From NCBI GenBank assembly GCA_015057705.1, contig SVDU01000021.1:1-64000 (forward strand): a stretch of 64,000 nt of DNA, written 5' to 3'. Position 1 is the first letter of the stretch; each line of letters starts with the position of its first letter. Below the pieces are notes generated by a model, which searched no databases, was not told where the DNA came from, and worked only from the letters and a program-made list of their open reading frames with translations. The position numbers were made by a program, and so were the translations under genes. Shown one piece after another: positions 1 to 64,000 of the stretch. Source of the DNA: Paenibacillaceae bacterium (GTDB taxonomy: Bacteria > Bacillota > Clostridia > Lachnospirales > Lachnospiraceae).

Positions 1-30
1 AACCATTGAAACAGCTCTAAACGTAAGAAA

Positions 31-58
31 GGGGCGGGATTCATACGAATCCCACCCC
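31..58 (-). other. Imperfect inverted repeat, possible second terminator
   Basis: Twelve-base arms (GGGGCGGGATTC and GAATCCCACCCC, one mismatch) enclose a 4-base loop. Read on the minus strand it is followed by TTTCTTACG, a poor U tract. It lies just beyond the clearer terminator at 81-128 and could be a backup terminator for the minus-strand gene, or belong to a gene to the left of the window. Confidence 0.3.
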
Positions 59-80
59 AACTATTGACAAAGAGCCAAAT

Positions 81-128
81 AAAAAAGCCGGATCCGTACC
101 TTTACAGGGTAACATGGATCCGGCTTTT
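81..128 (-). terminator. Rho-independent terminator of the 147-1079 gene
   Basis: Perfect arms GCCGGATCC / GGATCCGGC enclose about 20 bases. On the minus strand the stem is followed by six T residues. It sits 19 bases past the stop of the minus-strand surface protein gene. Confidence 0.8.
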
Positions 129-146
129 GCCGTATAAGCAAATAGA

Positions 147-1079
147 TTATTTCTTTTTGCCTGTATTTGACTTGGAAGTAGATTTCGTAGTTTCTGTACT
201 CTTAACAGACTCTTTCGAGGATTTGGTACTGTTTGTGGTTTTGGTATTGTTAGTTGATTTTGTAACGCTGGTTGATTTGGTATCGTTCGTTGATTTTGTA
301 TCACTTACTGATTTCGTTTCTTTTGTTTCTTCTTTAGCATCGGTTTCTAAGGAAGCATCTGTTTTTGCAGTGTCTCCATTTTCTGCAGCTTCTTCGTTTT
401 CCATCTCAGCATCTTCGAAACTTTCTCCCTGAGGTGTAAAGGTAACATGAAGCTCATTGCCAATCTTATCCTTGGCTGTAATGGTGATGTTCTCTTTCTT
501 AATTTCAAAAGTAACAAGTCCTGTACTGCGGTCAATAGAAAGAGGAAGAATATCCGTACTATCCTCATCAGAGGCTGTAATAGAGGAATAATCCACACCA
601 GACTGGGTATCTTCCAGTCGGAATGAAAGAATGCCATTTTCAAGAACATGGTCTTTCACAGCAGGAGGTGTATCGTCCAGAACATTAACTGTTTCATAGG
701 AAACGGACTTCATCTTATTAAATCCAGTCAGCTTTACTTCCAGTGTTCCGTTATTTTTTAATGTGGTTTTATAAGTACTCCCCCCTGTCTTGGTTAATTC
801 AATGGGGGTACTGTCCAGGGAAACTTCCATAGTCTTTATGGGAAGAAGGGATTTCACCTTTAATTCCATCGTGGTAGAAATAAAATCGCTGCTTTCACCA
901 ATGGTTATCTCTGCCTTCGGGCGGGCTGTTACCAGTAAAAAGATAATTCCGTTAATTACGATGAAAGGGAGCACATAAAACAGAAGGACCGAAAGAAAAC
1001 CGCTTTTTCCGTTGTCACGCCGGTATCCGGAGCTTGTCCTGCGGCGATCCGGTCTGGTTTGATTGTTATACTGAGTCAT
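147..1079 (-). CDS. Membrane-anchored surface protein with Ser/Thr/Lys-rich repeat tail
   Basis: A 310-residue protein of unknown function. Residues 1-26 are strongly basic (several Arg and Lys), and about 27-51 form one hydrophobic membrane segment, so the rest should face outside. The middle (about 55-215) is beta-rich with motifs of bacterial Ig-like modules (DDTPP, DTQSGVD, AKDKIGN). From about 220 the chain is acidic, and the last 70 residues are short repeats built on TKS(T/V)N/D ending in TGKKK. There is no LPXTG motif, so it is held by the N-terminal helix and not by sortase. An AGGAGG lies 13 bases before the ATG. It has its own promoter (1118-1146) and terminator (81-128). The tail may span or bind the wall; that is inference. 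Confidence 0.75.
   Translation of the reverse strand: MTQYNNQTRPDRRRTSSGYRRDNGKSGFLSVLLFYVLPFIVINGIIFLLVTARPKAEITIGESSDFISTTMELKVKSLLPIKTMEVSLDSTPIELTKTGGSTYKTTLKNNGTLEVKLTGFNKMKSVSYETVNVLDDTPPAVKDHVLENGILSFRLEDTQSGVDYSSITASDEDSTDILPLSIDRSTGLVTFEIKKENITITAKDKIGNELHVTFTPQGESFEDAEMENEEAAENGDTAKTDASLETDAKEETKETKSVSDTKSTNDTKSTSVTKSTNNTKTTNSTKSSKESVKSTETTKSTSKSNTGKKK
170..335 (-). repeat. Degenerate tandem repeat encoding TKSxxD/N units
   Basis: Roughly 15-18-base units on the minus strand encode the successive short blocks TKSVSD, TKSTND, TKSTSV, TKSTNN and TKTTNS. Units have diverged at the DNA level, so slippage is not obviously recent. Confidence 0.6.
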
Positions 1080-1117
1080 ATGAATTCAAATTCCTCCTGA
1101 TAATTATTCCGTTACCT

Positions 1118-1146
1118 AGCATAGCAGAAAATGGGGGATCTTACAA
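1118..1146 (-). promoter_or_regulatory. Sigma-A-type promoter for the 147-1079 gene
   Basis: On the minus strand TTGTAA and TATGCT are separated by exactly 17 bases, about 40 bases upstream of the ATG at 1079. Confidence 0.6.
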
Positions 1147-1226
1147 GTTTATATGATAAATTGTAATAATTTAATTTATTCTTACGATAGGACCGGTATA
1201 CGTGTATCTGGAAGCATTTAAAGTAT

Positions 1227-1256
1227 AAAAAAATACGCCCGGACGGGCGCATTTTT
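1227..1256 (-). terminator. Terminator of the lipoprotein gene
   Basis: A short GC-rich stem (GCGCCCG / CGGGCGT) is followed on the minus strand by a run of seven T residues. It starts five bases past the lipoprotein stop codon. Confidence 0.8.
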
Positions 1257-1260
1257 AAAG

Positions 1261-1911
1261 TTATCTAATAGTCAGAACATAGCTGTCTTTTGTACCAGAA
1301 GGCTCCAGCATAATGGAGAGAGGATTCTGGGATTCAGCAACTTCTTGCGGGCACTGAAACAGGAAGTGTACGCCTAATGTCTCGAGAGGTTTGATGGAAG
1401 TAATATTGGCATAGGTAAAGCCGGTGTTTCCATCCTCAGGAACTGCCTGTCCGGAGTAGGTATAGCCTCCATTGTAATCAGCGGTTGCTTTTATGATTTC
1501 GTCACAGGGTAAGTTCTGTTTAGCCAGATTCTTAACATCAAGATCCAGATGAATGTAGACATTGCCTGGATCAGCCGCATAATGGGTATAAAATCCGGAA
1601 GTATCATCTGGAAGGACATCATATGATAGTTCCACTTTATTTACTGTAATCTCCATGGCATCCGTGGTAATTACACCTCCGATTGCTATGGGTGTTCCGT
1701 TTTGAGCTGCCTTTGTTTCTTCAGCTGTGGTTTCCGGAACTGTTTCAAGCTGTGCCTTTAAATCAGCATTTTCCTGCTTTAATTCTTCTACCTGGGCCTT
1801 TAAACTTTCCACCTGGGAATTATCAGGGGCAGTCGTGGAAGCTTTACTGCCGCAGGCAGACAGGCTGATGGAAGCCATGCATAATACGGGAATTAACCAT
1901 TTCTTTTTCAT
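1261..1911 (-). CDS. Lipoprotein with coiled coil and DUF4352/DUF5067-like domain
   Basis: This 216-residue protein starts with a lipoprotein signal (basic MKKK, hydrophobic stretch, lipobox LSAC with Cys at residue 20), so it should be lipid-anchored outside the membrane. Residues about 33-58 form a heptad-rich coiled coil (VESLKAQVEELKQENADLKA), followed by a Thr/Glu linker. The rest (about 75-216) is a beta-sandwich-like domain with the pattern of small extracytoplasmic immunoprotective-type lipoproteins (ITVNKVELSYD, then VYIHLDLDVKN). The family assignment is from memory of the pattern. Function is unknown. It is transcribed alone, with a terminator just downstream and an 11-base inverted repeat upstream. 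Confidence 0.8.
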   Translation of the reverse strand: MKKKWLIPVLCMASISLSACGSKASTTAPDNSQVESLKAQVEELKQENADLKAQLETVPETTAEETKAAQNGTPIAIGGVITTDAMEITVNKVELSYDVLPDDTSGFYTHYAADPGNVYIHLDLDVKNLAKQNLPCDEIIKATADYNGGYTYSGQAVPEDGNTGFTYANITSIKPLETLGVHFLFQCPQEVAESQNPLSIMLEPSGTKDSYVLTIR

Positions 1912-1937
1912 ACTTTTACCTCTATTATCTTTTGTAT

Positions 1938-1964
1938 GATTAAAAAGCTTAAGGCTTTTTAATC
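1938..1964. repeat. Perfect 11-base inverted repeat upstream of the lipoprotein gene
   Basis: Arms GATTAAAAAGC and GCTTTTTAATC are perfectly complementary around TTAAG. It lies 27 bases upstream of the lipoprotein start on the minus strand. It could be an operator or a leader hairpin; nothing in the sequence decides which. Confidence 0.5.
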
Positions 1965-2107
1965 TAAATCATTATTATACCTTATTTTCAGCCTGAATGC
2001 GAATCTTATTAATAATAATAGTTTAAATAATTAAGTTATTTTACAATGCGGTCTGTTAAATAGTCAAAATCTGTGCTAATATAAAAAAAAAGACAAGGAG
2101 ATCAGGT

Positions 2108-2650
2108 ATGGTGGAGAAAGCTGTTGCATTTGCGGCCAAGTGTCATGAGGGAACCTGCCGGAAAGGGACTCACATCCCCTATATCGTCCATCCTTTGGAG
2201 ACGGCAGTCATTGTGTCTTTGATGACGGCTGACCAGGAACTCATAAGCGCTGCTCTGCTTCATGATGTGATTGAAGATGCAGGAGTTACGAAAACAAAGC
2301 TGGAGGAAGAATTTGGAAGCCGTGTGGCACAGCTGGTTATGGAAGAAACGGAAGACAAAACAAAAAGCTGGAAAGAACGTAAGAGTGCCACATTAAAGCA
2401 TCTGGAACATGCCTCAGAGGAGATTAAGATTCTTGTATTGGCAGATAAGCTTAGTAATCTCAGAACAACGGCAAGAGATTACCTTCTTATGGGGGATGAG
2501 ATCTGGAAGCGTTTCAATGAAAAAGACAAGGCCCAGCATGCGTGGTACTATTTAAATATAGCCCAGCTCTTAAGTGAATTAGATAAATTTGGTGCTTATC
2601 AGGAATATAAAACTCTGTGTGAACTAGTATTTGGTAAGAGTCATAAATAA
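2108..2650 (+). CDS. HD-domain protein, (p)ppGpp-hydrolase-like (MESH1/SpoT-type)
   Basis: A 180-residue cytoplasmic protein with the metal-dependent HD fold in its RelA/SpoT hydrolase form. His28 (YIVHPLE), His52-Asp53 with Glu56-Asp57 (LLHDVIEDAG) and Asp113 (LADKLSNLR) match the expected metal and substrate positions. There is no synthetase, TGS or ACT domain, so it fits a stand-alone small alarmone hydrolase or related nucleotide pyrophosphohydrolase. A GGAG precedes the ATG by about 8 bases. It is flanked by unrelated genes and is probably monocistronic. The HD superfamily is sure; the exact nucleotide substrate is not. Confidence 0.85.
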   Translation: MVEKAVAFAAKCHEGTCRKGTHIPYIVHPLETAVIVSLMTADQELISAALLHDVIEDAGVTKTKLEEEFGSRVAQLVMEETEDKTKSWKERKSATLKHLEHASEEIKILVLADKLSNLRTTARDYLLMGDEIWKRFNEKDKAQHAWYYLNIAQLLSELDKFGAYQEYKTLCELVFGKSHK

Positions 2651-2941
2651 GAAATGTAAATATTACGTTCCAATACGCCCCCCGTCATATAGACAGATTC
2701 ATTCTATATTTTATCTGCTATTTTTCTTTTAACTGATTAATACGATAAACTGCCCATGTCCGCCCGGTGGTTTTAAAGTCATTTCTTTTAGCATTTTTCC
2801 CAACATTAACTGTAATTTCAGTCCTTTTTAGAAGCCATGGTTAAAGCGATTTATCAATGGTTTGGTTAAAAACCTCTTTTTTCGGCAAACTACCAGATAA
2901 AGGCTTTATTATATGAGTTGTTACCGAAAGGAGTACGGCAT
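2651..2941. other. Intergenic leader of the exopolysaccharide operon
   Basis: About 290 bases lie between the HD gene and the first glycosyltransferase. I see no coding potential and no riboswitch core I recognise, in particular no GEMM-type c-di-GMP aptamer. No convincing -35/-10 pair stands out. The only local structure is a weak hairpin with a T tract at 2859-2882. Confidence 0.5.
2859..2882 (+). terminator. Weak hairpin plus T tract, possible attenuator
   Basis: GGTTT pairs with AAACC around a 6-base loop and is followed by TCTTTTTT, 60 bases before the operon's first start codon. The stem is only five pairs, so it may be chance. If real it would attenuate the operon or end transcription from the HD gene. 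Confidence 0.3.
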
Positions 2942-3907
2942 ATGAACAAACTTTGTATTGTTGTGCCATGCTATAACGAGGAACAGGCGCTTTTATATAC
3001 CAATGCAGAATTAATAAAAATTATGAACAGACTGGTTGAATCCGGAAAAGTTGACAAAACCAGTTTTATTCTTTATGTGGATGATGGCAGTAAGGACGGT
3101 ACCTGGAATATAATAGAAAATTTCCGGAAACAGTCAGCCGTTATCTTTGGTCTTAAACTTGCCAGAAATACAGGACATCAAAATGCGCTGACTGCTGGTC
3201 TTTTAACAGCCATGAATTATGCTGATATGGTTATTTCAATTGATGCGGACTTACAGGATGATGTCTCTGTCATGGAAGAGATGGTGGATTTATTCCTTCG
3301 GGGTAATGATATCGTGTATGGAGTTCGTAACAGGCGCGATACAGATACGTTTTTTAAAAAGTTTTCTGCTCTCGGTTTTTACAGACTGATGCAGCTGATG
3401 AAGATTAAGATTATTTATAATCACGCGGATTACCGGCTTATGTCCAAACGTGCGCTACTGCAATTTTCTTTATATAAGGAACGAAATTTATTTTTAAGAG
3501 GAATTGTACCTTTGATTGGATATCCGTCAGCCACAGTTATGTATGACCGGAAATCACGGATAGCTGGTAATTCCAAATATTCACTGGGCAAGATGTTGTC
3601 CATGGCGTTTGAAGGAATTACATCATTTAGCATACAACCTATTCGAATGATAACCGATTTAGGTCTTGGGATTGTGGTGTTTAGTATATGTGCAACGATC
3701 TATGCATTTTATTCCTACATTACTGGAAAAGTGGTTGCAGGCTGGACTTCTACCATTTTATCAATCTGGTTTATCGGTGGTGTACAGCTTTTATCTGTGG
3801 GACTTATTGGCACTTATATCGGAAAGATTTACGTGGAAGTAAAAGAACGGCCCAGATATGCCATTGAGGTGAATGATTTAACGGAGATCAGTCATGAACA
3901 ATCATGA
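2942..3907 (+). CDS. GT2 glycosyltransferase with C-terminal membrane pair (GtrB/DPM1-like)
   Basis: Family 2 glycosyltransferase of the type that moves a sugar from a nucleotide to polyprenyl phosphate on the inner leaflet. The N-terminal GT-A domain shows VVPCYNEEQ, YVDDGSKDGT and the DXD region SIDADLQDD. Two hydrophobic segments near residues 235-300 anchor it, as in GtrB and YkcC-type enzymes. I chose ATG 2942 over an upstream TTG at 2918 because GAAAGGAG sits 8 bases before it. The next gene, a GT-C-type membrane protein, overlaps its end by 14 bases; together they fit a donor-synthase plus extracellular transferase pair that decorates the polymer made further down the operon. The sugar cannot be read from the sequence. 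Confidence 0.85.
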   Translation: MNKLCIVVPCYNEEQALLYTNAELIKIMNRLVESGKVDKTSFILYVDDGSKDGTWNIIENFRKQSAVIFGLKLARNTGHQNALTAGLLTAMNYADMVISIDADLQDDVSVMEEMVDLFLRGNDIVYGVRNRRDTDTFFKKFSALGFYRLMQLMKIKIIYNHADYRLMSKRALLQFSLYKERNLFLRGIVPLIGYPSATVMYDRKSRIAGNSKYSLGKMLSMAFEGITSFSIQPIRMITDLGLGIVVFSICATIYAFYSYITGKVVAGWTSTILSIWFIGGVQLLSVGLIGTYIGKIYVEVKERPRYAIEVNDLTEISHEQS

Positions 3908-5432
3908 GGACAAAGGTCCTGTTCCATATATTAACTTCTTTCTTAAACTACTGCAGGAAGTAAGAAAAAAGATTGGGAAAATCAATTCTATTATGGAAGG
4001 AAAATATTCTCCTGCCCTTCTTGCATCTGGCGTAACAGTCATTGCAGCCCTGATTACCCTCTTAATTCTTTTTCTGCCCAATTATCTTGGTGTTGCAAAT
4101 GATGGGACTACGGATGGAATTATGAAATCTGCCGGTTTCTACTATATAAATAAAGATCCGGTTACTAACTATGGAGACTATTTTATAAAAACTTATACAG
4201 AAGTTGCATCTGGAGAGGAAGTTCAGGGGAACGTATGGAATAGCCAGCTTGTTTTTCTCAGGGCAGCAAAAGCATTGGGTCAGCTGTTTACGCGGGACAG
4301 TATTTTTGATATCCGTTTTTTAGCCCTGATTTATTTTTTGCTCTATCTTCCTGCTCTGTACCTCATAATACGACAGAGCTGTGAACGGGTAAAAAGCTTT
4401 TCAGAAGGGGCATTGATTGCGGGAGTGGGGCTGATCATTTTGTCAGATGTAGGTTATATGACCTATTTTAATTCATTCTATCCGGAGGCAATCTGGTTTC
4501 TTGCCATACTTTATTGTGTGGGAGGATATATGTCTTTTCAGAAAAAGAGGTCTGGATACAAAGATTTGTCTGCCCTGGTTCTGATTTTGTTATGGGGGAG
4601 TGTACTGGTCAGTTCCAGACGACAATGTGCGGTAATGGGGTTTATTATTGCGATATCGGTTATTCGTCTGATAACAATCCGCAGAAGCTTTATCTGGGGA
4701 GGAGTCTGCATAGCCGGCGCTTTTTTGCTAAGCCTGCTCTCTTTTGTCTGTATTCTTGGATACCCATCTGATTTTAGTGAAACCAGTAAATTACACGCCA
4801 TGACAAGAGGAGTTTTGTTCAGTTCTGCCGATCCGGCTAAGACTCTTACAGAATTTAACATTGATCCTTCCTACGAATTGCTGGCGGATGCATCTGCGTA
4901 TGATTATCTGCCTTTTGTGAAATCCGGTGACAGTTCCTTATACCATGGCTTTATGGATCAATATACGATTCCCGATATTGGAATTTATTATTTGCGCCAT
5001 CCAGACAGCCTGATTGGCATGATTGATGTTTCCATTAAACAAGGGATGGATATGAGACGGAGTAATTGCGGAAACTATGAGAAAGTGGCAGGATTCCCAA
5101 AGAAAGCAAAAAGTCTTTTCTGGTCTTTATGGAGCAGCTTTAAAGAATTATCCGCACCAAAAACTGTGGGATATTTAATTCTGCTGACTGTTGCGGTTAT
5201 TATCTTATTTTATAAAGGGTATTCCTTACGCCGGGTGGAAGACAGAAGAAATACAGTATTTTTGGATATGCTTATTATGGTTCTGGCCTTTTTACTTTCC
5301 CAATCCATTTTAGTAATTGTTAACAGCGGTGATGCCGAGATGGCTCAGAGGCTGTTTCTGGTGGGGCTGTCAATTGATATTATGACCTACTGTGTGTTTG
5401 GGGAGTTACTTCATAAGCTTAGAATCGTTTAG
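3894..5432 (+). CDS. GT-C-type polytopic glycosyltransferase (WsfD-like)
   Basis: A 512-residue membrane protein with about ten hydrophobic segments and a large outward loop after the first (from about residue 60), which carries acidic residues (GVANDGTTDG) where GT-C enzymes keep a catalytic Asp. A second soluble stretch lies near 290-390. It resembles the hexose transferase WsfD of S-layer glycan loci and other polyprenyl-phosphate-sugar-using transferases; the match is by general pattern. It overlaps the preceding GT2 gene by 14 bases, which suggests translational coupling. Expected role: transfer of the lipid-linked sugar onto the growing exopolysaccharide outside the cell. Confidence 0.7.
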   Translation: MNNHEDKGPVPYINFFLKLLQEVRKKIGKINSIMEGKYSPALLASGVTVIAALITLLILFLPNYLGVANDGTTDGIMKSAGFYYINKDPVTNYGDYFIKTYTEVASGEEVQGNVWNSQLVFLRAAKALGQLFTRDSIFDIRFLALIYFLLYLPALYLIIRQSCERVKSFSEGALIAGVGLIILSDVGYMTYFNSFYPEAIWFLAILYCVGGYMSFQKKRSGYKDLSALVLILLWGSVLVSSRRQCAVMGFIIAISVIRLITIRRSFIWGGVCIAGAFLLSLLSFVCILGYPSDFSETSKLHAMTRGVLFSSADPAKTLTEFNIDPSYELLADASAYDYLPFVKSGDSSLYHGFMDQYTIPDIGIYYLRHPDSLIGMIDVSIKQGMDMRRSNCGNYEKVAGFPKKAKSLFWSLWSSFKELSAPKTVGYLILLTVAVIILFYKGYSLRRVEDRRNTVFLDMLIMVLAFLLSQSILVIVNSGDAEMAQRLFLVGLSIDIMTYCVFGELLHKLRIV

Positions 5433-5466
5433 AACCAGCATTTGTGCTTGAAATGTGAGGAAAATA

Positions 5467-6330
5467 ATGACTAATAGACATTCGTTTGGTTATTTGCTGC
5501 AGGATATTGGACTGGTAATTTTGTTGTTTTGCTTATTTGCAGGAGCAATGGTAGTCAGCTACTCAGAAAAATCCACGATGTTAGAAGCGGTTATCATGCT
5601 TCTTGGAACTTTTTTCGTGATTTTATTTTCCGGGTTTAAGCTGTTTTCATTGTCCCTTGTACTGGCTGGAATAGAGGTCACCTTCTATACTGCTTACCGG
5701 CTGTATTTATTCCTGTCCTATGATATTGAAATTCCTTTTTACAGCTATATCTGGATTCTCATACCTCTTATTTCTGCTGCAGCCATGTATCTGTTCGTAT
5801 CAGGAATCAACAGACTGGAGCTTGAAAATGACATGTTAAGGAGGCAGGTAGATGAACTGGTTGTGCTGAACCCGCTGACAAAACTCTATAATCTGAGAAG
5901 TCTTTACAATGATCTTAATGTTCTGGCCGCTTATGCTGAGAGAAACCAGATGTCCCTTTCCCTTATGATAATCATGCTGAAATATGAAGCGGAGTTAAAA
6001 AGCATATTGTCCAGGCAAAATTATGAGCTTGTAATACAGAGGCTGGCTGAACTTGTGGTAGATACGGTGCGGGTGGAGGACAAGACCTATTCCATTGACA
6101 ATAAAGGATCTCTGGCTGTTATACTGACCTGCGGCAAAGAGGGTAGTGAGATAGCAATGAGGAGAATCAGAAACCGGATTTCTGAACGGGATGCTTTTAG
6201 TGGCATTACTGATAAAGCAATCAAGATAGAAGTAAAGATGGCAAGTCTGGAATATGAAAAAGAGATTTATGAAAACAATATGATTCTCTTTAAACAGAGG
6301 GTGGAAAATGAACTGCAGTATGATGTATAA
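5467..6330 (+). CDS. Membrane protein with degenerate GGDEF domain, likely c-di-GMP receptor (YdaK/PssE-like)
   Basis: About 287 residues. The first 120 contain four hydrophobic segments, then a short helical linker (ELENDMLRRQVDELV) leads into a GGDEF fold beginning NPLTKLYNLRSLYNDL. The catalytic motif is lost: where GGDEF should be, residues 211-215 read DNKGS. The inhibitory-site motif RxxD is kept as R202-V-E-D205, exactly five residues upstream, as in functional GGDEF proteins. That combination is known from c-di-GMP receptors such as PelD and B. subtilis YdaK. I chose ATG 5467 (TGAGG six bases before) over GTG 5455. It lies next to the DUF2334 and synthase genes, the same partners as in ydaJKLMN. 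Inferred role: switches on the synthase when c-di-GMP binds. Confidence 0.8.
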   Translation: MTNRHSFGYLLQDIGLVILLFCLFAGAMVVSYSEKSTMLEAVIMLLGTFFVILFSGFKLFSLSLVLAGIEVTFYTAYRLYLFLSYDIEIPFYSYIWILIPLISAAAMYLFVSGINRLELENDMLRRQVDELVVLNPLTKLYNLRSLYNDLNVLAAYAERNQMSLSLMIIMLKYEAELKSILSRQNYELVIQRLAELVVDTVRVEDKTYSIDNKGSLAVILTCGKEGSEIAMRRIRNRISERDAFSGITDKAIKIEVKMASLEYEKEIYENNMILFKQRVENELQYDV

Positions 6331-7906
6331 AAAAATCTTATTTTATATAGCCGGATTCCTGTTTTTTTCCCTTGCCAGTATGGGAAAAAAATCTCTGACT
6401 TCCTTTGCAGAAGAGGTGCCAAAAGGAGATATCCTGATTATCTATCAAGATAATGCTGATGATAATACGAAGGCTGGGGTTGAGGATCTTGTAAAACTTC
6501 TGACCTTTCAAAGCTTTAAGATCAGCTATGGCCCGGCTTCCTGGGGGATGGAGTATCTAGATGGGTTCTCCTATGTGATCTGCTATGATTTAGAACAGAG
6601 TCCCCCTGGATTTACCAGCAGACTGAGTCGATATGAAACCAAAAGTGCAATTGATTGGAAAATGGAATCACCCCATATTTTATTTATAGGTAATCAGTAT
6701 TTCAAAACTTATCTGGACAGCACAAACAGGTCAGATCAGTATGAACTGTTAAACAGCACTGTGGGACAGCTGCAATATTCGTTTTATGGCTCTGAAGGTA
6801 AAAGTGGTCTGGTGCGGGAAGATTATTTTATATTTTTAAAAAAATCCTCCTACCAAAATGGCATAGTAACAGTTAATAATAAAAATGGATATTTTTGCGC
6901 AAAAGATGGCAGATTAACCCATATCCCTGTTGCTGATCTGAGCAGTCAGTTAGTTCGGGCGGCTATGACCAGAGAAGTTTCAAAGTGGAAATGGCCGTAT
7001 AACGGGAATCCTCATATATTTGCCCAGTACATCTTAATTGACAAAGTTTATCCCTATGAAGACCCGGAAAAGCTGTTACAGGCAGTAAATCTGATGATAG
7101 AGAAAAAAATTCCATTTGTCATTTCTGTGATGCCAATGTATGTAAATGGAGATTATCCTTCCATGACACATTTTTGTGAAGTATTGCGTTTCGCGCAGGC
7201 TGGAGGCGGTGCAGTAATTATTAACGCCCCAATTGACCAGATGAACCCACTGGATAAAGAGGTAATGCTTGATTATCTTGCCCGGGCAATGACCATATAC
7301 AACAAACAGGGAGTTTATCCACTGGCTTTAGAAGTACCACAAAACTGGATGTTTCATAAAGATACCATCGAAATTATGAGTCATTTTAAAACAATTTTTT
7401 CTTCCGATGAGGTGGATTCTTATTTAGGCCAGGAGGATATGAATCATAATGAGGTTTATAAAGACGGACATCAGTGGGTGGGGGCATCAATCCCTGTAGA
7501 TGATACGAAAGTCAGTTATTTGTCCGCTTATTCTACTGCAGTACTCATAGGTCTGGACGAGGATTTTGAAGAGATCAAAAGAAAAGTGGGAGTCTGTCAA
7601 AACTCCTTTGTACCATTAAAAAGTCTTTGGGATGTGGAGCACAGCTATTGGCTGGACAAACAGCTGATGACTTATAAAAATGGAGATCTGATTTTAAATG
7701 GAAAAAAAATGGATTTAAACTTTACCCCCACTGTTTATCCGGAACAATACAATTACCGCCGTAATATGCTTCAGCGGTTTTCCCGGGATTTGACAAACCA
7801 GAGCAGAAGACTGGTAATTGCGGTAGGACTTACTTCCATACTTTTTGTGTTCCTGATTTTCTGGGCCAGATTAAAGAACAGGAAAAATTATTTCTTTCAT
7901 GAATAG
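6308..7906 (+). CDS. Extracellular DUF2334 (NodB-fold) protein, apparently catalytically degenerate (YdaL-like)
   Basis: A 532-residue protein with an N-terminal signal or anchor helix (about 8-25), a Rossmann-like first domain (LIIYQDNADD), a DUF2334 polysaccharide-deacetylase-like domain from about 235, and a C-terminal membrane helix (about 500-522) with a basic end. In active family members I expect an Asp pair and an HGxxH-type motif for the metal. Here the first reads D245-K246 and the second N306-A-P-I-D310, so metal binding looks lost. It overlaps the previous gene by 23 bases; GAGGG precedes the ATG. Position between the GGDEF-like and synthase genes matches B. subtilis YdaL. It may bind or guide the polymer rather than deacetylate it; that is inference. 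Confidence 0.75.
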   Translation: MNCSMMYKKILFYIAGFLFFSLASMGKKSLTSFAEEVPKGDILIIYQDNADDNTKAGVEDLVKLLTFQSFKISYGPASWGMEYLDGFSYVICYDLEQSPPGFTSRLSRYETKSAIDWKMESPHILFIGNQYFKTYLDSTNRSDQYELLNSTVGQLQYSFYGSEGKSGLVREDYFIFLKKSSYQNGIVTVNNKNGYFCAKDGRLTHIPVADLSSQLVRAAMTREVSKWKWPYNGNPHIFAQYILIDKVYPYEDPEKLLQAVNLMIEKKIPFVISVMPMYVNGDYPSMTHFCEVLRFAQAGGGAVIINAPIDQMNPLDKEVMLDYLARAMTIYNKQGVYPLALEVPQNWMFHKDTIEIMSHFKTIFSSDEVDSYLGQEDMNHNEVYKDGHQWVGASIPVDDTKVSYLSAYSTAVLIGLDEDFEEIKRKVGVCQNSFVPLKSLWDVEHSYWLDKQLMTYKNGDLILNGKKMDLNFTPTVYPEQYNYRRNMLQRFSRDLTNQSRRLVIAVGLTSILFVFLIFWARLKNRKNYFFHE

Positions 7907-7916
7907 GGAGAGTGCC

Positions 7917-9209
7917 ATGTCATTTATTGATATTCTTGCAATCTATTCCATCTTTGCTATCTGGGGGCTGCTGTTCATAAATATTCTGCTCTCTATAGGC
8001 GGTTATATCTACATTATGAGAATGTACCGCACAGATGGACATCATACGGTTTTGGAGTACCCAATCGTAACGGTTATGGTTCCTGCCCATAATGAAAGTA
8101 TTGTGTTGAAAAAAACCATGGAGGCTTTAATAAAATTTGATTATCCCAAGGACCGGTATGAGATCATCGTTGTTAATGACAACTCTACCGATGATTCTGC
8201 TCAGGTCTTAAAAACCATTCAGCATAACAATCCGTCTGCCAAAATTATAGTAATCAATACAGACCCGGTAGTGGGGGGGAAAGGAAAATCCAATGCATTA
8301 AATATTGCACTATCGGTGGCATCAGGTTCTGTCATTGCTATTTATGATGCAGATAATACACCGGAGAAGCAGGCTCTAAAGATTCTCGTGGAAAATCTCA
8401 TGTCAGACGATAAGCTGGGTGCAGTGATAGGTAAGTTCCGAACCAGAAATAAATATGCATCTTTACTGACAAGATTTGTAAACATTGAGACTTTGGCTTA
8501 TCAGTGCATGAACCAGGCGGGGAGATATTTCTTTTTCAAACTGTGCACCATTCCCGGAACTAATTATGTGATAAGGCGTGAATTAATTGACCAGATGGGG
8601 GGCTGGGATGTAAATGCACTTGCAGAAGATACAGAAATCAGTTTTCGTCTGTACAGAATGGGCTATTATATTAAATTTATTCCTCAGGCAGTCACCTGGG
8701 AGCAGGAGCCACAGAAACTGAAGCAATGGTTTAAGCAGAGAACCCGGTGGGTAAAAGGCAATTTATATGTATTAAAAAGCAATTTTAAATATGCCTTCGA
8801 TCCCCATGCAGGAATCATGAGGCTGGATGTGATCTATTACGCTCTGGTTTACCTGCTGATGTTCAGCTCTCTTATTTTTTCGGATATTATTTTTGTCATT
8901 GGCATTCTGGGGCTTGGTCATGTGACCTTAGGGGGATTTTCCTCTTTGCTGTGGGAAATGGCAATTTTGCTGTTCGTTTTAAATGTAGCAATTACCTTAT
9001 CGGTGGAAAGAAATGAATTCAATTTAAATAATATACTTCTCACCTTTGTCATGCTATTTACTTATGCAAAAATGTGGGTTCTGGTTGTAGCAAATGGCAT
9101 GATTCAGGGAATCCGGGATGCGCTCTATCAAAAAGAAGTTGTCTGGGACAAGACGGAACGCTTTGAGGAAATAACAGAGAAAGCCGTAAAAAATACGAAG
9201 CAGGTTTGA
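7917..9209 (+). CDS. Processive GT2 polysaccharide synthase (YdaM/PssA/BcsA-like)
   Basis: Membrane-embedded processive glycosyltransferase. One N-terminal helix is followed by the GT-A core with D88 (VVNDNSTDD), D144-A-D146, E237-D238 and the processivity motif Q274-R-T-R-W278, then about four membrane helices. There is no PilZ domain, so c-di-GMP control would have to come from a partner, most simply the degenerate GGDEF protein two genes upstream. I prefer ATG 7917 (GGGAGAG four bases before) to 7899, which overlaps the previous stop. In Bacillus and Listeria the homologous synthases sit with YdaN/PssB-type BcsB partners, as here. wecB at the operon's end points to ManNAc in the polymer. 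Confidence 0.9.
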   Translation: MSFIDILAIYSIFAIWGLLFINILLSIGGYIYIMRMYRTDGHHTVLEYPIVTVMVPAHNESIVLKKTMEALIKFDYPKDRYEIIVVNDNSTDDSAQVLKTIQHNNPSAKIIVINTDPVVGGKGKSNALNIALSVASGSVIAIYDADNTPEKQALKILVENLMSDDKLGAVIGKFRTRNKYASLLTRFVNIETLAYQCMNQAGRYFFFKLCTIPGTNYVIRRELIDQMGGWDVNALAEDTEISFRLYRMGYYIKFIPQAVTWEQEPQKLKQWFKQRTRWVKGNLYVLKSNFKYAFDPHAGIMRLDVIYYALVYLLMFSSLIFSDIIFVIGILGLGHVTLGGFSSLLWEMAILLFVLNVAITLSVERNEFNLNNILLTFVMLFTYAKMWVLVVANGMIQGIRDALYQKEVVWDKTERFEEITEKAVKNTKQV

Positions 9210-9227
9210 AAATAAGGAGAGACGACA

Positions 9228-11504
9228 ATGACAACGTTGATGGATATAGTTAAGAAGAAAATAAAGAGGCCGGGGAAAATATCCGCAGCCTGTCTGATGC
9301 TGTTTGTCCTGATGATGACCCCTCTGGCAGCGTACGGTTATAGCGTCAATGCTGGGGGACTTAGTAATGCCCCGGAAAAAAGACAGCCTGAAAAGACAGA
9401 CTCCAAAAAAGAGGATGAGATCCATCTTCTTCCTGTTGCAGAGCCTGAATCTGCTCCATTACCAGATCAGAATGAGCCCGTATATGAACCGGTCAGTCAT
9501 ACCCAGGACAACTTTTTTTACAGGAAAACTCTAAAAGGTATTTATTCTTCCACGGATCTGTATTTTTATGTGGAAGATTACTGGGATACAAAATATGTAT
9601 ATGCAAAAATTCAGTATGATGTAAGCCAGCTCATTGAGAGCACTGCCTCATCTGTTACCTTTACCATCAACGATATCCCCCTCCAGTCTTACAAGCTGGA
9701 GTATAAAGACGGCAATTCCCAGATTCTGTATGTAAAAATCCCCATGGAGCAGGTACGTTCCGGTTATAATTCCTTTTCCATATCTGCTTATGCAAGACTT
9801 TTTGACCAGCAGGGTTGCGTAGATGATTATTCTGATGCCAACTGGCTGGGAATTGCTGACACATCTTATATCAGATGCGGCTACGAAAGCAGGGATCCTG
9901 AGCACAGGATTTCATTTTATCCATATCCGTTTATGTCAACTTATAATCCCACTGGCAAGGGACTTTTCATTGCCGTATCTGATGAAGCTGCGTCAGGAGA
10001 AGTGGCTGCTGCCATGAGCCTGATGGCAGATTTAAGTAAGCAGACAGGAAAAAGAAATGAAATTGAACTATGCCGTATCTCTGATTTAAAGTCCAATAAT
10101 CCTTCCGATACCATACTCATCTCGGATTATAACAATCTGCCTGCCGAGTATAAAGATAAAATGACAAAGGCGCCGGATTCGTCCGGAAATGCAATTGTTA
10201 ATTTTATTGATGATACCAATTTAAGGCCCCTTCTTCTGATTACATCAAATGATGACGCAGGTTTGAAGGAAGCTGCTGACATGCTTATGGATGAAAGCCG
10301 CCGGAAGCAGGAAACCGGAAATCTTGCAGTTGTGGAAAAGGGAAGTGGGGAGCAGGCGGTTAATGCGGCAAAACTAAGTGATCTGACTGCCTGGAATTAC
10401 ACTCTGGAGGATATTATGGGAAGCGGACTTTCCTTTGCAGGACCGTTTCATCAGGAAAAATATGTCTACCTTCCAGTTTCCAGGGATTTTGTTCTGGCAC
10501 AGGGCGGAAAGGTAGTTTTAAAGTTCCGTTACAGTGAAAATCTGGATTTTAAACGATCTCTGATCACTGTATTCTGGGGTGATGTTCCCTGTGCCAGCAA
10601 GCGCCTCAGCCAGGAAAAGGCGTCGGGCGATGAACTGAACTTTGAAATGCCAGCAGATGTCATAGGAACGTCTGCTGCCAGCTTGAAAATATCATTTGAC
10701 TTGGAAATTCCTGATTTAATTTGTACTCCCAGGCAAAGCGATATGCCATGGGCTTATGTATCCAGAGAATCTGCCATATTTTTGCCCCCTGCAGCAGATA
10801 TGAGATTGTCTTTTGATTCCGGAGTTTCTCCTTTTAGCCGGAACGGAAAATTCAATGATGTACTGCTGGTTCTTGGTGATAACCCAACTTCTGTTGAACT
10901 TAATCTGTTGGGACAGACTATGGCAATGCATGGAAGAGAGGCAAAACCCTACGGAACCATACTTGTGAAACGGGCTGGTGAATTTAATAAAGACGACGGG
11001 GATTATAACATCATTACGGCGGGTACACTGTCTGGAAATACGTTTTTAGCCCAGGTTAATAATAATCTGGCATTTCAGTTTTCCCAGGATGGTAATTCCT
11101 TTGAGAGTAATGATCAGCTGATTTTTTCCAGGGATTACGCAGGAAAGATCGGGGTTATGCAGCTGCTAAAATCCCCCTATTCCCTTAACCGGACTCTGCT
11201 GGTACTTGCAGGAAGCAGCCAGGATACCCTTAAGAACCTTGAGGATTACTTAAGAGACAGCAGTAAAAGAGAAGAACTGAAAAAGGATTGTGTGGTGATA
11301 GATGCCAATCAGAATATCACGACTCTTAAGTTTATAAAAGATGAGGAGGTTAAGGAAGGCCCCACTCTGGCAGAGAAACTGGTCCGGAATAAGAAATCCC
11401 TTGTTTTTACAGTCATTGCAACATCAGCTATGTTTCTAATGCTAATTGCCGTAATCATTATTCTGTTGCGGATACGGGTATATAGAAAAAAGAATGAAGA
11501 ATAA
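9228..11504 (+). CDS. BcsB-like exopolysaccharide synthase partner (YdaN/PssB-like)
   Basis: A 758-residue secreted, membrane-tethered protein: signal helix at about 20-38, a Pro/Glu-rich linker, a long beta-rich ectodomain, and one C-terminal membrane helix (about 725-748) followed by a basic tail. The ectodomain has the BcsB layout of alternating carbohydrate-binding jelly rolls and flavodoxin-like folds (YFYVEDYWDTKYVYAKIQYD early, FAGPFHQEKYVYLPVSRDF later). It would guide polymer leaving the synthase. It starts 19 bases after the synthase stop with AAGGAGAG before the ATG. BcsB-family membership rests on architecture and neighbour. Confidence 0.85.
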   Translation: MTTLMDIVKKKIKRPGKISAACLMLFVLMMTPLAAYGYSVNAGGLSNAPEKRQPEKTDSKKEDEIHLLPVAEPESAPLPDQNEPVYEPVSHTQDNFFYRKTLKGIYSSTDLYFYVEDYWDTKYVYAKIQYDVSQLIESTASSVTFTINDIPLQSYKLEYKDGNSQILYVKIPMEQVRSGYNSFSISAYARLFDQQGCVDDYSDANWLGIADTSYIRCGYESRDPEHRISFYPYPFMSTYNPTGKGLFIAVSDEAASGEVAAAMSLMADLSKQTGKRNEIELCRISDLKSNNPSDTILISDYNNLPAEYKDKMTKAPDSSGNAIVNFIDDTNLRPLLLITSNDDAGLKEAADMLMDESRRKQETGNLAVVEKGSGEQAVNAAKLSDLTAWNYTLEDIMGSGLSFAGPFHQEKYVYLPVSRDFVLAQGGKVVLKFRYSENLDFKRSLITVFWGDVPCASKRLSQEKASGDELNFEMPADVIGTSAASLKISFDLEIPDLICTPRQSDMPWAYVSRESAIFLPPAADMRLSFDSGVSPFSRNGKFNDVLLVLGDNPTSVELNLLGQTMAMHGREAKPYGTILVKRAGEFNKDDGDYNIITAGTLSGNTFLAQVNNNLAFQFSQDGNSFESNDQLIFSRDYAGKIGVMQLLKSPYSLNRTLLVLAGSSQDTLKNLEDYLRDSSKREELKKDCVVIDANQNITTLKFIKDEEVKEGPTLAEKLVRNKKSLVFTVIATSAMFLMLIAVIIILLRIRVYRKKNEE

Positions 11505-11536
11505 GCAGATAATTTGGGAAAGGGGTGAAGAAAAGG

Positions 11537-13501
11537 ATGAGATTAGAGAAAAACTGGTTTTATCATTTCTGCATTGCGTTATCAATTGCAGGTATGGGCT
11601 ACATCCTCATTGCAGGCGTTTCCGATGCTCAGGGAAATCAGGAATATCCTTATGTAATGAAAGGAATGCTCATTCTCATCTTCTTCCTCACCTGGGCAGG
11701 AGTAAACTTTTTAGCGCTGCTGTCTGCCAGGCTTTCCATTACCGAAAAGCTTAAAAAATATCATAATTACCTTTTGGCTGTGGAAGTAATTTATGTCATT
11801 CTTATTCTGATTCTGGCATTTGCCGCCAGACTTTTCGTCATACGGAATCTGCCCATGGAACCGGCATCTGATTATAAAACCTATTACGAGATAGCTGGAA
11901 TGTTAAAGGAAGGGGTTCTGCAGGAAAAGGGAGAAGGCTATTGTAACTATATTGGGATGTTTCCCCATATACTGGGTTACTGCTATATTTTAAAAACTAT
12001 TTTTGTTGTATTTGGAACCAGAGTCTGGAACGGACAGATAGCAAATGTCTTGTTCTCCGTAGGAACGGTTTATCTTATTTACAGGATTGCCAGAAGGCTG
12101 GGAGGGAGAATGGCAGGGCTTACAGCACTTACAGCGTCAGCATTCTGGCCCTCCCAGATCCTTTACGTCAACATGCTTGCAGCCGAATATTCCTTTTCAT
12201 TTTTCTTATACCTGTGTGTACTGCTTTTTCTTCATTTAGTCATGGATTATGATGGCGCAACAAAGCATGGGGTCAGAGGAGTTCTTTTTCATATTGTCCT
12301 TGGCTGTCTGATTGCAGTGACTGCGGCAATTCGTCCAATGGCTGTAATATTATTAATTGCTATCCTTATATTTTTGATTCCTCTTAAGTCCAAATTACCG
12401 GAGATACCACACAACAGCATTTCTGTCTGGGTAAGGTTTCTGGCCAGGGGGTTTATGAGGGCAGCGCTCATGGTGCTGGCCTATATGGCGGTATCCAGTG
12501 TTCTTAATACAGATATAGAACTCACCATTAATAAATCAACACCTTCCTTTAGCCAGTCCTTTGGCTATAATCTTTTGGTAGGACTTAATCAGGAATCAAG
12601 CGGGGTATGGAATGAAGAAGATTCCAGGTATTTATATGAGAATCTGGAACGGACCGGTTCGCCCATAGAAGCACAGATTGCGTGCCGGAATCTGGCATTA
12701 AAGCGGTTGTCTGCAGAACCAGGGGGAATATTTAACCTGTTTATAAAAAAATACGAATTGCTGTGGGAAAATGATAATTATGGGGCTGACTGGAATCTGG
12801 CCTTTTTAAAAGAGCAAAATGAACTGACTCCAGACAGGGAAGTATTTCTCAATCAGGCAAAAAGTGCCAGCCAGATTGTTTATATGGTGGCTGTGCTCTT
12901 CTCTTTTCTGACGCTGATTTATCTGCTGCAAAGAAAGGCATCCTCTCTTTATGTTCTGGTTCTGGTTTATTTAGGGACAGCTGCCATGCATCTTATGGTT
13001 GAAAGCCAGAATCGTTATCACTTTCATATTTTGCCTGTATTTATAATTGTTTCATCTGTAGGGATAAAATATATTTTTGAAAATGCTGTAACATTTGTAA
13101 ATACTTCGGATTGGGAACGGCAGCAGAAAAATGAACAACAGATCAGAGAAGCGACTGTATTAAAACAATTTGAATTAGAAGAACATAAAGCCATTGAACA
13201 GCGATATAAAAGTATGACCAATGCTTTTGATATGCAATCAGCCATTTTAAACGGCAATGTTACTGTTACTGTTTCAGAAGCTTATACCCAACCCGATCCA
13301 TTTATGAAAGAAAAAAACAAGGTCTCTGCCGCTGAGACATCTCCAAAGATATCACAGGAAAAAGAAACAGAGAAAATGATAAAGAAGGAGCCGGCGAGAT
13401 TGGGGCATTCCGATTTAGAGGAGCTTATTCTGGAACTGGAAGAGATTGCAGAGACAGGAAAGGTGCCAAATGAACATGACGAAAGGGGACATTCGGTATG
13501 A
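11537..13501 (+). CDS. GT-C-type membrane glycosyltransferase (PMT/ArnT-like) with long cytoplasmic tail
   Basis: About 654 residues. Some ten membrane helices span the first 510 residues; the first large loop carries the acidic motif EPASDYKTYYE typical of GT-C enzymes that use polyprenyl-phosphate sugars. After the last helix a charged, Glu/Lys-rich tail of about 140 residues (from about 515) is predicted to be cytoplasmic and partly helical, which is not usual for the family. I use ATG 11537 with AGGGGTG nine bases upstream, rather than GTG 11525. Its end overlaps the next start (ATGA). It is the second GT-C gene of the operon, so two kinds of side group or two steps of one decoration are possible. 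Confidence 0.75.
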   Translation: MRLEKNWFYHFCIALSIAGMGYILIAGVSDAQGNQEYPYVMKGMLILIFFLTWAGVNFLALLSARLSITEKLKKYHNYLLAVEVIYVILILILAFAARLFVIRNLPMEPASDYKTYYEIAGMLKEGVLQEKGEGYCNYIGMFPHILGYCYILKTIFVVFGTRVWNGQIANVLFSVGTVYLIYRIARRLGGRMAGLTALTASAFWPSQILYVNMLAAEYSFSFFLYLCVLLFLHLVMDYDGATKHGVRGVLFHIVLGCLIAVTAAIRPMAVILLIAILIFLIPLKSKLPEIPHNSISVWVRFLARGFMRAALMVLAYMAVSSVLNTDIELTINKSTPSFSQSFGYNLLVGLNQESSGVWNEEDSRYLYENLERTGSPIEAQIACRNLALKRLSAEPGGIFNLFIKKYELLWENDNYGADWNLAFLKEQNELTPDREVFLNQAKSASQIVYMVAVLFSFLTLIYLLQRKASSLYVLVLVYLGTAAMHLMVESQNRYHFHILPVFIIVSSVGIKYIFENAVTFVNTSDWERQQKNEQQIREATVLKQFELEEHKAIEQRYKSMTNAFDMQSAILNGNVTVTVSEAYTQPDPFMKEKNKVSAAETSPKISQEKETEKMIKKEPARLGHSDLEELILELEEIAETGKVPNEHDERGHSV

Positions 13502-15117
13502 AAAAAGCCCTTCCGCGAAGCAGGGTGGAAAAGGTATTAATTATCATCCTCTGCATCCTTACGGTATTTACTGCAGGGGGTCTTCTTTTCCTGTCTCACT
13601 ATTTCAATAAGGAGGAAGAATTGTTAAAGAATCAGAGGGAAAGTGCAGATGAAACTTCTCTTGATGATATCACGGCGATTTTTCCAGAATACTGCAATAT
13701 CAATGAGAAAATTCCTGACATCCGTTTTACTGATGAATCAGGAGGTATAGTGACAATGAAAGATTTCGAGGGAAAGCCGGCTATAATAACCTTCTGGGCC
13801 AGCTGGTGTCCGGATTGCAGAAAAGAACTTTCTCATATCAGGGAATTTATAAATACCTCAAAGAATTATGGCGACATCAATTATATTCTTATAAATAGAA
13901 CAGATAATAAAAAGGAAACCAAAGAAACAGCAAAAAAGTATCTGTCTGAACAGGGCATTACCATGAATACTTACTATGATGAAGGTATGACCGCCTATCA
14001 GGAGCTTGGCCTTCATACCATCCCGACCACATTGTTTCTGGACGAGCATGGAGTGATCCGGTCATGGAGTATCAAGCCAATTGAAAAGACCTCTGTATTT
14101 GAAGGATATTTAAAAGATCTGGCAGAAGGAAGCGGGAAGGTGACCGGGAATTTTGTACTGAATCATCTCATGGATGACCGGGGAGGAGTTCATACAATTT
14201 ATGATCCAGAGGCAGACAGTGCCATAAAAAGCGATGTTCTAAGCGAAACTCAGGGTGTGATGCTGGAATATGCGTTACTTCGGAAGGATCAGAAGCTATT
14301 TGAAAAAATTCTCTCTTATATTAACAAAGTAATGCGGGTAAATGGTATAACCGGGTGGATCGTCAGCAATGATAAGCCATCAGAAGTGAATTCGCTTTTA
14401 GATGACTTACGAATTCTGGGTGCACTGCTCTCGGCTAATAATTTATGGGGTGGTTATGACCAGTTAATAGCCAATTATACAGATGAAATTGCAAAATATG
14501 GAATTCACAATAGAAATTATGTGGATTTCTATGATTCCGGTTATAAAAAATATGCTGACCGCTTTACTCTCTGTTATGGAGACTTACCGGTTATGTCCCG
14601 GCTGACGACCCTGGATGACCGTTTTACACAGCCTTATGAGTCAGCAAAAAAAATAATTCTTGGGGGAAAAATAAGTGAAGGGTTTCCTCTGTACTACAGT
14701 TGGTATGATTATAATAAAAACTCTTATGTTTCTGATGATTTAAATACTGCAGAAGCGATGGTCACGCTGCTTCACCTGGCAGAGGCTGGTTTGCTGGCGG
14801 ATGATTCCATTGCCTGGCTAAAAACGCAAATGGATGCAGGGGGTGTAAAAGCACGATACAAAACAGATGGAACGGTAGTGGAAGGTTATAATTATGATTC
14901 AACGGCTGTTTATGCGCTGATTGCCATGATTGGGGAAATAGAAGGAGATAAAAAACTCCAGGGAAAAGCTCTGAAGAAGATGGAAAAAATGAGGATTATG
15001 GATACCGCTTATCCCTATTACGGTGCATTTGGAATGGAAGATGGAAGCGGCATCACATCCTTTGATCAGGTTATGGCAATGCTGGCTTATGAGTATACTG
15101 GAAAAACGGCAGACTGA
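13498..15117 (+). CDS. Thioredoxin-like (TlpA) domain fused to GH8-like (alpha/alpha)6 hydrolase domain
   Basis: A 539-residue protein anchored by one N-terminal helix (about 11-32). Residues about 70-210 are a TlpA/ResA-type thioredoxin fold with the redox pair C104-P-D-C107 (ASWCPDC) and the cis-proline loop GLHTIPTTLF. From about 215 to the end is a helical-barrel domain like glycoside hydrolase family 8: S249-E250-T-Q-G253 matches the SEGQG-type motif with the acid Glu, D302-D303 (LLDDLRILGALL) matches the next conserved Asp, and D467 (NYDSTAVYAL) is a candidate base. B. subtilis YdaJ and Listeria PssC are lone GH8-like enzymes in the same kind of operon; I do not know of a thioredoxin fusion. 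Start overlaps the previous stop. Likely trims or releases polymer outside the membrane. Confidence 0.8.
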   Translation: MKKALPRSRVEKVLIIILCILTVFTAGGLLFLSHYFNKEEELLKNQRESADETSLDDITAIFPEYCNINEKIPDIRFTDESGGIVTMKDFEGKPAIITFWASWCPDCRKELSHIREFINTSKNYGDINYILINRTDNKKETKETAKKYLSEQGITMNTYYDEGMTAYQELGLHTIPTTLFLDEHGVIRSWSIKPIEKTSVFEGYLKDLAEGSGKVTGNFVLNHLMDDRGGVHTIYDPEADSAIKSDVLSETQGVMLEYALLRKDQKLFEKILSYINKVMRVNGITGWIVSNDKPSEVNSLLDDLRILGALLSANNLWGGYDQLIANYTDEIAKYGIHNRNYVDFYDSGYKKYADRFTLCYGDLPVMSRLTTLDDRFTQPYESAKKIILGGKISEGFPLYYSWYDYNKNSYVSDDLNTAEAMVTLLHLAEAGLLADDSIAWLKTQMDAGGVKARYKTDGTVVEGYNYDSTAVYALIAMIGEIEGDKKLQGKALKKMEKMRIMDTAYPYYGAFGMEDGSGITSFDQVMAMLAYEYTGKTAD

Positions 15118-15159
15118 CTGAATTGGCAAAATTAATTAACTAAAAAGGAGTTTTGTGCC

Positions 15160-16266
15160 ATGAAGAATATCATGCTGGTATTTGGGACAAGACCAGAGGC
15201 CATTAAAATGTGCCCTCTGGTAATTGAGTTGAGAGGCAGGAAAGAAGCAAGGGTTTGCGTCTGTGTAACAGGTCAGCATAAATCCATGTTAAAGCAGGTT
15301 TTAGATGGGTTTTCAATTAATCCGGACTATGATCTTTCCATTATGAAAGATAAGCAGACACTTTTTGAAATTACTGTAAATATTTTAAATAAGATTCGTG
15401 AGGTTCTGGAAAAAGAAAAGCCAGACGTGGTGCTGGTTCATGGTGATACTTCCACGGCATTTGTCTGTGCCCTTGCCTGCTTTTATCTGCAGATTCCGGT
15501 GGGGCATGTAGAGGCCGGATTAAGAACCTATGATATTTATTCCCCTTATCCTGAGGAATTTAACAGACAGGCCATTGGTATTATTGCAAACTATCACTTT
15601 GCTCCCACGGAAAAAGCCAGGGAGAATTTAATTTCTGAGGGTAAGAATCCTTCTGCCATATTTGTTACAGGGAATACAGGAATTGATGCATTAAAAACCA
15701 CGGTGAGAGCGGACTACAGCCATGAGCTTTTAACGTGGTCTTTGGGAAGCAAGCTGATCTTACTGACTGTTCACCGAAGGGAAAATGTAGGGGAACCTAT
15801 GAGACAGATTTTTCGTGCTGTCAAACGGATTACTGAGGCACATCCTGAGGTTAAGGTTATTTATCCCATTCACTTAAACCCACGTGTCAGGGAAATCGCT
15901 GGTTCTGTATTAGGGGGAGAGGAACGGATTCGTCTGATTGAACCCCTGGATGTAATTGATTTTCATAATTTTATGGCGAGAGCAGATCTTATTTTAACGG
16001 ATAGCGGGGGTATACAGGAAGAAGCGCCAAGCCTGGGAAAACCGGTACTTGTTCTTCGCAAATCAACAGAGCGGCCGGAAGGAGTTGATTCTGGGGCGCT
16101 GCTTTTGGTTGGGATTGAAGAAGAATGTATTTACGAAGCCGTAACACGTTTACTGGCTGATAATAGGCTCTATAACAGGATGCGCAGTGCAGATAATCCC
16201 TATGGTGATGGAGAAGCAAGCAGAAGAATTGCAGATATTTTACTGGGAAAGAAAGAAAACAAATAG
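15160..16266 (+). CDS. wecB: UDP-N-acetylglucosamine 2-epimerase (non-hydrolysing)
   Basis: A 368-residue cytoplasmic enzyme interconverting UDP-GlcNAc and UDP-ManNAc. Full length for the family, with FGTRPEAIKM at the N-terminus, HGDTSTAF, VEAGLRTYD with the PYPEEFNRQ motif, TVHRRENVG, and TDSGGIQEEAPSLGKPVLVLR near the C-terminus. A strong AAAAAGGAG lies nine bases before the ATG. It follows the GH8-like gene by 42 bases and a hairpin comes after it, so it is probably the last gene of the exopolysaccharide operon. It would supply UDP-ManNAc to the synthase, in line with the ManNAc polymer made by Listeria Pss; it could also serve wall teichoic acid. Confidence 0.93.
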   Translation: MKNIMLVFGTRPEAIKMCPLVIELRGRKEARVCVCVTGQHKSMLKQVLDGFSINPDYDLSIMKDKQTLFEITVNILNKIREVLEKEKPDVVLVHGDTSTAFVCALACFYLQIPVGHVEAGLRTYDIYSPYPEEFNRQAIGIIANYHFAPTEKARENLISEGKNPSAIFVTGNTGIDALKTTVRADYSHELLTWSLGSKLILLTVHRRENVGEPMRQIFRAVKRITEAHPEVKVIYPIHLNPRVREIAGSVLGGEERIRLIEPLDVIDFHNFMARADLILTDSGGIQEEAPSLGKPVLVLRKSTERPEGVDSGALLLVGIEEECIYEAVTRLLADNRLYNRMRSADNPYGDGEASRRIADILLGKKENK

Positions 16267-16303
16267 TACAGGTTCTGCATGTAAAACATGGAAAGCCTGT
16301 ACT
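16265..16303. terminator. Hairpin between convergent wecB and mgsA
   Basis: Arms AGTACAGG / CCTGTACT enclose a further small stem (ATGT / ACAT). Flanks are AT-rich on both sides but neither has a long T run, so it may act weakly in both directions. Confidence 0.5.
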
Positions 16304-16316
16304 ATTATTAATGAAC

Positions 16317-16793
16317 TTATAATGTTTTTGCTCTGTCTGCGATATTCTTATTAAAGTTAATCACCTGATGCTCATAGGTATTTTCCATGAGAGGAGAGGT
16401 AATAATGAAATCAGCAGTTGCTCTGGTGTTGGCCATGGGAATATCATAAACCTGGGCAATTCGAAGCAGTGCCTTTACATCCGGGTCATGAGGCTGTGCA
16501 GTCAATGGATCGGAGAAGAAGATAACCAGATCAATCCGGCCCTCTACAATCTTTGCACCAATCTGCTGGTCACCGCCTAAAGGACCGCTGTTATAGCCTT
16601 TTACCGGAAGGCCTGTCTGATCTGTGATCATGCGGGCAGTCGTACCAGTACCGCACAGAGTGTGGTTTTTTAAGGTCTCCTTATGCTCGATGCACCATTC
16701 GATTAATGCACGTTTCTCATTATCATGGGCAATCAGCGCAATGTTTTTTTGCTTTTGAAGCGTCAGTGTAATAAAATCTTCCTGTAACATCAT
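16317..16793 (-). CDS. mgsA: Methylglyoxal synthase
   Basis: A 158-residue cytoplasmic enzyme converting dihydroxyacetone phosphate to methylglyoxal and phosphate, a bypass that relieves sugar-phosphate stress. Family motifs are intact: ALIAHDNEK at the N-terminus, the phosphate loop CGTGTTARM, SGPLGGDQQIG with the catalytic Asp, and FFSDPLTAQPHDPDVKALLR. AGGAGG lies very close to the first ATG, so the second ATG three bases on (16790) may be used. It lies just downstream of the BTAD regulator gene on the same strand with a 43-base gap and could be read from the same promoter. Confidence 0.95.
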   Translation of the reverse strand: MMLQEDFITLTLQKQKNIALIAHDNEKRALIEWCIEHKETLKNHTLCGTGTTARMITDQTGLPVKGYNSGPLGGDQQIGAKIVEGRIDLVIFFSDPLTAQPHDPDVKALLRIAQVYDIPMANTRATADFIITSPLMENTYEHQVINFNKNIADRAKTL

Positions 16794-16836
16794 AGTCCTC
16801 CTGTTGTAGGTATTAATAAGAGTAGTAGTACCTCAT

Positions 16837-18036
16837 TTAAAACGGCAGAACGCTTTGCAGAGAGTAAGTAATGGACAGATCTTTTCTGGAATATTCCTTT
16901 TTAAAATTCTGAATGATACGCTTTAAAACCATCTCTCCGTTTTCGTAGGTCGCTGTAGGGAGAAGCATCAGATACTGACTTACGCTGTAACGGCTGTAAA
17001 CGTCTCCTCTGCGAAGAGAGTTGCGGATGGAACTGCCCAGTTCATCCATGGCACGGGTCTGTACCGCAGGCTTTAACAACTCACCCTTTAAATTGCTGAT
17101 GGTAAGCAGGCATAAAAAGATGGAATCGCCGGTTCGCTCAATGGCTCTGGCCTCCAGCTGGTAGATATCCCGGAATACGGAAGGCTCGCAGCAAAATGCC
17201 CCCTTATTGGTTCCTCCTTCTAAAAGAATCTCTCTGATGGTGCTTAAATCCATGGTGATTCCGTGCTTTTTGTCGCTGATCATTTTATACAGCTCTTTAA
17301 AGCGGATGGAAGGAGTAATGGCAAACTCGTTATAGAACATGTCGTTTACCCGTTTGTAGTGCTCCAGGGACATCATCTGGTTGCCGCTCTGGTACAGAGC
17401 ATAGATCAGATAGTAATGTGCTTCCTCCCCATAAGGATCGATGGAGATTGTCTGCTGGCAGACATCTATCATCGTAGGATAATCCTTTCTGTCATCTAAC
17501 ATTACCAGGATCTTTTTTACTAATTTCTGATATAGGGTATGATAATAGGTGTGAATCGGGATTACCCAGGATTCCCATTCGGATTTTGGAAGAAAGTTTC
17601 CTTTATAAAGATTAAATGCCTCCATTGACAGTTTCAGGCGGGTCTCTTCCGTAAATTCCTTGCTATCAGCCTGCAGACAAAGCTCTTCGAACTTGTCCGT
17701 ATCGCATACGGTGGTAAGATCCCTTGTCCAGCCGTAGGCCTTTCTGTTTTGGAATACCAGTTCCTGAGTGGGAAACCCAAGTGGCTCAAGAAGCTTTCGC
17801 ACGCGGAACATCAGCGTCTTTAAAGCACCAGCAGGATTATTGCTGGCTTCATCTTTCCAAAACAGGTCGATTAATTCATCAACGGGAATATCCCTGCCGC
17901 GAAACGTGATTAAATATTCCAAAAGACTCCACGGTTTTTTAGCCTGATTATTCTGATCAACAATTATCTTGTCTCCGATGGTAACGGAGAATCCACCCAG
18001 CATGTTCACATAAATGATCGTCTCTTGATTTTTCAT
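16837..18036 (-). CDS. SARP/BTAD-type transcription regulator with C-terminal degenerate GGDEF-like domain
   Basis: About 399 residues. Residues 1-100 are an OmpR-like winged helix of the SARP kind (MLGGFSVTIGD, PWSLLEYLITFRG, LKTLMFRVRKLL); about 105-250 are the helical bacterial transcriptional activator domain (YKGNFLPKSEWESWV, YGEEAHYYLIYALYQSG). The last 130 residues are usually left unnamed, but read like a GGDEF fold: an AIERTGDSIFLCLL strand, then R342-R-G-D345, VYSRY, and S351-V-S-Q-Y355 followed by LMLLP. This keeps RxxD and the RY just before GGDEF while the catalytic residues are gone. I use ATG 18036 (GGAG six bases before) instead of TTG 18048. Target genes unknown; the exopolysaccharide operon lies 0.6 kb away. 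Confidence 0.8.
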   Translation of the reverse strand: MKNQETIIYVNMLGGFSVTIGDKIIVDQNNQAKKPWSLLEYLITFRGRDIPVDELIDLFWKDEASNNPAGALKTLMFRVRKLLEPLGFPTQELVFQNRKAYGWTRDLTTVCDTDKFEELCLQADSKEFTEETRLKLSMEAFNLYKGNFLPKSEWESWVIPIHTYYHTLYQKLVKKILVMLDDRKDYPTMIDVCQQTISIDPYGEEAHYYLIYALYQSGNQMMSLEHYKRVNDMFYNEFAITPSIRFKELYKMISDKKHGITMDLSTIREILLEGGTNKGAFCCEPSVFRDIYQLEARAIERTGDSIFLCLLTISNLKGELLKPAVQTRAMDELGSSIRNSLRRGDVYSRYSVSQYLMLLPTATYENGEMVLKRIIQNFKKEYSRKDLSITYSLQSVLPF

Positions 18037-18113
18037 AATTTTCTCCAAAGTAACATTTTCTTTCCTTAGTATATAGAAAAAAATGTTAAAAGTCTAGCGC
18101 AGCTTATAAAAGA

Positions 18114-18142
18114 TTGAGATTTTTATTAAAATAAGCTATACT
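18114..18142 (+). promoter_or_regulatory. Promoter of the sortase gene
   Basis: TTGAGA and TATACT are spaced by 17 bases, ending 38 bases before the srtB start. Confidence 0.65.
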
Positions 18143-18180
18143 AAAGCAGAAGATTATAAAAAAGAAAGCAGGAGATTGCT

Positions 18181-18936
18181 ATGAACAGAAAAAAACTGTC
18201 TACAGGAATTCTTATACTTGCATTTCTGCTTCTGGCTGTGGGAGCCGGAGTGCTTTACTTTGATTACCGTGACAGGCAGTATTCTGACAACCTGTATGAA
18301 AGCCTGGCTGAGCTGGCAAAGGAACCGGAAGAGAGCGTGACTGCCCCGGCGGAAACACAGAAAGAGAAAGAAGTACCTTACGTATCTCCTATTTCTTTTG
18401 ATGAACTAAAAAAGATTAATCCTGACATTGTTGGCTGGATCCGCATTGCTGATACGAACATTGATTACCCCATCGTTCACACGGACAACAATGATACTTA
18501 CCTGGACACGGATTTTGATGGAAAAAAGAATCCGTCAGGAACCATATTTCTTGACTGTGACAGCGAACCTGATTTTTCAGGAAGGCATAACATAATTTAT
18601 GGGCATCATATGAAAGATGGTTCCATGTTTAAGGATATCATAAAGTATAAAGAGGAATCTTTTTATCGTGCCCATCAGGACATTGTGATCTATACCCCCC
18701 AGCAGGAATTTCATTTGCGGCCGATCACCGTACTTTATACGGACCCAGGCGGAATACGCAGAAAAACAAAATTTGAATCAGATGAGAGCTTTTCACTGTA
18801 TTTAGATGAGATGACAAAGAACGGCATGTTTTATCAGGCACCGGAAGAGCCGGTTAAAACGCTGTGGTCATTTGTCACCTGCAGCTATGAATTTGATGAT
18901 GCAAGAACGATTCTATATGCAACATTAGTCCCTTAA
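18181..18936 (+). CDS. srtB: Class B sortase
   Basis: A 251-residue transpeptidase that joins surface proteins to the wall. One N-terminal membrane helix (about 7-27) is followed by an acidic linker and the sortase beta barrel. The triad is visible: His142 (IIYGHHM), Cys234 (TCSYEF) and Arg242 (DDARTILYATLVP). The intervening helix and the FxxLxxINPDIVGWI start mark class B. No candidate substrate with a C-terminal sorting motif lies in this window, so it is probably a housekeeping sortase, as is common when a clostridial genome has only SrtB. glmM follows after 73 bases without a clear terminator. Confidence 0.93.
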   Translation: MNRKKLSTGILILAFLLLAVGAGVLYFDYRDRQYSDNLYESLAELAKEPEESVTAPAETQKEKEVPYVSPISFDELKKINPDIVGWIRIADTNIDYPIVHTDNNDTYLDTDFDGKKNPSGTIFLDCDSEPDFSGRHNIIYGHHMKDGSMFKDIIKYKEESFYRAHQDIVIYTPQQEFHLRPITVLYTDPGGIRRKTKFESDESFSLYLDEMTKNGMFYQAPEEPVKTLWSFVTCSYEFDDARTILYATLVP

Positions 18937-19009
18937 TCAGAAAGGGCAGAAATGTGGTATTGTATATATCACTTTTTATCACCGCAGATTTATAAAGGAG
19001 AATAATAAA

Positions 19010-20365
19010 ATGGGTAAATATTTTGGAACAGATGGTTTTAGAGGAGAAGCAAATGTTACGCTGACTGTTGAGGATGCATTTAAGGTAGGCCGCTTTTTAG
19101 GCTGGTACTATGGACAGAAAAAACCGGCTGAGGTATGCAGGATCGTAATCGGAAAAGACACAAGACGCAGTAGCTATATGTTTGAATATTCTCTTGTGGC
19201 AGGTCTTACCGCATCAGGAGCCGATGCCTATCTGCTTCATGTAACTACCACCCCCAGCGTATCTTATGTTGTCCGTACAGAAGGATTTTCCTGCGGAATC
19301 ATGATCTCTGCAAGCCATAATCCATACTACGATAACGGTATTAAGGTGATTAACGAAAAGGGAGAGAAGTTAGAAGAATCTGTCATCACAGAGATTGAGA
19401 AATATTTAGACGGAGAGATGGAAGAACTGCCATTTGCCACACAGGATAAGATCGGCAGAACTGTAGATTTTGCAGCAGGAAGAAACCGCTATATCGGATA
19501 TTTAATCTCTACGGCAACCAGATCCTTTAAAAATAAAAAAGTAGCACTGGACTGTGCTAACGGAAGCGCCTCCGCCATTGCAAAGAATGTATTTGATGCT
19601 CTTGGTGCAGAGACTCATGTAATCAGCAATGAGCCAAACGGTCTGAATATTAATACGGGTTGTGGTTCTACCCATATGGGACAGCTGGTGAAGTTTGTGA
19701 AAGAAGTAGGGGCCGATGTAGGCTTTGCTTATGATGGAGATGCAGACCGCTGTCTGGCCGTAGATGAGAACGGGAATGTGGTTGACGGAGACGGCATCTT
19801 ATACATCTGCGGTAAATATATGAAGGAACAGGGGCTGCTTAAGAATAATAAAGTGGTAACGACTGTAATGTCCAATTTCGGATTATATAAAGCTTTGGAC
19901 CGGGAAGGGATTGAGTACGAAAAAACAGCAGTCGGTGACAAATATGTCTATGAGAACATGGTAACCAATGGAAACTGCCTGGGCGGCGAACAGTCAGGAC
20001 ATATCATATTCAGTAAACATGCAACAACCGGAGATGGAATCCTTACTTCATTAAAGGTAATGGAAGTAATTCTAGAAAAGAAAGAAAGCCTTGGAAAGCT
20101 GGCTTCTGAGCTGGAGATCTTTCCACAGGTATTAAAGAATGTACGGGTTCATGACAAGACAGCGGCTCAGAATGACGAAGCGGTTAAAGCGGAAGTGGAT
20201 AAAGTGGCACAAAGTCTTGGAGACAGTGGAAGAATTCTTCTGCGCCAGTCAGGTACAGAGCCGGTGGTTCGTGTAATGGTAGAAGCAGCTGATTTAAAAA
20301 TCTGTGAGCAGTACGTGGAGCAGGTAATTGATGTTATGAAATCAAGGGGTCACGTCATTTCCTGA
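19010..20365 (+). CDS. glmM: Phosphoglucosamine mutase
   Basis: Converts glucosamine-6-phosphate to glucosamine-1-phosphate on the way to UDP-GlcNAc, the precursor of peptidoglycan and of the UDP-ManNAc made by WecB. At 451 residues it is full length. It opens with GKYFGTDGFRGEAN; the phosphorylated serine is Ser102 in ISASHNPYYDNGIK, and the Mg site is DGDADRCLAVD. GGEQSGHI (sugar loop) and RQSGTEPVVRVM (phosphate loop) are present. AAAGGAG precedes the ATG. A good terminator follows. Confidence 0.96.
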   Translation: MGKYFGTDGFRGEANVTLTVEDAFKVGRFLGWYYGQKKPAEVCRIVIGKDTRRSSYMFEYSLVAGLTASGADAYLLHVTTTPSVSYVVRTEGFSCGIMISASHNPYYDNGIKVINEKGEKLEESVITEIEKYLDGEMEELPFATQDKIGRTVDFAAGRNRYIGYLISTATRSFKNKKVALDCANGSASAIAKNVFDALGAETHVISNEPNGLNINTGCGSTHMGQLVKFVKEVGADVGFAYDGDADRCLAVDENGNVVDGDGILYICGKYMKEQGLLKNNKVVTTVMSNFGLYKALDREGIEYEKTAVGDKYVYENMVTNGNCLGGEQSGHIIFSKHATTGDGILTSLKVMEVILEKKESLGKLASELEIFPQVLKNVRVHDKTAAQNDEAVKAEVDKVAQSLGDSGRILLRQSGTEPVVRVMVEAADLKICEQYVEQVIDVMKSRGHVIS

Positions 20366-20378
20366 TTGTAAATGAGAG

Positions 20379-20422
20379 TCATTGAAAACCGAAGATAACA
20401 GCCGGTTTTTCAATGACTTTTT
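20379..20422 (+). terminator. Terminator of glmM
   Basis: TCATTGAAA..CCG pairs with CGG..TTTCAATGA and is followed by CTTTTT, 14 bases after the glmM stop. Confidence 0.8.
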
Positions 20423-20444
20423 CAGTTTTAATAACCGTGTCTCA

Positions 20445-20473
20445 TTGTAAATGAAGACAATTCATGATATCAT
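20445..20473 (+). promoter_or_regulatory. Promoter of xpaC-telA
   Basis: TTGTAA and TATCAT with a 17-base spacer. Its position rules out the upstream in-frame start at 20464 and supports ATG 20512. Confidence 0.6.
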
Positions 20474-20511
20474 TGTATTTATCTGCAAATTTATTTTGGG
20501 AGATCGGAAAT

Positions 20512-21774
20512 ATGGATAAAAAAGATAAATCAAACTTAGGAGAACAAATCCGCAGTACGGTGCAAAGCGCCATTGATTCCAAAGATTTTAACCAGCTGAA
20601 CCGAATCATATCCGATTCTGTAAATTTTGCGCTGGATGAAGCAAAAAATCAGTTGGCAAAAGGAACGAAAAGCTGGACGCAGCCGCCGGTACGGGATAGC
20701 AGGGGCGAAACTGGTGAGGCGGAGAAGGTGGTAGATGACGAACCGGGATACCGTGCGTTTCAGACCAGCCGCTCGGTAAAAGAACGGACAGGCAGTTCAT
20801 TAGCCGGAGCAGGGAAACAGGAGATTAAAATTAACCAGCAGGGACGTGTTGGCGGAGTACTTTTAACCGTTTTTGGAAGTCTGTTTCTTGGAATTGATCT
20901 GATCGGGATTCTGATCTCTCTTTTTGCTTCCATGATTTTAAAACCTGTCGCATGGGCGGCAGCGGGTGCGTTTACTTTTCTTCTGGCAGCTGGAGTTGTG
21001 TCGGGCTGCATGCTTTTTACTGGAATTTCCATAAACGGAAGATTAAAAAGGGCCAGAATCTATGCAAAACAGTCCGAAAAACGAATGTATTGTAATTTAG
21101 AGGAACTGGCTGCAAGTATTGGCAAATCACAGGAATATGTATTAAAAGACGTGGAGAAAATGATGAGGCTGGGTATTTTTCCCCAGGCACACTTAGACGA
21201 GCAGAAAACCTGCCTGATTTTAAGTGAAGCCACATATAACCAGTATCTGGAGTGCCAGAAAGCGTTAAAAGAGCGGGAGAAAGAGGAAGAGCTGAGAAAG
21301 ATTTCAGATAATGAAACCCAGGAAAATCAAGCGTTACAGGAAATGATGGCTCAGGGAAGAAATTACTTAAGAATATTAAAAGAAGCCAATGACGCCATTC
21401 CGGGCGAGGTTATTTCCAGGAAAATAACCATGCTGGAGGACGTAATACAGAGGATTTTTGACGCCGTTTTAAAGCATCCGGATCAAATGGGAGAGATGGA
21501 GCAGTTTATGGATTACTATCTCCCTACAACGGTAAAGCTGGTGAACGCTTACCGGGATTTTGACAGCACAGGCATAGAAGGCAATAATATTATCAATGCG
21601 AAAAAAGAAATTGAGGGAACTCTTGATACCATCAATCTGGCTTTCGAACGGCTGCTTGATGATCTGTACCAGGATACGGCTATGGATATTACCACGGATG
21701 CATCGGTACTCCAGACAATGTTAAAAAAGAATGGATGGGCCGAAAGTGATTTTACAGGAGGAAATAAAGAATGA
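20512..21774 (+). CDS. xpaC: XpaC-like protein (5-bromo-4-chloroindolyl phosphate hydrolysis family)
   Basis: About 420 residues. A polar N-terminal region of some 115 residues, two adjacent hydrophobic segments (about 125-185), a small helix-turn-helix-like stretch (LEELAASIGKSQEYVLKDVEKM), and a long helical C-terminal region ending in the XpaC pattern (LPTTVKLVNAYRDFD, FERLLDDLYQDTAMDI). The family name comes from a colony-colour phenotype; no phosphatase active site is evident and the true role is unknown. Its stop overlaps the telA start by 4 bases; this gene pair is widely conserved in Firmicutes and is linked to envelope stress and toxic anion tolerance. Confidence 0.85.
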   Translation: MDKKDKSNLGEQIRSTVQSAIDSKDFNQLNRIISDSVNFALDEAKNQLAKGTKSWTQPPVRDSRGETGEAEKVVDDEPGYRAFQTSRSVKERTGSSLAGAGKQEIKINQQGRVGGVLLTVFGSLFLGIDLIGILISLFASMILKPVAWAAAGAFTFLLAAGVVSGCMLFTGISINGRLKRARIYAKQSEKRMYCNLEELAASIGKSQEYVLKDVEKMMRLGIFPQAHLDEQKTCLILSEATYNQYLECQKALKEREKEEELRKISDNETQENQALQEMMAQGRNYLRILKEANDAIPGEVISRKITMLEDVIQRIFDAVLKHPDQMGEMEQFMDYYLPTTVKLVNAYRDFDSTGIEGNNIINAKKEIEGTLDTINLAFERLLDDLYQDTAMDITTDASVLQTMLKKNGWAESDFTGGNKE

Positions 21775-22925
21775 GCAAAGATTTGGAAGAGATGATAAAA
21801 GAAGCGCCCCAACTGACTCTTACACCATTTGATCAGACGGAAGGTGTGAAAGAGGGGCATGCGCTGACCGAGGCGGTACCTGTATCTGAACCAGTACCCG
21901 CGCCGGAGCTTACACCCGAGGAAGAACGGCTGGTTTCTGATTTCGCTGATAAAATTAATTTAAAAGATTCCAATATGGTTCTTCAGTATGGCGCAGGAGC
22001 ACAAAAAAAGATTGCTGATTTTTCTGAATCCGCCCTTGATAATGTAAAATCAAAGGATCTGGGGGAAGTGGGCCAGATGCTCACCAATGTGGTGACAGAG
22101 TTAAAAAGCTTTGAAACAGAAGGAGAGGAAAAAGGCTTCTTCGGTTTCTTTAAAAAGAGTGCTAACCGTCTTGATAACATGAAAGCAAAGTATGCATCTG
22201 CGGAGACCAATGTAAACCAGATCTGCAAAATTCTTCAGAATCACCAGATTCAGCTTTTAAAGGACATCGCCCTTCTGGATAAAATGTATGAGTTAAATAC
22301 CACTTATTTTAAGGAACTGACCATGTATATACTGGCTGGAAAGAGAAAGCTTGTAAAAGTTCAGCAGGAAGAGCTCCCTCTTTTAATGGAACGGGCGGCA
22401 AGAAGTGGTCTTCCGGAGGATGCCCAGGCAGCCAATGATTTATCTGCCATGTGCGGACGTTTTGAAAAGAAGATCCATGACCTGGAGCTGACCCGTATGA
22501 TTTCCATTCAGATGGCGCCCCAGATCAGACTGGTTCAAAATAATGATACCTTAATGACAGAGAAGATCCAGTCCACCATTGTCAACACCATTCCTCTCTG
22601 GAAGAGTCAGATGGTTCTTGCCATCGGAATCAATCATTCTGAGCAGGCAGCAAAGGCACAACGGGAAGTGACCGATATGACCAACGAGCTGCTTCGAAAG
22701 AATGCAGAAGTGTTAAAAACTGCAACCATTGAGACAGCAAAAGAGTCAGAGCGTGGAATCGTTGACATGGAAACCTTAAAAAAGACCAATGAGTCCCTGA
22801 TTACAACCCTTGATGAAGTGGTAAGGATTCAGACAGAGGGAAGACAAAAACGGAAAGAAGCAGAAGTGGAGCTTGCCCGTATGGAAGGGGAATTAAAGAC
22901 CAAGCTTTTACAGATGAGCAGATAA
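21771..22925 (+). CDS. telA: TelA/KlaA family toxic anion resistance protein
   Basis: A 384-residue cytoplasmic, almost wholly helical protein. An acidic and Pro-rich start is followed by the TelA region: VLQYGAGAQKKIADFSESAL, FFKKSANRLDNMKAKY, MYELNTTYFKELTMYILAG and MISIQMAPQIRLVQNN. Named for plasmid tellurite resistance, but chromosomal copies are general stress proteins of unclear mechanism, often paired with XpaC. It overlaps xpaC by 4 bases and shares its promoter. Confidence 0.9.
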   Translation: MSKDLEEMIKEAPQLTLTPFDQTEGVKEGHALTEAVPVSEPVPAPELTPEEERLVSDFADKINLKDSNMVLQYGAGAQKKIADFSESALDNVKSKDLGEVGQMLTNVVTELKSFETEGEEKGFFGFFKKSANRLDNMKAKYASAETNVNQICKILQNHQIQLLKDIALLDKMYELNTTYFKELTMYILAGKRKLVKVQQEELPLLMERAARSGLPEDAQAANDLSAMCGRFEKKIHDLELTRMISIQMAPQIRLVQNNDTLMTEKIQSTIVNTIPLWKSQMVLAIGINHSEQAAKAQREVTDMTNELLRKNAEVLKTATIETAKESERGIVDMETLKKTNESLITTLDEVVRIQTEGRQKRKEAEVELARMEGELKTKLLQMSR

Positions 22926-22952
22926 AAGATTCTATGGTTTTTAAAGTTTTAG

Positions 22953-22981
22953 TTGTAAGTCATTTTTACTCGTGCTATAAT
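22953..22981 (+). promoter_or_regulatory. Promoter of leuA
   Basis: TTGTAA, 17 bases, then a perfect TATAAT. It leaves an untranslated leader of about 190 bases before leuA. Confidence 0.75.
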
Positions 22982-22987
22982 AGCATA

Positions 22988-23182
22988 ACACTTTACCGTG
23001 GTGGTTTGTCAGAGCACGGCATGTGATTTTAATGCAAAGGAATGATGACAGATGGGGTTAGACCTTTAAAACCCACGTTGTTCATTGTCAAAAAATACAG
23101 CGTGATTTATCGACTCCAAAGCCTGAACTGATTTTTTTATGAAGGAAATACAGACAAAAAAGGAATATGGAGGAGATCAGAC
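22988..23182 (+). promoter_or_regulatory. Long 5' leader of leuA with hairpins and a possible leader peptide
   Basis: The leader can form CCGTG / CACGG near 22994-23018 and a longer imperfect stem about 23040-23098 closed by GGGTT / AACCC. A 29-codon open frame (23042-23131) starts with ATGATG after AAAGGA and has four Leu codons of different kinds, not in a row. There is no T-box sequence and no clear terminator, so it is not a standard leucine attenuator. Regulation here is only suggested by leader length. Confidence 0.35.
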
Positions 23183-24847
23183 ATGTTGAATTATGAAAGA
23201 TATAAGCGGGTACCGGTAGTAGATTATCCGGAAAGACAATGGCCGTGCAGGGAGATTAAGAAAGCGCCGATCTGGTGCAGTGTGGATTTGAGAGATGGAA
23301 ACCAGGCTCTTATTGAGCCTATGGTAGTGGAAGAAAAGATTGAGATGTTTAACCTTCTGATTAAACTTGGTTTTAAGGAGATTGAAGTGGGATTTCCTGC
23401 TGCTTCCCAGATTGAGTTTGATTTCTTAAGGCAGCTTGTTGAGCGGAAACTGATTCCTGATGACGTGGTGATTCAGGTTCTGGTTCAGTGCAGAGAGCAT
23501 CTGATTAAGAGGACATTTGAAGCCTTAGAGGGAGTTAAGAAGTCAATCGTTCATATCTACAATTCCACATCTACATTACAGCGTGATGTGGTCTTCCGCA
23601 AAGAGATGGATGAGATCAAGGAGATCGCAATACAGGGAACCCAGTGGGTGAAACAGTATATGCAGGATTTTAAGGGAGAAGTTATGCTTGAATATTCTCC
23701 TGAAAGCTTTACCGGAACAGAACTTCAGTTTGCACTTGATATCTGTACGGCAGTGCAGGAAACCTGGGAAGCCACTCCGGAAAAGAAGATTATTTTCAAT
23801 CTTCCTTCCACTGTGGAGATGACAACTCCCAACGTATATGCAGATCAGATTGAATGGATGAATTCCCGGTTTAAAAACCGTGACAGCATTATTTTAAGTG
23901 TTCATCCTCACAATGACAGAGGAACTGGAATTGCAGCCACTGAGCTGGCTCTTCTTGCGGGAGCTGACCGTGTGGAAGGAACTCTGCTTGGGAATGGAGA
24001 ACGTACCGGTAACGTAGATATTTTAACAGTTGCCTATAATATGTTTTCTCAGGGCATCAATCCAGAACTTCATCTTGAAAATATCCGTGAAATCGTGGAT
24101 GTTTACGAACGCTGTACCAAGATGGAAGTAGAACCCAGACACCCTTATGCAGGGAAACTTGTTTTTACTGCTTTTTCCGGATCTCATCAGGATGCCATTA
24201 ACAAAGGCATGCAGGCGATGCATGAGAAGAAGAATCCATTCTGGGAGGTTCCTTACCTTCCAATCGATCCTTCCGATATTGGCAGACAGTATGAGCCGAT
24301 TGTCAGAATCAACAGCCAGTCTGGCAAGGGCGGCGTAGCATTTGTCATGGATACTTTCTATGGATTCAAACTTCCAAAGGGTATGCACAAGGAGTTTGCC
24401 GATGTGATTCAGGCAATTTCCGAAAAGCAGGGTGAGGTTGCTCCAGAGCAGATTCTGGAAGAATTCAAAAGCTGCTATACCGAGCGGAAGGAACCCATTC
24501 ATTTCAGAAAGAGCCAGATTACAGAGGCAGAGGAAGATGTGGAGTTCTCAACCCTTGCCAAAGTCCGCTACACAGACCATGGTGTGGAGAAAGTATTCGA
24601 AGGTGTGGGAAACGGACCCATCGATGCTGTTCAAAAGGGTCTGGAGAAGGAGCTTGGTATCGAAATCCGGGTGCTGGATTACTACGAGCACGCACTTGCT
24701 TCCGGATCTGGGGCGCAGGCTGCATCCTATATCCATCTGCTTGATGTAAAAACCGGAAAGGCTACTTATGGTGTGGGAATCAGTTCCAACATTACAAGAG
24801 CTTCTATTCGGGGTATCTTCAGTGCGGTAAACCGGTTATTTTATTAA
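23183..24847 (+). CDS. leuA: 2-isopropylmalate synthase (long, type 2 LeuA)
   Basis: First committed step of leucine synthesis: 2-oxoisovalerate plus acetyl-CoA gives 2-isopropylmalate. 554 residues. The TIM barrel starts near residue 28 with SVDLRDGNQALIEPM (metal Asp and substrate Arg), continues through GFPAASQIEFDF and SVHPHNDRGTG (metal His pair), then GTLLGNGERTGN. The C-terminal regulatory domain (about 420-554) ends with DVKTGKATYGVGISSNITRAS, the leucine-binding region. TGGAGGAG lies before the ATG. Other leu genes are absent here, so it stands alone with its own promoter and terminator. Confidence 0.96.
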   Translation: MLNYERYKRVPVVDYPERQWPCREIKKAPIWCSVDLRDGNQALIEPMVVEEKIEMFNLLIKLGFKEIEVGFPAASQIEFDFLRQLVERKLIPDDVVIQVLVQCREHLIKRTFEALEGVKKSIVHIYNSTSTLQRDVVFRKEMDEIKEIAIQGTQWVKQYMQDFKGEVMLEYSPESFTGTELQFALDICTAVQETWEATPEKKIIFNLPSTVEMTTPNVYADQIEWMNSRFKNRDSIILSVHPHNDRGTGIAATELALLAGADRVEGTLLGNGERTGNVDILTVAYNMFSQGINPELHLENIREIVDVYERCTKMEVEPRHPYAGKLVFTAFSGSHQDAINKGMQAMHEKKNPFWEVPYLPIDPSDIGRQYEPIVRINSQSGKGGVAFVMDTFYGFKLPKGMHKEFADVIQAISEKQGEVAPEQILEEFKSCYTERKEPIHFRKSQITEAEEDVEFSTLAKVRYTDHGVEKVFEGVGNGPIDAVQKGLEKELGIEIRVLDYYEHALASGSGAQAASYIHLLDVKTGKATYGVGISSNITRASIRGIFSAVNRLFY

Positions 24848-24859
24848 TATCAGATAATG

Positions 24860-24895
24860 AAAGGGATCCAGTCTTTTTGAGGCTGGATCCCTTTT
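24860..24895 (+). terminator. Terminator of leuA
   Basis: Eleven-base arms AAGGGATCCAG / CTGGATCCCTT with a 9-10-base loop, followed by TTGG on this strand. It lies between convergent genes and may serve both. Confidence 0.75.
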
Positions 24896-24897
24896 GG

Positions 24898-25374
24898 TTA
24901 TTTTATTCTTTTTTCAAAACAAACAGCTTCATCCCGTCCCTGATATTTCCCATAATTCGGGATAATATGAAAGCCATTTCTAATATAGAAGCAGCATGCA
25001 CCCGCGTTGATTTTTCTGGTTTCACAGATCAGTCTGCTGTATCCAAATTCCAGTGCTTTATTTTCAAGGAAATTCAGGATAGAAGTACCCACACCAAGCC
25101 CCTGCTCTTTTGCATACATCCGTTTTAATTCCCCAGTAGAATCGTCTATTCGGCGTATTGCGCCGCAGCCTGCTGCCGTACTTCCACTTCTTGCAATGAC
25201 AAAAACAGATTTTTCATCTTCCATATCATTGATTGAAAATGAGGATTCTCCGCTATTTCCGGTTATGTGATTCAGACTTCCGGATAATTCCTTTAACAGT
25301 GACAGAGACTCATCTGTGTTAATATCAGCCTCCATAACCTGAAGTGTTGATTGAATATTAATTTTCTCGCTCAT
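24898..25374 (-). CDS. GNAT-family N-acetyltransferase
   Basis: A 158-residue acetyl-CoA-dependent acyltransferase. The strand-loop-helix of the fold is clear: VFVIARSGSTAAGCGAIR, then the cofactor-binding motif MYAKEQGLGVGTSILNFLEN (R/Q-x-x-G-x-G/A type), and the C-terminal CCFYIRNGFHIIPNYGKY. The substrate is unknown. It converges on leuA and shares the hairpin at 24860-24895. Confidence 0.85.
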   Translation of the reverse strand: MSEKINIQSTLQVMEADINTDESLSLLKELSGSLNHITGNSGESSFSINDMEDEKSVFVIARSGSTAAGCGAIRRIDDSTGELKRMYAKEQGLGVGTSILNFLENKALEFGYSRLICETRKINAGACCFYIRNGFHIIPNYGKYQGRDEAVCFEKRIK

Positions 25375-25472
25375 TGCGTTTTAATGTCATCTCCTCTCGC
25401 ATTGATAATAATTATAAACCCAGTGATCTATTGAAACAATCATTATTTAGAATTCTACTGATAGAACCGGCG

Positions 25473-25501
25473 TTTACTTTTCTGAAAGACTCTAGTATAA
25501 T
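25473..25501 (+). promoter_or_regulatory. Promoter of glf, GTTTACTTTT type
   Basis: TTTACT, 17 bases, TATAAT. The -35 block GTTTACTTTT is identical to those before the GT8 gene and the second flippase gene. Confidence 0.75.
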
Positions 25502-25534
25502 TAATTCAGTTTATAAAACGACAGGAGAGTAAAG

Positions 25535-26644
25535 ATGAAGAAATATGATTATGTGCTTGTCGGAGGTGGTCTCTATTCCGGCGTATTTGCCTATCTGGCC
25601 AGGAAACAGGGAAAGAAGTGCCTGGTCCTTGAGAAAAGGGAACATTTAGGAGGCAATTTGTATTGTGAAGAGACAGAAGGAATTCATGTACACCGGTATG
25701 GCGCTCATATTTTCCATACAAGCAACCGTAAGGTCTGGAAGTTTGTCAATGAGCTGGCAGAGTTTAACCGGTATACCAATAGTCCGGTTGCCAATTATTT
25801 AGGAGAGATGTACAACCTGCCTTTTAATATGAATACTTTCAGCAAGATGTGGGGGGTGTCAACTCCTGAACAGGCAAAAGCAAAGATTGATGAGCAGAGA
25901 CAGGTGATTACCAGTGAGCCGAAGAATCTGGAAGAGCAGGCAATCAGCCTGGTGGGAACGGATATCTACGAAAAACTGGTAAAGGGTTATACGGAAAAGC
26001 AGTGGGGAAGAGACTGTAAGGAGCTTCCGGCCTTTATTATTAAACGTCTCCCTGTACGGTTTACCTATGACAATAATTATTTCAATGACTTATATCAGGG
26101 GATTCCCATTGGCGGTTATAACGTGATTACAGACAAGCTCTTTGAAGGCTGTGATGTAGAGCTTTGTGTTGATTATTTAGACAACAGGGAGCATTATGAC
26201 AGTCTTGGAGAGAAAATCATATACACCGGAATGATTGATGCTTTCTACGGATACCAGTTTGGTAAACTGGAATACCGCAGTCTGAAGTTTGAGACAGAGA
26301 CCCTTAATACAGACAATTACCAGGGTGTTGCAGTTGTAAACTATACAGACCGTGAAACTCCTTTTACCAGGATAATTGAGCATAAACATTTTGAGTTCGG
26401 AACCCAGGATAAGACAGTTATAACCAGAGAATATCCCGTTGACTGGAGTGAGGGCATGGAACCTTATTATCCCGTCAATGATGCGACCAATCAGAACTTG
26501 TATCAGTCATATGAAAAACTTGCCCAAAATGAGGATCGGGTTATCTTTGGAGGAAGACTGGCAGAATATAAATATTACGATATGGACAAAGTCATTGAGT
26601 CTGCATTCAAAATGGCTGAGTCCGAACTGGGGCTCCTCCCCTAG
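25535..26644 (+). CDS. glf: UDP-galactopyranose mutase
   Basis: Flavoenzyme that interconverts UDP-galactopyranose and UDP-galactofuranose, the donor of galactofuranose for surface glycans. 369 residues, full length. The FAD-binding start reads VGGGLYSGVFAYLARKQGKK with LEKREHLGGN following; RYGAHIFHTSN, YTEKQWGRDCKELP and RLPVRFTYDNNYFND are family signatures; the C-terminal end has FGGRLAEYKYYDMDKVIESA. GGAG lies before the ATG. It is a single-gene unit just upstream of a glycosyltransferase operon with a near-identical promoter. Confidence 0.96.
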   Translation: MKKYDYVLVGGGLYSGVFAYLARKQGKKCLVLEKREHLGGNLYCEETEGIHVHRYGAHIFHTSNRKVWKFVNELAEFNRYTNSPVANYLGEMYNLPFNMNTFSKMWGVSTPEQAKAKIDEQRQVITSEPKNLEEQAISLVGTDIYEKLVKGYTEKQWGRDCKELPAFIIKRLPVRFTYDNNYFNDLYQGIPIGGYNVITDKLFEGCDVELCVDYLDNREHYDSLGEKIIYTGMIDAFYGYQFGKLEYRSLKFETETLNTDNYQGVAVVNYTDRETPFTRIIEHKHFEFGTQDKTVITREYPVDWSEGMEPYYPVNDATNQNLYQSYEKLAQNEDRVIFGGRLAEYKYYDMDKVIESAFKMAESELGLLP

Positions 26645-26654
26645 CCGCCGGCTG

Positions 26655-26683
26655 TTTACTTTTCCAAGCAGATATAGTACAAT
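26655..26683 (+). promoter_or_regulatory. Promoter of the GT8-GT2 operon, GTTTACTTTT type
   Basis: TTTACT, 17 bases, TACAAT, with the upstream flank reading GTTTACTTTTCC. It starts 11 bases after the glf stop. Confidence 0.7.
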
Positions 26684-26716
26684 ACAACGATAAAATTGGT
26701 ATGCGGGGAGGTTATT

Positions 26717-27694
26717 ATGAATATAGTTTACGCTTCCAACGATAAGTTTGCCAGACACCTTGCTGTTTCTCTCTACTCTCTTCTTGATCGGAATCAAAAG
26801 ATTGAAACGCTTGATGTCTGGGTTTTATCCATGGGGTTGTCAAGGGAATCGAAAGACAGCTTATGCGGGATCGCACAGGAATTTGATCGTGAGCTTTCTG
26901 TGATTGAGCTGGGGAATTTAAAGGAACGGTTTTCCCATGAGGTGGACACAGGAGGATTTGATTTAAGCATTATGGCCCGCTTGTTTTTAGGAGATGTGCT
27001 CCCTGAACATGTGGAACGGGTACTTTATCTGGATTGCGATACCGTGATACTGTCTTCTTTGGAAAAATTATGGAAGGCTGATCTAGGTCCGTTCCTGTTA
27101 GGCGCTGTCATGGAGCCAACCATTTATCCTTGTATTAAAGAAGAGATCGGATTAAGACCGGAAGAACCCTATTTTAATTCAGGGGTGCTTTTAATTGATT
27201 TAAACCGGTGGAGAGAAGAGAATGTTCAGAAGAAGCTTCTTGACTTTTACCGATCCAAGGGAGGTAAACTGTTTGCGGGAGATCAGGATACCATTAATGG
27301 AAGTTTAAAGGGCAGAATCAGACCTCTTTCTCCCCGTTATAATTATTTTACCAACTACCGGTATTTCCATTACAGGCATTTAGTCCGACTGTCTCCGGTG
27401 TACGCACTCATTACGGAAAATGGCTTCCGGGAAGCTGGAAGACATCCGGCGATCCTTCATTTCATGGGGGACGAGAGACCCTGGAAGGAAGGAAATCTAA
27501 ATCACTACCGAAGAGCTTACGACAAGTATCTGGAGAAAACTCCCTGGGCAGGAACTCCAAAGGAAAAAGGAAACCGGTTTTATATGGCAGCTTATCATCT
27601 TATGAATTACGGCACCTATTTGTGCCCTCCATTTCGTGATTTTATCAGCCGCCGTTTTGGAATGAAGCTTGTAAATTCCAGAAAAGGATCTTAA
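26717..27694 (+). CDS. Family 8 glycosyltransferase
   Basis: About 325 residues. Retaining glycosyltransferase of the GT8 (LgtC/RfaJ-like) family: NIVYASNDKFARHLAVSLYS at the start, the DXD motif in VLYLDCDTVIL, YFNSGVLLIDLNRW, GDQDTINGSLKG, and the metal His in ILHFMGDERPW. It usually adds galactose or glucose from a UDP sugar. I chose ATG 26717 because GGGGAGG lies just before it; the earlier GTG-type start falls next to the -10 box. First gene of a six-gene operon running to 32677. Confidence 0.92.
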   Translation: MNIVYASNDKFARHLAVSLYSLLDRNQKIETLDVWVLSMGLSRESKDSLCGIAQEFDRELSVIELGNLKERFSHEVDTGGFDLSIMARLFLGDVLPEHVERVLYLDCDTVILSSLEKLWKADLGPFLLGAVMEPTIYPCIKEEIGLRPEEPYFNSGVLLIDLNRWREENVQKKLLDFYRSKGGKLFAGDQDTINGSLKGRIRPLSPRYNYFTNYRYFHYRHLVRLSPVYALITENGFREAGRHPAILHFMGDERPWKEGNLNHYRRAYDKYLEKTPWAGTPKEKGNRFYMAAYHLMNYGTYLCPPFRDFISRRFGMKLVNSRKGS

Positions 27695-27705
27695 AAGGAG
27701 CAGGT

Positions 27706-28602
27706 ATGAATGTAAGTTGTATCATTTTAAACTACAATGATGCTGATACCACAATAAAACTGGTTCAGGGGATGAAAGATTATTCTTCTCTTGATTCCAT
27801 TGTTGTGGTGGATAATCATTCCACAGATGATTCGGCCGCCAGATTAAAGGATTTGGATGGCGGCCGGGTACATGTGATCGGCTCCTTAAAAAACGGCGGA
27901 TATGGTTATGGAAATAATCTGGGAATCCGTTATGCTTACAGGGAACTTGGTGCCACCCACGTGTTAATTGCAAATCCCGATGTCATGGTTACAGAGGAGA
28001 CGATTACTGCCATGAAGAATGCATTTCTGGCGGATCAACGAATTGCAGTCACTGCTGCCGTACCGGTAGATCAAAGGGGCAGGGAAGGACTGATGGACTG
28101 GAAACTGACTGGTCTGTTTGGGGATTTGCTTGATACGGGGCTGGTTACACGACGGTTATTGAAACGGTGGCTCACGGATGAACCGGGGAAACGGGCATTT
28201 CATCTGACAACACCTGTGGCAACAGAGCGCTGTGCCTGGGCGGATGCGGTTCCGGGTTCTCTTTTACTGGCTGACGTGAAGGCAATGATGGCATGCGGCC
28301 TTTATGATGAGGAAGTATTTCTTTATTATGAGGAAAAGATTCTTGGGTATCAGTTGAAGAAAAAGGGGTACCGGACACTCCTTCTTCTTGACCGGACTTA
28401 TCTCCATCTTCATTCCGTCTCCATTGACAAATCCGTTAGCTCCATCCTGAAAAAACAGGCGCTGCTTCATAAAAGTAAACTTCATTACTATAAAAAATAT
28501 TTAAAAATAAACCGGTTTCAGGAATTTGCTGCAAAAGTATTCCTGGAATTTCTCATGTTTGAGATCTGGTTTTTAACAAAGATTCTGGGAATGTCATGGT
28601 AA
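27706..28602 (+). CDS. GT2 glycosyltransferase (WbbL/RfbF-like rhamnosyltransferase group)
   Basis: A 298-residue inverting transferase. CIILNYNDADTTIKLV and VVVDNHSTDDSAARLKD form the nucleotide-sugar site, GGYGYGNNLGIRYA follows, and IANPDVMVTEE replaces the usual DXD with the NPD of the rhamnosyltransferase subgroup. Donor is therefore perhaps dTDP-rhamnose; rmlC is elsewhere in the window. AAAAGGAG precedes the ATG, 11 bases after the GT8 stop, and the end overlaps the next open frame. Confidence 0.85.
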   Translation: MNVSCIILNYNDADTTIKLVQGMKDYSSLDSIVVVDNHSTDDSAARLKDLDGGRVHVIGSLKNGGYGYGNNLGIRYAYRELGATHVLIANPDVMVTEETITAMKNAFLADQRIAVTAAVPVDQRGREGLMDWKLTGLFGDLLDTGLVTRRLLKRWLTDEPGKRAFHLTTPVATERCAWADAVPGSLLLADVKAMMACGLYDEEVFLYYEEKILGYQLKKKGYRTLLLLDRTYLHLHSVSIDKSVSSILKKQALLHKSKLHYYKKYLKINRFQEFAAKVFLEFLMFEIWFLTKILGMSW

Positions 28603-28625
28603 ATGACAAGGAAAGAGGGGATAGA

Positions 28626-29546
28626 ATGATAACAGTACTTTTGGCTGCCTGGAACGGAGAGAGATATCTAATTGAACAGATGGAATCACTTCTGGGACAG
28701 ACCAATCAGGAATTTACCATTTTAATTTCCGATGATGGTTCCTCTGACAGAACCCCTGAAATCATCTCAGAATATGAAAACAGGTTTCCAGACCGGATAA
28801 AAAGCTTAAAGAGTTTAAAACCTTCAGGCAGTGCCAGGGACAATTTTTTCCGGCTTTTACAATCTGCGTCTGATGAGTATCTGATGTTTTGTGATCAGGA
28901 TGATATCTGGCTGCCACATAAGGTAGAGGTTACTTTAAGAGAGATGAAGAAGATGGAAAAGATATGGGGAAAGGATATGCCAATTCTGATCCATTCGGAT
29001 TTGTCTGTTACAGATGCGGCGGGAACGGTACTTTACCCTTCCATGGCAAGTTACCAGAAGATCGGAGTTAATGATAACCGCACCAGCCATTATCTGGTGG
29101 AAAATAATATCACAGGCAATACCATGATGATTAACCGGTCCTTAAAAAATCTGACGGAGCAAATCCCTGATATCTGTGTCATGCATGACTGGTGGCTTGG
29201 TCTTGTAGCAAGCTGCTTTGGTAAAATTTCCTATATTGACCGTCCTCTGGTTCGCTACCGGCAGCATGGTAACAATCAGGTAGGTGCAAAAAGCGGTATG
29301 AAACAGCTGTCAGAGAGAATGAGCAGACAGGAGAAAGTGCGGGAAAATTATCGCCTCCTGTTTGAGCAGGCAAAATCCTTTCTTTCTATTTACAGACAGT
29401 CCATGACTCCCGATCAGAGAGAGTTGTTTGAAGGATTTATAATACTTTGCCACAAAAGCAGGGCAGGAAAAATAAAGACTATTTTAAAATACAAATTGTT
29501 TAAAAGTACCCGTGTCAGAACGCTTTTACAGATGTTTTCTATTTAA
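28626..29546 (+). CDS. GT2 glycosyltransferase (RgpB/RfbG-like)
   Basis: About 306 residues. LLAAWNGERYLIEQMESLL and ISDDGSSDRTPEII form the GT-A start; FCDQDDIWLPHKVE is the DXD region of rhamnosyltransferase-like GT2 enzymes, and CVMHDWWLGLVA with the RPLVRYRQHGNNQVG motif completes it. ATG 28626 follows AGAGGGG at a good distance; the longer frame from 28596 would overlap the previous gene. Probably adds one residue of the repeat unit. Confidence 0.87.
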   Translation: MITVLLAAWNGERYLIEQMESLLGQTNQEFTILISDDGSSDRTPEIISEYENRFPDRIKSLKSLKPSGSARDNFFRLLQSASDEYLMFCDQDDIWLPHKVEVTLREMKKMEKIWGKDMPILIHSDLSVTDAAGTVLYPSMASYQKIGVNDNRTSHYLVENNITGNTMMINRSLKNLTEQIPDICVMHDWWLGLVASCFGKISYIDRPLVRYRQHGNNQVGAKSGMKQLSERMSRQEKVRENYRLLFEQAKSFLSIYRQSMTPDQRELFEGFIILCHKSRAGKIKTILKYKLFKSTRVRTLLQMFSI

Positions 29547-29580
29547 AAAACAGTACATGGGAAATGAGGAGAATGGTAGA

Positions 29581-30711
29581 ATGATACCAAATGAAAAAGA
29601 AATACTGGTAACGAGGGCTTCCATGCCTTCATACGAAGAATTTATTGCTGAGATCAAACCGATCTGGGAAACTGCCTGGATGACCAATATGGGAGAATTT
29701 CACGACAGATTAAAGGATCAGCTGAAGGAATATTTAAAAGCGGAAAATCTTCTGCTGTTTGTGAACGGACATATGGCTCTTGAGATGTCGCTGCAGGCGA
29801 TGAACTTAACCGGAGAGGTGATTACCACCCCTTTTTCCTTTGCTTCCACCACCCATGCGATTGTAAGAAATAATCTTACACCAGTATTCTGTGATATCAG
29901 AGAGGACGATTACACCATCGATGCGGATCAGATCGAAGCGCTGATTACAGATAAAACAACAGCGATTCTTCCGGTGCATGTGTATGGAAATGTCTGTGAT
30001 GTGGATAAAATAGAGTCCATAGCTAAAAAGCATAATTTAAAGGTGATTTACGATGCAGCACATGCATTTGGCGTAGAGGTGAATCATCGTGGAATCGGAA
30101 CCTACGGAGATGCATCCATGTTCAGCTTTCACGCAACCAAGGTATTTAATACCATAGAGGGCGGAGCAGTTACTTTTAAAGATCCTTCCCTGGAAATTCT
30201 ACTTAATTATTTAAAAAACTTTGGAATAACCGGAAAAGAATCCGTGGAATATATTGGCGGCAACGCTAAGATGAATGAATTTCAGGCTGCCATGGGAATC
30301 TGCAATTTGCGTCATGTAGAGGAAAACATTGAAAAGCGCAGGCTGGTTTCAGAACGCTACCGCGAGCATTTACAGGGAGTTTCCGGAATTCGTCTTAATC
30401 CCATAAAGCAGGGAATCAGTCAGAATTATGCATATTTTCCTGTGTCGTTTGATGGATCCTGGCTGACCAGAAATCAGGTATATGATCTTCTCGCCTCCCA
30501 TAATATCTTTGCCAGAAAATATTTCTATCCTCTGATTACGGATTTTGAATGTTACAGGGAGCGTTTTTCAGATCTTGAGCTTCCAAATGCCAGACGGGCA
30601 GCAGACAGTGTTCTCACCCTGCCCCTTTATGCAGATCTGCCTCTTGAAGATGTGGACAGGATATGCGGGATAATTTTAAGTGCCGCAAAGAAAGGGAAAC
30701 AGAGCGTATGA
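29581..30711 (+). CDS. DegT/DnrJ/EryC1 family PLP aminotransferase
   Basis: About 376 residues. Sugar aminotransferase fold: TTPFSFASTTHAIVRNN, LPVHVYGNVCDVDKIE, the Asp of IYDAAHAFGVE, and the PLP-binding lysine in SFHATKVFNTIEGGAV. It would make an amino sugar from a nucleotide keto-sugar. I chose ATG 29581 after GAGGAG; the frame from 29512 would overlap the upstream GT2. It overlaps the ATP-grasp gene by 4 bases. No 4,6-dehydratase is in the window, so the keto-sugar must come from elsewhere. Confidence 0.9.
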   Translation: MIPNEKEILVTRASMPSYEEFIAEIKPIWETAWMTNMGEFHDRLKDQLKEYLKAENLLLFVNGHMALEMSLQAMNLTGEVITTPFSFASTTHAIVRNNLTPVFCDIREDDYTIDADQIEALITDKTTAILPVHVYGNVCDVDKIESIAKKHNLKVIYDAAHAFGVEVNHRGIGTYGDASMFSFHATKVFNTIEGGAVTFKDPSLEILLNYLKNFGITGKESVEYIGGNAKMNEFQAAMGICNLRHVEENIEKRRLVSERYREHLQGVSGIRLNPIKQGISQNYAYFPVSFDGSWLTRNQVYDLLASHNIFARKYFYPLITDFECYRERFSDLELPNARRAADSVLTLPLYADLPLEDVDRICGIILSAAKKGKQSV

Positions 30712-31694
30712 AAGCTGCAGTTGTAACCGCAATCGGATCATTTTCCGCTGACATTGTTATTAAAAATTTAAAAAATATGGGCCTTAAGGTAATTGGCTGC
30801 GATATATATCCGGCAGAATGGATTGCTGATTCTTCCAGTGTTTCTGCTTTTTATCAGGTTCCTTTTGCAACACAGGAAGAGGAGTATGTAGAGGAAATTC
30901 TGACTATCTGCAAAAAGGAAGGAGCTGACGGACTGATCGTTTTAACCGATGCAGAAGTAGATGTATGGAACCGTCACAGAAACAATATAAAGGAAGCATC
31001 AGTGACGTTATGCCTGTCACCCGAAGATACTATAACGGTCTGCAGAGATAAGATGAAACTTTATGAGTTTCTTTCTGAAAGAGGGATCGGAAATATGATA
31101 CCTACCAGAATGCTGGCTGGTATTTCTTCTGAATCCATTTCCTATCCGGCAGTTGTAAAGCCATATAATGGGAGAAGCAGCCAGGGCCTCTCCTATCTTC
31201 ATAATCAGGAAGAAATGGAGCGGTTTCTTGCCGGAGGGGAAGCAGATAACTACGTTGTGCAGCCCTATTTTAAGGGAAGTATTATTACTGTAGATGTAGT
31301 GCATCAGGCGGACACAGGGCGGTCAGCAGCTGTGTGCCGTAAGGAATTGCTTCGTACCCCCAATGGTGCTGGCACATCTGTCCTGGTATTTTCAAATCCA
31401 ACTCTGGAAGCGGTATGCAAAGAGGCAGCCAGTACCTTGGGTATTCAGGGCTGTGTCAATTTTGAATTTATTGAAGGGGAAGATGGAACCTTCTCTATGC
31501 TGGAATGCAATCCCCGTTTTTCAGGTGGCGTGGAATTTTCCTGTATGGCTGGATATGACTGTGTCTTAAACCATGTGAGGTGTTTCCAGGGGGAGGACAT
31601 TTTACCTTGTGCTCCTGTAAAGGAAATGTATATTGCCAGAAAATACGAGGAATACGTAACAAAGGTGCTTGATAAGGAAGGAACTAAGATATGA
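30708..31694 (+). CDS. ATP-grasp ligase of a polysaccharide cluster (CarB-like)
   Basis: About 328 residues. N-terminal Rossmann-like domain (VTAIGSFSADIVIKNLKNM), then the ATP-grasp fold: DKMKLYEFLSERGI, YPAVVKPYNGRSSQGLSYL (ATP-binding lysine and Gly loop), VVQPYFKGSIITVDVV, and FEFIEGEDGTFSMLECNPRFSGG carrying the Glu and Asn of the Mg site. Such enzymes form amide or similar bonds between a carboxylate and an amine. Coupling with the DegT gene by ATGA overlap suggests it acylates the new amino group, perhaps with an amino acid; that is inference. Confidence 0.87.
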   Translation: MKAAVVTAIGSFSADIVIKNLKNMGLKVIGCDIYPAEWIADSSSVSAFYQVPFATQEEEYVEEILTICKKEGADGLIVLTDAEVDVWNRHRNNIKEASVTLCLSPEDTITVCRDKMKLYEFLSERGIGNMIPTRMLAGISSESISYPAVVKPYNGRSSQGLSYLHNQEEMERFLAGGEADNYVVQPYFKGSIITVDVVHQADTGRSAAVCRKELLRTPNGAGTSVLVFSNPTLEAVCKEAASTLGIQGCVNFEFIEGEDGTFSMLECNPRFSGGVEFSCMAGYDCVLNHVRCFQGEDILPCAPVKEMYIARKYEEYVTKVLDKEGTKI

Positions 31695-32677
31695 TAGACG
31701 GATCAAATAGCGAAATCATGGCCAGCATTAACTGTGTTACCTATAACCATGGTCCTTTCATCCGCCAGGCTCTTGACAGCTTTCTGATGCAGAAGACGGA
31801 CTTTGAGTATGAGATTCTGGTTCATGATGATGCTTCCACGGACGGGACCGGGGATATCATCAGGGAATATGTCGCAAAGTATCCGGATAAGATCCGGCCT
31901 CTGATTCAGACAGAGAATCAGTATTCCCAAGGCATTGATAACATAAGCGGTGCGTTTAATTTTCCCCGTGCAAGAGGAAAATATATATTCATGTGTGATG
32001 GGGATGATTACTTTGATTCGCCCCATAAGCTTCAAAAGCAGGTGGACTATATGGAGTCCCATCCGGACTGCACCCTTTGCATCCACAGTGCAAAGATTCA
32101 GTTGATGGGAAAAGCAGTGACTGAAAGCCAGATGAGACCATACCGGAAAACCACTGTGCTTACGCCAGAAGAGATTATCGATAAAACTTCCGGGTATGCC
32201 ATGTCTTCCATGGCATTTCCTGCAAGACTTGTAAAAGAGCTTCCTGATTACTATACGGATTGTCCGGTAGGAGATACCCCTTTGCAGCTGATTGCAGCTG
32301 AAAACGGTTATGGTTATTATATGGATGAACCCATGAGTGTATATCGGGTAGGCGTATCTGGTTCCTGGACTGTTGAGGGGAAAAAGGGAAATTATGCTGC
32401 GAAGCAGCAGGTCTATTATGAGCGGATGAGACAGGTTTATAAAGAATTTAACAAAGCAACAAGCGGCCGTTTTAAGGCGGCCGCCATAAGTGCTTCTAAT
32501 CGAACCTATTACCAGACGAAGGTCAATACCAGGGATTTTAAAGAGATATTAAATCCTGCATACCGAAGGTATTATAAGGAACTTACGCCTATGACCAGGT
32601 TCTTTATTCAGTTTCAATACCGAACTCCCGGCCTGTATGGTTTTTTACGAAAAACATTTACCGGAAGGAATGGTTAA
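31691..32677 (+). CDS. GT2 glycosyltransferase
   Basis: A 328-residue GT2 enzyme: INCVTYNHGPFIRQALDSFL, VHDDASTDGTGDIIREY, and the DXD in FMCDGDDYFDSP. The acceptor-side region has PVGDTPLQLIAAENGYGY and VYRVGVSGSW. The start overlaps the ATP-grasp stop by 4 bases. It is the last gene of the operon; only 14 bases separate its end from the convergent L,D-transpeptidase gene and I see no terminator between them. Confidence 0.88.
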   Translation: MIDGSNSEIMASINCVTYNHGPFIRQALDSFLMQKTDFEYEILVHDDASTDGTGDIIREYVAKYPDKIRPLIQTENQYSQGIDNISGAFNFPRARGKYIFMCDGDDYFDSPHKLQKQVDYMESHPDCTLCIHSAKIQLMGKAVTESQMRPYRKTTVLTPEEIIDKTSGYAMSSMAFPARLVKELPDYYTDCPVGDTPLQLIAAENGYGYYMDEPMSVYRVGVSGSWTVEGKKGNYAAKQQVYYERMRQVYKEFNKATSGRFKAAAISASNRTYYQTKVNTRDFKEILNPAYRRYYKELTPMTRFFIQFQYRTPGLYGFLRKTFTGRNG

Positions 32678-32691
32678 ATTACACGTTTCTG

Positions 32692-34137
32692 TTACATGTT
32701 TGGATCAGTTGGATCCCAGGTCTGTGTATCCGGTATGATCTGCTCAATGGCAGGTCTTTCATAGGGTCCTGGAACGGGAGATTCGTAAATGGTTACTGTA
32801 GTTCCAAGAGCACAGTGATCATAGATCCATTTGGCATCACCGGAGAGGAGACGGATACAGCCGGCTGATTCAGCAATGCTTAAATAATTATATGTAGAGG
32901 GATCGAGAGTCATTTTATCCGGGCGGCTGTAAAGAATGGAGTGGATTAAAAAGCCCTTCCAGATACGGGTTGCATATTGGGTAAAGATACCGTGATCCAT
33001 ATCCCGCCAGCGGTATTTCACCGGTGTCTGGAATGTTCCAAGCGGAGTATCCGGACCTGTAGAGGTAAGGAATGACTTTACCGGAATAATGAATCCGTTG
33101 GCACCGTCCTTTGCAAAGACTGTCATGCAGTTCATCTGTTTATTGATGCTGATAAAAAATGGTCCGGAGTTTCCAATGATGGGCTCTAAATCAGTAAGCA
33201 TCTTGCCAGAATTTAAATCAAAATAGTACTTAAAGCCGTCGATGTACTGCCAGCCTACAACTGGAAGAGAATCCTTAAAATAATACCGGTCATTTTCGAT
33301 CCATGCCCACCCGGTAAAAGGGGTACCGTCTCCGTTAAAGTAACGCAGTCCGCCGTCAACAATCTGCATACCGTCTTTTGTGGCAGAAATCAGTGGCTTA
33401 TCTGTCTTATATGGGAAGGCAGAGTTTTTTGCATAGAACGCCATACGAAAACCTGTGATATAACGCCCGGTTCCCATGGTTCCTGCACTGGTACCGTTCT
33501 TTGCCCAGTCAGTGGTGGTACCGTCGTCTAATTTTGCTGAATAATAGAGATTGAACTGGTTGTTTACATAACCGGAAAACCTCATCTGTATGGCTTCAAT
33601 ATTCACGTCATTGGGGTAATTGGTTGTCTGTTGTCCATTCATGACCCATGGTGACCAGCCAGTGCCTGATGTGTAGGTCCGGTATAGCACGTTTCCTACG
33701 ATATTCGTGAGAAATGTAGATAATCCATGAAAACCCTGTCCGTCGTTGGTGATCCAGGCATCGTTGACAAAAGGCTGTGTCCAGTTGCCATCACCAATCA
33801 TAACAGTGGTCTGAAGTCGTGGGAAGTTAGCTTTTAATGCTTCCTGAGCAGCCCGGGTCGCTTCATCAACAACACCGTCTTCTCCTCCTCCAACTCCTTC
33901 TTTTCCGATATCTATTCCTGCATTTGCCAAAGCGGTTTCTGCTTCCTCTGTAGTTACGCCTCCCTCAGTCTCGCTTGCAGCTGTACTCTGTTTTCCAGAC
34001 TTACTGCTGTCGCTGAGGCTGACGCCATTCCTGTAACCCGGTCCATATGCCTCGTCCGCCCGCGTAAGGGCAGCCTGTCCCAGGACAAGAGCAGCTGTCA
34101 GGCAGAATGCCGCCAGGCCGCGTGTCAGTTTACGCAT
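32692..34137 (-). CDS. Secreted L,D-transpeptidase with ChW and choline-binding-type repeats
   Basis: A 481-residue wall enzyme. Signal peptide at about 1-27 (LTRGLAAFCLTAALVLG, ending near TRADE). After a Ser/Glu/Gly linker come two ChW-type modules (about 105-240; IQMRFSGYVNNQFNLYYSA is typical), then two wall-binding repeats (about 270-320; GWAWIENDRYYFKD, GWQYIDGFKYYFD), then the YkuD catalytic domain (about 325-460). The active-site stretch IHSILYSRP followed by S-A-G-C427-I-R-L has the nucleophile Cys. It should form 3-3 cross-links or attach proteins to peptidoglycan. Divergent from the flippase gene at 34294. Confidence 0.9.
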   Translation of the reverse strand: MRKLTRGLAAFCLTAALVLGQAALTRADEAYGPGYRNGVSLSDSSKSGKQSTAASETEGGVTTEEAETALANAGIDIGKEGVGGGEDGVVDEATRAAQEALKANFPRLQTTVMIGDGNWTQPFVNDAWITNDGQGFHGLSTFLTNIVGNVLYRTYTSGTGWSPWVMNGQQTTNYPNDVNIEAIQMRFSGYVNNQFNLYYSAKLDDGTTTDWAKNGTSAGTMGTGRYITGFRMAFYAKNSAFPYKTDKPLISATKDGMQIVDGGLRYFNGDGTPFTGWAWIENDRYYFKDSLPVVGWQYIDGFKYYFDLNSGKMLTDLEPIIGNSGPFFISINKQMNCMTVFAKDGANGFIIPVKSFLTSTGPDTPLGTFQTPVKYRWRDMDHGIFTQYATRIWKGFLIHSILYSRPDKMTLDPSTYNYLSIAESAGCIRLLSGDAKWIYDHCALGTTVTIYESPVPGPYERPAIEQIIPDTQTWDPTDPNM

Positions 34138-34222
34138 GATAAAAACCTCCTGTAAATCATTAAAAATTTTATAGTGATTCCATAATACTTTAACATAAGT
34201 GACTGGAAAATGCTATATACGA

Positions 34223-34251
34223 TTTACATTTATTGGGCAATATAGTACAAT
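34223..34251 (+). promoter_or_regulatory. Promoter of the first flippase gene
   Basis: TTTACA, 17 bases, TACAAT. The spacer end ATATAG and -10 TACAAT match those of the 26655 promoter exactly. Confidence 0.65.
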
Positions 34252-34293
34252 AAGGCGGAAATGTAAATTGGATGATTGAGGAGAAAAGCCAGT

Positions 34294-35736
34294 ATGTACC
34301 AGGAAAATATGAAAGAGAGAGTGCTTTCCGGACTGTTTTGGAAAGTCATGGAAAATGGGGGAACACAGGGAATTCAGTTCCTTGTATCCGTACTTTTAGC
34401 CAGACTTTTAACCCCGTCCGAATCCGGGGAAGTCATGCTGATTATGATATTTATTACCATTGGCAATGTATTTGTCCAGAGTGGTTTTAACACTTCTCTG
34501 ATTCAGAAGCAGGAAGTGGATGAAAGAGATTATTCTTCTGCTTTTTGCGTAAGCTTTCTGATTGCCTTCGTTCTATATATAATTTTGTTCTTCTCTGCGC
34601 CTGCAATCGGGGATTTTTATGGACAGCCAGTGTTCGTACCAGTGTTAAGGATTCTGTCACTGACTTTGTTTTTCGGTGCAGTCGTATCGGTGCAGTCCGC
34701 ATCCGTTTCCAGAAATATGGAATTTAGAAAGCTTTGTATGGCCAGTCTCTTTGCTGCGGCAGGTTCTGGCATCATCGGAGTGCTGATGGCTTTAGAAGGA
34801 TTTGGATTATGGGCACTTGCCATGCAGCAGTTTTTTTACAGCTTTTTTCTCATGGTTGTGCTGCATTTTTTAAAGACCTGGAAACCAAGTGTGAAATTTT
34901 CCATACAAAAAGCGGGAGAGTTATTCTCTTATGGCTGGAAGATTCTCATGTCAGGTCTCATTGACACGATTTTTACCAATGTTTATGGTCTGGTGATTGG
35001 AAAAATATATAATTCGGCTATGATGGGGCAATACTCTAGAGGAAATCAGTTCCCCGCACTCATTGCCAATAATTTAGGGGCAGCGATCCAGTCGGTTATG
35101 CTCCCTGCTTTTTCTGCCTGCCAGGATGACAGGGAAAGAGTAAAAAGCATGGTAAGAAGGTCAATTGTGACAAGCTCCTATCTTGTTTTTCCCATGATGG
35201 CAGGACTGATAGCCGTAGCAGAGCCGATGGTAAAGCTTTTACTGACAGACCAGTATTTACCTTGTGTCCCCATGCTCCGGCTCCTTTGCATTGCCTATGC
35301 GACCTGGCCCCTTCACGTGGCCAATTTACAGGCAATCAATGCCCTTGGAAGAAGTGAGATTTTCTTAAAACTGGAGATTATTAAAAAAGCAGTCAGTGTG
35401 GTGGCTTTAATTATCAGCATTCCCTTTGGAATTTATACCATGGTGGCGTTAAGAGCGGTGACGGATTTTATCTGTACATTTATCAATGCCTATCCTAATA
35501 AGAAGCTTCTTCATTACAGCTTTCTTCAGCAGTGGAGAGATGTATTCCCATCTCTGCTTTTGTCGGCTGCCATGTGCGGTGTGGTTTACAGCGTGCAGTT
35601 TCTGGTAGATGGAACTCTGCTGACACTGACTTTGCAGATTGTTACAGGAGTCCTGTTTTATGCAGGCTTTTCCTGGCTGTTTAAGATTGAAAGTTTCTTT
35701 TATTTATGCAGAACAGTTAAGAATATGGGCAGGTAA
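34294..35736 (+). CDS. Wzx-like polysaccharide flippase (TuaB/RfbX type)
   Basis: About 480 residues with some 14 membrane helices in the MATE/MOP pattern. Typical family features are the start MKERVLSGLFWKVMENGG, LARLLTPSESGEVML and QQFFYSFFLMVVL. It would flip lipid-linked oligosaccharide units across the membrane. I chose ATG 34294 (TGAGGAG ten bases before) rather than TTG 34276. It has its own promoter; 84 bases and another promoter separate it from a second flippase-like gene. Confidence 0.88.
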   Translation: MYQENMKERVLSGLFWKVMENGGTQGIQFLVSVLLARLLTPSESGEVMLIMIFITIGNVFVQSGFNTSLIQKQEVDERDYSSAFCVSFLIAFVLYIILFFSAPAIGDFYGQPVFVPVLRILSLTLFFGAVVSVQSASVSRNMEFRKLCMASLFAAAGSGIIGVLMALEGFGLWALAMQQFFYSFFLMVVLHFLKTWKPSVKFSIQKAGELFSYGWKILMSGLIDTIFTNVYGLVIGKIYNSAMMGQYSRGNQFPALIANNLGAAIQSVMLPAFSACQDDRERVKSMVRRSIVTSSYLVFPMMAGLIAVAEPMVKLLLTDQYLPCVPMLRLLCIAYATWPLHVANLQAINALGRSEIFLKLEIIKKAVSVVALIISIPFGIYTMVALRAVTDFICTFINAYPNKKLLHYSFLQQWRDVFPSLLLSAAMCGVVYSVQFLVDGTLLTLTLQIVTGVLFYAGFSWLFKIESFFYLCRTVKNMGR

Positions 35737-35751
35737 GATAGACGTTAGCGG

Positions 35752-35780
35752 TTTACTTTTTTAGGCGAATCATGTAGAAT
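35752..35780 (+). promoter_or_regulatory. Promoter of the 35821-40730 operon, GTTTACTTTT type
   Basis: TTTACT, 17 bases, TAGAAT. The upstream block GTTTACTTTT is the same as before glf and the GT8 operon. Confidence 0.7.
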
Positions 35781-35820
35781 AAAAAGAACTTGTTAAATGA
35801 AATGAAATAGAGGAACTATA

Positions 35821-37077
35821 ATGGAACGTAAAAACGTGGCATGGAATATGATCGGAAGCCTGGTTTACGCGGGATCCAGCATGCTGCTGACAGCTCTGGT
35901 TAATCATCTGGTGGGAACGGATCAGGGAGGCATTTTTGGTTTTGCTTTCAGCACATTCGGACAGCAGATGTTTCTTGTGGCCTATTTTGGAATGAGACCC
36001 ATTCAGAGTACTGATGTAAGAGAGAGCTATACTTTTGGGGAATACCGTATGGCACGCATGGTTACCTGCGGTATGGCACTGATTTTTGGTATTTGCTATA
36101 TTCTATGGAAGGTTTTCGTTTCTTCTTCCGACTATACCTACGAAAAAATCATGGTTGTTTTTTTCATGGTTCTTTATAAGGTGCTCGATGGATTTGCTGA
36201 TGTATACGAGTCGGAATTTCAAAGAAAAGGAAAGCTTTATTTAACCGGACAGGCTATGACCTGGCGGACCCTGTTTTCTGTGTGTCTGTTTTTAGGCACT
36301 CTGGCATTGACACGGGATTTAATTGTTGCTTCAGCGGTTGCGGCTGCTTCTCAGGCAGTTGGAATCTGGCTGTTCGATAAAAGGACTGCAGATAAAATAA
36401 CGGAAATCAATTATGTACATGCAAAAGGAAGGCACAAACAGCTTTTACAGGACAGCTTCCTTTTGTTTTTGTCTGTATTTTTGGACGGACTTATCTTTGC
36501 AATGGCAAAGTATGCAGTGGATTCCCAGATGACTTCCGCGGACAATGCTGTATTTGTGGCAATATTTATGCCTACCTCTGTAATCAATCTTGCAGCCAAT
36601 TTTGTAATCCGCCCATTCCTTACCAGACTCTCCTTATTATGGGATGAAAACAGGACTTCAGAGTTTCTTGGGGTTCTGAGAAAGTTGTCCGGAATTATCC
36701 TGTTTCTTACAGTAGTCGCTCTGGCCGGAGCCTGGGTAATCGGCATTCCGGTACTTTCCGCTGTCTTTAATGTGGAACTGGCGCCTTACCTTCCGGGACT
36801 ACTGGCGATTGTCCTGGGCGGCGGATTTTTTGCAGTAATGAATTTATTTTATTATGTCCTGGTAATTATGAAGAAACAGAGACTGATATTTTTTGGATAT
36901 GTTCCGGTCTGCCTCCTTTCGTTTGTTCTTTCCTATCAGTTTGTGAAGATAGGTGGAATCAACGGTGGTGCGTATTCCTACATGATTGAGATGCTGATTC
37001 TCATGCTGTGCTTTATAGGACAGGCAATCCGGGTTATTCGTACAGAAGAAAAAGGAAGGAGAGAGCAGAGGATATGA
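35821..37077 (+). CDS. Second Wzx-like polysaccharide transporter
   Basis: A 418-residue protein with about 12 membrane helices, clearly different from its upstream neighbour. It starts MERKNVAWNMIGSLVYAGSS and has DQGGIFGFAFSTFGQQM, a pattern of MOP-superfamily exporters found with teichoic acid and capsule genes. AGAGGAAC precedes the ATG. Its stop overlaps the following GT2 start (ATGA), so it heads the operon with the DPM1-like enzyme. Whether it flips the same intermediate as the 34294 product cannot be told. Confidence 0.75.
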   Translation: MERKNVAWNMIGSLVYAGSSMLLTALVNHLVGTDQGGIFGFAFSTFGQQMFLVAYFGMRPIQSTDVRESYTFGEYRMARMVTCGMALIFGICYILWKVFVSSSDYTYEKIMVVFFMVLYKVLDGFADVYESEFQRKGKLYLTGQAMTWRTLFSVCLFLGTLALTRDLIVASAVAAASQAVGIWLFDKRTADKITEINYVHAKGRHKQLLQDSFLLFLSVFLDGLIFAMAKYAVDSQMTSADNAVFVAIFMPTSVINLAANFVIRPFLTRLSLLWDENRTSEFLGVLRKLSGIILFLTVVALAGAWVIGIPVLSAVFNVELAPYLPGLLAIVLGGGFFAVMNLFYYVLVIMKKQRLIFFGYVPVCLLSFVLSYQFVKIGGINGGAYSYMIEMLILMLCFIGQAIRVIRTEEKGRREQRI

Positions 37078-37772
37078 CAGACCGGGTACTGGTAGTAATA
37101 CCTGCATACAATGAGGCTTTAAATATTGAGCGGGTAGTGGGAGAAGTCATTGAGAATTATCCCATGTATGACTATGTAATCATAAATGACGGTTCTACGG
37201 ACAATACCGCCAAAATCTGCAGGAAGCATGGCTGGAAGATCATTGATCTGCCTATGAATTTAGGTCTGGCAGGCGCATTTCAGACCGGACTTAAGTATGC
37301 ACACAGAAAGGGCTACGGCTACGCCATACAGTTTGACGGTGACGGACAGCACCGGCCGGAGTTTATTCTTCCCATGAAAGAAAAGATGGATCAGGGATAT
37401 GATATTGTGATTGGCTCCCGGTTTGTAACAGAAAAAAAGCCCCGTTCTCTCCGTATGCTTGGCAGCCGGATGTTAAGCGGTGCCATCTGGTTTACAACCG
37501 GTGTTAAGGTAAACGATCCCACTTCCGGTATGCGCATGTTCAGCCGAAAGATGATCAAGGAATTTGCAGACGGACTGAATTACGGCCCGGAACCGGATAC
37601 CATTTCCTATCTCATCCGCCATGGTGCCAGAGTTGGGGAAATACCTGTAATAATGGATGAGCGGATACTGGGAGAGAGCTACTTAAATCCCTTGAATGCG
37701 GCCAGGTATATGGGAAAGATGTTGTTTTCCATTTTACTGGTTCAGAGCTTTCGCATCCGGGACAGAAGATAA
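37074..37772 (+). CDS. DPM1-like GT2 glycosyltransferase
   Basis: About 232 residues, single GT-A domain without membrane helices: VVIPAYNEALNIERVV, IINDGSTDNTAKIC, NLGLAGAFQTGLKYA and the DXD in QFDGDGQHRPEF. It makes a polyprenyl-phosphate sugar. It is followed by DUF2304 and DUF2142 genes, the usual trio in which a small DUF2304 membrane protein helps the DPM1-like enzyme and the DUF2142 protein uses the product outside. ATG 37074 overlaps the preceding stop. Confidence 0.9.
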   Translation: MTDRVLVVIPAYNEALNIERVVGEVIENYPMYDYVIINDGSTDNTAKICRKHGWKIIDLPMNLGLAGAFQTGLKYAHRKGYGYAIQFDGDGQHRPEFILPMKEKMDQGYDIVIGSRFVTEKKPRSLRMLGSRMLSGAIWFTTGVKVNDPTSGMRMFSRKMIKEFADGLNYGPEPDTISYLIRHGARVGEIPVIMDERILGESYLNPLNAARYMGKMLFSILLVQSFRIRDRR

Positions 37773-37790
37773 AAGAAGGGGGTACGTAAT

Positions 37791-38147
37791 ATGACGTTTT
37801 TACTTCGCTGCGTACTGATATGCGTTTCCCTGGTACTGACTGTTTATGTACTGGGAAGGATTCGCCACTCCAAAATGAGGATAGAGGATTCCATTTTCTG
37901 GGTAATGTTTTCCATGCTGTTAGTGGTTTTCAGCATCTTTCCAAAGGTGGCTGATTTTATATCCAGTCTGGTGGGAACCTATTCCACAGCTAATTTCATT
38001 TTTACCCTGATGATCTTTATTCTGCTCACCAAGGTCTTTTTTCAGTCGATTAAGATATCCCAGTTAGAACGCAGAGTGACGGAGTTAATCCAGATGCTGG
38101 CGCTTGATAGGGAGGAAGCCATAGAGAAGGAGGAGCATAAACTGTGA
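37791..38147 (+). CDS. DUF2304 small membrane protein
   Basis: 118 residues with three hydrophobic segments (about 2-22, 33-50, 62-85) and a helical cytoplasmic end (KISQLERRVTELIQML). RHSKMRIEDSIFWVMFSM is typical of DUF2304. The family is found beside DPM1-like enzymes and is thought to be a membrane partner; its biochemical role is not established. GGGGGTACGT precedes the ATG; the end overlaps the DUF2142 start. Confidence 0.9.
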   Translation: MTFLLRCVLICVSLVLTVYVLGRIRHSKMRIEDSIFWVMFSMLLVVFSIFPKVADFISSLVGTYSTANFIFTLMIFILLTKVFFQSIKISQLERRVTELIQMLALDREEAIEKEEHKL

Positions 38148-39748
38148 AACGTTTGTTAAGGACGAAAGGTTTGTGGCTTGCTGCCGGAAGCATTCTGCTA
38201 TTGATGTTCCTCTTTGTCAGAACCTATTTAAAAACCATTGTTGGAATTCCTTCTCCGGAATTTGAGCCGGTCCGCCGGTTTTACTGGTGGTTTATTGTCT
38301 TCGGTTGTGGATTTCTTGCTGCATTAGCCTTTTTTTTGTGGATAAAGAATATTTTTAACCAGTGGCTGTTCCCGTTGGTGGTGATCGGACTGGGTGTTTT
38401 TTATCTGTTTGCTTTAACACCTTTTACTGCGCCCGATGAAGCTGCTCACTTCGTCAGTGCCTACCGCCTCTCCAGTCAGATGATGGGAAAACAGGCGGTG
38501 GCTGGAGAAGACTTTTTAAAGCATGCAACACCGGAAGAAAAGGAGCGGTTGAAAAAAGGAGCAAATGTCCTGGTTCGAAGCGGTGATGATGTGTCAGGTC
38601 TCTATGCAGAGCCTGGTCAGAGAACCTACAACCTGATTCTGACAGAACTGTTTTCTCTTGATCACAGCCAGTCAGAGACGGTACGGGAGGAAGTGCCGGT
38701 GAATACTACCCCTGTGGTCTATCTGCCTCAGGCGGCAGGGATCACTCTCGCCAGACTTTTGCATCTTGGTTATATTCCCCTGGTATATCTGGGACGTTTT
38801 ATGAATCTTCTGGCATTTGCAGCCATGGCAGCCGTTTCTGTCCGGCTGATGCCCTTTAAACAGGAAGTTTTAATGGCAGTATCCTGCCTGCCCATGACTC
38901 TTCATTTGGCATCGTCCTTTTCCTATGATACTGCATTTATTGGCCTGTCCATGCTTTTGCTTTCCTGGTGTTTTCATCTGGCTTACGAAAAGGAAGAGAT
39001 AAAACTGAAAGATCTGCTGGTTCTTACACTTTTACTGATCCTGTTAGAGCCTGGTAAAATTGTTTATCTGCCTGCAGCCGGAATCTGTCTGCTGATTCCA
39101 AAATCTAAATTTAAATCTCAGAGACATTACTGGATTTCTGTTTTCGGTGTCCTTGCAGTCATGCTGCTGGCAGTTTTCCTGGTAAACCGCCTGATTCTTT
39201 CTGCCTGGGCAGGAGCTACGGAAAGCTACGTGGGGTGGAGCGAAGCGGCAGGTTATAATTTATCCGATGTATGGCAGCGGCCGTTTTACGTATTCACGGT
39301 CTTTTATGAAACCCTGGTAACCCAGTATGACTATTATCTGGTGACTATGCTGGGCGGTTTTTTGGGGAATTTAGACCCCAACTTAACGGTACCCCCTGTC
39401 TGCCTTACCCTTCTTTGGTATGCGCTCTTTATCAGTGTGGTAAAGAGAGAGGGTGAAGTGGTTAAAATGACGGACGGTCAGAAGCTGTGGATCTTGTTTC
39501 TGGTATTTACAAGTGCAGTACTGGTTCTGACTTCCATGTTTTTAGGGTATACTCCCAGAAATTTAACGTATATTACAGGAGTCCAGGGACGTTATTTCAT
39601 TCCCCTTCTGCCCCTGCTGTTACTGACCATATATGACCGGCGTCTGGTAATTGGTGTGGATTTAAGAAAAAGTGCATGGTATCTGGAATGCTTTGTCAGT
39701 ATCTATGCCCTGATCCGTATCTGTTCCACGTCGTGTCTGCGCTACTGA
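38144..39748 (+). CDS. DUF2142 polytopic membrane protein, probable GT-C transferase
   Basis: A 534-residue protein with about 11 membrane helices. The first outer loop contains FTAPDEAAHFVSAYRLS, the DUF2142 signature, with the acidic DE where GT-C enzymes have their catalytic residue. It starts at GTG overlapping the previous stop, with AAGGAGG seven bases or so upstream. It probably moves the lipid-linked sugar made by the DPM1-like enzyme onto a surface glycan. Confidence 0.85.
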   Translation: MKRLLRTKGLWLAAGSILLLMFLFVRTYLKTIVGIPSPEFEPVRRFYWWFIVFGCGFLAALAFFLWIKNIFNQWLFPLVVIGLGVFYLFALTPFTAPDEAAHFVSAYRLSSQMMGKQAVAGEDFLKHATPEEKERLKKGANVLVRSGDDVSGLYAEPGQRTYNLILTELFSLDHSQSETVREEVPVNTTPVVYLPQAAGITLARLLHLGYIPLVYLGRFMNLLAFAAMAAVSVRLMPFKQEVLMAVSCLPMTLHLASSFSYDTAFIGLSMLLLSWCFHLAYEKEEIKLKDLLVLTLLLILLEPGKIVYLPAAGICLLIPKSKFKSQRHYWISVFGVLAVMLLAVFLVNRLILSAWAGATESYVGWSEAAGYNLSDVWQRPFYVFTVFYETLVTQYDYYLVTMLGGFLGNLDPNLTVPPVCLTLLWYALFISVVKREGEVVKMTDGQKLWILFLVFTSAVLVLTSMFLGYTPRNLTYITGVQGRYFIPLLPLLLLTIYDRRLVIGVDLRKSAWYLECFVSIYALIRICSTSCLRY

Positions 39749-39767
39749 TAGGAAGAAGGGAGTTTCA

Positions 39768-40730
39768 ATGGAAGAAATGATGGCAGATCAAAGAACCGTT
39801 GATGTGATCATACCGGTTTATAAACCTGACGAAATACTGATGCGGCTTTTTCACAGGCTGGAAGAACAGTCTTATCCCATACGGAAAATCATTGTGATGA
39901 ATACGGAGAAATCCTACTGGAAGGACTCCAAGTATGCACATGTGAAGAATTTAGAAGTTCATCATGTGACTAAAGAAGAATTTGACCATGGCGGAACAAG
40001 AAACAGAGGAGCCGGCTATTCCAAGGCGGATATCATGGTATTTATGACTGATGATGCGGTTCCTGCAGACAAAAATCTAATCAGTGCTCTTGTAAACGCG
40101 TTTCATAAGACAGGAAGTGGCGGGGAAAAGGTGGTCATGGCATATGCAAGACAGCTCCCAAATCCTGACTGTGCCCTGGCGGAACAATACACCCGTTCCT
40201 TTAATTACCCATCTGAGAGCCGGGTTAAGACAGAGGCAGATTTAAAAGAGCTGGGAATCAAAACGTTTTTTGCATCCAATGTCTGTTGTGCCTATGACAG
40301 GAGTATTTTCCTGGAAGCAGGCGGATTCACCAAAACCACCATTTTCAATGAAGATATGATCTATGCCGGAAATGCAGTGCGGTACAGAGGCGAGGCTGTA
40401 GCATATGCGGCTGATGCAAAGGTGATTCATTCCCATAATTACGGCTGCATCGCCCAGTTTAAGCGGAATTTTGACCTGGCAGTATCTCAGGCAGATCACC
40501 CGGAGGTGTTTGGCGGAATCCGTTCGGAGAGCGAGGGAATCCGGCTGGTGAAAAACACCTGTGCCTGGCTGGCAAAGCAAAAGAAGCCCTGGCTGATTCC
40601 TGGAGTAATTATAAAAAGCGGTTTTAAATATATGGGTTATCTCATGGGAAAACGGTATCGAACTCTTCCCAGGCGGCTCATATTAAGCTGTACCATGAAT
40701 CGGTCTTACTGGGGGAAAACGCAAAACTGA
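39768..40730 (+). CDS. GT2 rhamnosyltransferase-like glycosyltransferase
   Basis: 320 residues. VDVIIPVYKPDEILMRLF, then VMNTEKSYW, VTKEEFDHGGTRNRGAGYS and FMTDDAVPADKN, a pattern of rhamnosyltransferases that build rhamnan or rhamnose-glucose wall polymers. AGIFNEDM-type acceptor motif appears as TIFNEDMIYAGNAVRY. AAGGGAG precedes the ATG, 19 bases after the DUF2142 stop. It closes the operon that starts at 35821; no strong terminator follows. Confidence 0.87.
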   Translation: MEEMMADQRTVDVIIPVYKPDEILMRLFHRLEEQSYPIRKIIVMNTEKSYWKDSKYAHVKNLEVHHVTKEEFDHGGTRNRGAGYSKADIMVFMTDDAVPADKNLISALVNAFHKTGSGGEKVVMAYARQLPNPDCALAEQYTRSFNYPSESRVKTEADLKELGIKTFFASNVCCAYDRSIFLEAGGFTKTTIFNEDMIYAGNAVRYRGEAVAYAADAKVIHSHNYGCIAQFKRNFDLAVSQADHPEVFGGIRSESEGIRLVKNTCAWLAKQKKPWLIPGVIIKSGFKYMGYLMGKRYRTLPRRLILSCTMNRSYWGKTQN

Positions 40731-40796
40731 ATATAATAATTTATTTTATATGCCTGTTATAATGAATATAACCGTATGGAAAGTGAGAAATTTATT

Positions 40797-41585
40797 ATGA
40801 GTTATTTAAATGGACAGACAGGATATTGTAATGATTTATTAACTACCAGATCTGTAGTTAGGAAAGAAAATTATGTCTTAATTGAGCCGGATGGAATTGT
40901 AAAAAATTCGATTCCGGGATATGAGAAATGCGATGTTACCATTCTTGGATCTCCTAAGATGGGGGCTTCCTTTGCGGATTATTTAGTAACCGTACATGAG
41001 GGGGGAAATAATCTTTCGTTCGGTGGGGAGGGGCTGGAATCTTTTATTTATGTAATAGAAGGCTCAGTTAAAGTGAAAAATCAGGATAAAGAAGAAATAC
41101 TCACAGAAGGAGGGTATATTTATTCACCTGCCGGCAATGAGGTGTCTTTTATGAATACCGGAAAAGAGGATGCCAAACTATTTGCCTATAAGCGCAGATA
41201 TGAGGAATTGAATGGTTACAGCACTTTTACCGTGGTTGGCAATGCCAGCAACCTTCCTTGGATTCCATATGAAGGTATGGAAAACTGTTATATCCGCAAT
41301 TTCCTGCCAGCCTCAGAAAACTTTGGATTTGATATAAATATGCATATACTAAAATTCCATTTAGGAGCATCTCATGGTTACATTGAAACTCATATTCAAG
41401 AGCATGGTGCATATTTTCTAACGGGAAGTGCAATGTACAGACTGGATAATGACTGGGTACCGGTAAAAAAAGGTGATTACGTTTTTATGGCTGCATATTG
41501 TCCTCAGGCCTGTTATGCAGTGGGGCAAGATGAGGATCTGACCTATCTTTATTCCAAAGACTGTAACAGAGATGTAAAACTCTAA
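40797..41585 (+). CDS. allE: (S)-ureidoglycine aminohydrolase-like bicupin
   Basis: About 262 residues, two cupin domains. It resembles AllE/YlbA, which releases ammonia from (S)-ureidoglycine in allantoin breakdown. The first cupin has FIYVIEGSVKVK and GGYIYSPAGNEV; the second, which holds the Mn site, has GYIETHIQEHGAYFLTGSAM, KGDYVFMAAYCPQACYAVG. The Glu, two His and Gln expected for Mn are all there. A TATAAT box (40758-40763) lies so close to ATG 40776 that I prefer ATG 40797, with GTGAG before it. No allantoinase, allantoate hydrolase or transporter is nearby, so it stands alone and may act on another substrate. Confidence 0.85.
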   Translation: MSYLNGQTGYCNDLLTTRSVVRKENYVLIEPDGIVKNSIPGYEKCDVTILGSPKMGASFADYLVTVHEGGNNLSFGGEGLESFIYVIEGSVKVKNQDKEEILTEGGYIYSPAGNEVSFMNTGKEDAKLFAYKRRYEELNGYSTFTVVGNASNLPWIPYEGMENCYIRNFLPASENFGFDINMHILKFHLGASHGYIETHIQEHGAYFLTGSAMYRLDNDWVPVKKGDYVFMAAYCPQACYAVGQDEDLTYLYSKDCNRDVKL

Positions 41586-41628
41586 TACCAGGTTTTAAAG
41601 GAATTGATGTTTATTATATAATAATGAG

Positions 41629-41707
41629 AACAGTGCTTCAATCATGATATACGGCAGGCTCTGCATAACGGCAGGTTACCGGTATTATTTTTGGAGCACT
41701 GTTTTTT
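41629..41707 (+). terminator. Long-stem terminator after allE
   Basis: AACAGTGCTTC pairs with GGAGCACTGTT across about 53 bases that contain a second small stem (GCAG / CTGC), and the outer stem runs into TTTTTT. The large apical part is unusual for a plain terminator. Confidence 0.6.
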
Positions 41708-41861
41708 ACAATAACTTGTCGGAATTGGTAACTTTATCATCCCAGTTGCAGAGTTACGTAATTATAATAATGCACAAATAAAAATATAATAAAGGCATCT
41801 GATTGATACTATTGTACAAAACACTTAGAAAATTGTGGTGGGCTGGTTCTGAAATATCTGA

Positions 41862-41873
41862 GAAACCGGTTTC
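41862..41873. promoter_or_regulatory. LacI-type operator O1
   Basis: Perfect palindrome GAAACCGGTTTC, 42 bases upstream of the LacI-family gene. An identical copy precedes the permease gene at 42975-42986, which points to autoregulation. Confidence 0.75.
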
Positions 41874-41915
41874 ACACAATAAACAGGCAGGAGTACAGCA
41901 GAAAGCGGAACTGAT

Positions 41916-42959
41916 ATGGAGAGAGACAAGGTAAGCATCTATCGAATTGCTGAGGAGGCGGGAGTATCCCCTGCTACAGTATCCAGGGTTTTAACGCAGA
42001 AAGCCAACGTAAGCGACGAGAAAAAGAAAAAAGTGGAAAAACTTATTTCCAAATACCACTTCAGTCCCAATGCAATGGCAAGGGGGCTTACAAGCAGCCG
42101 GTCCGGAATCATAGGGGTTCTGATACCGGATATCCGCAATCCGTTTTATGCGGGGCTGGCGGTGGAATGTGAACAGGCGGCACATGATAGAGATTACAGT
42201 CTGATGCTCAGTAATTATATGAACGATATGGAGTTAGAGGAGCAGCGCCTCTATAAAATGATCAGTCAGCAGATTGATGCCCTAATCATTATGGGAGGCA
42301 GAGTTGATGAACTGATTACTGATGAAGTATACGCAGAACGCATCAATCATATCAGCAATTTAATGCCTGTGGTGATCACTGGAAAGCTGGATGGCAGTGA
42401 TTGTTATCAGGTAAACTTAGATGACAGTGCATCCATGGATCGGATCATGGAATATTTAATCTCCAATGGGCATCGTGATATCTGCATGATCGGAGGCAGG
42501 AAAGAGGTAGATTCTACTTATACAAAAAGGACTCGCTACCGCAGCATGCTGCACAGGCACGGAATTGAATTTTGTCCGGACTATCTTGTGGAAACCGGTG
42601 ATTATTCCATGGAATCAGGATACCGGGGCATGAACAGCCTGATTGAGAGTACCAGAAAGCTGCCAAGCGCAGTGATTGCAATTAATGATTTAACTGCACT
42701 TGGAATAATACAGTCATTAAGAGAGCATTCCATTGGTATTCCTGAGGATATCTCACTGGTCAGCTTTGACAATACAATCCTTGCTGAAACCAGTGTTCCC
42801 CGTCTGACCAGCATGGACTACAATTATGACCAGTATGGGAAAACTCTGATTGATACGGCCCTTGCCGTTTTAGAGGGGGGAAAACCCCAAAAGATTCAGA
42901 TCATACCTACAGAACTGATAATAAGAGACTCATGCCGGAATTTAAACAAAGACACTTAA
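41916..42959 (+). CDS. LacI-family transcription regulator
   Basis: 347 residues. N-terminal helix-turn-helix with hinge (VSIYRIAEEAGVSPATVSRV, then FSPNAMARGLTS), followed by a periplasmic-binding-protein-like effector domain (GIIGVLIPDIRNPFYAGLAV; AINDLTALGIIQSL; ISLVSFDNTILAE). It very likely binds the two GAAACCGGTTTC palindromes that flank its gene, controlling itself and the sugar importer downstream. The effector is probably a sugar or sugar phosphate imported by that system. Confidence 0.92.
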   Translation: MERDKVSIYRIAEEAGVSPATVSRVLTQKANVSDEKKKKVEKLISKYHFSPNAMARGLTSSRSGIIGVLIPDIRNPFYAGLAVECEQAAHDRDYSLMLSNYMNDMELEEQRLYKMISQQIDALIIMGGRVDELITDEVYAERINHISNLMPVVITGKLDGSDCYQVNLDDSASMDRIMEYLISNGHRDICMIGGRKEVDSTYTKRTRYRSMLHRHGIEFCPDYLVETGDYSMESGYRGMNSLIESTRKLPSAVIAINDLTALGIIQSLREHSIGIPEDISLVSFDNTILAETSVPRLTSMDYNYDQYGKTLIDTALAVLEGGKPQKIQIIPTELIIRDSCRNLNKDT

Positions 42960-42974
42960 ATTTACCCTTTGTTT

Positions 42975-42986
42975 GAAACCGGTTTC
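42975..42986. promoter_or_regulatory. LacI-type operator O2
   Basis: Second perfect GAAACCGGTTTC, 16 bases after the regulator's stop and about 34 bases before the first permease start. Confidence 0.75.
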
Positions 42987-43019
42987 ATGAATAATAATTA
43001 CAACAGGAACAGGGAGGAT

Positions 43020-43988
43020 ATGAGGTTGAAAGCAAAAGGAAAAAAACAGGGAGTGCAGGCATTGCCGCATAGAAAACCAATAGGGAGAGTAATCAGAGAT
43101 AATCGGATCTTAATCCTTATGTGCCTTCCGGCGGTATTATTTTTTATTGTATTTTTTTATTGTCCATTGCCGGGCGTATACATAGCATTTACCAATTATA
43201 ATTTCCGCGACGGAATTTTCGGCAGTCCGTTTGTTGGATTTAAAAATTTTGAATTTCTAATTAAATCCGGCCAGTTATGGGCACTTACAAGAAATACAGT
43301 TCTTTATAATCTGGCATTTATACTTTTGGGAAATGTTCTGCAGATTATACTTGCTATTATGGTAAATGAAATCCGGTGCAGCTGGTTTAAGAAGGTATCA
43401 CAGACAATCATGTTTCTGCCGTATTTTATTTCAGCAGTTCTGATCGGAGTTCTTGCATTTAATATTTTAAACTATGATACAGGCGCTTTAAACACGTTGA
43501 TCCGCTCGGCAGGCGCAAATCCGGTAAAAATATACAGTATGGCAGGAATCTGGCCATTTATTATTATTTTGTGTAATATCTGGCAGCAGACCGGTTACGG
43601 TTCTATTGTATATTTTGCATCCATCTGTGGAATTGATTCCCAGATTATAGAGGCAGCAGAAGTAGACGGTGCCACCAGCTGGCAGAGAATCCGTTACATT
43701 ATTTTGCCCAGCTTAAAGCCAACGTTTATTATCCTGATGCTGTTTGCACTTGGGGGGATTATGAAGGGGAATTTCGGACTGTTTTACAATCTGATTGGTC
43801 CTGCCAACTCCCAGCTTTTCCCCAATACGGATATCATTGAGACCTTTGTATTCCGTACAATGATGAATCAGAATAATTTTGCAACCTCTTCTGCAGTAGG
43901 ACTATACCAGTCTGTTTTTGGGTTTATTCTGGTTATGTTCAGTAACTGGGTGGTCAGAAAGATTGATCCTGATTACGCATTATTCTAG
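43020..43988 (+). CDS. Sugar ABC transporter permease, LplB type
   Basis: About 322 residues with six membrane helices. It carries the EAA loop of importers, here IIEAAEVDGATSWQRIRYIILP, characteristic of the LplB/YtcP carbohydrate family used for oligo- or polysaccharide fragments. Start is uncertain: AGGGAGG is only two bases before ATG 43020 and eight before TTG 43026, while ATG 42987 would sit on the operator. First gene of the importer operon; an ATP-binding gene is missing, so it probably shares a common ATPase such as MsmX. Confidence 0.9.
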   Translation: MRLKAKGKKQGVQALPHRKPIGRVIRDNRILILMCLPAVLFFIVFFYCPLPGVYIAFTNYNFRDGIFGSPFVGFKNFEFLIKSGQLWALTRNTVLYNLAFILLGNVLQIILAIMVNEIRCSWFKKVSQTIMFLPYFISAVLIGVLAFNILNYDTGALNTLIRSAGANPVKIYSMAGIWPFIIILCNIWQQTGYGSIVYFASICGIDSQIIEAAEVDGATSWQRIRYIILPSLKPTFIILMLFALGGIMKGNFGLFYNLIGPANSQLFPNTDIIETFVFRTMMNQNNFATSSAVGLYQSVFGFILVMFSNWVVRKIDPDYALF

Positions 43989-43998
43989 GAGGCAGATT

Positions 43999-44898
43999 AT
44001 GAAAAAGAACGGTGTAAAGATGACTGCCAGTACGGCTGTTGTCAGAATAATATCCTATATTTGTGTTTTGTTTTTCTCCTTAATGTGCCTGATGCCATTT
44101 TTACTTATGATATCAGCTTCCTTCAGTGATGAAGGGATCATCACAAGGGAGGGGTTCGGGTTATTGCCAAAGGGCTTCAGTCTGGCAGCCTATGGCTGGG
44201 TTTTCCGATATCCCAAAGTTATTCTTGGTTCCTATGGTGTCACAATTACAATGACTGTTTTCGGAACAATCTTAGGTCTTTTCCTTATCGCCATGACAGG
44301 ATATGCCTTGCAAAGACAGGATTTTCCATTTCGAAATGCTCTTTCCTTTTTTATTTATTTTACGACCCTGTTCTCTGCGGGGATGGCGCCTACTTATATA
44401 TGGGTTTCCCGCTATCTGAATTTAAAGGGGAGCTATATGGCAGTATTTCTACAGCTTTTAATGACGCCCTGGCTGATTATTCTTATGAAGAATTTTGCCA
44501 GATCCGTACCCTATGAAATTACAGAATCCGGAAAGATGGACGGAGCGGATGATTTTAAAATATTTATCACGCTCATTCTTCCCATGTTAAAGCCTGCATT
44601 TGCAACAGTGGGACTGTTTCTGGCACTGGGCTACTGGAATGAATGGTATAATTCCATGCTGTATCTTGGCTCCGCGGTGACTTATAAGCCATTGCAGTAT
44701 TATCTGTACAGCATTATCAATACAGCAGCACAGCTTAAGAGTTCCATGGCAGGGGCGGCAATCACGATTACAGATTTGCCAAGCAACACATTAAAGATGG
44801 CGACTGCTGTTGTGGCTACAGGACCAATTATATTCCTGTATCCGTTTGTTCAGAGATATTTTATTTCAGGTATTACCATTGGAGCTGTGAAAGGCTGA
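43999..44898 (+). CDS. Sugar ABC transporter permease, YtcP type
   Basis: About 299 residues, six membrane helices, partner of the LplB-type permease. The EAA loop reads TESGKMDGADDFKIFITLILP, and YWNEWYNSMLYLG is a YtcP/LplC family hallmark. TAGGAGG lies six bases before ATG 43999. A stem-loop (44902-44931) follows before the binding-protein gene. Confidence 0.92.
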   Translation: MKKNGVKMTASTAVVRIISYICVLFFSLMCLMPFLLMISASFSDEGIITREGFGLLPKGFSLAAYGWVFRYPKVILGSYGVTITMTVFGTILGLFLIAMTGYALQRQDFPFRNALSFFIYFTTLFSAGMAPTYIWVSRYLNLKGSYMAVFLQLLMTPWLIILMKNFARSVPYEITESGKMDGADDFKIFITLILPMLKPAFATVGLFLALGYWNEWYNSMLYLGSAVTYKPLQYYLYSIINTAAQLKSSMAGAAITITDLPSNTLKMATAVVATGPIIFLYPFVQRYFISGITIGAVKG

Positions 44899-44901
44899 GC
44901 A

Positions 44902-44931
44902 TACTACTGCATGCCAAACGGCATGTGTGGT
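44902..44931 (+). other. Intercistronic stem-loop before the binding-protein gene
   Basis: CATGCC / GGCATG with a 4-base AAAC loop, extended by imperfect pairs. No T tract, so it is more likely an RNA-stability or processing element within the operon than a terminator. Confidence 0.5.
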
Positions 44932-44961
44932 AATAAATAAATTATTTAAGGGAGGTAAAAT

Positions 44962-46551
44962 ATGAGGAAACATGCAGTTAAGAAAATTACTGCAGCATTA
45001 CTGGCAGGGGTTATGGTAATGAGCCTGTCTGGCTGCGGAGGTAAGCAGAAAAGCACTGCTGTCGGTGCAGATGGAACGGTTGATACATCCAAGCACGAGG
45101 TGATCAACATGCTGGTATTAGGTGATAAACCCAGCAATGGACGGTGTGAAGCCATGCTTGAGAAACTCAATGCAGTGCTGAAGGAAAAAGTAAATGCAGA
45201 GCTTAAGCTGACGTATGTGGAATGGGCTGACTGGCAGACCCAGTATAATGTTCAGCTTTTAAGCGGAGATAAGAGTCTGGATATTATTACAACTGCTACA
45301 GACTGGCTTTATGCATGGGAAAATACCCAGAAGGGTGCATTTATGCCCCTTTCTGAGGATCTTTTAAAAGTGTATGCTCCAAAGACATACGAACAGGTTT
45401 CTTCCATGGATGACTGGAAATATTGCAAATACCAGGATCAGATCTATTTTATACCGGAAGATCATTATACCCAGTATACCAACCACGGTTTGTTTTACCG
45501 CGGCGACTGGGCAAAAGAATCAGGAATTGAGAATGGTGATATCAAAGAATTTGAGCAGATCGGTACTTATTTCCAGTGGATCAAGGATCATAAGGAGGGA
45601 GTAATCCCGTGGGATATAGGCGGGAAGATTAATCCTGGTGGTTTGCTGGGGGGATACCTGAATTCAAAAACAGACAATATTGTAATTCCAAGTGTAAATG
45701 TAGGCAATTATGAGTTCTGGATGGGAGTTTCCAAGGATGATCCATTTACCGTAACCTCTCCCTATATGGAAAGCGATACAATCTATGATGCGGCAGAGCT
45801 GATGAAGAAGTGGAATAATGCAGGATTCTGGAGAGAGGATGTCCTTAACTATGATGGTGATTGCAGGGAGGCTATGTTTGCTGGTACTTCAGGAGCCGAT
45901 GAACATCATTCCCAGACCTATTATTCCAAGATCAGACCAAGTATGGATCGGAAGCAGCCAGGCTCTGATGCTAAAATGTACTGGTGGGGAACGGAAAATA
46001 ATAATGTTTCCAAACCATTAAAGACACACGGTGCAGCAGCCATCAGTGCCAATTCACAGCATCCCCAGCGTGCGCTGATGGTATATGATCTGCTTCGCAA
46101 TGATGAGACGTGTTACAGGCTGATTAACTATGGTATTGAAGGAGTTGATTATACAATTACCTCCGATGGGAAACTGGATCATCCGGAGGGCTGGGATAAG
46201 AGTAAAGATTCTTTGGATTCCAATTACTGGTGCGGTAGAAATGATGATTTAGAACTGCAGGATGTTCAGTGGTGGGATGGAACGAAAGGTATGATTGATA
46301 TGTATAATACCTTTGCGTATGATAACCCTTATACGGGACTGGTCGTAGATAAGAATTCGGTAGAAGCGGAAATGTCTGCAATGGCAAGTGTACTTTCAGA
46401 GTACATACCCCAGCTGGCATATGGTAAATATCCGGATCCAAAGAAAGCAGTAGACGAAATGAGAGAAAAGCTGAAAGAAGCAGGCTATGATAAGGTAAAA
46501 GAGTCCATTCAGCAGAACATGGATACTTACAAAGCAGCGTTAGGAAAATAA
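44962..46551 (+). CDS. Sugar-binding lipoprotein, LplA type
   Basis: A 529-residue extracellular solute-binding protein. Lipobox LSGC (Cys near residue 21) after a basic start. It has the LplA pattern: NMLVLGDKPSNGRCEAML, LTYVEWADWQTQYNVQLLSG, TATDWLYAWENTQKGAF and, near the middle, MFAGTSGADEHHSQTYY. These proteins bind oligosaccharides from plant or host glycans. GGGAGG precedes the ATG. Confidence 0.92.
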   Translation: MRKHAVKKITAALLAGVMVMSLSGCGGKQKSTAVGADGTVDTSKHEVINMLVLGDKPSNGRCEAMLEKLNAVLKEKVNAELKLTYVEWADWQTQYNVQLLSGDKSLDIITTATDWLYAWENTQKGAFMPLSEDLLKVYAPKTYEQVSSMDDWKYCKYQDQIYFIPEDHYTQYTNHGLFYRGDWAKESGIENGDIKEFEQIGTYFQWIKDHKEGVIPWDIGGKINPGGLLGGYLNSKTDNIVIPSVNVGNYEFWMGVSKDDPFTVTSPYMESDTIYDAAELMKKWNNAGFWREDVLNYDGDCREAMFAGTSGADEHHSQTYYSKIRPSMDRKQPGSDAKMYWWGTENNNVSKPLKTHGAAAISANSQHPQRALMVYDLLRNDETCYRLINYGIEGVDYTITSDGKLDHPEGWDKSKDSLDSNYWCGRNDDLELQDVQWWDGTKGMIDMYNTFAYDNPYTGLVVDKNSVEAEMSAMASVLSEYIPQLAYGKYPDPKKAVDEMREKLKEAGYDKVKESIQQNMDTYKAALGK

Positions 46552-46563
46552 TAGTATGAAAGC

Positions 46564-46611
46564 AGGGACCGAAAGAGAGACCCGTCAGGGTATACTTCTT
46601 TTCCGGTCCCT
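46564..46611. terminator. Hairpin between convergent lplA-like and araC-like genes
   Basis: AGGGACCG / CGGTCCCT with additional pairing inside (GAAAGA / TTTTC). AT-rich flanks but no long T run on either strand; probably serves both genes. Confidence 0.5.
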
Positions 46612-46637
46612 TAATCATGTGTTTTTTGTATGGCTCC

Positions 46638-47696
46638 TTATGGTTCAGAAGAGCGGCTCCTTCGCAGAACAGAGGGGGTTGCGCCGTATTTTTCAGTAAA
46701 TATCTTGTAGAAATAACCCTTGTTACGGTAACCAACTGTTTCGATTATATCATCAATGCTTTTTTGAGTGTGAAACAGCATATGCTCTGCGGCCGACAGG
46801 CGTATCTGCTGTACATAACCGGAATAAGTCAGCCCTGTTTTATCCTTGATCAGCCTGTTAAAATAATCTTCCTGAAAATGAAATGTATTCGCCAGGTCCC
46901 GTATGGTTACGGCCGCATAATGAACTTTTATATAATCGGAGATTTCTTCAAACATAAACCAGTTCATCGTTCTTCTCTGTTCACTGGAAAGAGAGAATTC
47001 ATACCGTGTGCTCAGCAGTAGAAAAATACGTATCAGCATCCCTTTGCAGATAAATCGGGAGCCTGGATCGTTTAAATCCAGCTCATTTAACAGAGAAATC
47101 AGATGGGACTCCATCTGAGTATTAACAGTTCCTATGGGCTTAAAGTGAAGATATTGCTTTAAGCTTTTTTGCTTTAGCAGAGCAGATTGCAGAAAGGAAA
47201 TCATCTTCTTTGCTGATATATTTTCAACCATGATTTCATCAAAAATGTCATTGGAGAGACCGAGAAACAGGATCACGGCTGGCTGATCAAGCAGATAATC
47301 CTGGTGAATACAATTTTTATCGATCAGATACAGATCGCCTTTAGTAAAGGTGATATCTCTGCCAAGAATTCTCTGAGAAAATTTGCCCTCAACAATATAA
47401 GCCAGCTCAAGATAGTCGTGAGTGTGGAGCTGCGTTTTGTCTCCGTGCTGAAACGATCCATGATAACAAAACGATAAGGGGGAGGGCTTCATTGTAGAAA
47501 GAAGCTGTCCTCCCTCTGTAAAATTCCAGCACACCAGAAATAATTTGTCATTGTTAATAAAAGGATAAGTTTTTACTTCCTGTTCTGATTTTGAGTACTC
47601 AGGACAAACAAGTCTCTTTCCAATTGCGTGCTCACTGGGCAGGTGTGAAGCTGCTCCCTCTGTGAACTGTTTACAAAGCTGCAGTAAAGAAGACAT
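46638..47696 (-). CDS. AraC-family transcription regulator with cupin sensor
   Basis: About 352 residues. The first 200 include a cupin-type sugar-binding fold (SFQHGDKTQLHTHDYLELAY, FTKGDLYLIDKNCIH); the last 100 are the two-part AraC DNA-binding domain (TIRDLANTFHFQEDYFNRLI; IDDIIETVGYRNKGYFYKIF). ATG 47696 follows GGAAAGGCGGG; the ATG at 47717 would lie within a few bases of the predicted transcription start. It converges on the importer operon and diverges from the three-component sugar sensor. Confidence 0.9.
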   Translation of the reverse strand: MSSLLQLCKQFTEGAASHLPSEHAIGKRLVCPEYSKSEQEVKTYPFINNDKLFLVCWNFTEGGQLLSTMKPSPLSFCYHGSFQHGDKTQLHTHDYLELAYIVEGKFSQRILGRDITFTKGDLYLIDKNCIHQDYLLDQPAVILFLGLSNDIFDEIMVENISAKKMISFLQSALLKQKSLKQYLHFKPIGTVNTQMESHLISLLNELDLNDPGSRFICKGMLIRIFLLLSTRYEFSLSSEQRRTMNWFMFEEISDYIKVHYAAVTIRDLANTFHFQEDYFNRLIKDKTGLTYSGYVQQIRLSAAEHMLFHTQKSIDDIIETVGYRNKGYFYKIFTEKYGATPSVLRRSRSSEP

Positions 47697-47729
47697 GTGG
47701 GAATCCCGCCTTTCCATTTAACTACTGTC

Positions 47730-47758
47730 ATTATACAAAAAATGCTACTCCATTGCAA
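47730..47758 (-). promoter_or_regulatory. Promoter of the AraC-family gene
   Basis: On the minus strand TTGCAA, 17 bases, perfect TATAAT. Confidence 0.7.
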
Positions 47759-47769
47759 ATTTATCCTAC

Positions 47770-47798
47770 TTTTGTTTTCCCATATTCTCTAGTATAAT
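47770..47798 (+). promoter_or_regulatory. Promoter of the sugar-sensor operon
   Basis: A perfect TATAAT with a weak -35 (TTTTGT) 17 bases upstream. It overlaps the AraC-gene region back to back, so the two promoters could be controlled jointly. Confidence 0.5.
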
Positions 47799-47833
47799 AA
47801 AATAATACAGTTGAATGACAGGGAGGTGAGTCT

Positions 47834-48874
47834 ATGCAAAACGGAAAAAAGGGTCTGCTTTTTTTAATGCTTGCCGGGTTATCCGGAATCGTGTTTCTTA
47901 CACTCTTAACCTCCTCTTTTTATGGATATGTGCTTAAGAAGATCGGAGTGGAGCATGCGGAAAACACGGTAACATACCGGTATCATTACGTAATGATAAT
48001 TGACAATTTAGATTCCCAGTTCTGGAATGACGTATACCAGAGCGTGAAGGAAGAGGCAGCACAATACGATGCATTTGTGGAACTGAAGGGAAAAAACCAG
48101 TCATCGGAGTATTCCACTCTGGATTTTATGGATATGAGTATCGCTGCCAAAGTGGATGGGATCCTACTTGAATTTACCGGAGAACAAATGCTGGAAGAAC
48201 GGATTAATGAAGCAGCCAGGAACGGAATTCCGGTGGTAACCATTTTAAATGATGCCCCTAATACGGAGCGGAAAAGCTACGTAGGGATCAATTCCTATCA
48301 GCTTGGGCAGGAATACGGAAATCAGATCTTAAAAATCCTTCCTGACCACGATGGTATTACCCGGGTTATGATGCTGCTCCACGATAATTCCATAGACAGC
48401 AATCAGGCACAGATCTTTAATCAGATTAATAACCGTATGGTTACTACCAAAGAAAATGCAGACAGAATTAAAGTGGAAGAAATCAGGATTCCATCCGGAA
48501 GAGCCTTTGAATCAGAAGAGATTGTACGCAACCTTTTTCAAAATCCACAGGGGCCGCCGGACGTGATTGTATGCATGGATGAGGTGGATACGGAAGCGGT
48601 TTACCAGGCAGTGATTGATTATAACAGAGTGGGAAAAACCCAGGTGATTGGCTATTACAAATCAAAAGCAGCGTTAGAGGCAGTAGAGAAGGGTACCATG
48701 GCAATGACTCTATGCATTGATACCAGTCAAATGGGCAAATATAGTGTACAGGCACTGACGGAATCTATAAAGGATGGGCGAACCAATTCCTTTTACAGTG
48801 TAGATCTGCAGTTTGTTACAGAGGAACAGGTTCCGGAATACAAGAGGCAGGAGCGAAAAGCCCATGAAAAATAA
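47834..48874 (+). CDS. Membrane-anchored sugar-binding protein, probable sensor subunit (XylFII-like)
   Basis: 346 residues: a single N-terminal helix (about 8-30) without lipobox, then a type I periplasmic binding fold of the ribose/xylose family (YVMIIDNLDSQFWNDVYQSV, SYVGINSYQLGQEYG, DVIVCMDEVDTEAVYQAV, QVIGYYKSKAALEAV). It lies directly upstream of a LytS/YesM-type kinase and its response regulator. In Clostridium beijerinckii the similarly arranged XylFII binds xylose and works through LytS and YesN to turn on the importer; the same arrangement is seen here. The sugar cannot be read from the sequence. Confidence 0.82.
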   Translation: MQNGKKGLLFLMLAGLSGIVFLTLLTSSFYGYVLKKIGVEHAENTVTYRYHYVMIIDNLDSQFWNDVYQSVKEEAAQYDAFVELKGKNQSSEYSTLDFMDMSIAAKVDGILLEFTGEQMLEERINEAARNGIPVVTILNDAPNTERKSYVGINSYQLGQEYGNQILKILPDHDGITRVMMLLHDNSIDSNQAQIFNQINNRMVTTKENADRIKVEEIRIPSGRAFESEEIVRNLFQNPQGPPDVIVCMDEVDTEAVYQAVIDYNRVGKTQVIGYYKSKAALEAVEKGTMAMTLCIDTSQMGKYSVQALTESIKDGRTNSFYSVDLQFVTEEQVPEYKRQERKAHEK

Positions 48875-50378
48875 GCCTAATTCAATCTGGGAGAATTTAC
48901 CCATCACCAGAAAGCTTTTTCTGGAAATAGCGGTAACAGCAGCGGTTCTCTTTGCCAGCAATCTGTTTATCTATGCCCAGATCAATCAGATGGTGGAACG
49001 GATGAACTCCGTTTATATGAGCAATGTGAATCTAAACGAATTATCCGATGCGCTGACCAATGTTCAGAATTTCATGTACAAATACTTACAGGTGAAAGAC
49101 TCTGAGTCATTAACGGATTATTACCGGGCAGAACAGGATTACAGGAAACTTTTAGATGGACTGAATGTGCTGGTAACGGACAACCCTGTACAGCTTCTGG
49201 AGAAAAATATCCGGAATATGTCTGACAGCTATCTGGCGGTTACAGATGAAACGGTACAGGCAAAGCGGGGACAGAATGTAGAAAAGTACAAAAGCTCCTA
49301 TGAATCCGCATTAAAGCTTTACCAGTTCATAAACCACGATATTGCTGTTCTTAACAGCAGGCAGTTTAAGAACAACTCCGCCAGCTATCAGACTCTTCAG
49401 GCTGCGCTCCAGTATTTAGAGGTGATCAGCTCTGTTATACTGGTCATTGTTATGATTATCAGCCTCTCAGTCATGATGATGATGACCAGGGACATTGTTA
49501 CCCCACTCACCAGTCTGGCCCATACCGCCAAGCTGGTTGGACAGGGAAATTTTCATGTAAAGGTACCTTATATCCGTTCGGGGGACGAACTTGGGATTGT
49601 AACCAAGACATTTAATCAAATGGTGGACAGTTTGGCCGATTATGTGAATAAAATTAAAGAGAGTGCTGAAAAAGAGCAGGAGATGAAGGAGCGGGAGCTT
49701 TTAATGGAAAACCATCTAAAGGAAGCCCGTTTACGATATCTGCAGTCCCAGATTAATCCTCATTTTCTGTTTAACTCTCTCAATGCAGGCGTACAGCTTG
49801 CGATGATGGAAGATGCGGAGAAAACCTCAGTATTCATGGAAAAGATGGCAGATTTTTTTCGGTATAATGTAAAAAAAGGTGCAGAAGATGCCACCATTCG
49901 AGAAGAAGTGGGTACAGTTGAAAACTATATTTACATTTTAAATGTCCGGTTTGCGGGTGATATTCACTATGAATCAAGCCTGGAGGAAGATGCTTTGGAC
50001 TATTCCATGCCCAGCATGACCCTGCAGCCGCTGGTAGAGAATGCAGTAACACACGGAATCAGAAATATCAGCTGGCCGGGAAATATTCGTCTCTCTGTAA
50101 AAAATAAGGAAGATGCCATAGAAATCCGCATTGATGATAATGGAAAGGGAATTGAGAAAGAAAAATTAAAGCGGATTCAGGAAGGTGTAAAAATCCAGGA
50201 AGATACCACATCGACCGGAATCGGTATTTATAATGTGATTTCCCGTCTGGAGCTTTATTATAATCAAAAGGAACTGTTTTCCATTGTCAGTGAAGGGGAG
50301 GATCAGGGAACATCAGTAATTTTACGGATTCCTAAAAAGGGGGAAGAGATACATGTTTCGGATACTGGTTGCAGATGA
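48864..50378 (+). CDS. Sensor histidine kinase, YesM/LytS type
   Basis: About 504 residues. Membrane helices at about 13-33 and 190-212 flank an extracellular helical sensor of some 155 residues; a HAMP domain follows (MTRDIVTPLTSLAHTAKLVG). The His_kinase box has the phosphorylated H300 in SQINPHFLFNSLNAG, and the ATPase shows LQPLVENAVTHGI, DDNGKGI and STGIGIYNVISRL. ATG 48864 follows CAGGAG and overlaps the binding-protein gene slightly. The response regulator starts 26 bases inside its end. Confidence 0.93.
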   Translation: MKNKPNSIWENLPITRKLFLEIAVTAAVLFASNLFIYAQINQMVERMNSVYMSNVNLNELSDALTNVQNFMYKYLQVKDSESLTDYYRAEQDYRKLLDGLNVLVTDNPVQLLEKNIRNMSDSYLAVTDETVQAKRGQNVEKYKSSYESALKLYQFINHDIAVLNSRQFKNNSASYQTLQAALQYLEVISSVILVIVMIISLSVMMMMTRDIVTPLTSLAHTAKLVGQGNFHVKVPYIRSGDELGIVTKTFNQMVDSLADYVNKIKESAEKEQEMKERELLMENHLKEARLRYLQSQINPHFLFNSLNAGVQLAMMEDAEKTSVFMEKMADFFRYNVKKGAEDATIREEVGTVENYIYILNVRFAGDIHYESSLEEDALDYSMPSMTLQPLVENAVTHGIRNISWPGNIRLSVKNKEDAIEIRIDDNGKGIEKEKLKRIQEGVKIQEDTTSTGIGIYNVISRLELYYNQKELFSIVSEGEDQGTSVILRIPKKGEEIHVSDTGCR

Positions 50379-51939
50379 TGAAGGGATTATGCTGGAATCC
50401 ATACGGAGTATTATTGAATCAAACTTTAAAAGTGAGTGCGAGATCGTCTGCGTAAAGACAGGAAGAGCGGTAATTGAACAGGCCGGTCAATTCCGCCCGG
50501 ATATTGCTTTTGTAGACATTCAGATGCCTGGATTAAGCGGAATTCAGGCAATCAGGGAGATACGTAAATTCAATCAGACCATGGTATTTATCATTATGAC
50601 AGCCTTTGATAAGTTTTCTTATGCCCAGGAAGCGGTGAATCTTGGCGTGATGGAATTTATTATGAAGCCCGTAAATAAGAAGAAAATTCTGGATGTCTGC
50701 GTGAAGGCCATGCATCAGGTTGATGAGGCAAGGCAGAAGATCAGTGATGATCTAAAGATAAGAGAACGTCTGGAAATCGTCATTCCCATGATCGAAAGCG
50801 GATTTATTTACACCATACTTCAGGAAGATTCAGACCCCCTTCACAGCGGGTACCCGGAGATGCTTGATATCCGAAAGCCATATGGTTTCATCGTGGTTTT
50901 GGAATTTGGAGACAGCATGGAGGGGGGAACCATGACCAATGCCATCGGAGTGGGGGTGAAGGTCAATAAATATTACAGCATGGTGCGGGAGATTCTTAAG
51001 GACTATTTTGAATGTGTCATCGGTCCTGCCATGGGGAACCGGCTGGTTTTGTTTCTTTCCTTCGATCAGGAAAAGATGCAGTATGAAAAGCGGGTGGAAG
51101 TGATAACTAGGACCAGGAACATGATTCATAAGCTGGAAAACAGCATGGACATTAAGTGCAGAGGCGGAATCGGATCTGTAAAAACTCTGGCCGGAATCCG
51201 TCATTCTTATACGGAGGCCTTAAAATCCTTAAGAGAAAGTGACAGCCATGTGGTGCATATTACCGATATTCCGGCAGTGGCGGAATATGATGGGGAATAT
51301 CCCCTTGATCTTGAGAACCAGTACCTCCAAAGAGGCATGAAAGCAGACCGGGAGGGTGCGTTATCCTGTGCCAATGAATTTTTTGACTGGATGCTGGTGC
51401 ATGACGGTGATATGAGATCAAACATTGAAATCAAGGTTCTGGAACTGGTGATGAGACTGGAGCGGAGGGCTTTTGAAGCCGGGAATGTCCGCTACGGATT
51501 CCGTTACCGGGAAAATTATATGGCAGAGTTAAAGGAAGCGGCTGACGGAGAAGGGGTGCGGCGCTGGTTCTTAAGTAAAACCAGGGATATCTGCGATAAG
51601 ATCAGTACCTCCAGGGAACGGGAATTTGAAAATGTGGTATCAAGGGTCAAGGGGTATATAGACGAGAACTACGCTAAAGACATTTCTCTTGACGACGTAT
51701 CCCGAATGGTGGACATCAGTCCCTATTATTTCAGCAAGCTGTTCAAACAGGAGGTAGGGGAGAATTTCATTGAATATGTGACCAGAACCAGAATCAAAAA
51801 CGCCAGAAGGCTGCTGGAAGATCCCAGATACAGTATCAAAGAGATCTGCGTGATGTCCGGCTACAGTGATCCCAATTATTTCAGCAGGATTTTTAAGAAA
51901 TATGAAGGGATGACACCAACCGAATACAGGGAGAGGTAA
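50353..51939 (+). CDS. Response regulator, YesN type (receiver plus AraC domain)
   Basis: 528 residues. CheY-like receiver at 1-120 with VADDEG acidic pair and phospho-acceptor D55 (VDIQMPGLSG), a middle region of about 280 residues, and a C-terminal AraC-type DNA-binding domain (ISLDDVSRMVDISPYYFSKL; IKEICVMSGYSDPNYFSRIF). It should activate the nearby sugar importer genes when phosphorylated by the YesM-type kinase. Confidence 0.94.
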   Translation: MFRILVADDEGIMLESIRSIIESNFKSECEIVCVKTGRAVIEQAGQFRPDIAFVDIQMPGLSGIQAIREIRKFNQTMVFIIMTAFDKFSYAQEAVNLGVMEFIMKPVNKKKILDVCVKAMHQVDEARQKISDDLKIRERLEIVIPMIESGFIYTILQEDSDPLHSGYPEMLDIRKPYGFIVVLEFGDSMEGGTMTNAIGVGVKVNKYYSMVREILKDYFECVIGPAMGNRLVLFLSFDQEKMQYEKRVEVITRTRNMIHKLENSMDIKCRGGIGSVKTLAGIRHSYTEALKSLRESDSHVVHITDIPAVAEYDGEYPLDLENQYLQRGMKADREGALSCANEFFDWMLVHDGDMRSNIEIKVLELVMRLERRAFEAGNVRYGFRYRENYMAELKEAADGEGVRRWFLSKTRDICDKISTSREREFENVVSRVKGYIDENYAKDISLDDVSRMVDISPYYFSKLFKQEVGENFIEYVTRTRIKNARRLLEDPRYSIKEICVMSGYSDPNYFSRIFKKYEGMTPTEYRER

Positions 51940-51943
51940 GGTT

Positions 51944-52996
51944 ATGAAAATGTGGGGCGGGAGGTTATTACTGATGGGATTAGCCTGCTGTATTTTGATG
52001 ACAGGGTGCAGACAGGCAAAAGTTGAGACTGCAGAGCAGGAACAGGAAAAGGCAGGGGAGAGGCCTTTGCAGATCGGTCTGAGCATTGATTCATTTGTCA
52101 TCGAGCGATGGATCAGAGACCGGGATGTCTTTGTTTCTGCTGCAAAAGAAATGGGTGCGGAAGTCAATGTACAGAATGCCAACGGTGATGTGAATGAACA
52201 GATCGAGCAGATCCAGTATTTTATTAAGAAGCAGATGGACGTCATTGTGGTGGTGGCGGGTGACTGCGAGGCACTGTCAGATGTGATGAAGAAAGCAAAG
52301 GCGGCAGGAATAAAGACCATGAGCTATGACCGCCTGGTTTTAAATGCAAACAGTGATATGTACATCTCATTTGACAACAAGGGCGTGGGGAGCCTGATGG
52401 CGGAAAATCTGGTTCAGAACATACCTGAGGGCGGAAAAGTCATCATGATTCAGGGACCGGAATCCGATCATAATGTTGCAATGATCCGTGAGGGCTTTAA
52501 TTCAGTTTTAGAAGGTAAAAATTTAGATGTGGTCTATCAGAACAATTGTGAGGGATGGCTTGCGGAGCACGCCTACGATTATGCCAAAGAAGCACTTGAA
52601 AAATATCCGGATGTGAAGGGAATCATGTGTGGAAATGACGATCTGGCCACCCAGGTTTTCAAAGTGCTATCCGAAGACCGGCTGGCAGGGAAGGTGTGTC
52701 TTGTTGGTCAGGACGGCGATTTAATGGCCTGCCAGCGGATTGTGGAGGGCACCCAGAATATGACTGCTTTTAAATCAGTGGAAGAAGAGGCCAGACTGGC
52801 GGCGGAGTATGCGGTTAAGCTGGGTAAGGGGGAGCCCTTAACGGGAATCGACCAGACCATTCACGACGGTACCTATGATGTGCCGTATCTGGAGCTGAAT
52901 CCGGTGGCAGTTACCCGGGAAAACATGGATTCTGTCATCATTCAGGGAGGTTTTCATGCCAGGGAAGATGTGTATTTAAATGTCATACAGCAGTAG
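51944..52996 (+). CDS. Sugar-binding lipoprotein, XylF/ChvE family
   Basis: 350 residues. Lipobox MTGC (Cys near 22), then a type I sugar-binding fold of the xylose/ChvE group: GLSIDSFVIERWIRDRDVF, NANGDVNEQIEQIQYFI, VVVAGDCEALSDVM, SYDRLVLNANSDMYISFDN, CGNDDLATQVFKVL and VGQDGDLMACQRIVEG. It starts four bases after the response regulator stop and is followed by a terminator, so it belongs to the sensor operon rather than the importer operon. It may feed the importer or act as a second sensor component. Confidence 0.9.
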   Translation: MKMWGGRLLLMGLACCILMTGCRQAKVETAEQEQEKAGERPLQIGLSIDSFVIERWIRDRDVFVSAAKEMGAEVNVQNANGDVNEQIEQIQYFIKKQMDVIVVVAGDCEALSDVMKKAKAAGIKTMSYDRLVLNANSDMYISFDNKGVGSLMAENLVQNIPEGGKVIMIQGPESDHNVAMIREGFNSVLEGKNLDVVYQNNCEGWLAEHAYDYAKEALEKYPDVKGIMCGNDDLATQVFKVLSEDRLAGKVCLVGQDGDLMACQRIVEGTQNMTAFKSVEEEARLAAEYAVKLGKGEPLTGIDQTIHDGTYDVPYLELNPVAVTRENMDSVIIQGGFHAREDVYLNVIQQ

Positions 52997-53012
52997 CATT
53001 TTTTTGCAAGAT

Positions 53013-53043
53013 AAAAAAGTCCTGTTCACCCAGGGCTTTTTTT
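53013..53043 (+). terminator. Terminator of the sensor operon
   Basis: AAAAAAGTCCTG / CAGGGCTTTTTT around a 6-base loop, ending in seven T residues, 16 bases after the stop. Confidence 0.8.
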
Positions 53044-53058
53044 ATGTGGATGAATCCG

Positions 53059-53073
53059 TGCTAACGATTGGCA
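53059..53073 (+). promoter_or_regulatory. Imperfect palindrome, possible catabolite-control (cre-like) site
   Basis: TGCTAACGATTGGCA is a 15-base near-palindrome with one mismatch in the arms. It only partly fits the usual cre consensus. It lies about 70 bases before the chvE-like start. Confidence 0.3.
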
Positions 53074-53140
53074 AACAAGTCCTGATTCCTTCATGCTAAA
53101 ATATGCATATCAAAAACAAGTATTGGAGGAGGATTTATCA

Positions 53141-54304
53141 ATGAAAAGAAAACTTTTAGCAGTCGCAATGACTCTTGCCATGACGGCAGGAATGCTGGCT
53201 GGGTGCAGCGGGGGAAGCAAGGCACCGGAAACGAAAGCTCCAGAGACGACGACTACGGCAGCAGCTGCTGAAACAACAAAAGCAGCAGAAACCACTGCTG
53301 CAGCAGCAAAAACAGAAAAGAAAGACGGAGTTTTAATCGGTGTTGCCATGCCGACCAAGGATTTACAAAGATGGAATCAGGATGGCTCCAACATGAAGAA
53401 AGAACTGGAAGCTGCAGGCTATAAGGTAGATTTACAGTATGCAAGCAACGACGTTCAGACTCAGGTTTCCCAGATTGAAAACATGATCTCCAATGGCTGC
53501 AAGATGTTAGTTATCGCTTCCATTGATGGAAGTTCTTTAGGAGAACCGCTTTCTCAGGCAAAATCCATGGGAATTCCGGTTATCGCTTATGACCGTCTGA
53601 TCATGAACTCAGATGCAGTTACATATTACGCTACCTTTGATAACTACAAAGTAGGCCAGAAGCAGGGCGAATATTTAGAGAAATCTCTTGGACTTGACAA
53701 AGCCGGCGATCCGAAGAATATCGAATTCTTCACAGGCGATCCTGCTGATAATAACTGCAAGTTCTTCTTCGGAGGAGCTATGGATGTTTTAAAGAAATAT
53801 GTAGACAACGGCAGACTGGTTGTTAAATCCGGTCAGACAGCATTTGAGCAGGTTGCAACCGAGAAATGGGATTCTGAGAAAGCTCAGAACCGTATGGATA
53901 CCATTATTGCAGGTAACTATTCAGACGGAACCGTACTTGACGCAGTTCTCTGCTCCAACGATTCCACCGCTCTTGGTGTTGAGAATGCACTTGCTTCTTC
54001 TTACACCGGAAAATATCCAATTATCACAGGCCAGGACTGCGATATTGCAAACGTAAAGAACATGATCCAGGGAAAACAGGCTATGAGCGTATTTAAGGAT
54101 ACCAGAACTCTGGCTACCCAGGTAGTTAAGATGGTAGATTCCGTTATGCAGGGCGGCAAAGCTGAGATCAACGATACCAAGTCCTATGACAACGGAACCG
54201 GAATCATTCCAACCTATCTTTGTGATCCAGTGGTTGTTACCGTTGACAACTATAAAGAGATGCTGATCACCTCCGGTTATTATACCGAGGACCAGTTAAA
54301 GTAA
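53141..54304 (+). CDS. chvE: Monosaccharide-binding lipoprotein of the ChvE-MmsAB system
   Basis: About 387 residues. Lipobox LAGC (Cys near 22), a long Ala/Thr/Glu linker, then the ChvE fold: GVAMPTKDLQRWNQDGSNMK, ASNDVQTQVSQIENMI, AYDRLIMNSDAVTYYATFDN, FTGDPADNNCKFFFGGAMDV, CSNDSTALGVENAL and GQDCDIANVKNMIQG. It binds aldoses such as galactose, xylose or arabinose in known members. ATG 53141 follows GGAGGAGG; the earlier frame from 53093 includes it. First gene of the importer operon, followed by a stem-loop that may raise its expression over the other two. Confidence 0.93.
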   Translation: MKRKLLAVAMTLAMTAGMLAGCSGGSKAPETKAPETTTTAAAAETTKAAETTAAAAKTEKKDGVLIGVAMPTKDLQRWNQDGSNMKKELEAAGYKVDLQYASNDVQTQVSQIENMISNGCKMLVIASIDGSSLGEPLSQAKSMGIPVIAYDRLIMNSDAVTYYATFDNYKVGQKQGEYLEKSLGLDKAGDPKNIEFFTGDPADNNCKFFFGGAMDVLKKYVDNGRLVVKSGQTAFEQVATEKWDSEKAQNRMDTIIAGNYSDGTVLDAVLCSNDSTALGVENALASSYTGKYPIITGQDCDIANVKNMIQGKQAMSVFKDTRTLATQVVKMVDSVMQGGKAEINDTKSYDNGTGIIPTYLCDPVVVTVDNYKEMLITSGYYTEDQLK

Positions 54305-54325
54305 TCAGGCGGATTTCCTTATGGG

Positions 54326-54353
54326 GGACGGCTTTTATCAACGAAAGCCGTCC
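54326..54353 (+). other. Strong intercistronic stem-loop after the binding-protein gene
   Basis: Ten-base perfect arms GGACGGCTTT / AAAGCCGTCC with an 8-base loop and no T tract. It sits where many sugar ABC operons have a 3' stabilising hairpin that keeps the binding-protein message in excess. Confidence 0.6.
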
Positions 54354-54382
54354 TCTGAATATATAAAGAGGGAGGGATATTC

Positions 54383-55987
54383 TTGGCAAATATACTTTTG
54401 GAAATGAAAAACATCACCAAGACGTTTCCGGGTGTGAAAGCCCTGGATTTAGTAAACCTTCAGGTAGAAGAAGGGGAGATCCATGCTCTGGTGGGCGAAA
54501 ATGGAGCGGGGAAATCCACTCTGATGAATGTACTCAGCGGTATCTATCCCTACGGTTCTTACGAAGGAGATATCATTTATAACGGAGAGATTTGTAAATT
54601 CAGTCATATCAGTGACAGTGAAAAAAAAGGAATTGTCATTATTCACCAGGAACTGGCGCTGGTTCCCTATATGACAATTGCCGAAAACATGTATCTTGGA
54701 AATGAAAAAGGAAAGAAATTCGCAATCAACTGGAATGAAACGTTTGGGGAGGCTGATCAGTATTTAAAAACAGTAGGACTTTCCGAATCCTCCCATACGC
54801 TTATTAAGGATATCGGAGTAGGAAAGCAGCAGCTGGTAGAAATAGCAAAGGCACTTGCAAAAAAGGCAAAACTGCTGATTCTGGATGAACCGACTGCATC
54901 CTTAAATGAAGATGATTCAAAAGCACTTCTGGACCTTTTGAAAAAGTTCAAAGCAGAAGGTATGACTTCTATCATCATATCTCATAAACTGAATGAAATT
55001 GCCTATGTAGCAGATAAAATTACCATTATCCGCGATGGCTCAACCATAGAAACACTGAACAGGAAGACAGATAATGTAACAGAAGACCGGATCATAAAAG
55101 GAATGGTGGGAAGAGAACTGGTAGACCGTTTCCCCAAGCGTACGGACATTCAAATCGGTGAAAAATCCATGGAAGTGGAACACTGGAATGCCAGCCACCC
55201 TCTTTATTCAGAGCGTAAGTTAGTAAACGACGTATCCTTCTATGTAAAAAAAGGAGAAGTTGTGGGGATATGCGGCCTGATGGGTGCAGGAAGAACAGAA
55301 CTTGCCATGAGTCTGTTTGGAAAAAGCTATGGAGTAAATATTTCCGGTACGTTAAAGATTCACGGTCAGGAAGTCCATCTTCGTTCTGTGCGGGATGCCA
55401 TCCGGCATAAGTTAGCTTACGTGACAGAAGACCGGAAAGGCAATGGTCTGATTCTTGGAAATCCCATACGAATCAACACCACCCTTGCCAATCTCCGTGC
55501 AGTCAGCTTTCGAACCATTATTGACAAAGACAAGGAAGTTATGGCCGCTGAAGATTATATCAATAAGCTTAAGACCAAATGTCCTTCCGTGGAACAGACC
55601 GTAGGAAACCTAAGCGGAGGAAACCAGCAAAAGGTTCTTTTATCTAAATGGATGTTTGCAGAGCCGGATATTATGATTTTAGATGAGCCAACCAGAGGAA
55701 TTGACGTAGGCGCCAAATATGAAATCTACTGCATCATAAACAAACTGGCTGCAGCCGGAAAATCCATTGTCATGATATCCTCAGAGCTGCCGGAGATTCT
55801 TGGTATGTCTGACCGGATTTATATCATGAACGAGGGGCGTATTGTTGGAGAGATGAGCTCACAGGAGGCCACACAGGAAAAAATCATGGCATGCATTTTA
55901 AAATCAGATAAGCATCCTTCGGGAATACCTTTAACCCCGGATAACATGGGCATGGAAGAGGAAGGGAGAGTAGAAGATGGAGAATAA
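54383..55987 (+). CDS. mmsA: Monosaccharide ABC transporter ATPase (two nucleotide-binding domains)
   Basis: 534 residues, tandem ATPase of the XylG/GguA type. First half: Walker [10 protein letters not shown], signature [15 protein letters not shown], Walker [12 protein letters not shown]. Second half: degenerate Walker [10 protein letters not shown], signature [15 protein letters not shown], Walker [20 protein letters not shown]. The start appears to be TTG 54383, with GGGAGGG six bases before it; the later ATG 54404 has only a weak ribosome site. It overlaps the permease gene by 11 bases. Confidence 0.93.
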
Positions 55988-57152
55988 ATTAAAATTGTCG
56001 GAAGCACTAAAAAAATATACGATGGTAATCGTTCTGGCAGTAGTCGTAATCTTGTTTACTGTAAATACAGGAGGGAAAATGCTTCTTGCCCAGAACGTAA
56101 ACAACTTAATCGCACAAAATGCATATGTGTTTATTCTGGCAACCGGAATGCTCTTCTGTATTCTGACAGGCGGCAACATTGACTTATCGGTTGGATCTGT
56201 AGTCTGCTTCGTAGGAGCCATAGGCGGAAGCATGATGATTAAGATGGGAATGAATCCTTATCTTTCCCTTCTTTCCATGATTATTATCGGCATACTGGCT
56301 GGAGCATGGCAGGGCTTCTGGATTGCTTACGTACGGATCCCGCCATTTATCGTAACTTTGGCAGGAATGCTCATCTTCCGCGGACTTTCAAACGTAGTCC
56401 TTCAGGGAATGACCCTGTCTCCCGTACCGGACAGCTTTTTAAATCTGTTTAATACCTATGTTCCTGATGTATTTGGAATGAAAGGCTTTAACCTCACCTG
56501 CTTCCTTGTAGGAATTGCAGCCTGCTGCATCTTTATTGTATCAGAGCTGATCACCAGAAATAGAAAACTGAAAAAGGGATACCGGGTAGATCCTCTAAAC
56601 AGTATGATCATTAAAATGGTATTGATGACTGCAGTAATACTTTTCTTCATGTATAAGCTGTCTCTCTACAAAGGAATCCCCAATGCTCTTATCTGGGTTG
56701 TGGTAATCATCGGAATTTACAGCTACATATCTTCCAAAACAACCACAGGACGCTATTTCTATGCAGTGGGCGGAAACGAAAAGGCAACCAGACTTTCCGG
56801 TATCGATACCAATAAGGTTTATTTTCTTGCCTATTTAAATATGGGCCTGCTGGCAGCCGTAGCAGGCATGGTAACCCTGGCCCGTTTGAACTCTGCCAAC
56901 CCAACAGCAGGAAATAACTATGAAATGGATGCCATCGGAGCCTGCTTCATCGGCGGAGCCTCTGCATACGGCGGAACAGGAACCGTACCTGGTGTTATTG
57001 TAGGTGCCACACTGATGGGTGTTTTAAACCTGGGTATGAGCATTATGGGTGTAGATCAGAACCTTCAGAAAGTGGTAAAGGGAACTGTTCTTTTAGCAGC
57101 AGTTATATTTGATGTGGTAAGTAAGAGGAAATCATTTATTGTAAAGCAGTAA
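55977..57152 (+). CDS. mmsB: Monosaccharide ABC transporter permease
   Basis: 391 residues with about ten membrane helices, XylH/GguB type. Family hallmarks are [54 protein letters not shown] and [20 protein letters not shown]. It forms the pore with MmsA and receives sugar from the ChvE-like protein. The start overlaps the ATPase gene; a terminator follows. Confidence 0.94.
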
Positions 57153-57175
57153 ACCTGATTGAAAAACGTGTTGAT

Positions 57176-57225
57176 GCGTGGGAATGGGAAGATTCATCTT
57201 TGGATCGTCCTGTTCCTGCGTTTTT
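57176..57225 (+). terminator. Terminator of the chvE-mmsAB operon
   Basis: CGTGGGAATGGGA pairs with TCCTGTTCCTGCG (several G-U pairs) and runs into TTTTT, 24 bases after the mmsB stop. Confidence 0.65.
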
Positions 57226-57263
57226 GATTTATAATAAGGGAGATTGATTACAGCAAATTAACA

Positions 57264-57292
57264 TTGTGGCATATGGGAATATATGGTAAGAT
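57264..57292 (+). promoter_or_regulatory. Candidate promoter of the small toxin gene
   Basis: TTGTGG, 17 bases, TAAGAT, leaving a leader of about 75 bases before the small open frame. Confidence 0.5.
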
Positions 57293-57372
57293 TTATTTAG
57301 GAGTAATCGAATACAGGGTGGAACCTTCCAACTTTTATGTCTTTATGTCGTAACAGGATGGGAGGTGTGCAG

Positions 57373-57456
57373 ATGGATATATACCAAACTTTAAGCATAT
57401 TGTTTTTAGAAGGTACGTTTCTAATTGCATTGCTGACTTACATAGGAAAAAAATAG
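57373..57456 (+). CDS. Holin-like type I toxin peptide, 27 residues
   Basis: A 27-codon frame (starts MDIYQTLSILF, ends YIGKK) preceded by GGGAGG at seven bases from the ATG. It is one hydrophobic helix (about 5-23) with a short polar start and a Lys-Lys end, the pattern of small holin-like type I toxins of Firmicutes (MxxYExLxxMxxFGxFxxALLxYI...K). A convergent antisense RNA with its own promoter and terminator overlaps its 3' end, which makes a chance frame unlikely. If expressed without the RNA it should damage the membrane; that is inference from the class. Confidence 0.75.
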   Translation: MDIYQTLSILFLEGTFLIALLTYIGKK

Positions 57457-57552
57457 CCTACCCTGCCGCAAACAGGATAGGCATGCTCATCATTCGATGA
57501 GTATTTAAGCAATCTTGGAAGCTTCCACCTTGTGTGGCGGTTACTCTTTTAT
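57447..57552 (-). ncRNA. Antisense RNA antitoxin of a type I system
   Basis: A minus-strand RNA of about 105 bases is predicted from the promoter at 57559-57588 to a terminator whose stem is 57456-57482 and whose seven-T tract is 57447-57453. The stem pairs GCCUAUCCUG with CAGGGUAGGC, complete on the minus strand through one U-G pair, whereas the plus strand has a C-A mismatch, so the terminator is built for this strand. The RNA covers the toxin's stop codon and 3' region and contains two further hairpins (AATGATGAG-type at 57484-57507, and CCAC / GTGG near 57525-57537). Confidence 0.7.
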
Positions 57553-57558
57553 AATATA

Positions 57559-57588
57559 AATATATCACATTGCTGATATGATTGTAAA
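57559..57588 (-). promoter_or_regulatory. Promoter of the antisense RNA
   Basis: On the minus strand TTTACA, 18 bases, TATATT. Confidence 0.6.
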
Positions 57589-57640
57589 GAGAGAAATCTG
57601 ATCAATTGCTTTGTTTATAATTGTTAGTACTAAATAAAAC

Positions 57641-57686
57641 AAAAAGGCTGCCGCTCAACTGAAAAAACTTCAGTCAGGCGGCATTT
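57641..57686. terminator. Hairpin terminator downstream of the toxin locus
   Basis: GCCGC / GCGGC with ACTGAA / TTCAGT inside. The T tract is strong on the minus side (five T residues) and weak on the plus side (ATTTAT). It may end the toxin message. Confidence 0.5.
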
Positions 57687-57824
57687 ATGCATATTTGCAT
57701 CACAAACAGACTTTAAACCAGGTCAGAACCAATAAAAATTTTCCTATATATAGAAATCTTGGCTGAGTTGTGGTAGAATGCTACAAGTAAAAGAATGTTT
57801 TGATATGTAAAGGAGCATAAAAAT

Positions 57825-58379
57825 ATGGGAAAGATAAAAGTAACAGCATGTGAGATAGAAGGGCTTTATGTCATTGAACCAACCGTATTTCCAGATTCCA
57901 GAGGATATTTTATGGAAACCTATAACCAGAATGATTTTCACGAAGCAGGACTGACCATGAATTTCGTACAGGATAATCAGTCCATGTCCGTAAAAGGCGT
58001 GCTTAGAGGACTGCATTTTCAGAAGCAGTTTCCCCAGGGAAAGCTGGTACGTGCAGTGAGAGGAACTGTGTTTGATGTGGCAGTTGATTTAAGAGCTAAT
58101 TCCAAAACTTATGGTAAATGGTTCGGTGTGGAACTGTCTGCAGAAAACAAAAAGCAGTTCTATATTTCAGAAGGCTTTGCACATGGATTTTTAGTTCTGT
58201 CTGATGAAGCAGAATTTGCTTATAAATGTACGGACTTCTATCACCCGGGCGACGAAGGCGGAATTCTTTGGAGTGATCCCGAAATCGGAATTGAATGGCC
58301 CATTACAGAAGGTATGGATCTGGTTATATCCGACAAAGACAAGAAGTGGGACGGAATCCGGGATACGTTCAAATTTTAA
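57825..58379 (+). CDS. rmlC: dTDP-4-dehydrorhamnose 3,5-epimerase
   Basis: 184 residues, full length. Third step of dTDP-L-rhamnose synthesis. VFPDSRGYFMETYNQNDF, FVQDNQSMSVKGVLRGLHFQ with the catalytic His, VRAVRGTVFDVAVDLR, and GFAHGFLVLSDEAEFAYKC are all typical. rmlA, rmlB and rmlD are not in this window; they may be beyond its end or elsewhere. It heads a run of genes for an ABC-exported polysaccharide and supports the idea that this polymer or those upstream contain rhamnose. Confidence 0.96.
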   Translation: MGKIKVTACEIEGLYVIEPTVFPDSRGYFMETYNQNDFHEAGLTMNFVQDNQSMSVKGVLRGLHFQKQFPQGKLVRAVRGTVFDVAVDLRANSKTYGKWFGVELSAENKKQFYISEGFAHGFLVLSDEAEFAYKCTDFYHPGDEGGILWSDPEIGIEWPITEGMDLVISDKDKKWDGIRDTFKF

Positions 58380-58394
58380 CGAGAGGAGAAAACC

Positions 58395-59207
58395 ATGAAT
58401 TATCTGGTTTCCTTATTAAAAGAAATCTATATAAAAAGAAAACTGATTCTGGATTTAGCAAAAGCAGATTTTAAGAAGCGTTTTGTAGGCTCTTATTTCG
58501 GAATTGCATGGATGTTTCTGCAGCCGATTGCCACGGTTCTTGTTTATTTTTTTGTTTTCCAGTTGGGATTTAAAAGTGTGCCACCAATCGCGGTATATCC
58601 CTATGTACTGTGGTTAATACCAGGCATTGTACCATGGTTTTTTATCAGTGAGGTTTTAAACATGGGTACTAACTGTCTGCAGGAATATAATTATTTGGTA
58701 AAAAAGGTAGTTTTCCGTGTGGAAATCCTTCCATTTATTAAGATGTTATCCTGTCTGATGGTACATGGAATATTTGCTATTATTATGTTTGTAGTATTTT
58801 TATGCTATGGCTTTTTGCCAAAGGCCAGCTGGTTTCAGATCATTTACTATACCTTTGCTGCCTCCATGTTGTCTCTGGCTATTACCTATTTTACCAGTGC
58901 CATCAATGTATTTTTCAAGGATATGGCACAGATTGTGGGTATCTGCCTGCAGTTTGGTATGTGGATGGTGCCGATTATGTGGGCTCCGGAGATGTTTAAG
59001 AATACTCCTGAGTGGCTCCCCAGCGTGCTGAAAATAAATCCGGTTTATTATATTGTTGCTGGATATCGTGACAGCATGTTATATGGGAACTGGGTTACTG
59101 AACGGCCAATTCTTGGTCTTTATTTCTGGTTTGTCACTATTGTCCTGTTTTTAATTGGACTGAAAGTATTTAAAAAGCTGCGCCCGCACTTTTCCGATGT
59201 GCTGTAG
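58395..59207 (+). CDS. ABC-2 polysaccharide export permease (Wzm/TagG/RgpC-like)
   Basis: 270 residues with six membrane helices. The amphipathic N-terminus and FKKRFVGSYFGIAWMFLQPI are typical of O-antigen, teichoic acid and rhamnan exporters; LKINPVYYIVAGYRDSMLYG is another family motif. GAGAGGAG precedes the ATG, 16 bases after rmlC. It works with the ATPase encoded next. Confidence 0.93.
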   Translation: MNYLVSLLKEIYIKRKLILDLAKADFKKRFVGSYFGIAWMFLQPIATVLVYFFVFQLGFKSVPPIAVYPYVLWLIPGIVPWFFISEVLNMGTNCLQEYNYLVKKVVFRVEILPFIKMLSCLMVHGIFAIIMFVVFLCYGFLPKASWFQIIYYTFAASMLSLAITYFTSAINVFFKDMAQIVGICLQFGMWMVPIMWAPEMFKNTPEWLPSVLKINPVYYIVAGYRDSMLYGNWVTERPILGLYFWFVTIVLFLIGLKVFKKLRPHFSDVL

Positions 59208-59228
59208 GCAGTTACCATGGAGGATTCA

Positions 59229-60569
59229 ATGTCCGTAGAATCGAATAACAAAGCATTGACGGTTAATAATGTAACCAAAATATATAAATTATATGAAAAA
59301 CCCATTGACCGGTTAAAAGAGGCCATGAGCCTGACTCATAAAAATTACCATCGTGATTTTTATGCCTTAAACGGGATTTCTTTTGATGTGGAAAAAGGAC
59401 AGACCGTAGGTATTATCGGTACCAACGGGTCTGGAAAATCCACAATTTTAAAGATTATTACTGGAGTTCTGACCCCGACTACCGGAGATGTGCAGGTAAA
59501 CGGGGTGATCTCTGCTCTTTTGGAACTGGGAGCAGGATTCAATATGGATTATACAGGGATTGAAAACATCTACATGAACGGTACCATGATGGGATTTTCC
59601 AGAAAAGAGATGGATGCCAAACTGCAGGACATCCTGGATTTTGCCGACATTGGAGATTTTGTCTATCAGCCGGTAAAGACCTATTCCAGTGGTATGTTTG
59701 TCCGCCTTGCATTTGCCCTTGCCATTAATGTAGAGCCGGAGATTCTCATCGTTGATGAGGCTCTTTCCGTAGGAGATGTTTTCTTCCAGGCGAAATGCTA
59801 CCGCCGTATGGAGGAAATCCGTAAAAATGGCACCACCATTCTCATGGTTACCCATGATATGGGTGCTATCATCAAGTATTGTGACCGTGTAGTCGTGTTG
59901 AACAAAGGCAATTTCATCGCAGAAGGCGAGCCGGGAAAAATGGTAGATCTTTACAAGAAGATTCTGGCAAACCAGATGGATGATTTGAATGAAGAACTGG
60001 AAGCTGCAGACAACGGACTGTATAACGATTTTTCCGGCGACCAGGCAATTGCGGAAAGAAGCAGGGCGGCAGCAGGCGGAATGATGAAGGATAAGCTGAC
60101 CATCAATCCAAACCGCACAGAATACGGGGATAAGAGGGCAGAGATCATAGATTTTGGCCTTCTTGATGAGAGAGGAAATATTACTAATCTTCTGTTAAAA
60201 GGAGAGCGTTTTACCATAAAGGAACGAATTCATTTCCATGGAGAGATCGAAACACCGATTTTCACTTATACCATCAAGGACAAGCGGGGGGCCGACCTGA
60301 CCGGTACCAATACCATGTTTGAGTCCTCCGATGTAAAAGCTGTTAAAAAAGGTGATGAATACGTGGTGGAATTTACCCAGAAGATGACTCTTCAGGGTGG
60401 AGAATACTTACTGTCCATGAGCTGTACCGGATTTGAAAACGGGGAGCATGTGGTTTACCACCGTCTGTATGATATTGTAAATATCACCGTTATATCCAAC
60501 AAGAATACGGTTGGTGTTTACGATATGGAACCGGATGTAAGCTTAACACTTATGCGTGCAGAAAGGTAA
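59229..60569 (+). CDS. Polysaccharide export ATPase with C-terminal glycan-recognition domain (Wzt-like)
   Basis: About 446 residues. ATPase domain at 1-240: Walker A GTNGSGKST, signature YSSGMFVRLAFA, Walker B EILIVDEALSVGD, and a following His loop (MVTHDM). The extra region from about 285 to the end is a beta sandwich of the Wzt C-terminal type (FTIKERIHFHGEIETPIFTY; GGEYLLSMSCTGFENGEHVV). In E. coli O9a and Klebsiella, that domain recognises the capped end of the finished polymer. I use ATG 59229 after GGAGG. The next gene is a methyltransferase. Confidence 0.93.
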   Translation: MSVESNNKALTVNNVTKIYKLYEKPIDRLKEAMSLTHKNYHRDFYALNGISFDVEKGQTVGIIGTNGSGKSTILKIITGVLTPTTGDVQVNGVISALLELGAGFNMDYTGIENIYMNGTMMGFSRKEMDAKLQDILDFADIGDFVYQPVKTYSSGMFVRLAFALAINVEPEILIVDEALSVGDVFFQAKCYRRMEEIRKNGTTILMVTHDMGAIIKYCDRVVVLNKGNFIAEGEPGKMVDLYKKILANQMDDLNEELEAADNGLYNDFSGDQAIAERSRAAAGGMMKDKLTINPNRTEYGDKRAEIIDFGLLDERGNITNLLLKGERFTIKERIHFHGEIETPIFTYTIKDKRGADLTGTNTMFESSDVKAVKKGDEYVVEFTQKMTLQGGEYLLSMSCTGFENGEHVVYHRLYDIVNITVISNKNTVGVYDMEPDVSLTLMRAER

Positions 60570-60582
60570 GGAGGAATGATGC

Positions 60583-61365
60583 ATGAATGATATCAGCCCT
60601 GAACTTAAAAAGCTGTATCAGAATTATAATGGAGATATCAAAAAGCTGCTGCAGGAAAATCCCAGGCTGGATTATTTATATGCCTTATCGGAGATTAGAG
60701 AAAATCTGCTGGACTGGTTTGAGTTTAAACCAGATGCAACACTTCTGCAGGTGGGATCTGACTACGGCGCGTTAACAGGCTTATACAGCAGGCGGGTAAA
60801 AGCAGTAACCGTATTAGACCCCTGCCACAACAATTTATCGTTCAACCGCCTTCGCAATCAGAAACAAAACAATATTCACTACGTAAACAATGATTTAAAC
60901 TCTTTTACCAGTGATGAGGGTTTTGATTATATCGTTTTTGCAGGTTCCCTTTGCGAACAGTATCAGGACATAATACAAAAGGCCAAAGAACTTTTAAAAC
61001 CCGAAGGAATGCTGATTACTGCCATTTCAAACCGTCTGGGATTAAAGTATCAGGCTGGTGCAAAGGCGGAGCAGTTTTGCCTTTCCAGAACAGAGTTAAA
61101 GGAACTTTTATGCGGAAGTGAAGGAAACGAGGGAGCTGTGAAATTTTACTATCCCATGCCCGATTACCGCCTTCCCGTAACTTTATACTCCGATGGATAT
61201 CTTCCCGGTAAGGGAGATTTAACCCACGCCATTCTTGCCTATGATTATCCCAAGTACTTACGTTTCGATTTAGGTAAGATGTTTGATGAAGTATGTGAAG
61301 GAAAACAGTTTGATACATTTGCCAATTCATTTTTAACCATTTGGAGCCGTCATGAAGAAAATTAA
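60583..61365 (+). CDS. Class I SAM-dependent methyltransferase
   Basis: 260 residues. Rossmann-like methyltransferase with the SAM loop in TLLQVGSDYGALTGLYSRR, the acidic residue in VTVLDPCHNN, and FDYIVFAGSLCEQYQDIIQK. No membrane segments. AAGGAGG precedes the ATG by eight bases. Its last 14 bases overlap the next gene, whose N-terminus looks like a kinase. In WbdD, a methyltransferase and a kinase sit in one chain and cap the O-antigen; here the two could act together in the same way. Confidence 0.87.
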   Translation: MNDISPELKKLYQNYNGDIKKLLQENPRLDYLYALSEIRENLLDWFEFKPDATLLQVGSDYGALTGLYSRRVKAVTVLDPCHNNLSFNRLRNQKQNNIHYVNNDLNSFTSDEGFDYIVFAGSLCEQYQDIIQKAKELLKPEGMLITAISNRLGLKYQAGAKAEQFCLSRTELKELLCGSEGNEGAVKFYYPMPDYRLPVTLYSDGYLPGKGDLTHAILAYDYPKYLRFDLGKMFDEVCEGKQFDTFANSFLTIWSRHEEN

Positions 61366-64000
61366 TTTTGTAAAATATAATAAAACAAGAAGAGAAGCTT
61401 TTCAGATACGCACCAGTCTGGTGGAAGAAAATGGACTGCCTTATGTGGAAAAGACTGCCCTGACGGCTGAGGGAATCCCTCATATCCGTACCTTTGAAGA
61501 AAAATACAAAAATTTAACGGAACAAAATCAGGGGTTACATGTTGCAGACGTAACGGTCAGCTCAGATGGAACAACCGCCCGGTTTGCATTTCTAAAAGGA
61601 GAGACGTATGCTGAGATTCTTGGACGGCAGATCGTAAACGGGAAAGTTTCGGAAGCCTCTTTGGAAGACGGAATCTCCATGATTTTAAAGGTACATGATG
61701 ATTACATGACGCCGTTCCATATGACGCCGGAGTTTGAAGAAGTATTCGGTGCGCTTCCGGATACTGCAGAGCAGATTAGAAGAGACTGGGCATTTAAACA
61801 TTCCAATATAGACTGCCTTTTTGAGAATATCATGATGACTGAAGACGGTCCTTACTGTCTGGATTATGAATGGGTATTCTCTTTTCCCGTTCCCGTTAAC
61901 TTCATAAAATTCCGGGTGCTGTATTATTTTTATGAGCAGTATAAAAGCATCCTGAGCTATGAATCCATGGAAGTATTTATGGAAGAGCAGGGAGTGGACC
62001 AGGAACTGATTAGTATTTATGAAGAGATGGAACGCCATTTTCAGGAATATGTTCACGGTGAGAACCAGCAGATCTATCTCTTAAACTACATGCATGAGAC
62101 ATTTGCCCTGCCGGACAGCATGTTTGAGGTATCTCAGATAATTGATGATACCAAGGATCAGATAGCCCAGATGAAGGCTGAATTAAAGGAAAAGGATCTG
62201 ACCATTACAAAACAGCAGGAGGAAAAACGCTTAACGGATAACCATGTTGCCAACCAGGACATGATTATTGCTTCCCTTAGAAAAGACTGTGAAACCATGC
62301 AGGGGATTATTGAACAGTTAAGAAAGCATGAATCCTTCTCCTATAAGGTACTGCGCAGGTTGAAAAGAATCTTTAATGAGAAATTCCCTCAAGGCACAAA
62401 GAAACGGAAAGTGCTGTTTTATATAAAGGAAACCATTCTTCACCCTGTAAAATCCATTTCCCTCTATACAACAGATGAGGGAAGAAATCTCATGGAAGGC
62501 GACATGAAAATCGGAGCGGCATACCGGATACATGGAAAACTTCGTTTTGTAAAAGAAGGACATCCCATGGTATCCATCGTCATACCGGTTTACAACCAGA
62601 TCCATTATACTTATGCATGCCTCCTGTCCATACTGGAGCACACAAAGAATGTAGATTATGAGATAATCATTGCAGATGATGTATCAACGGATGCTACGGC
62701 AGAGCTGTCCAAATTCACAGAGAATGTGGTGATCTGCCGCAATGAAACCAACCAGGGATTTTTAAGAAACTGCAATCAGGCGGCAAAGTCGGCAAGAGGA
62801 AAGTATATCATGTTTTTAAACAATGATACTCAGGTAACCGACGGCTGGCTGGATAGTCTTGTTAATCTAATCGAGTCGGACCCTTCCATCGGAATGGTGG
62901 GTTCCAAGCTGGTTTATCCGGACGGACGGCTTCAGGAGGCCGGCGGAATCTTATGGAGCGACGGCTCTGGCTGGAATTACGGACGTCTCGATGATCCGGA
63001 AAAACCTGAATACAATTATGTAAAAGACGTAGATTATATTTCCGGTGCTGCAATCCTTCTTTCCAATAATTTGTGGAAACGGATCGGCGGCTTCGATGAA
63101 CGCTTTGCACCGGCTTATTGTGAAGATTCAGATCTCGCCTTTGAGGTGCGCAAAGCCGGCTACCGGGTGGTTTATCAGCCTCTTTCCAAAGTGATTCACT
63201 TTGAAGGCATTTCAAACGGAACAGATGTCAATGGTTCCGGTTTAAAACGCTATCAGATTGAAAACAGCAAAAAGCTGAAAGAAAAATGGGCGGCTGAGTT
63301 CAGCTGTCAGAGCGAAAATAACGGTAACCCTGATCCATTCCGTGCCAGAGAAAGAAGCCAGGGAAAGGATATCATCCTGGTGGTGGATCATTATGTACCT
63401 ACCTATGACCGGGATGCTGGTTCCAAAACCACATTCCAGTATTTAAAGATGTTTATTGATAAGGGATATGTGGTCAAGTTCCTGGGAGACAATTTCCTTC
63501 ATGAAGAGCCTTATTCCACCGCATTACAGCAGATGGGAATCGAGATTCTTTACGGCAGGGAATATCAGGCAGGCATCTGGGACTGGTTAAAGGCACATGG
63601 TGACGATATAAAGGCAGCTTATTTAAACCGCCCCCATATCGCACAGAAATATATTGATTTTCTCCGGGAACATACCAGCATGAAGCTGATTTATTACGGA
63701 CATGACCTTCATTTCCTGAGGGAAGGCAGAGAATACGAGCTTACCGGAGATCCAAAGAAACGGGAAGCTTCCGAATACTGGAGATCTATGGAGCTGCGCC
63801 TGATGAAAAAAGCGGCAGTTTCCTATTACCCGTCATATGTTGAGCGGGAAGCCATTCATGAAATTGAACCTTCTGTTCCTGTAAAAGCAATCGTAGCTTA
63901 CGTATTTGACCGGTTTTTAAATCAAATACCCAATGACTTTGAAAAGAGGGAAGGTCTGCTGTTTGTGGGCGGCTTTGCCCATCCGCCAAATGCAGATGCG
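61352..64000 (+). CDS. Large kinase-like / coiled-coil / GT2 / GT4 protein, cut by the window end
   Basis: An open frame of 883 codons runs from ATG 61352 to the last base without a stop. Residues 1-230 resemble a small-molecule or sugar kinase: K34 (YVEKTALTAEG), then D154 and N159 (D-x-x-x-x-N in NIDCLFENIM) and D171 (CLDYEWVF). About 265-335 is a coiled coil (QIAQMKAELKEKDL and on). A GT2 domain spans about 405-650: VSIVIPVYNQIHYTYACLLS, D442-D443, NND492T, EDSDLAFEVRKAGYRV. From about 675 a GT4-like domain begins (ILVVDHYVPTYDRDAGSKTT) and is truncated. Upstream neighbours are the Wzm/Wzt pair and the methyltransferase. Predicted to polymerise and perhaps phosphorylate the chain end. Confidence 0.85.
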   Translation, partial: MKKINFVKYNKTRREAFQIRTSLVEENGLPYVEKTALTAEGIPHIRTFEEKYKNLTEQNQGLHVADVTVSSDGTTARFAFLKGETYAEILGRQIVNGKVSEASLEDGISMILKVHDDYMTPFHMTPEFEEVFGALPDTAEQIRRDWAFKHSNIDCLFENIMMTEDGPYCLDYEWVFSFPVPVNFIKFRVLYYFYEQYKSILSYESMEVFMEEQGVDQELISIYEEMERHFQEYVHGENQQIYLLNYMHETFALPDSMFEVSQIIDDTKDQIAQMKAELKEKDLTITKQQEEKRLTDNHVANQDMIIASLRKDCETMQGIIEQLRKHESFSYKVLRRLKRIFNEKFPQGTKKRKVLFYIKETILHPVKSISLYTTDEGRNLMEGDMKIGAAYRIHGKLRFVKEGHPMVSIVIPVYNQIHYTYACLLSILEHTKNVDYEIIIADDVSTDATAELSKFTENVVICRNETNQGFLRNCNQAAKSARGKYIMFLNNDTQVTDGWLDSLVNLIESDPSIGMVGSKLVYPDGRLQEAGGILWSDGSGWNYGRLDDPEKPEYNYVKDVDYISGAAILLSNNLWKRIGGFDERFAPAYCEDSDLAFEVRKAGYRVVYQPLSKVIHFEGISNGTDVNGSGLKRYQIENSKKLKEKWAAEFSCQSENNGNPDPFRARERSQGKDIILVVDHYVPTYDRDAGSKTTFQYLKMFIDKGYVVKFLGDNFLHEEPYSTALQQMGIEILYGREYQAGIWDWLKAHGDDIKAAYLNRPHIAQKYIDFLREHTSMKLIYYGHDLHFLREGREYELTGDPKKREASEYWRSMELRLMKKAAVSYYPSYVEREAIHEIEPSVPVKAIVAYVFDRFLNQIPNDFEKREGLLFVGGFAHPPNADA

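Follow-up and report, generated by a model that had tools for sequence, protein, structure and literature searches.

The regulators AfsR and EmbR share a winged helix followed by a BTAD domain, after which AfsR continues with ATPase and TPR parts and EmbR with an FHA domain. The protein described here, encoded within a window of 64,000 nucleotides (the whole stretch of DNA that was analyzed), matches the winged helix and BTAD of AfsR and EmbR in its N-terminal part and differs from both in its C-terminal part, which is a degenerate GGDEF domain. GGDEF domains can hold cyclic di-GMP (c-di-GMP) at an inhibitory site, the I-site. As described in the accessible part of a study of the Thermotoga diguanylate cyclase tDGC, c-di-GMP is contacted there by R158 and D161 of the RxxD motif and by R115 of the partner domain, with RxxD occurring in 57% of diguanylate cyclases, of which 64% also have the secondary arginine (PMC4215984). 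The available portion of a second paper gives Arg-390 of PleD as a further c-di-GMP contact, and reports that YfiN has RxxD, lacks the other two arginines and does not bind c-di-GMP (PMC3838380). Since YfiN has RxxD yet does not bind, RxxD alone is insufficient. For Listeria PssE, the excerpted text describes a degenerate GGDEF domain that binds c-di-GMP with a Kd of 0.79 uM and two molecules per protein (PMC4125290), a precedent showing that a dead GGDEF domain in a Firmicute can bind c-di-GMP.

Taken together, the computed domain make-up, predicted fold, loss of the catalytic motif, conservation of four residues, association with c-di-GMP domains and gene neighbourhoods suggest that the regulator is quite probably a one-component transcription factor that would respond to c-di-GMP by binding it directly.

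A winged-helix regulator with a GGDEF-like C-terminus

A sequence-only reading of this DNA had proposed a SARP/BTAD regulator ending in a degenerate GGDEF domain, with catalysis lost and the I-site retained on a DNA-binding protein. Both the architecture and the combination of lost catalysis with a retained I-site are borne out by the predicted fold, the profile searches and conservation. The gene and its parts are laid out as follows:

16837..18036, minus strand: regulator coding sequence, winged helix-BTAD-degenerate GGDEF, 399 residues (open reading frame, Pfam, predicted fold, orthologs)
17251..18021, minus strand: winged helix and BTAD, the DNA-binding part, residues 6-262
16840..17196, minus strand: degenerate GGDEF module, residues 281-399

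The minus-strand frame starts with ATG at 18036 and its stop codon ends at 16837; an alternative TTG start at 18048 overlaps the likely Shine-Dalgarno sequence. The BTAD domain scores above its Pfam cut-off (47.5 bits against 22.1, E 3.2e-12). Trans_reg_C is below cut-off at 18.3 bits against 26.2, and the winged-helix DNA-binding domain was found through a structure match to AfsR and EmbR that begins at residue 6. The GGDEF family PF00990 is likewise sub-threshold for the single sequence (17.5 bits against 23.8, E 0.0037), with a match at residues 330-390 as converted from a 403-residue numbering. A match to the NCBIfam SiaD family reaches E 2.9e-6, yet with 26.9 bits against a cut-off of 290.

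In the predicted fold, which was compared with known structures using VIA-align, residues 6-262 match AfsR and EmbR and residues 281-399 match GGDEF structures, and GGDEF topology, which the earlier reading required of the C-terminal part, is present there. The predicted domain stops at residue 399, without part of the C-terminal GGDEF elements. The model has a pTM of 0.61 and a pLDDT of 63–67 for residues 251-280, and the relative orientation of its domains is uncertain.

Named relatives of the window's genus are mostly Lacrimispora, and the nearest match to the regulator, from L. xylanisolvens, has ∼100% identity over 399 residues. An ortholog is found in 23 of the 24 other genus genomes searched, the exception being a genome that is 82% complete.

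The I-site residues and their conservation

Four residues of the GGDEF-like domain, together with the altered catalytic motif, are central to what follows:

17134..17136, minus strand: R301, counterpart of the secondary I-site arginine (tDGC R115), in 50/51 members
17002..17013, minus strand: RxxD primary I-site, R342 and D345 (RRGD), aligned with tDGC R158/D161, in 51/51 members
16972..16986, minus strand: SVSQY, degenerate catalytic motif with GGDEF lost, residues 351-355, G[DE]EF in 0/51 members
16918..16920, minus strand: R373, equivalent of PleD R390 (tDGC R189 position), in 50/51 members

The line-up with the canonical RxxD-to-GGDEF stretch that had been proposed from the sequence is confirmed, with residues 342-360 reading RRGD-VYSRY-SVSQY-LMLLP. 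A profile alignment onto tDGC places R301 on R115, R342 on R158, D345 on D161 and R373 on R189. Since tDGC R189 lies 22 residues past the first G of the GGDEF motif, we take it, by PleD numbering, to be the position of PleD Arg-390, and R373 with it. An R..D pair alone is present five times in the regulator, so the motif by itself carries little weight; the weight of RxxD is carried by its aligned position, the fold and conservation.

Conservation was assessed across relatives, of which 145 were extracted, two removed (L112, truncated, and L129, a fragment), and the remainder collapsed to 79 distinct sequences and then to 51 below 80% identity. These 51 members are 25–79% identical to the window protein, with a median of 32%. 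All four residues are retained in 50 of the 51 and in 78 of the 79 distinct sequences, and they rank 2, 3, 5 and 8 in conservation among the 118 C-terminal positions, for which a chance probability of about 9e-6 is a rough figure. The sole exception is L026, in which R301 and R373 are both gone and whose genome has just two GGDEF matches. The regulator has the sequence and fold features looked for in an I-site receptor, namely a GGDEF fold without the catalytic motif, RxxD and a second arginine. Because the two further arginines needed for c-di-GMP binding are also retained, the I-site is more complete, and the case for it stronger, than the sequence-only reading had it.

Other positions of the module are also well kept. 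A cysteine at its start, C283, is invariant in all 51 members, and an arginine one helix turn ahead of R301, R297, is retained in 48. Together with F288, L341 and L359 these residues have no known ligand role and are equally or nearly as conserved as the four, so some of the conservation is structural. This observation, along with a decayed catalytic site that leaves the domain without an enzymatic role, could be explained if the GGDEF-like domain were a dimerization scaffold only, whose Arg/Asp set forms inter-subunit salt bridges and binds no nucleotide. We nevertheless regard a pure scaffold as unlikely, since the four retained residues are exactly the c-di-GMP contacts of solved GGDEF structures, whereas RxxD is present in only 5 of the 17 canonical domains parsed from the same genome (19 loci, with L048 and L049 unparsed). 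Fusions join the module to cyclase and HD_5 domains as well, and the only member without R301 and R373 has lost both, in the GGDEF-poor genome noted above.

These fusions come from 20 further copies of the module (from 17 loci picked because their frames or neighbours were unusual and two records of a plasmid collection), in which a Pfam scan placed the module after REC-GGDEF (L200, L201), after REC-HD_5-GGDEF (L195, L197, L198) and after GGDEF (L204). In L191 it follows REC-GGDEF-BTAD in a single 700-residue open reading frame (L191:1114-3216, G327:C1) whose GGDEF domain looks intact, and in L193 a HAD hydrolase is fused to winged helix-BTAD-module (L193:1365-3344, G380:C2). L203 encodes a short module protein that has no Pfam match, and L196, L199 and L202 also carry the module. 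All four residues are present in 19 of the 20 copies, with L193 having E at the R301 position; RxxD is found in one of the four canonical GGDEF domains aligned from the same polypeptides.

The association extends to whole genomes. Of 397 genomes in the family, 289 have a regulator-profile match with E no worse than 1e-3, and many of these matches are weak. A group of 60 genomes from outside the genus, each having a regulator match of E 9.6e-92 or better, was set against 60 with no strong match among the four candidates scored per genome (20 with none, 40 with only E 4e-5 or worse), the comparison genomes being hand-picked from listed rows. Every regulator-bearing genome has canonical GGDEF matches, between 1 and 50 each and with a best E of 3.6e-31 or better, compared with 43 of the 60 others, or 38 at better than 1e-30. 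Fisher's test gives p 4e-6 for 60/60 against 43/60 and 4e-8 by the stricter count, values that ignore phylogeny and genome size. These partners bear on whether the pocket might bind another nucleotide, such as cGAMP, c-di-AMP or ppGpp, in place of c-di-GMP. The residues in question contact guanine and phosphate, which related dinucleotides could also fit, but the fusions and co-occurrence are with GGDEF and HD_5 domains, and we therefore think a different ligand improbable.

Gene neighbourhoods and candidate targets

The surroundings of the regulator in the window comprise the following features:

2918..16266, plus strand: exopolysaccharide operon, a clade-specific neighbour and probably no dedicated target
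5455..6330, plus strand: degenerate GGDEF protein of the exopolysaccharide operon (PF00990 25.7 bits, above cut-off)
16317..16793, minus strand: methylglyoxal synthase gene mgsA (Pfam MGS, 1.2e-18)
18037..18180, no strand assigned: divergent promoter region between the regulator and sortase genes, a candidate operator, with a block conserved across 20 aligned loci
18102..18124, no strand assigned: core of the conserved block, GCTTATAAAAGATTGAGATTTTT, unique in the window at up to 3 mismatches
18181..18936, plus strand: sortase gene, oriented away from the regulator (Pfam Sortase, 34.7 bits against a cut-off of 26.6)

mgsA follows the regulator on the same strand after a gap of 43 bp, in which no terminator-like site was found on the minus strand. 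The block upstream of the regulator is conserved in an alignment of 20 loci (L081–L100), weakly so in L100, and is flanked by promoter-like pairs at 18114-18142 on the plus strand and 18096-18068 on the minus strand; promoter-like sites across 16200-18250 as a whole are not above shuffled sequence. No Rfam family reached threshold in the window, and in a search of its own genome for c-di-GMP-I the control genomes gave no signal. At 12 loci of the genus and Hungatella that are without the operon (L088–L099), mgsA and glmM are each found beside the regulator in 12/12 and the sortase gene in 11/12.

The exopolysaccharide operon itself had been noted as lying 0.6 kb from the regulator, and this is correct, as it ends at 16266, 0.57 kb away with mgsA in between. 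It does contain another degenerate GGDEF protein with RxxD, encoded at 5455-6330 (RVED-KTYSI-DNKGS), for which a PssE-like role may be supposed. Its position between an HD gene and mgsA recurs in seven fetched loci (L081–L087). This proximity, with the operon's own RxxD protein, would fit a regulator that is a dedicated c-di-GMP-dependent controller of the adjoining operon, a relationship that we find very doubtful on the distribution of the two. Only 8 of the 25 genus genomes have the operon next to the regulator; judged by its degenerate-GGDEF gene, the operon is elsewhere in six, ∼20 kb from the regulator in one and absent from nine that have the regulator, while in one further genome, 82% complete, the gene is present and no regulator was found. 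Synteny over the genus genomes therefore indicates that the operon came and went and the regulator stayed. Nor do the two share an upstream motif: the conserved block occurs only once in the window, and the best 22-mer similarity between the operon and regulator upstream regions, 17/22, was reached by 4 of 30 shuffles and so is not above shuffles. The suggested functional link between regulator and operon is thus not borne out, and as the leading interpretation it was rejected on genus-wide synteny and motif comparison. As a separate observation, the BcsB/DUF2334/degenerate-GGDEF operon, followed through its degenerate-GGDEF gene, occupies differing places in the genus genomes and is missing from some.

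The neighbourhoods of distant relatives point to surface structures. They were counted in 48 non-redundant loci (58 minus 10 redundant, several on short contigs), a set separate from the window locus and two orthologous-site loci of the genus and Hungatella (L130, L088, L096), with neighbour clusters named from one representative each. Surface or sortase families lie within 6 kb of the regulator in 23 of the 48, or 27 when PilT/GspF are added, these being raw counts without a background. By family, the same distance captures TasA-like SipW-dependent proteins at 17 loci, LPXTG-like proteins at 16, cluster c5 at 15, giant VWA proteins at 14, a SipW-type signal peptidase at 10 and a sortase at 5, where the scores behind the SipW-dependent and LPXTG calls fall slightly short of their cut-offs and those for signal peptidase, VWA, PilT and GspF are above. 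A similar arrangement is visible in Acetoanaerobium, which belongs to another order and whose regulator is at 24% identity: downstream lie an 867-residue protein, a 191-residue protein resembling signal peptidases and two short proteins whose N-termini look SipW-type, all labelled by eye.

The next gene after the regulator often encodes a protein of ∼144 residues with a conserved WQG motif, found within 6 kb at 25 of the 48 loci (for example L117:9219-9638 and L118:8076-8507) and fused to the regulator in L104 at residues about 400-553. It has an apparent double beta-beta-beta-alpha repeat and gave no Pfam, NCBIfam or clear structural match. A WQG match is present in 25/25 genus genomes, and one Lacrimispora genome encodes a double-length version of 297 residues away from the regulator (L190:7344-8237, G000:C13).

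Proposed mechanism and relation to known systems

In the regulator, the GG(D/E)EF motif and metal-binding aspartates of an active cyclase are replaced, with SVSQY at the motif and T312 at the position of the tDGC metal aspartate D126. Continued c-di-GMP synthesis by the domain from a modified active site is scarcely credible, for although S351 and Q354 within SVSQY are each conserved in 48/51 members, G[DE]EF occurs in no member, T stands at the D126 position in 42/51 and the third motif residue is variable. The conservation of S351 and Q354 suggests instead that this face of the domain may have another role.

We favor a mechanism in which the C-terminal GGDEF domain, its catalysis lost, acts as a receptor. 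The winged helix and BTAD would bind promoter DNA in the fashion of AfsR and other SARP proteins, and an intercalated c-di-GMP dimer would be bound by R342 and D345 as the primary site together with R373. R301 of a second domain could then clamp the c-di-GMP dimer, so that two subunits of the regulator would be glued together and their placement on DNA altered, with an effect that may be activation or repression. The nearest targets in Lacrimispora would be the regulator's own promoter, mgsA and the divergent sortase gene, and in other Clostridia they may include SipW/TasA-like fibre, giant surface-protein and pilus genes. Since a dead domain with a c-di-GMP pocket sits on a DNA-binding protein, the regulator probably switches surface-structure genes directly by c-di-GMP.

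More broadly, we lean towards an undescribed class in Clostridia, in which a mobile module, an inactive GGDEF domain with an invariant R..R..D..R set, is common to SARP-like regulators, response-regulator cyclases and HD_5 proteins, and in which a c-di-GMP dimer would glue two regulators together by their receptor domains, thereby controlling SipW/TasA-like fibres, giant surface proteins, sortases and type IV pili. If true, this would be the first known case of a transcription factor sensing c-di-GMP via a GGDEF I-site, in a regulator that many gut and soil Clostridia possess. Lachnospiraceae and related Clostridia have many canonical GGDEF domains, and protein receptors linking the signal to transcription seem little described in them. 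With a class of one-component regulators that is recognizable from sequence and neighbours genes for surface fibres and pili, direct tests of c-di-GMP control over surface structures would become feasible in gut Clostridia, and four residues to mutate and a candidate operator would serve as handles.

The closest described systems share parts of this design. The receptor domain of Myxococcus SgmT is a GGDEF domain. In the accessible text SgmT is a c-di-GMP receptor that regulates the extracellular matrix together with a DNA-binding protein (PMC3509222). It is a histidine kinase acting through DigR, whereas the regulator is a one-component DNA-binding protein. Listeria PssE is alike in having an inactive GGDEF domain with RxxD in a Firmicute, one that binds c-di-GMP, and unlike the regulator in being, as far as the available text describes it, an exopolysaccharide-operon protein that is not DNA-binding (PMC4125290). 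Pseudomonas PelD and Caulobacter PopA bind c-di-GMP through the RxxD of an inactive GGDEF domain, and in the portions of the sources at hand neither is a transcription factor and the second arginine of PelD comes from another domain (PMC3838380, PMC12564702). Among 13 rows of c-di-GMP transcription factors in the accessible table of a 2025 review, none binds via a GGDEF domain, with two stating no site (PMC12564702), and the open-access literature, as judged from listings, has no description of a BTAD/AfsR/SARP-GGDEF class or of a Lachnospiraceae equivalent. The regulators are thus apparently an undescribed family of putative c-di-GMP-sensing transcription factors: both of their parts are of known kinds, and it is the combination, its spread and its genomic context that appear new.
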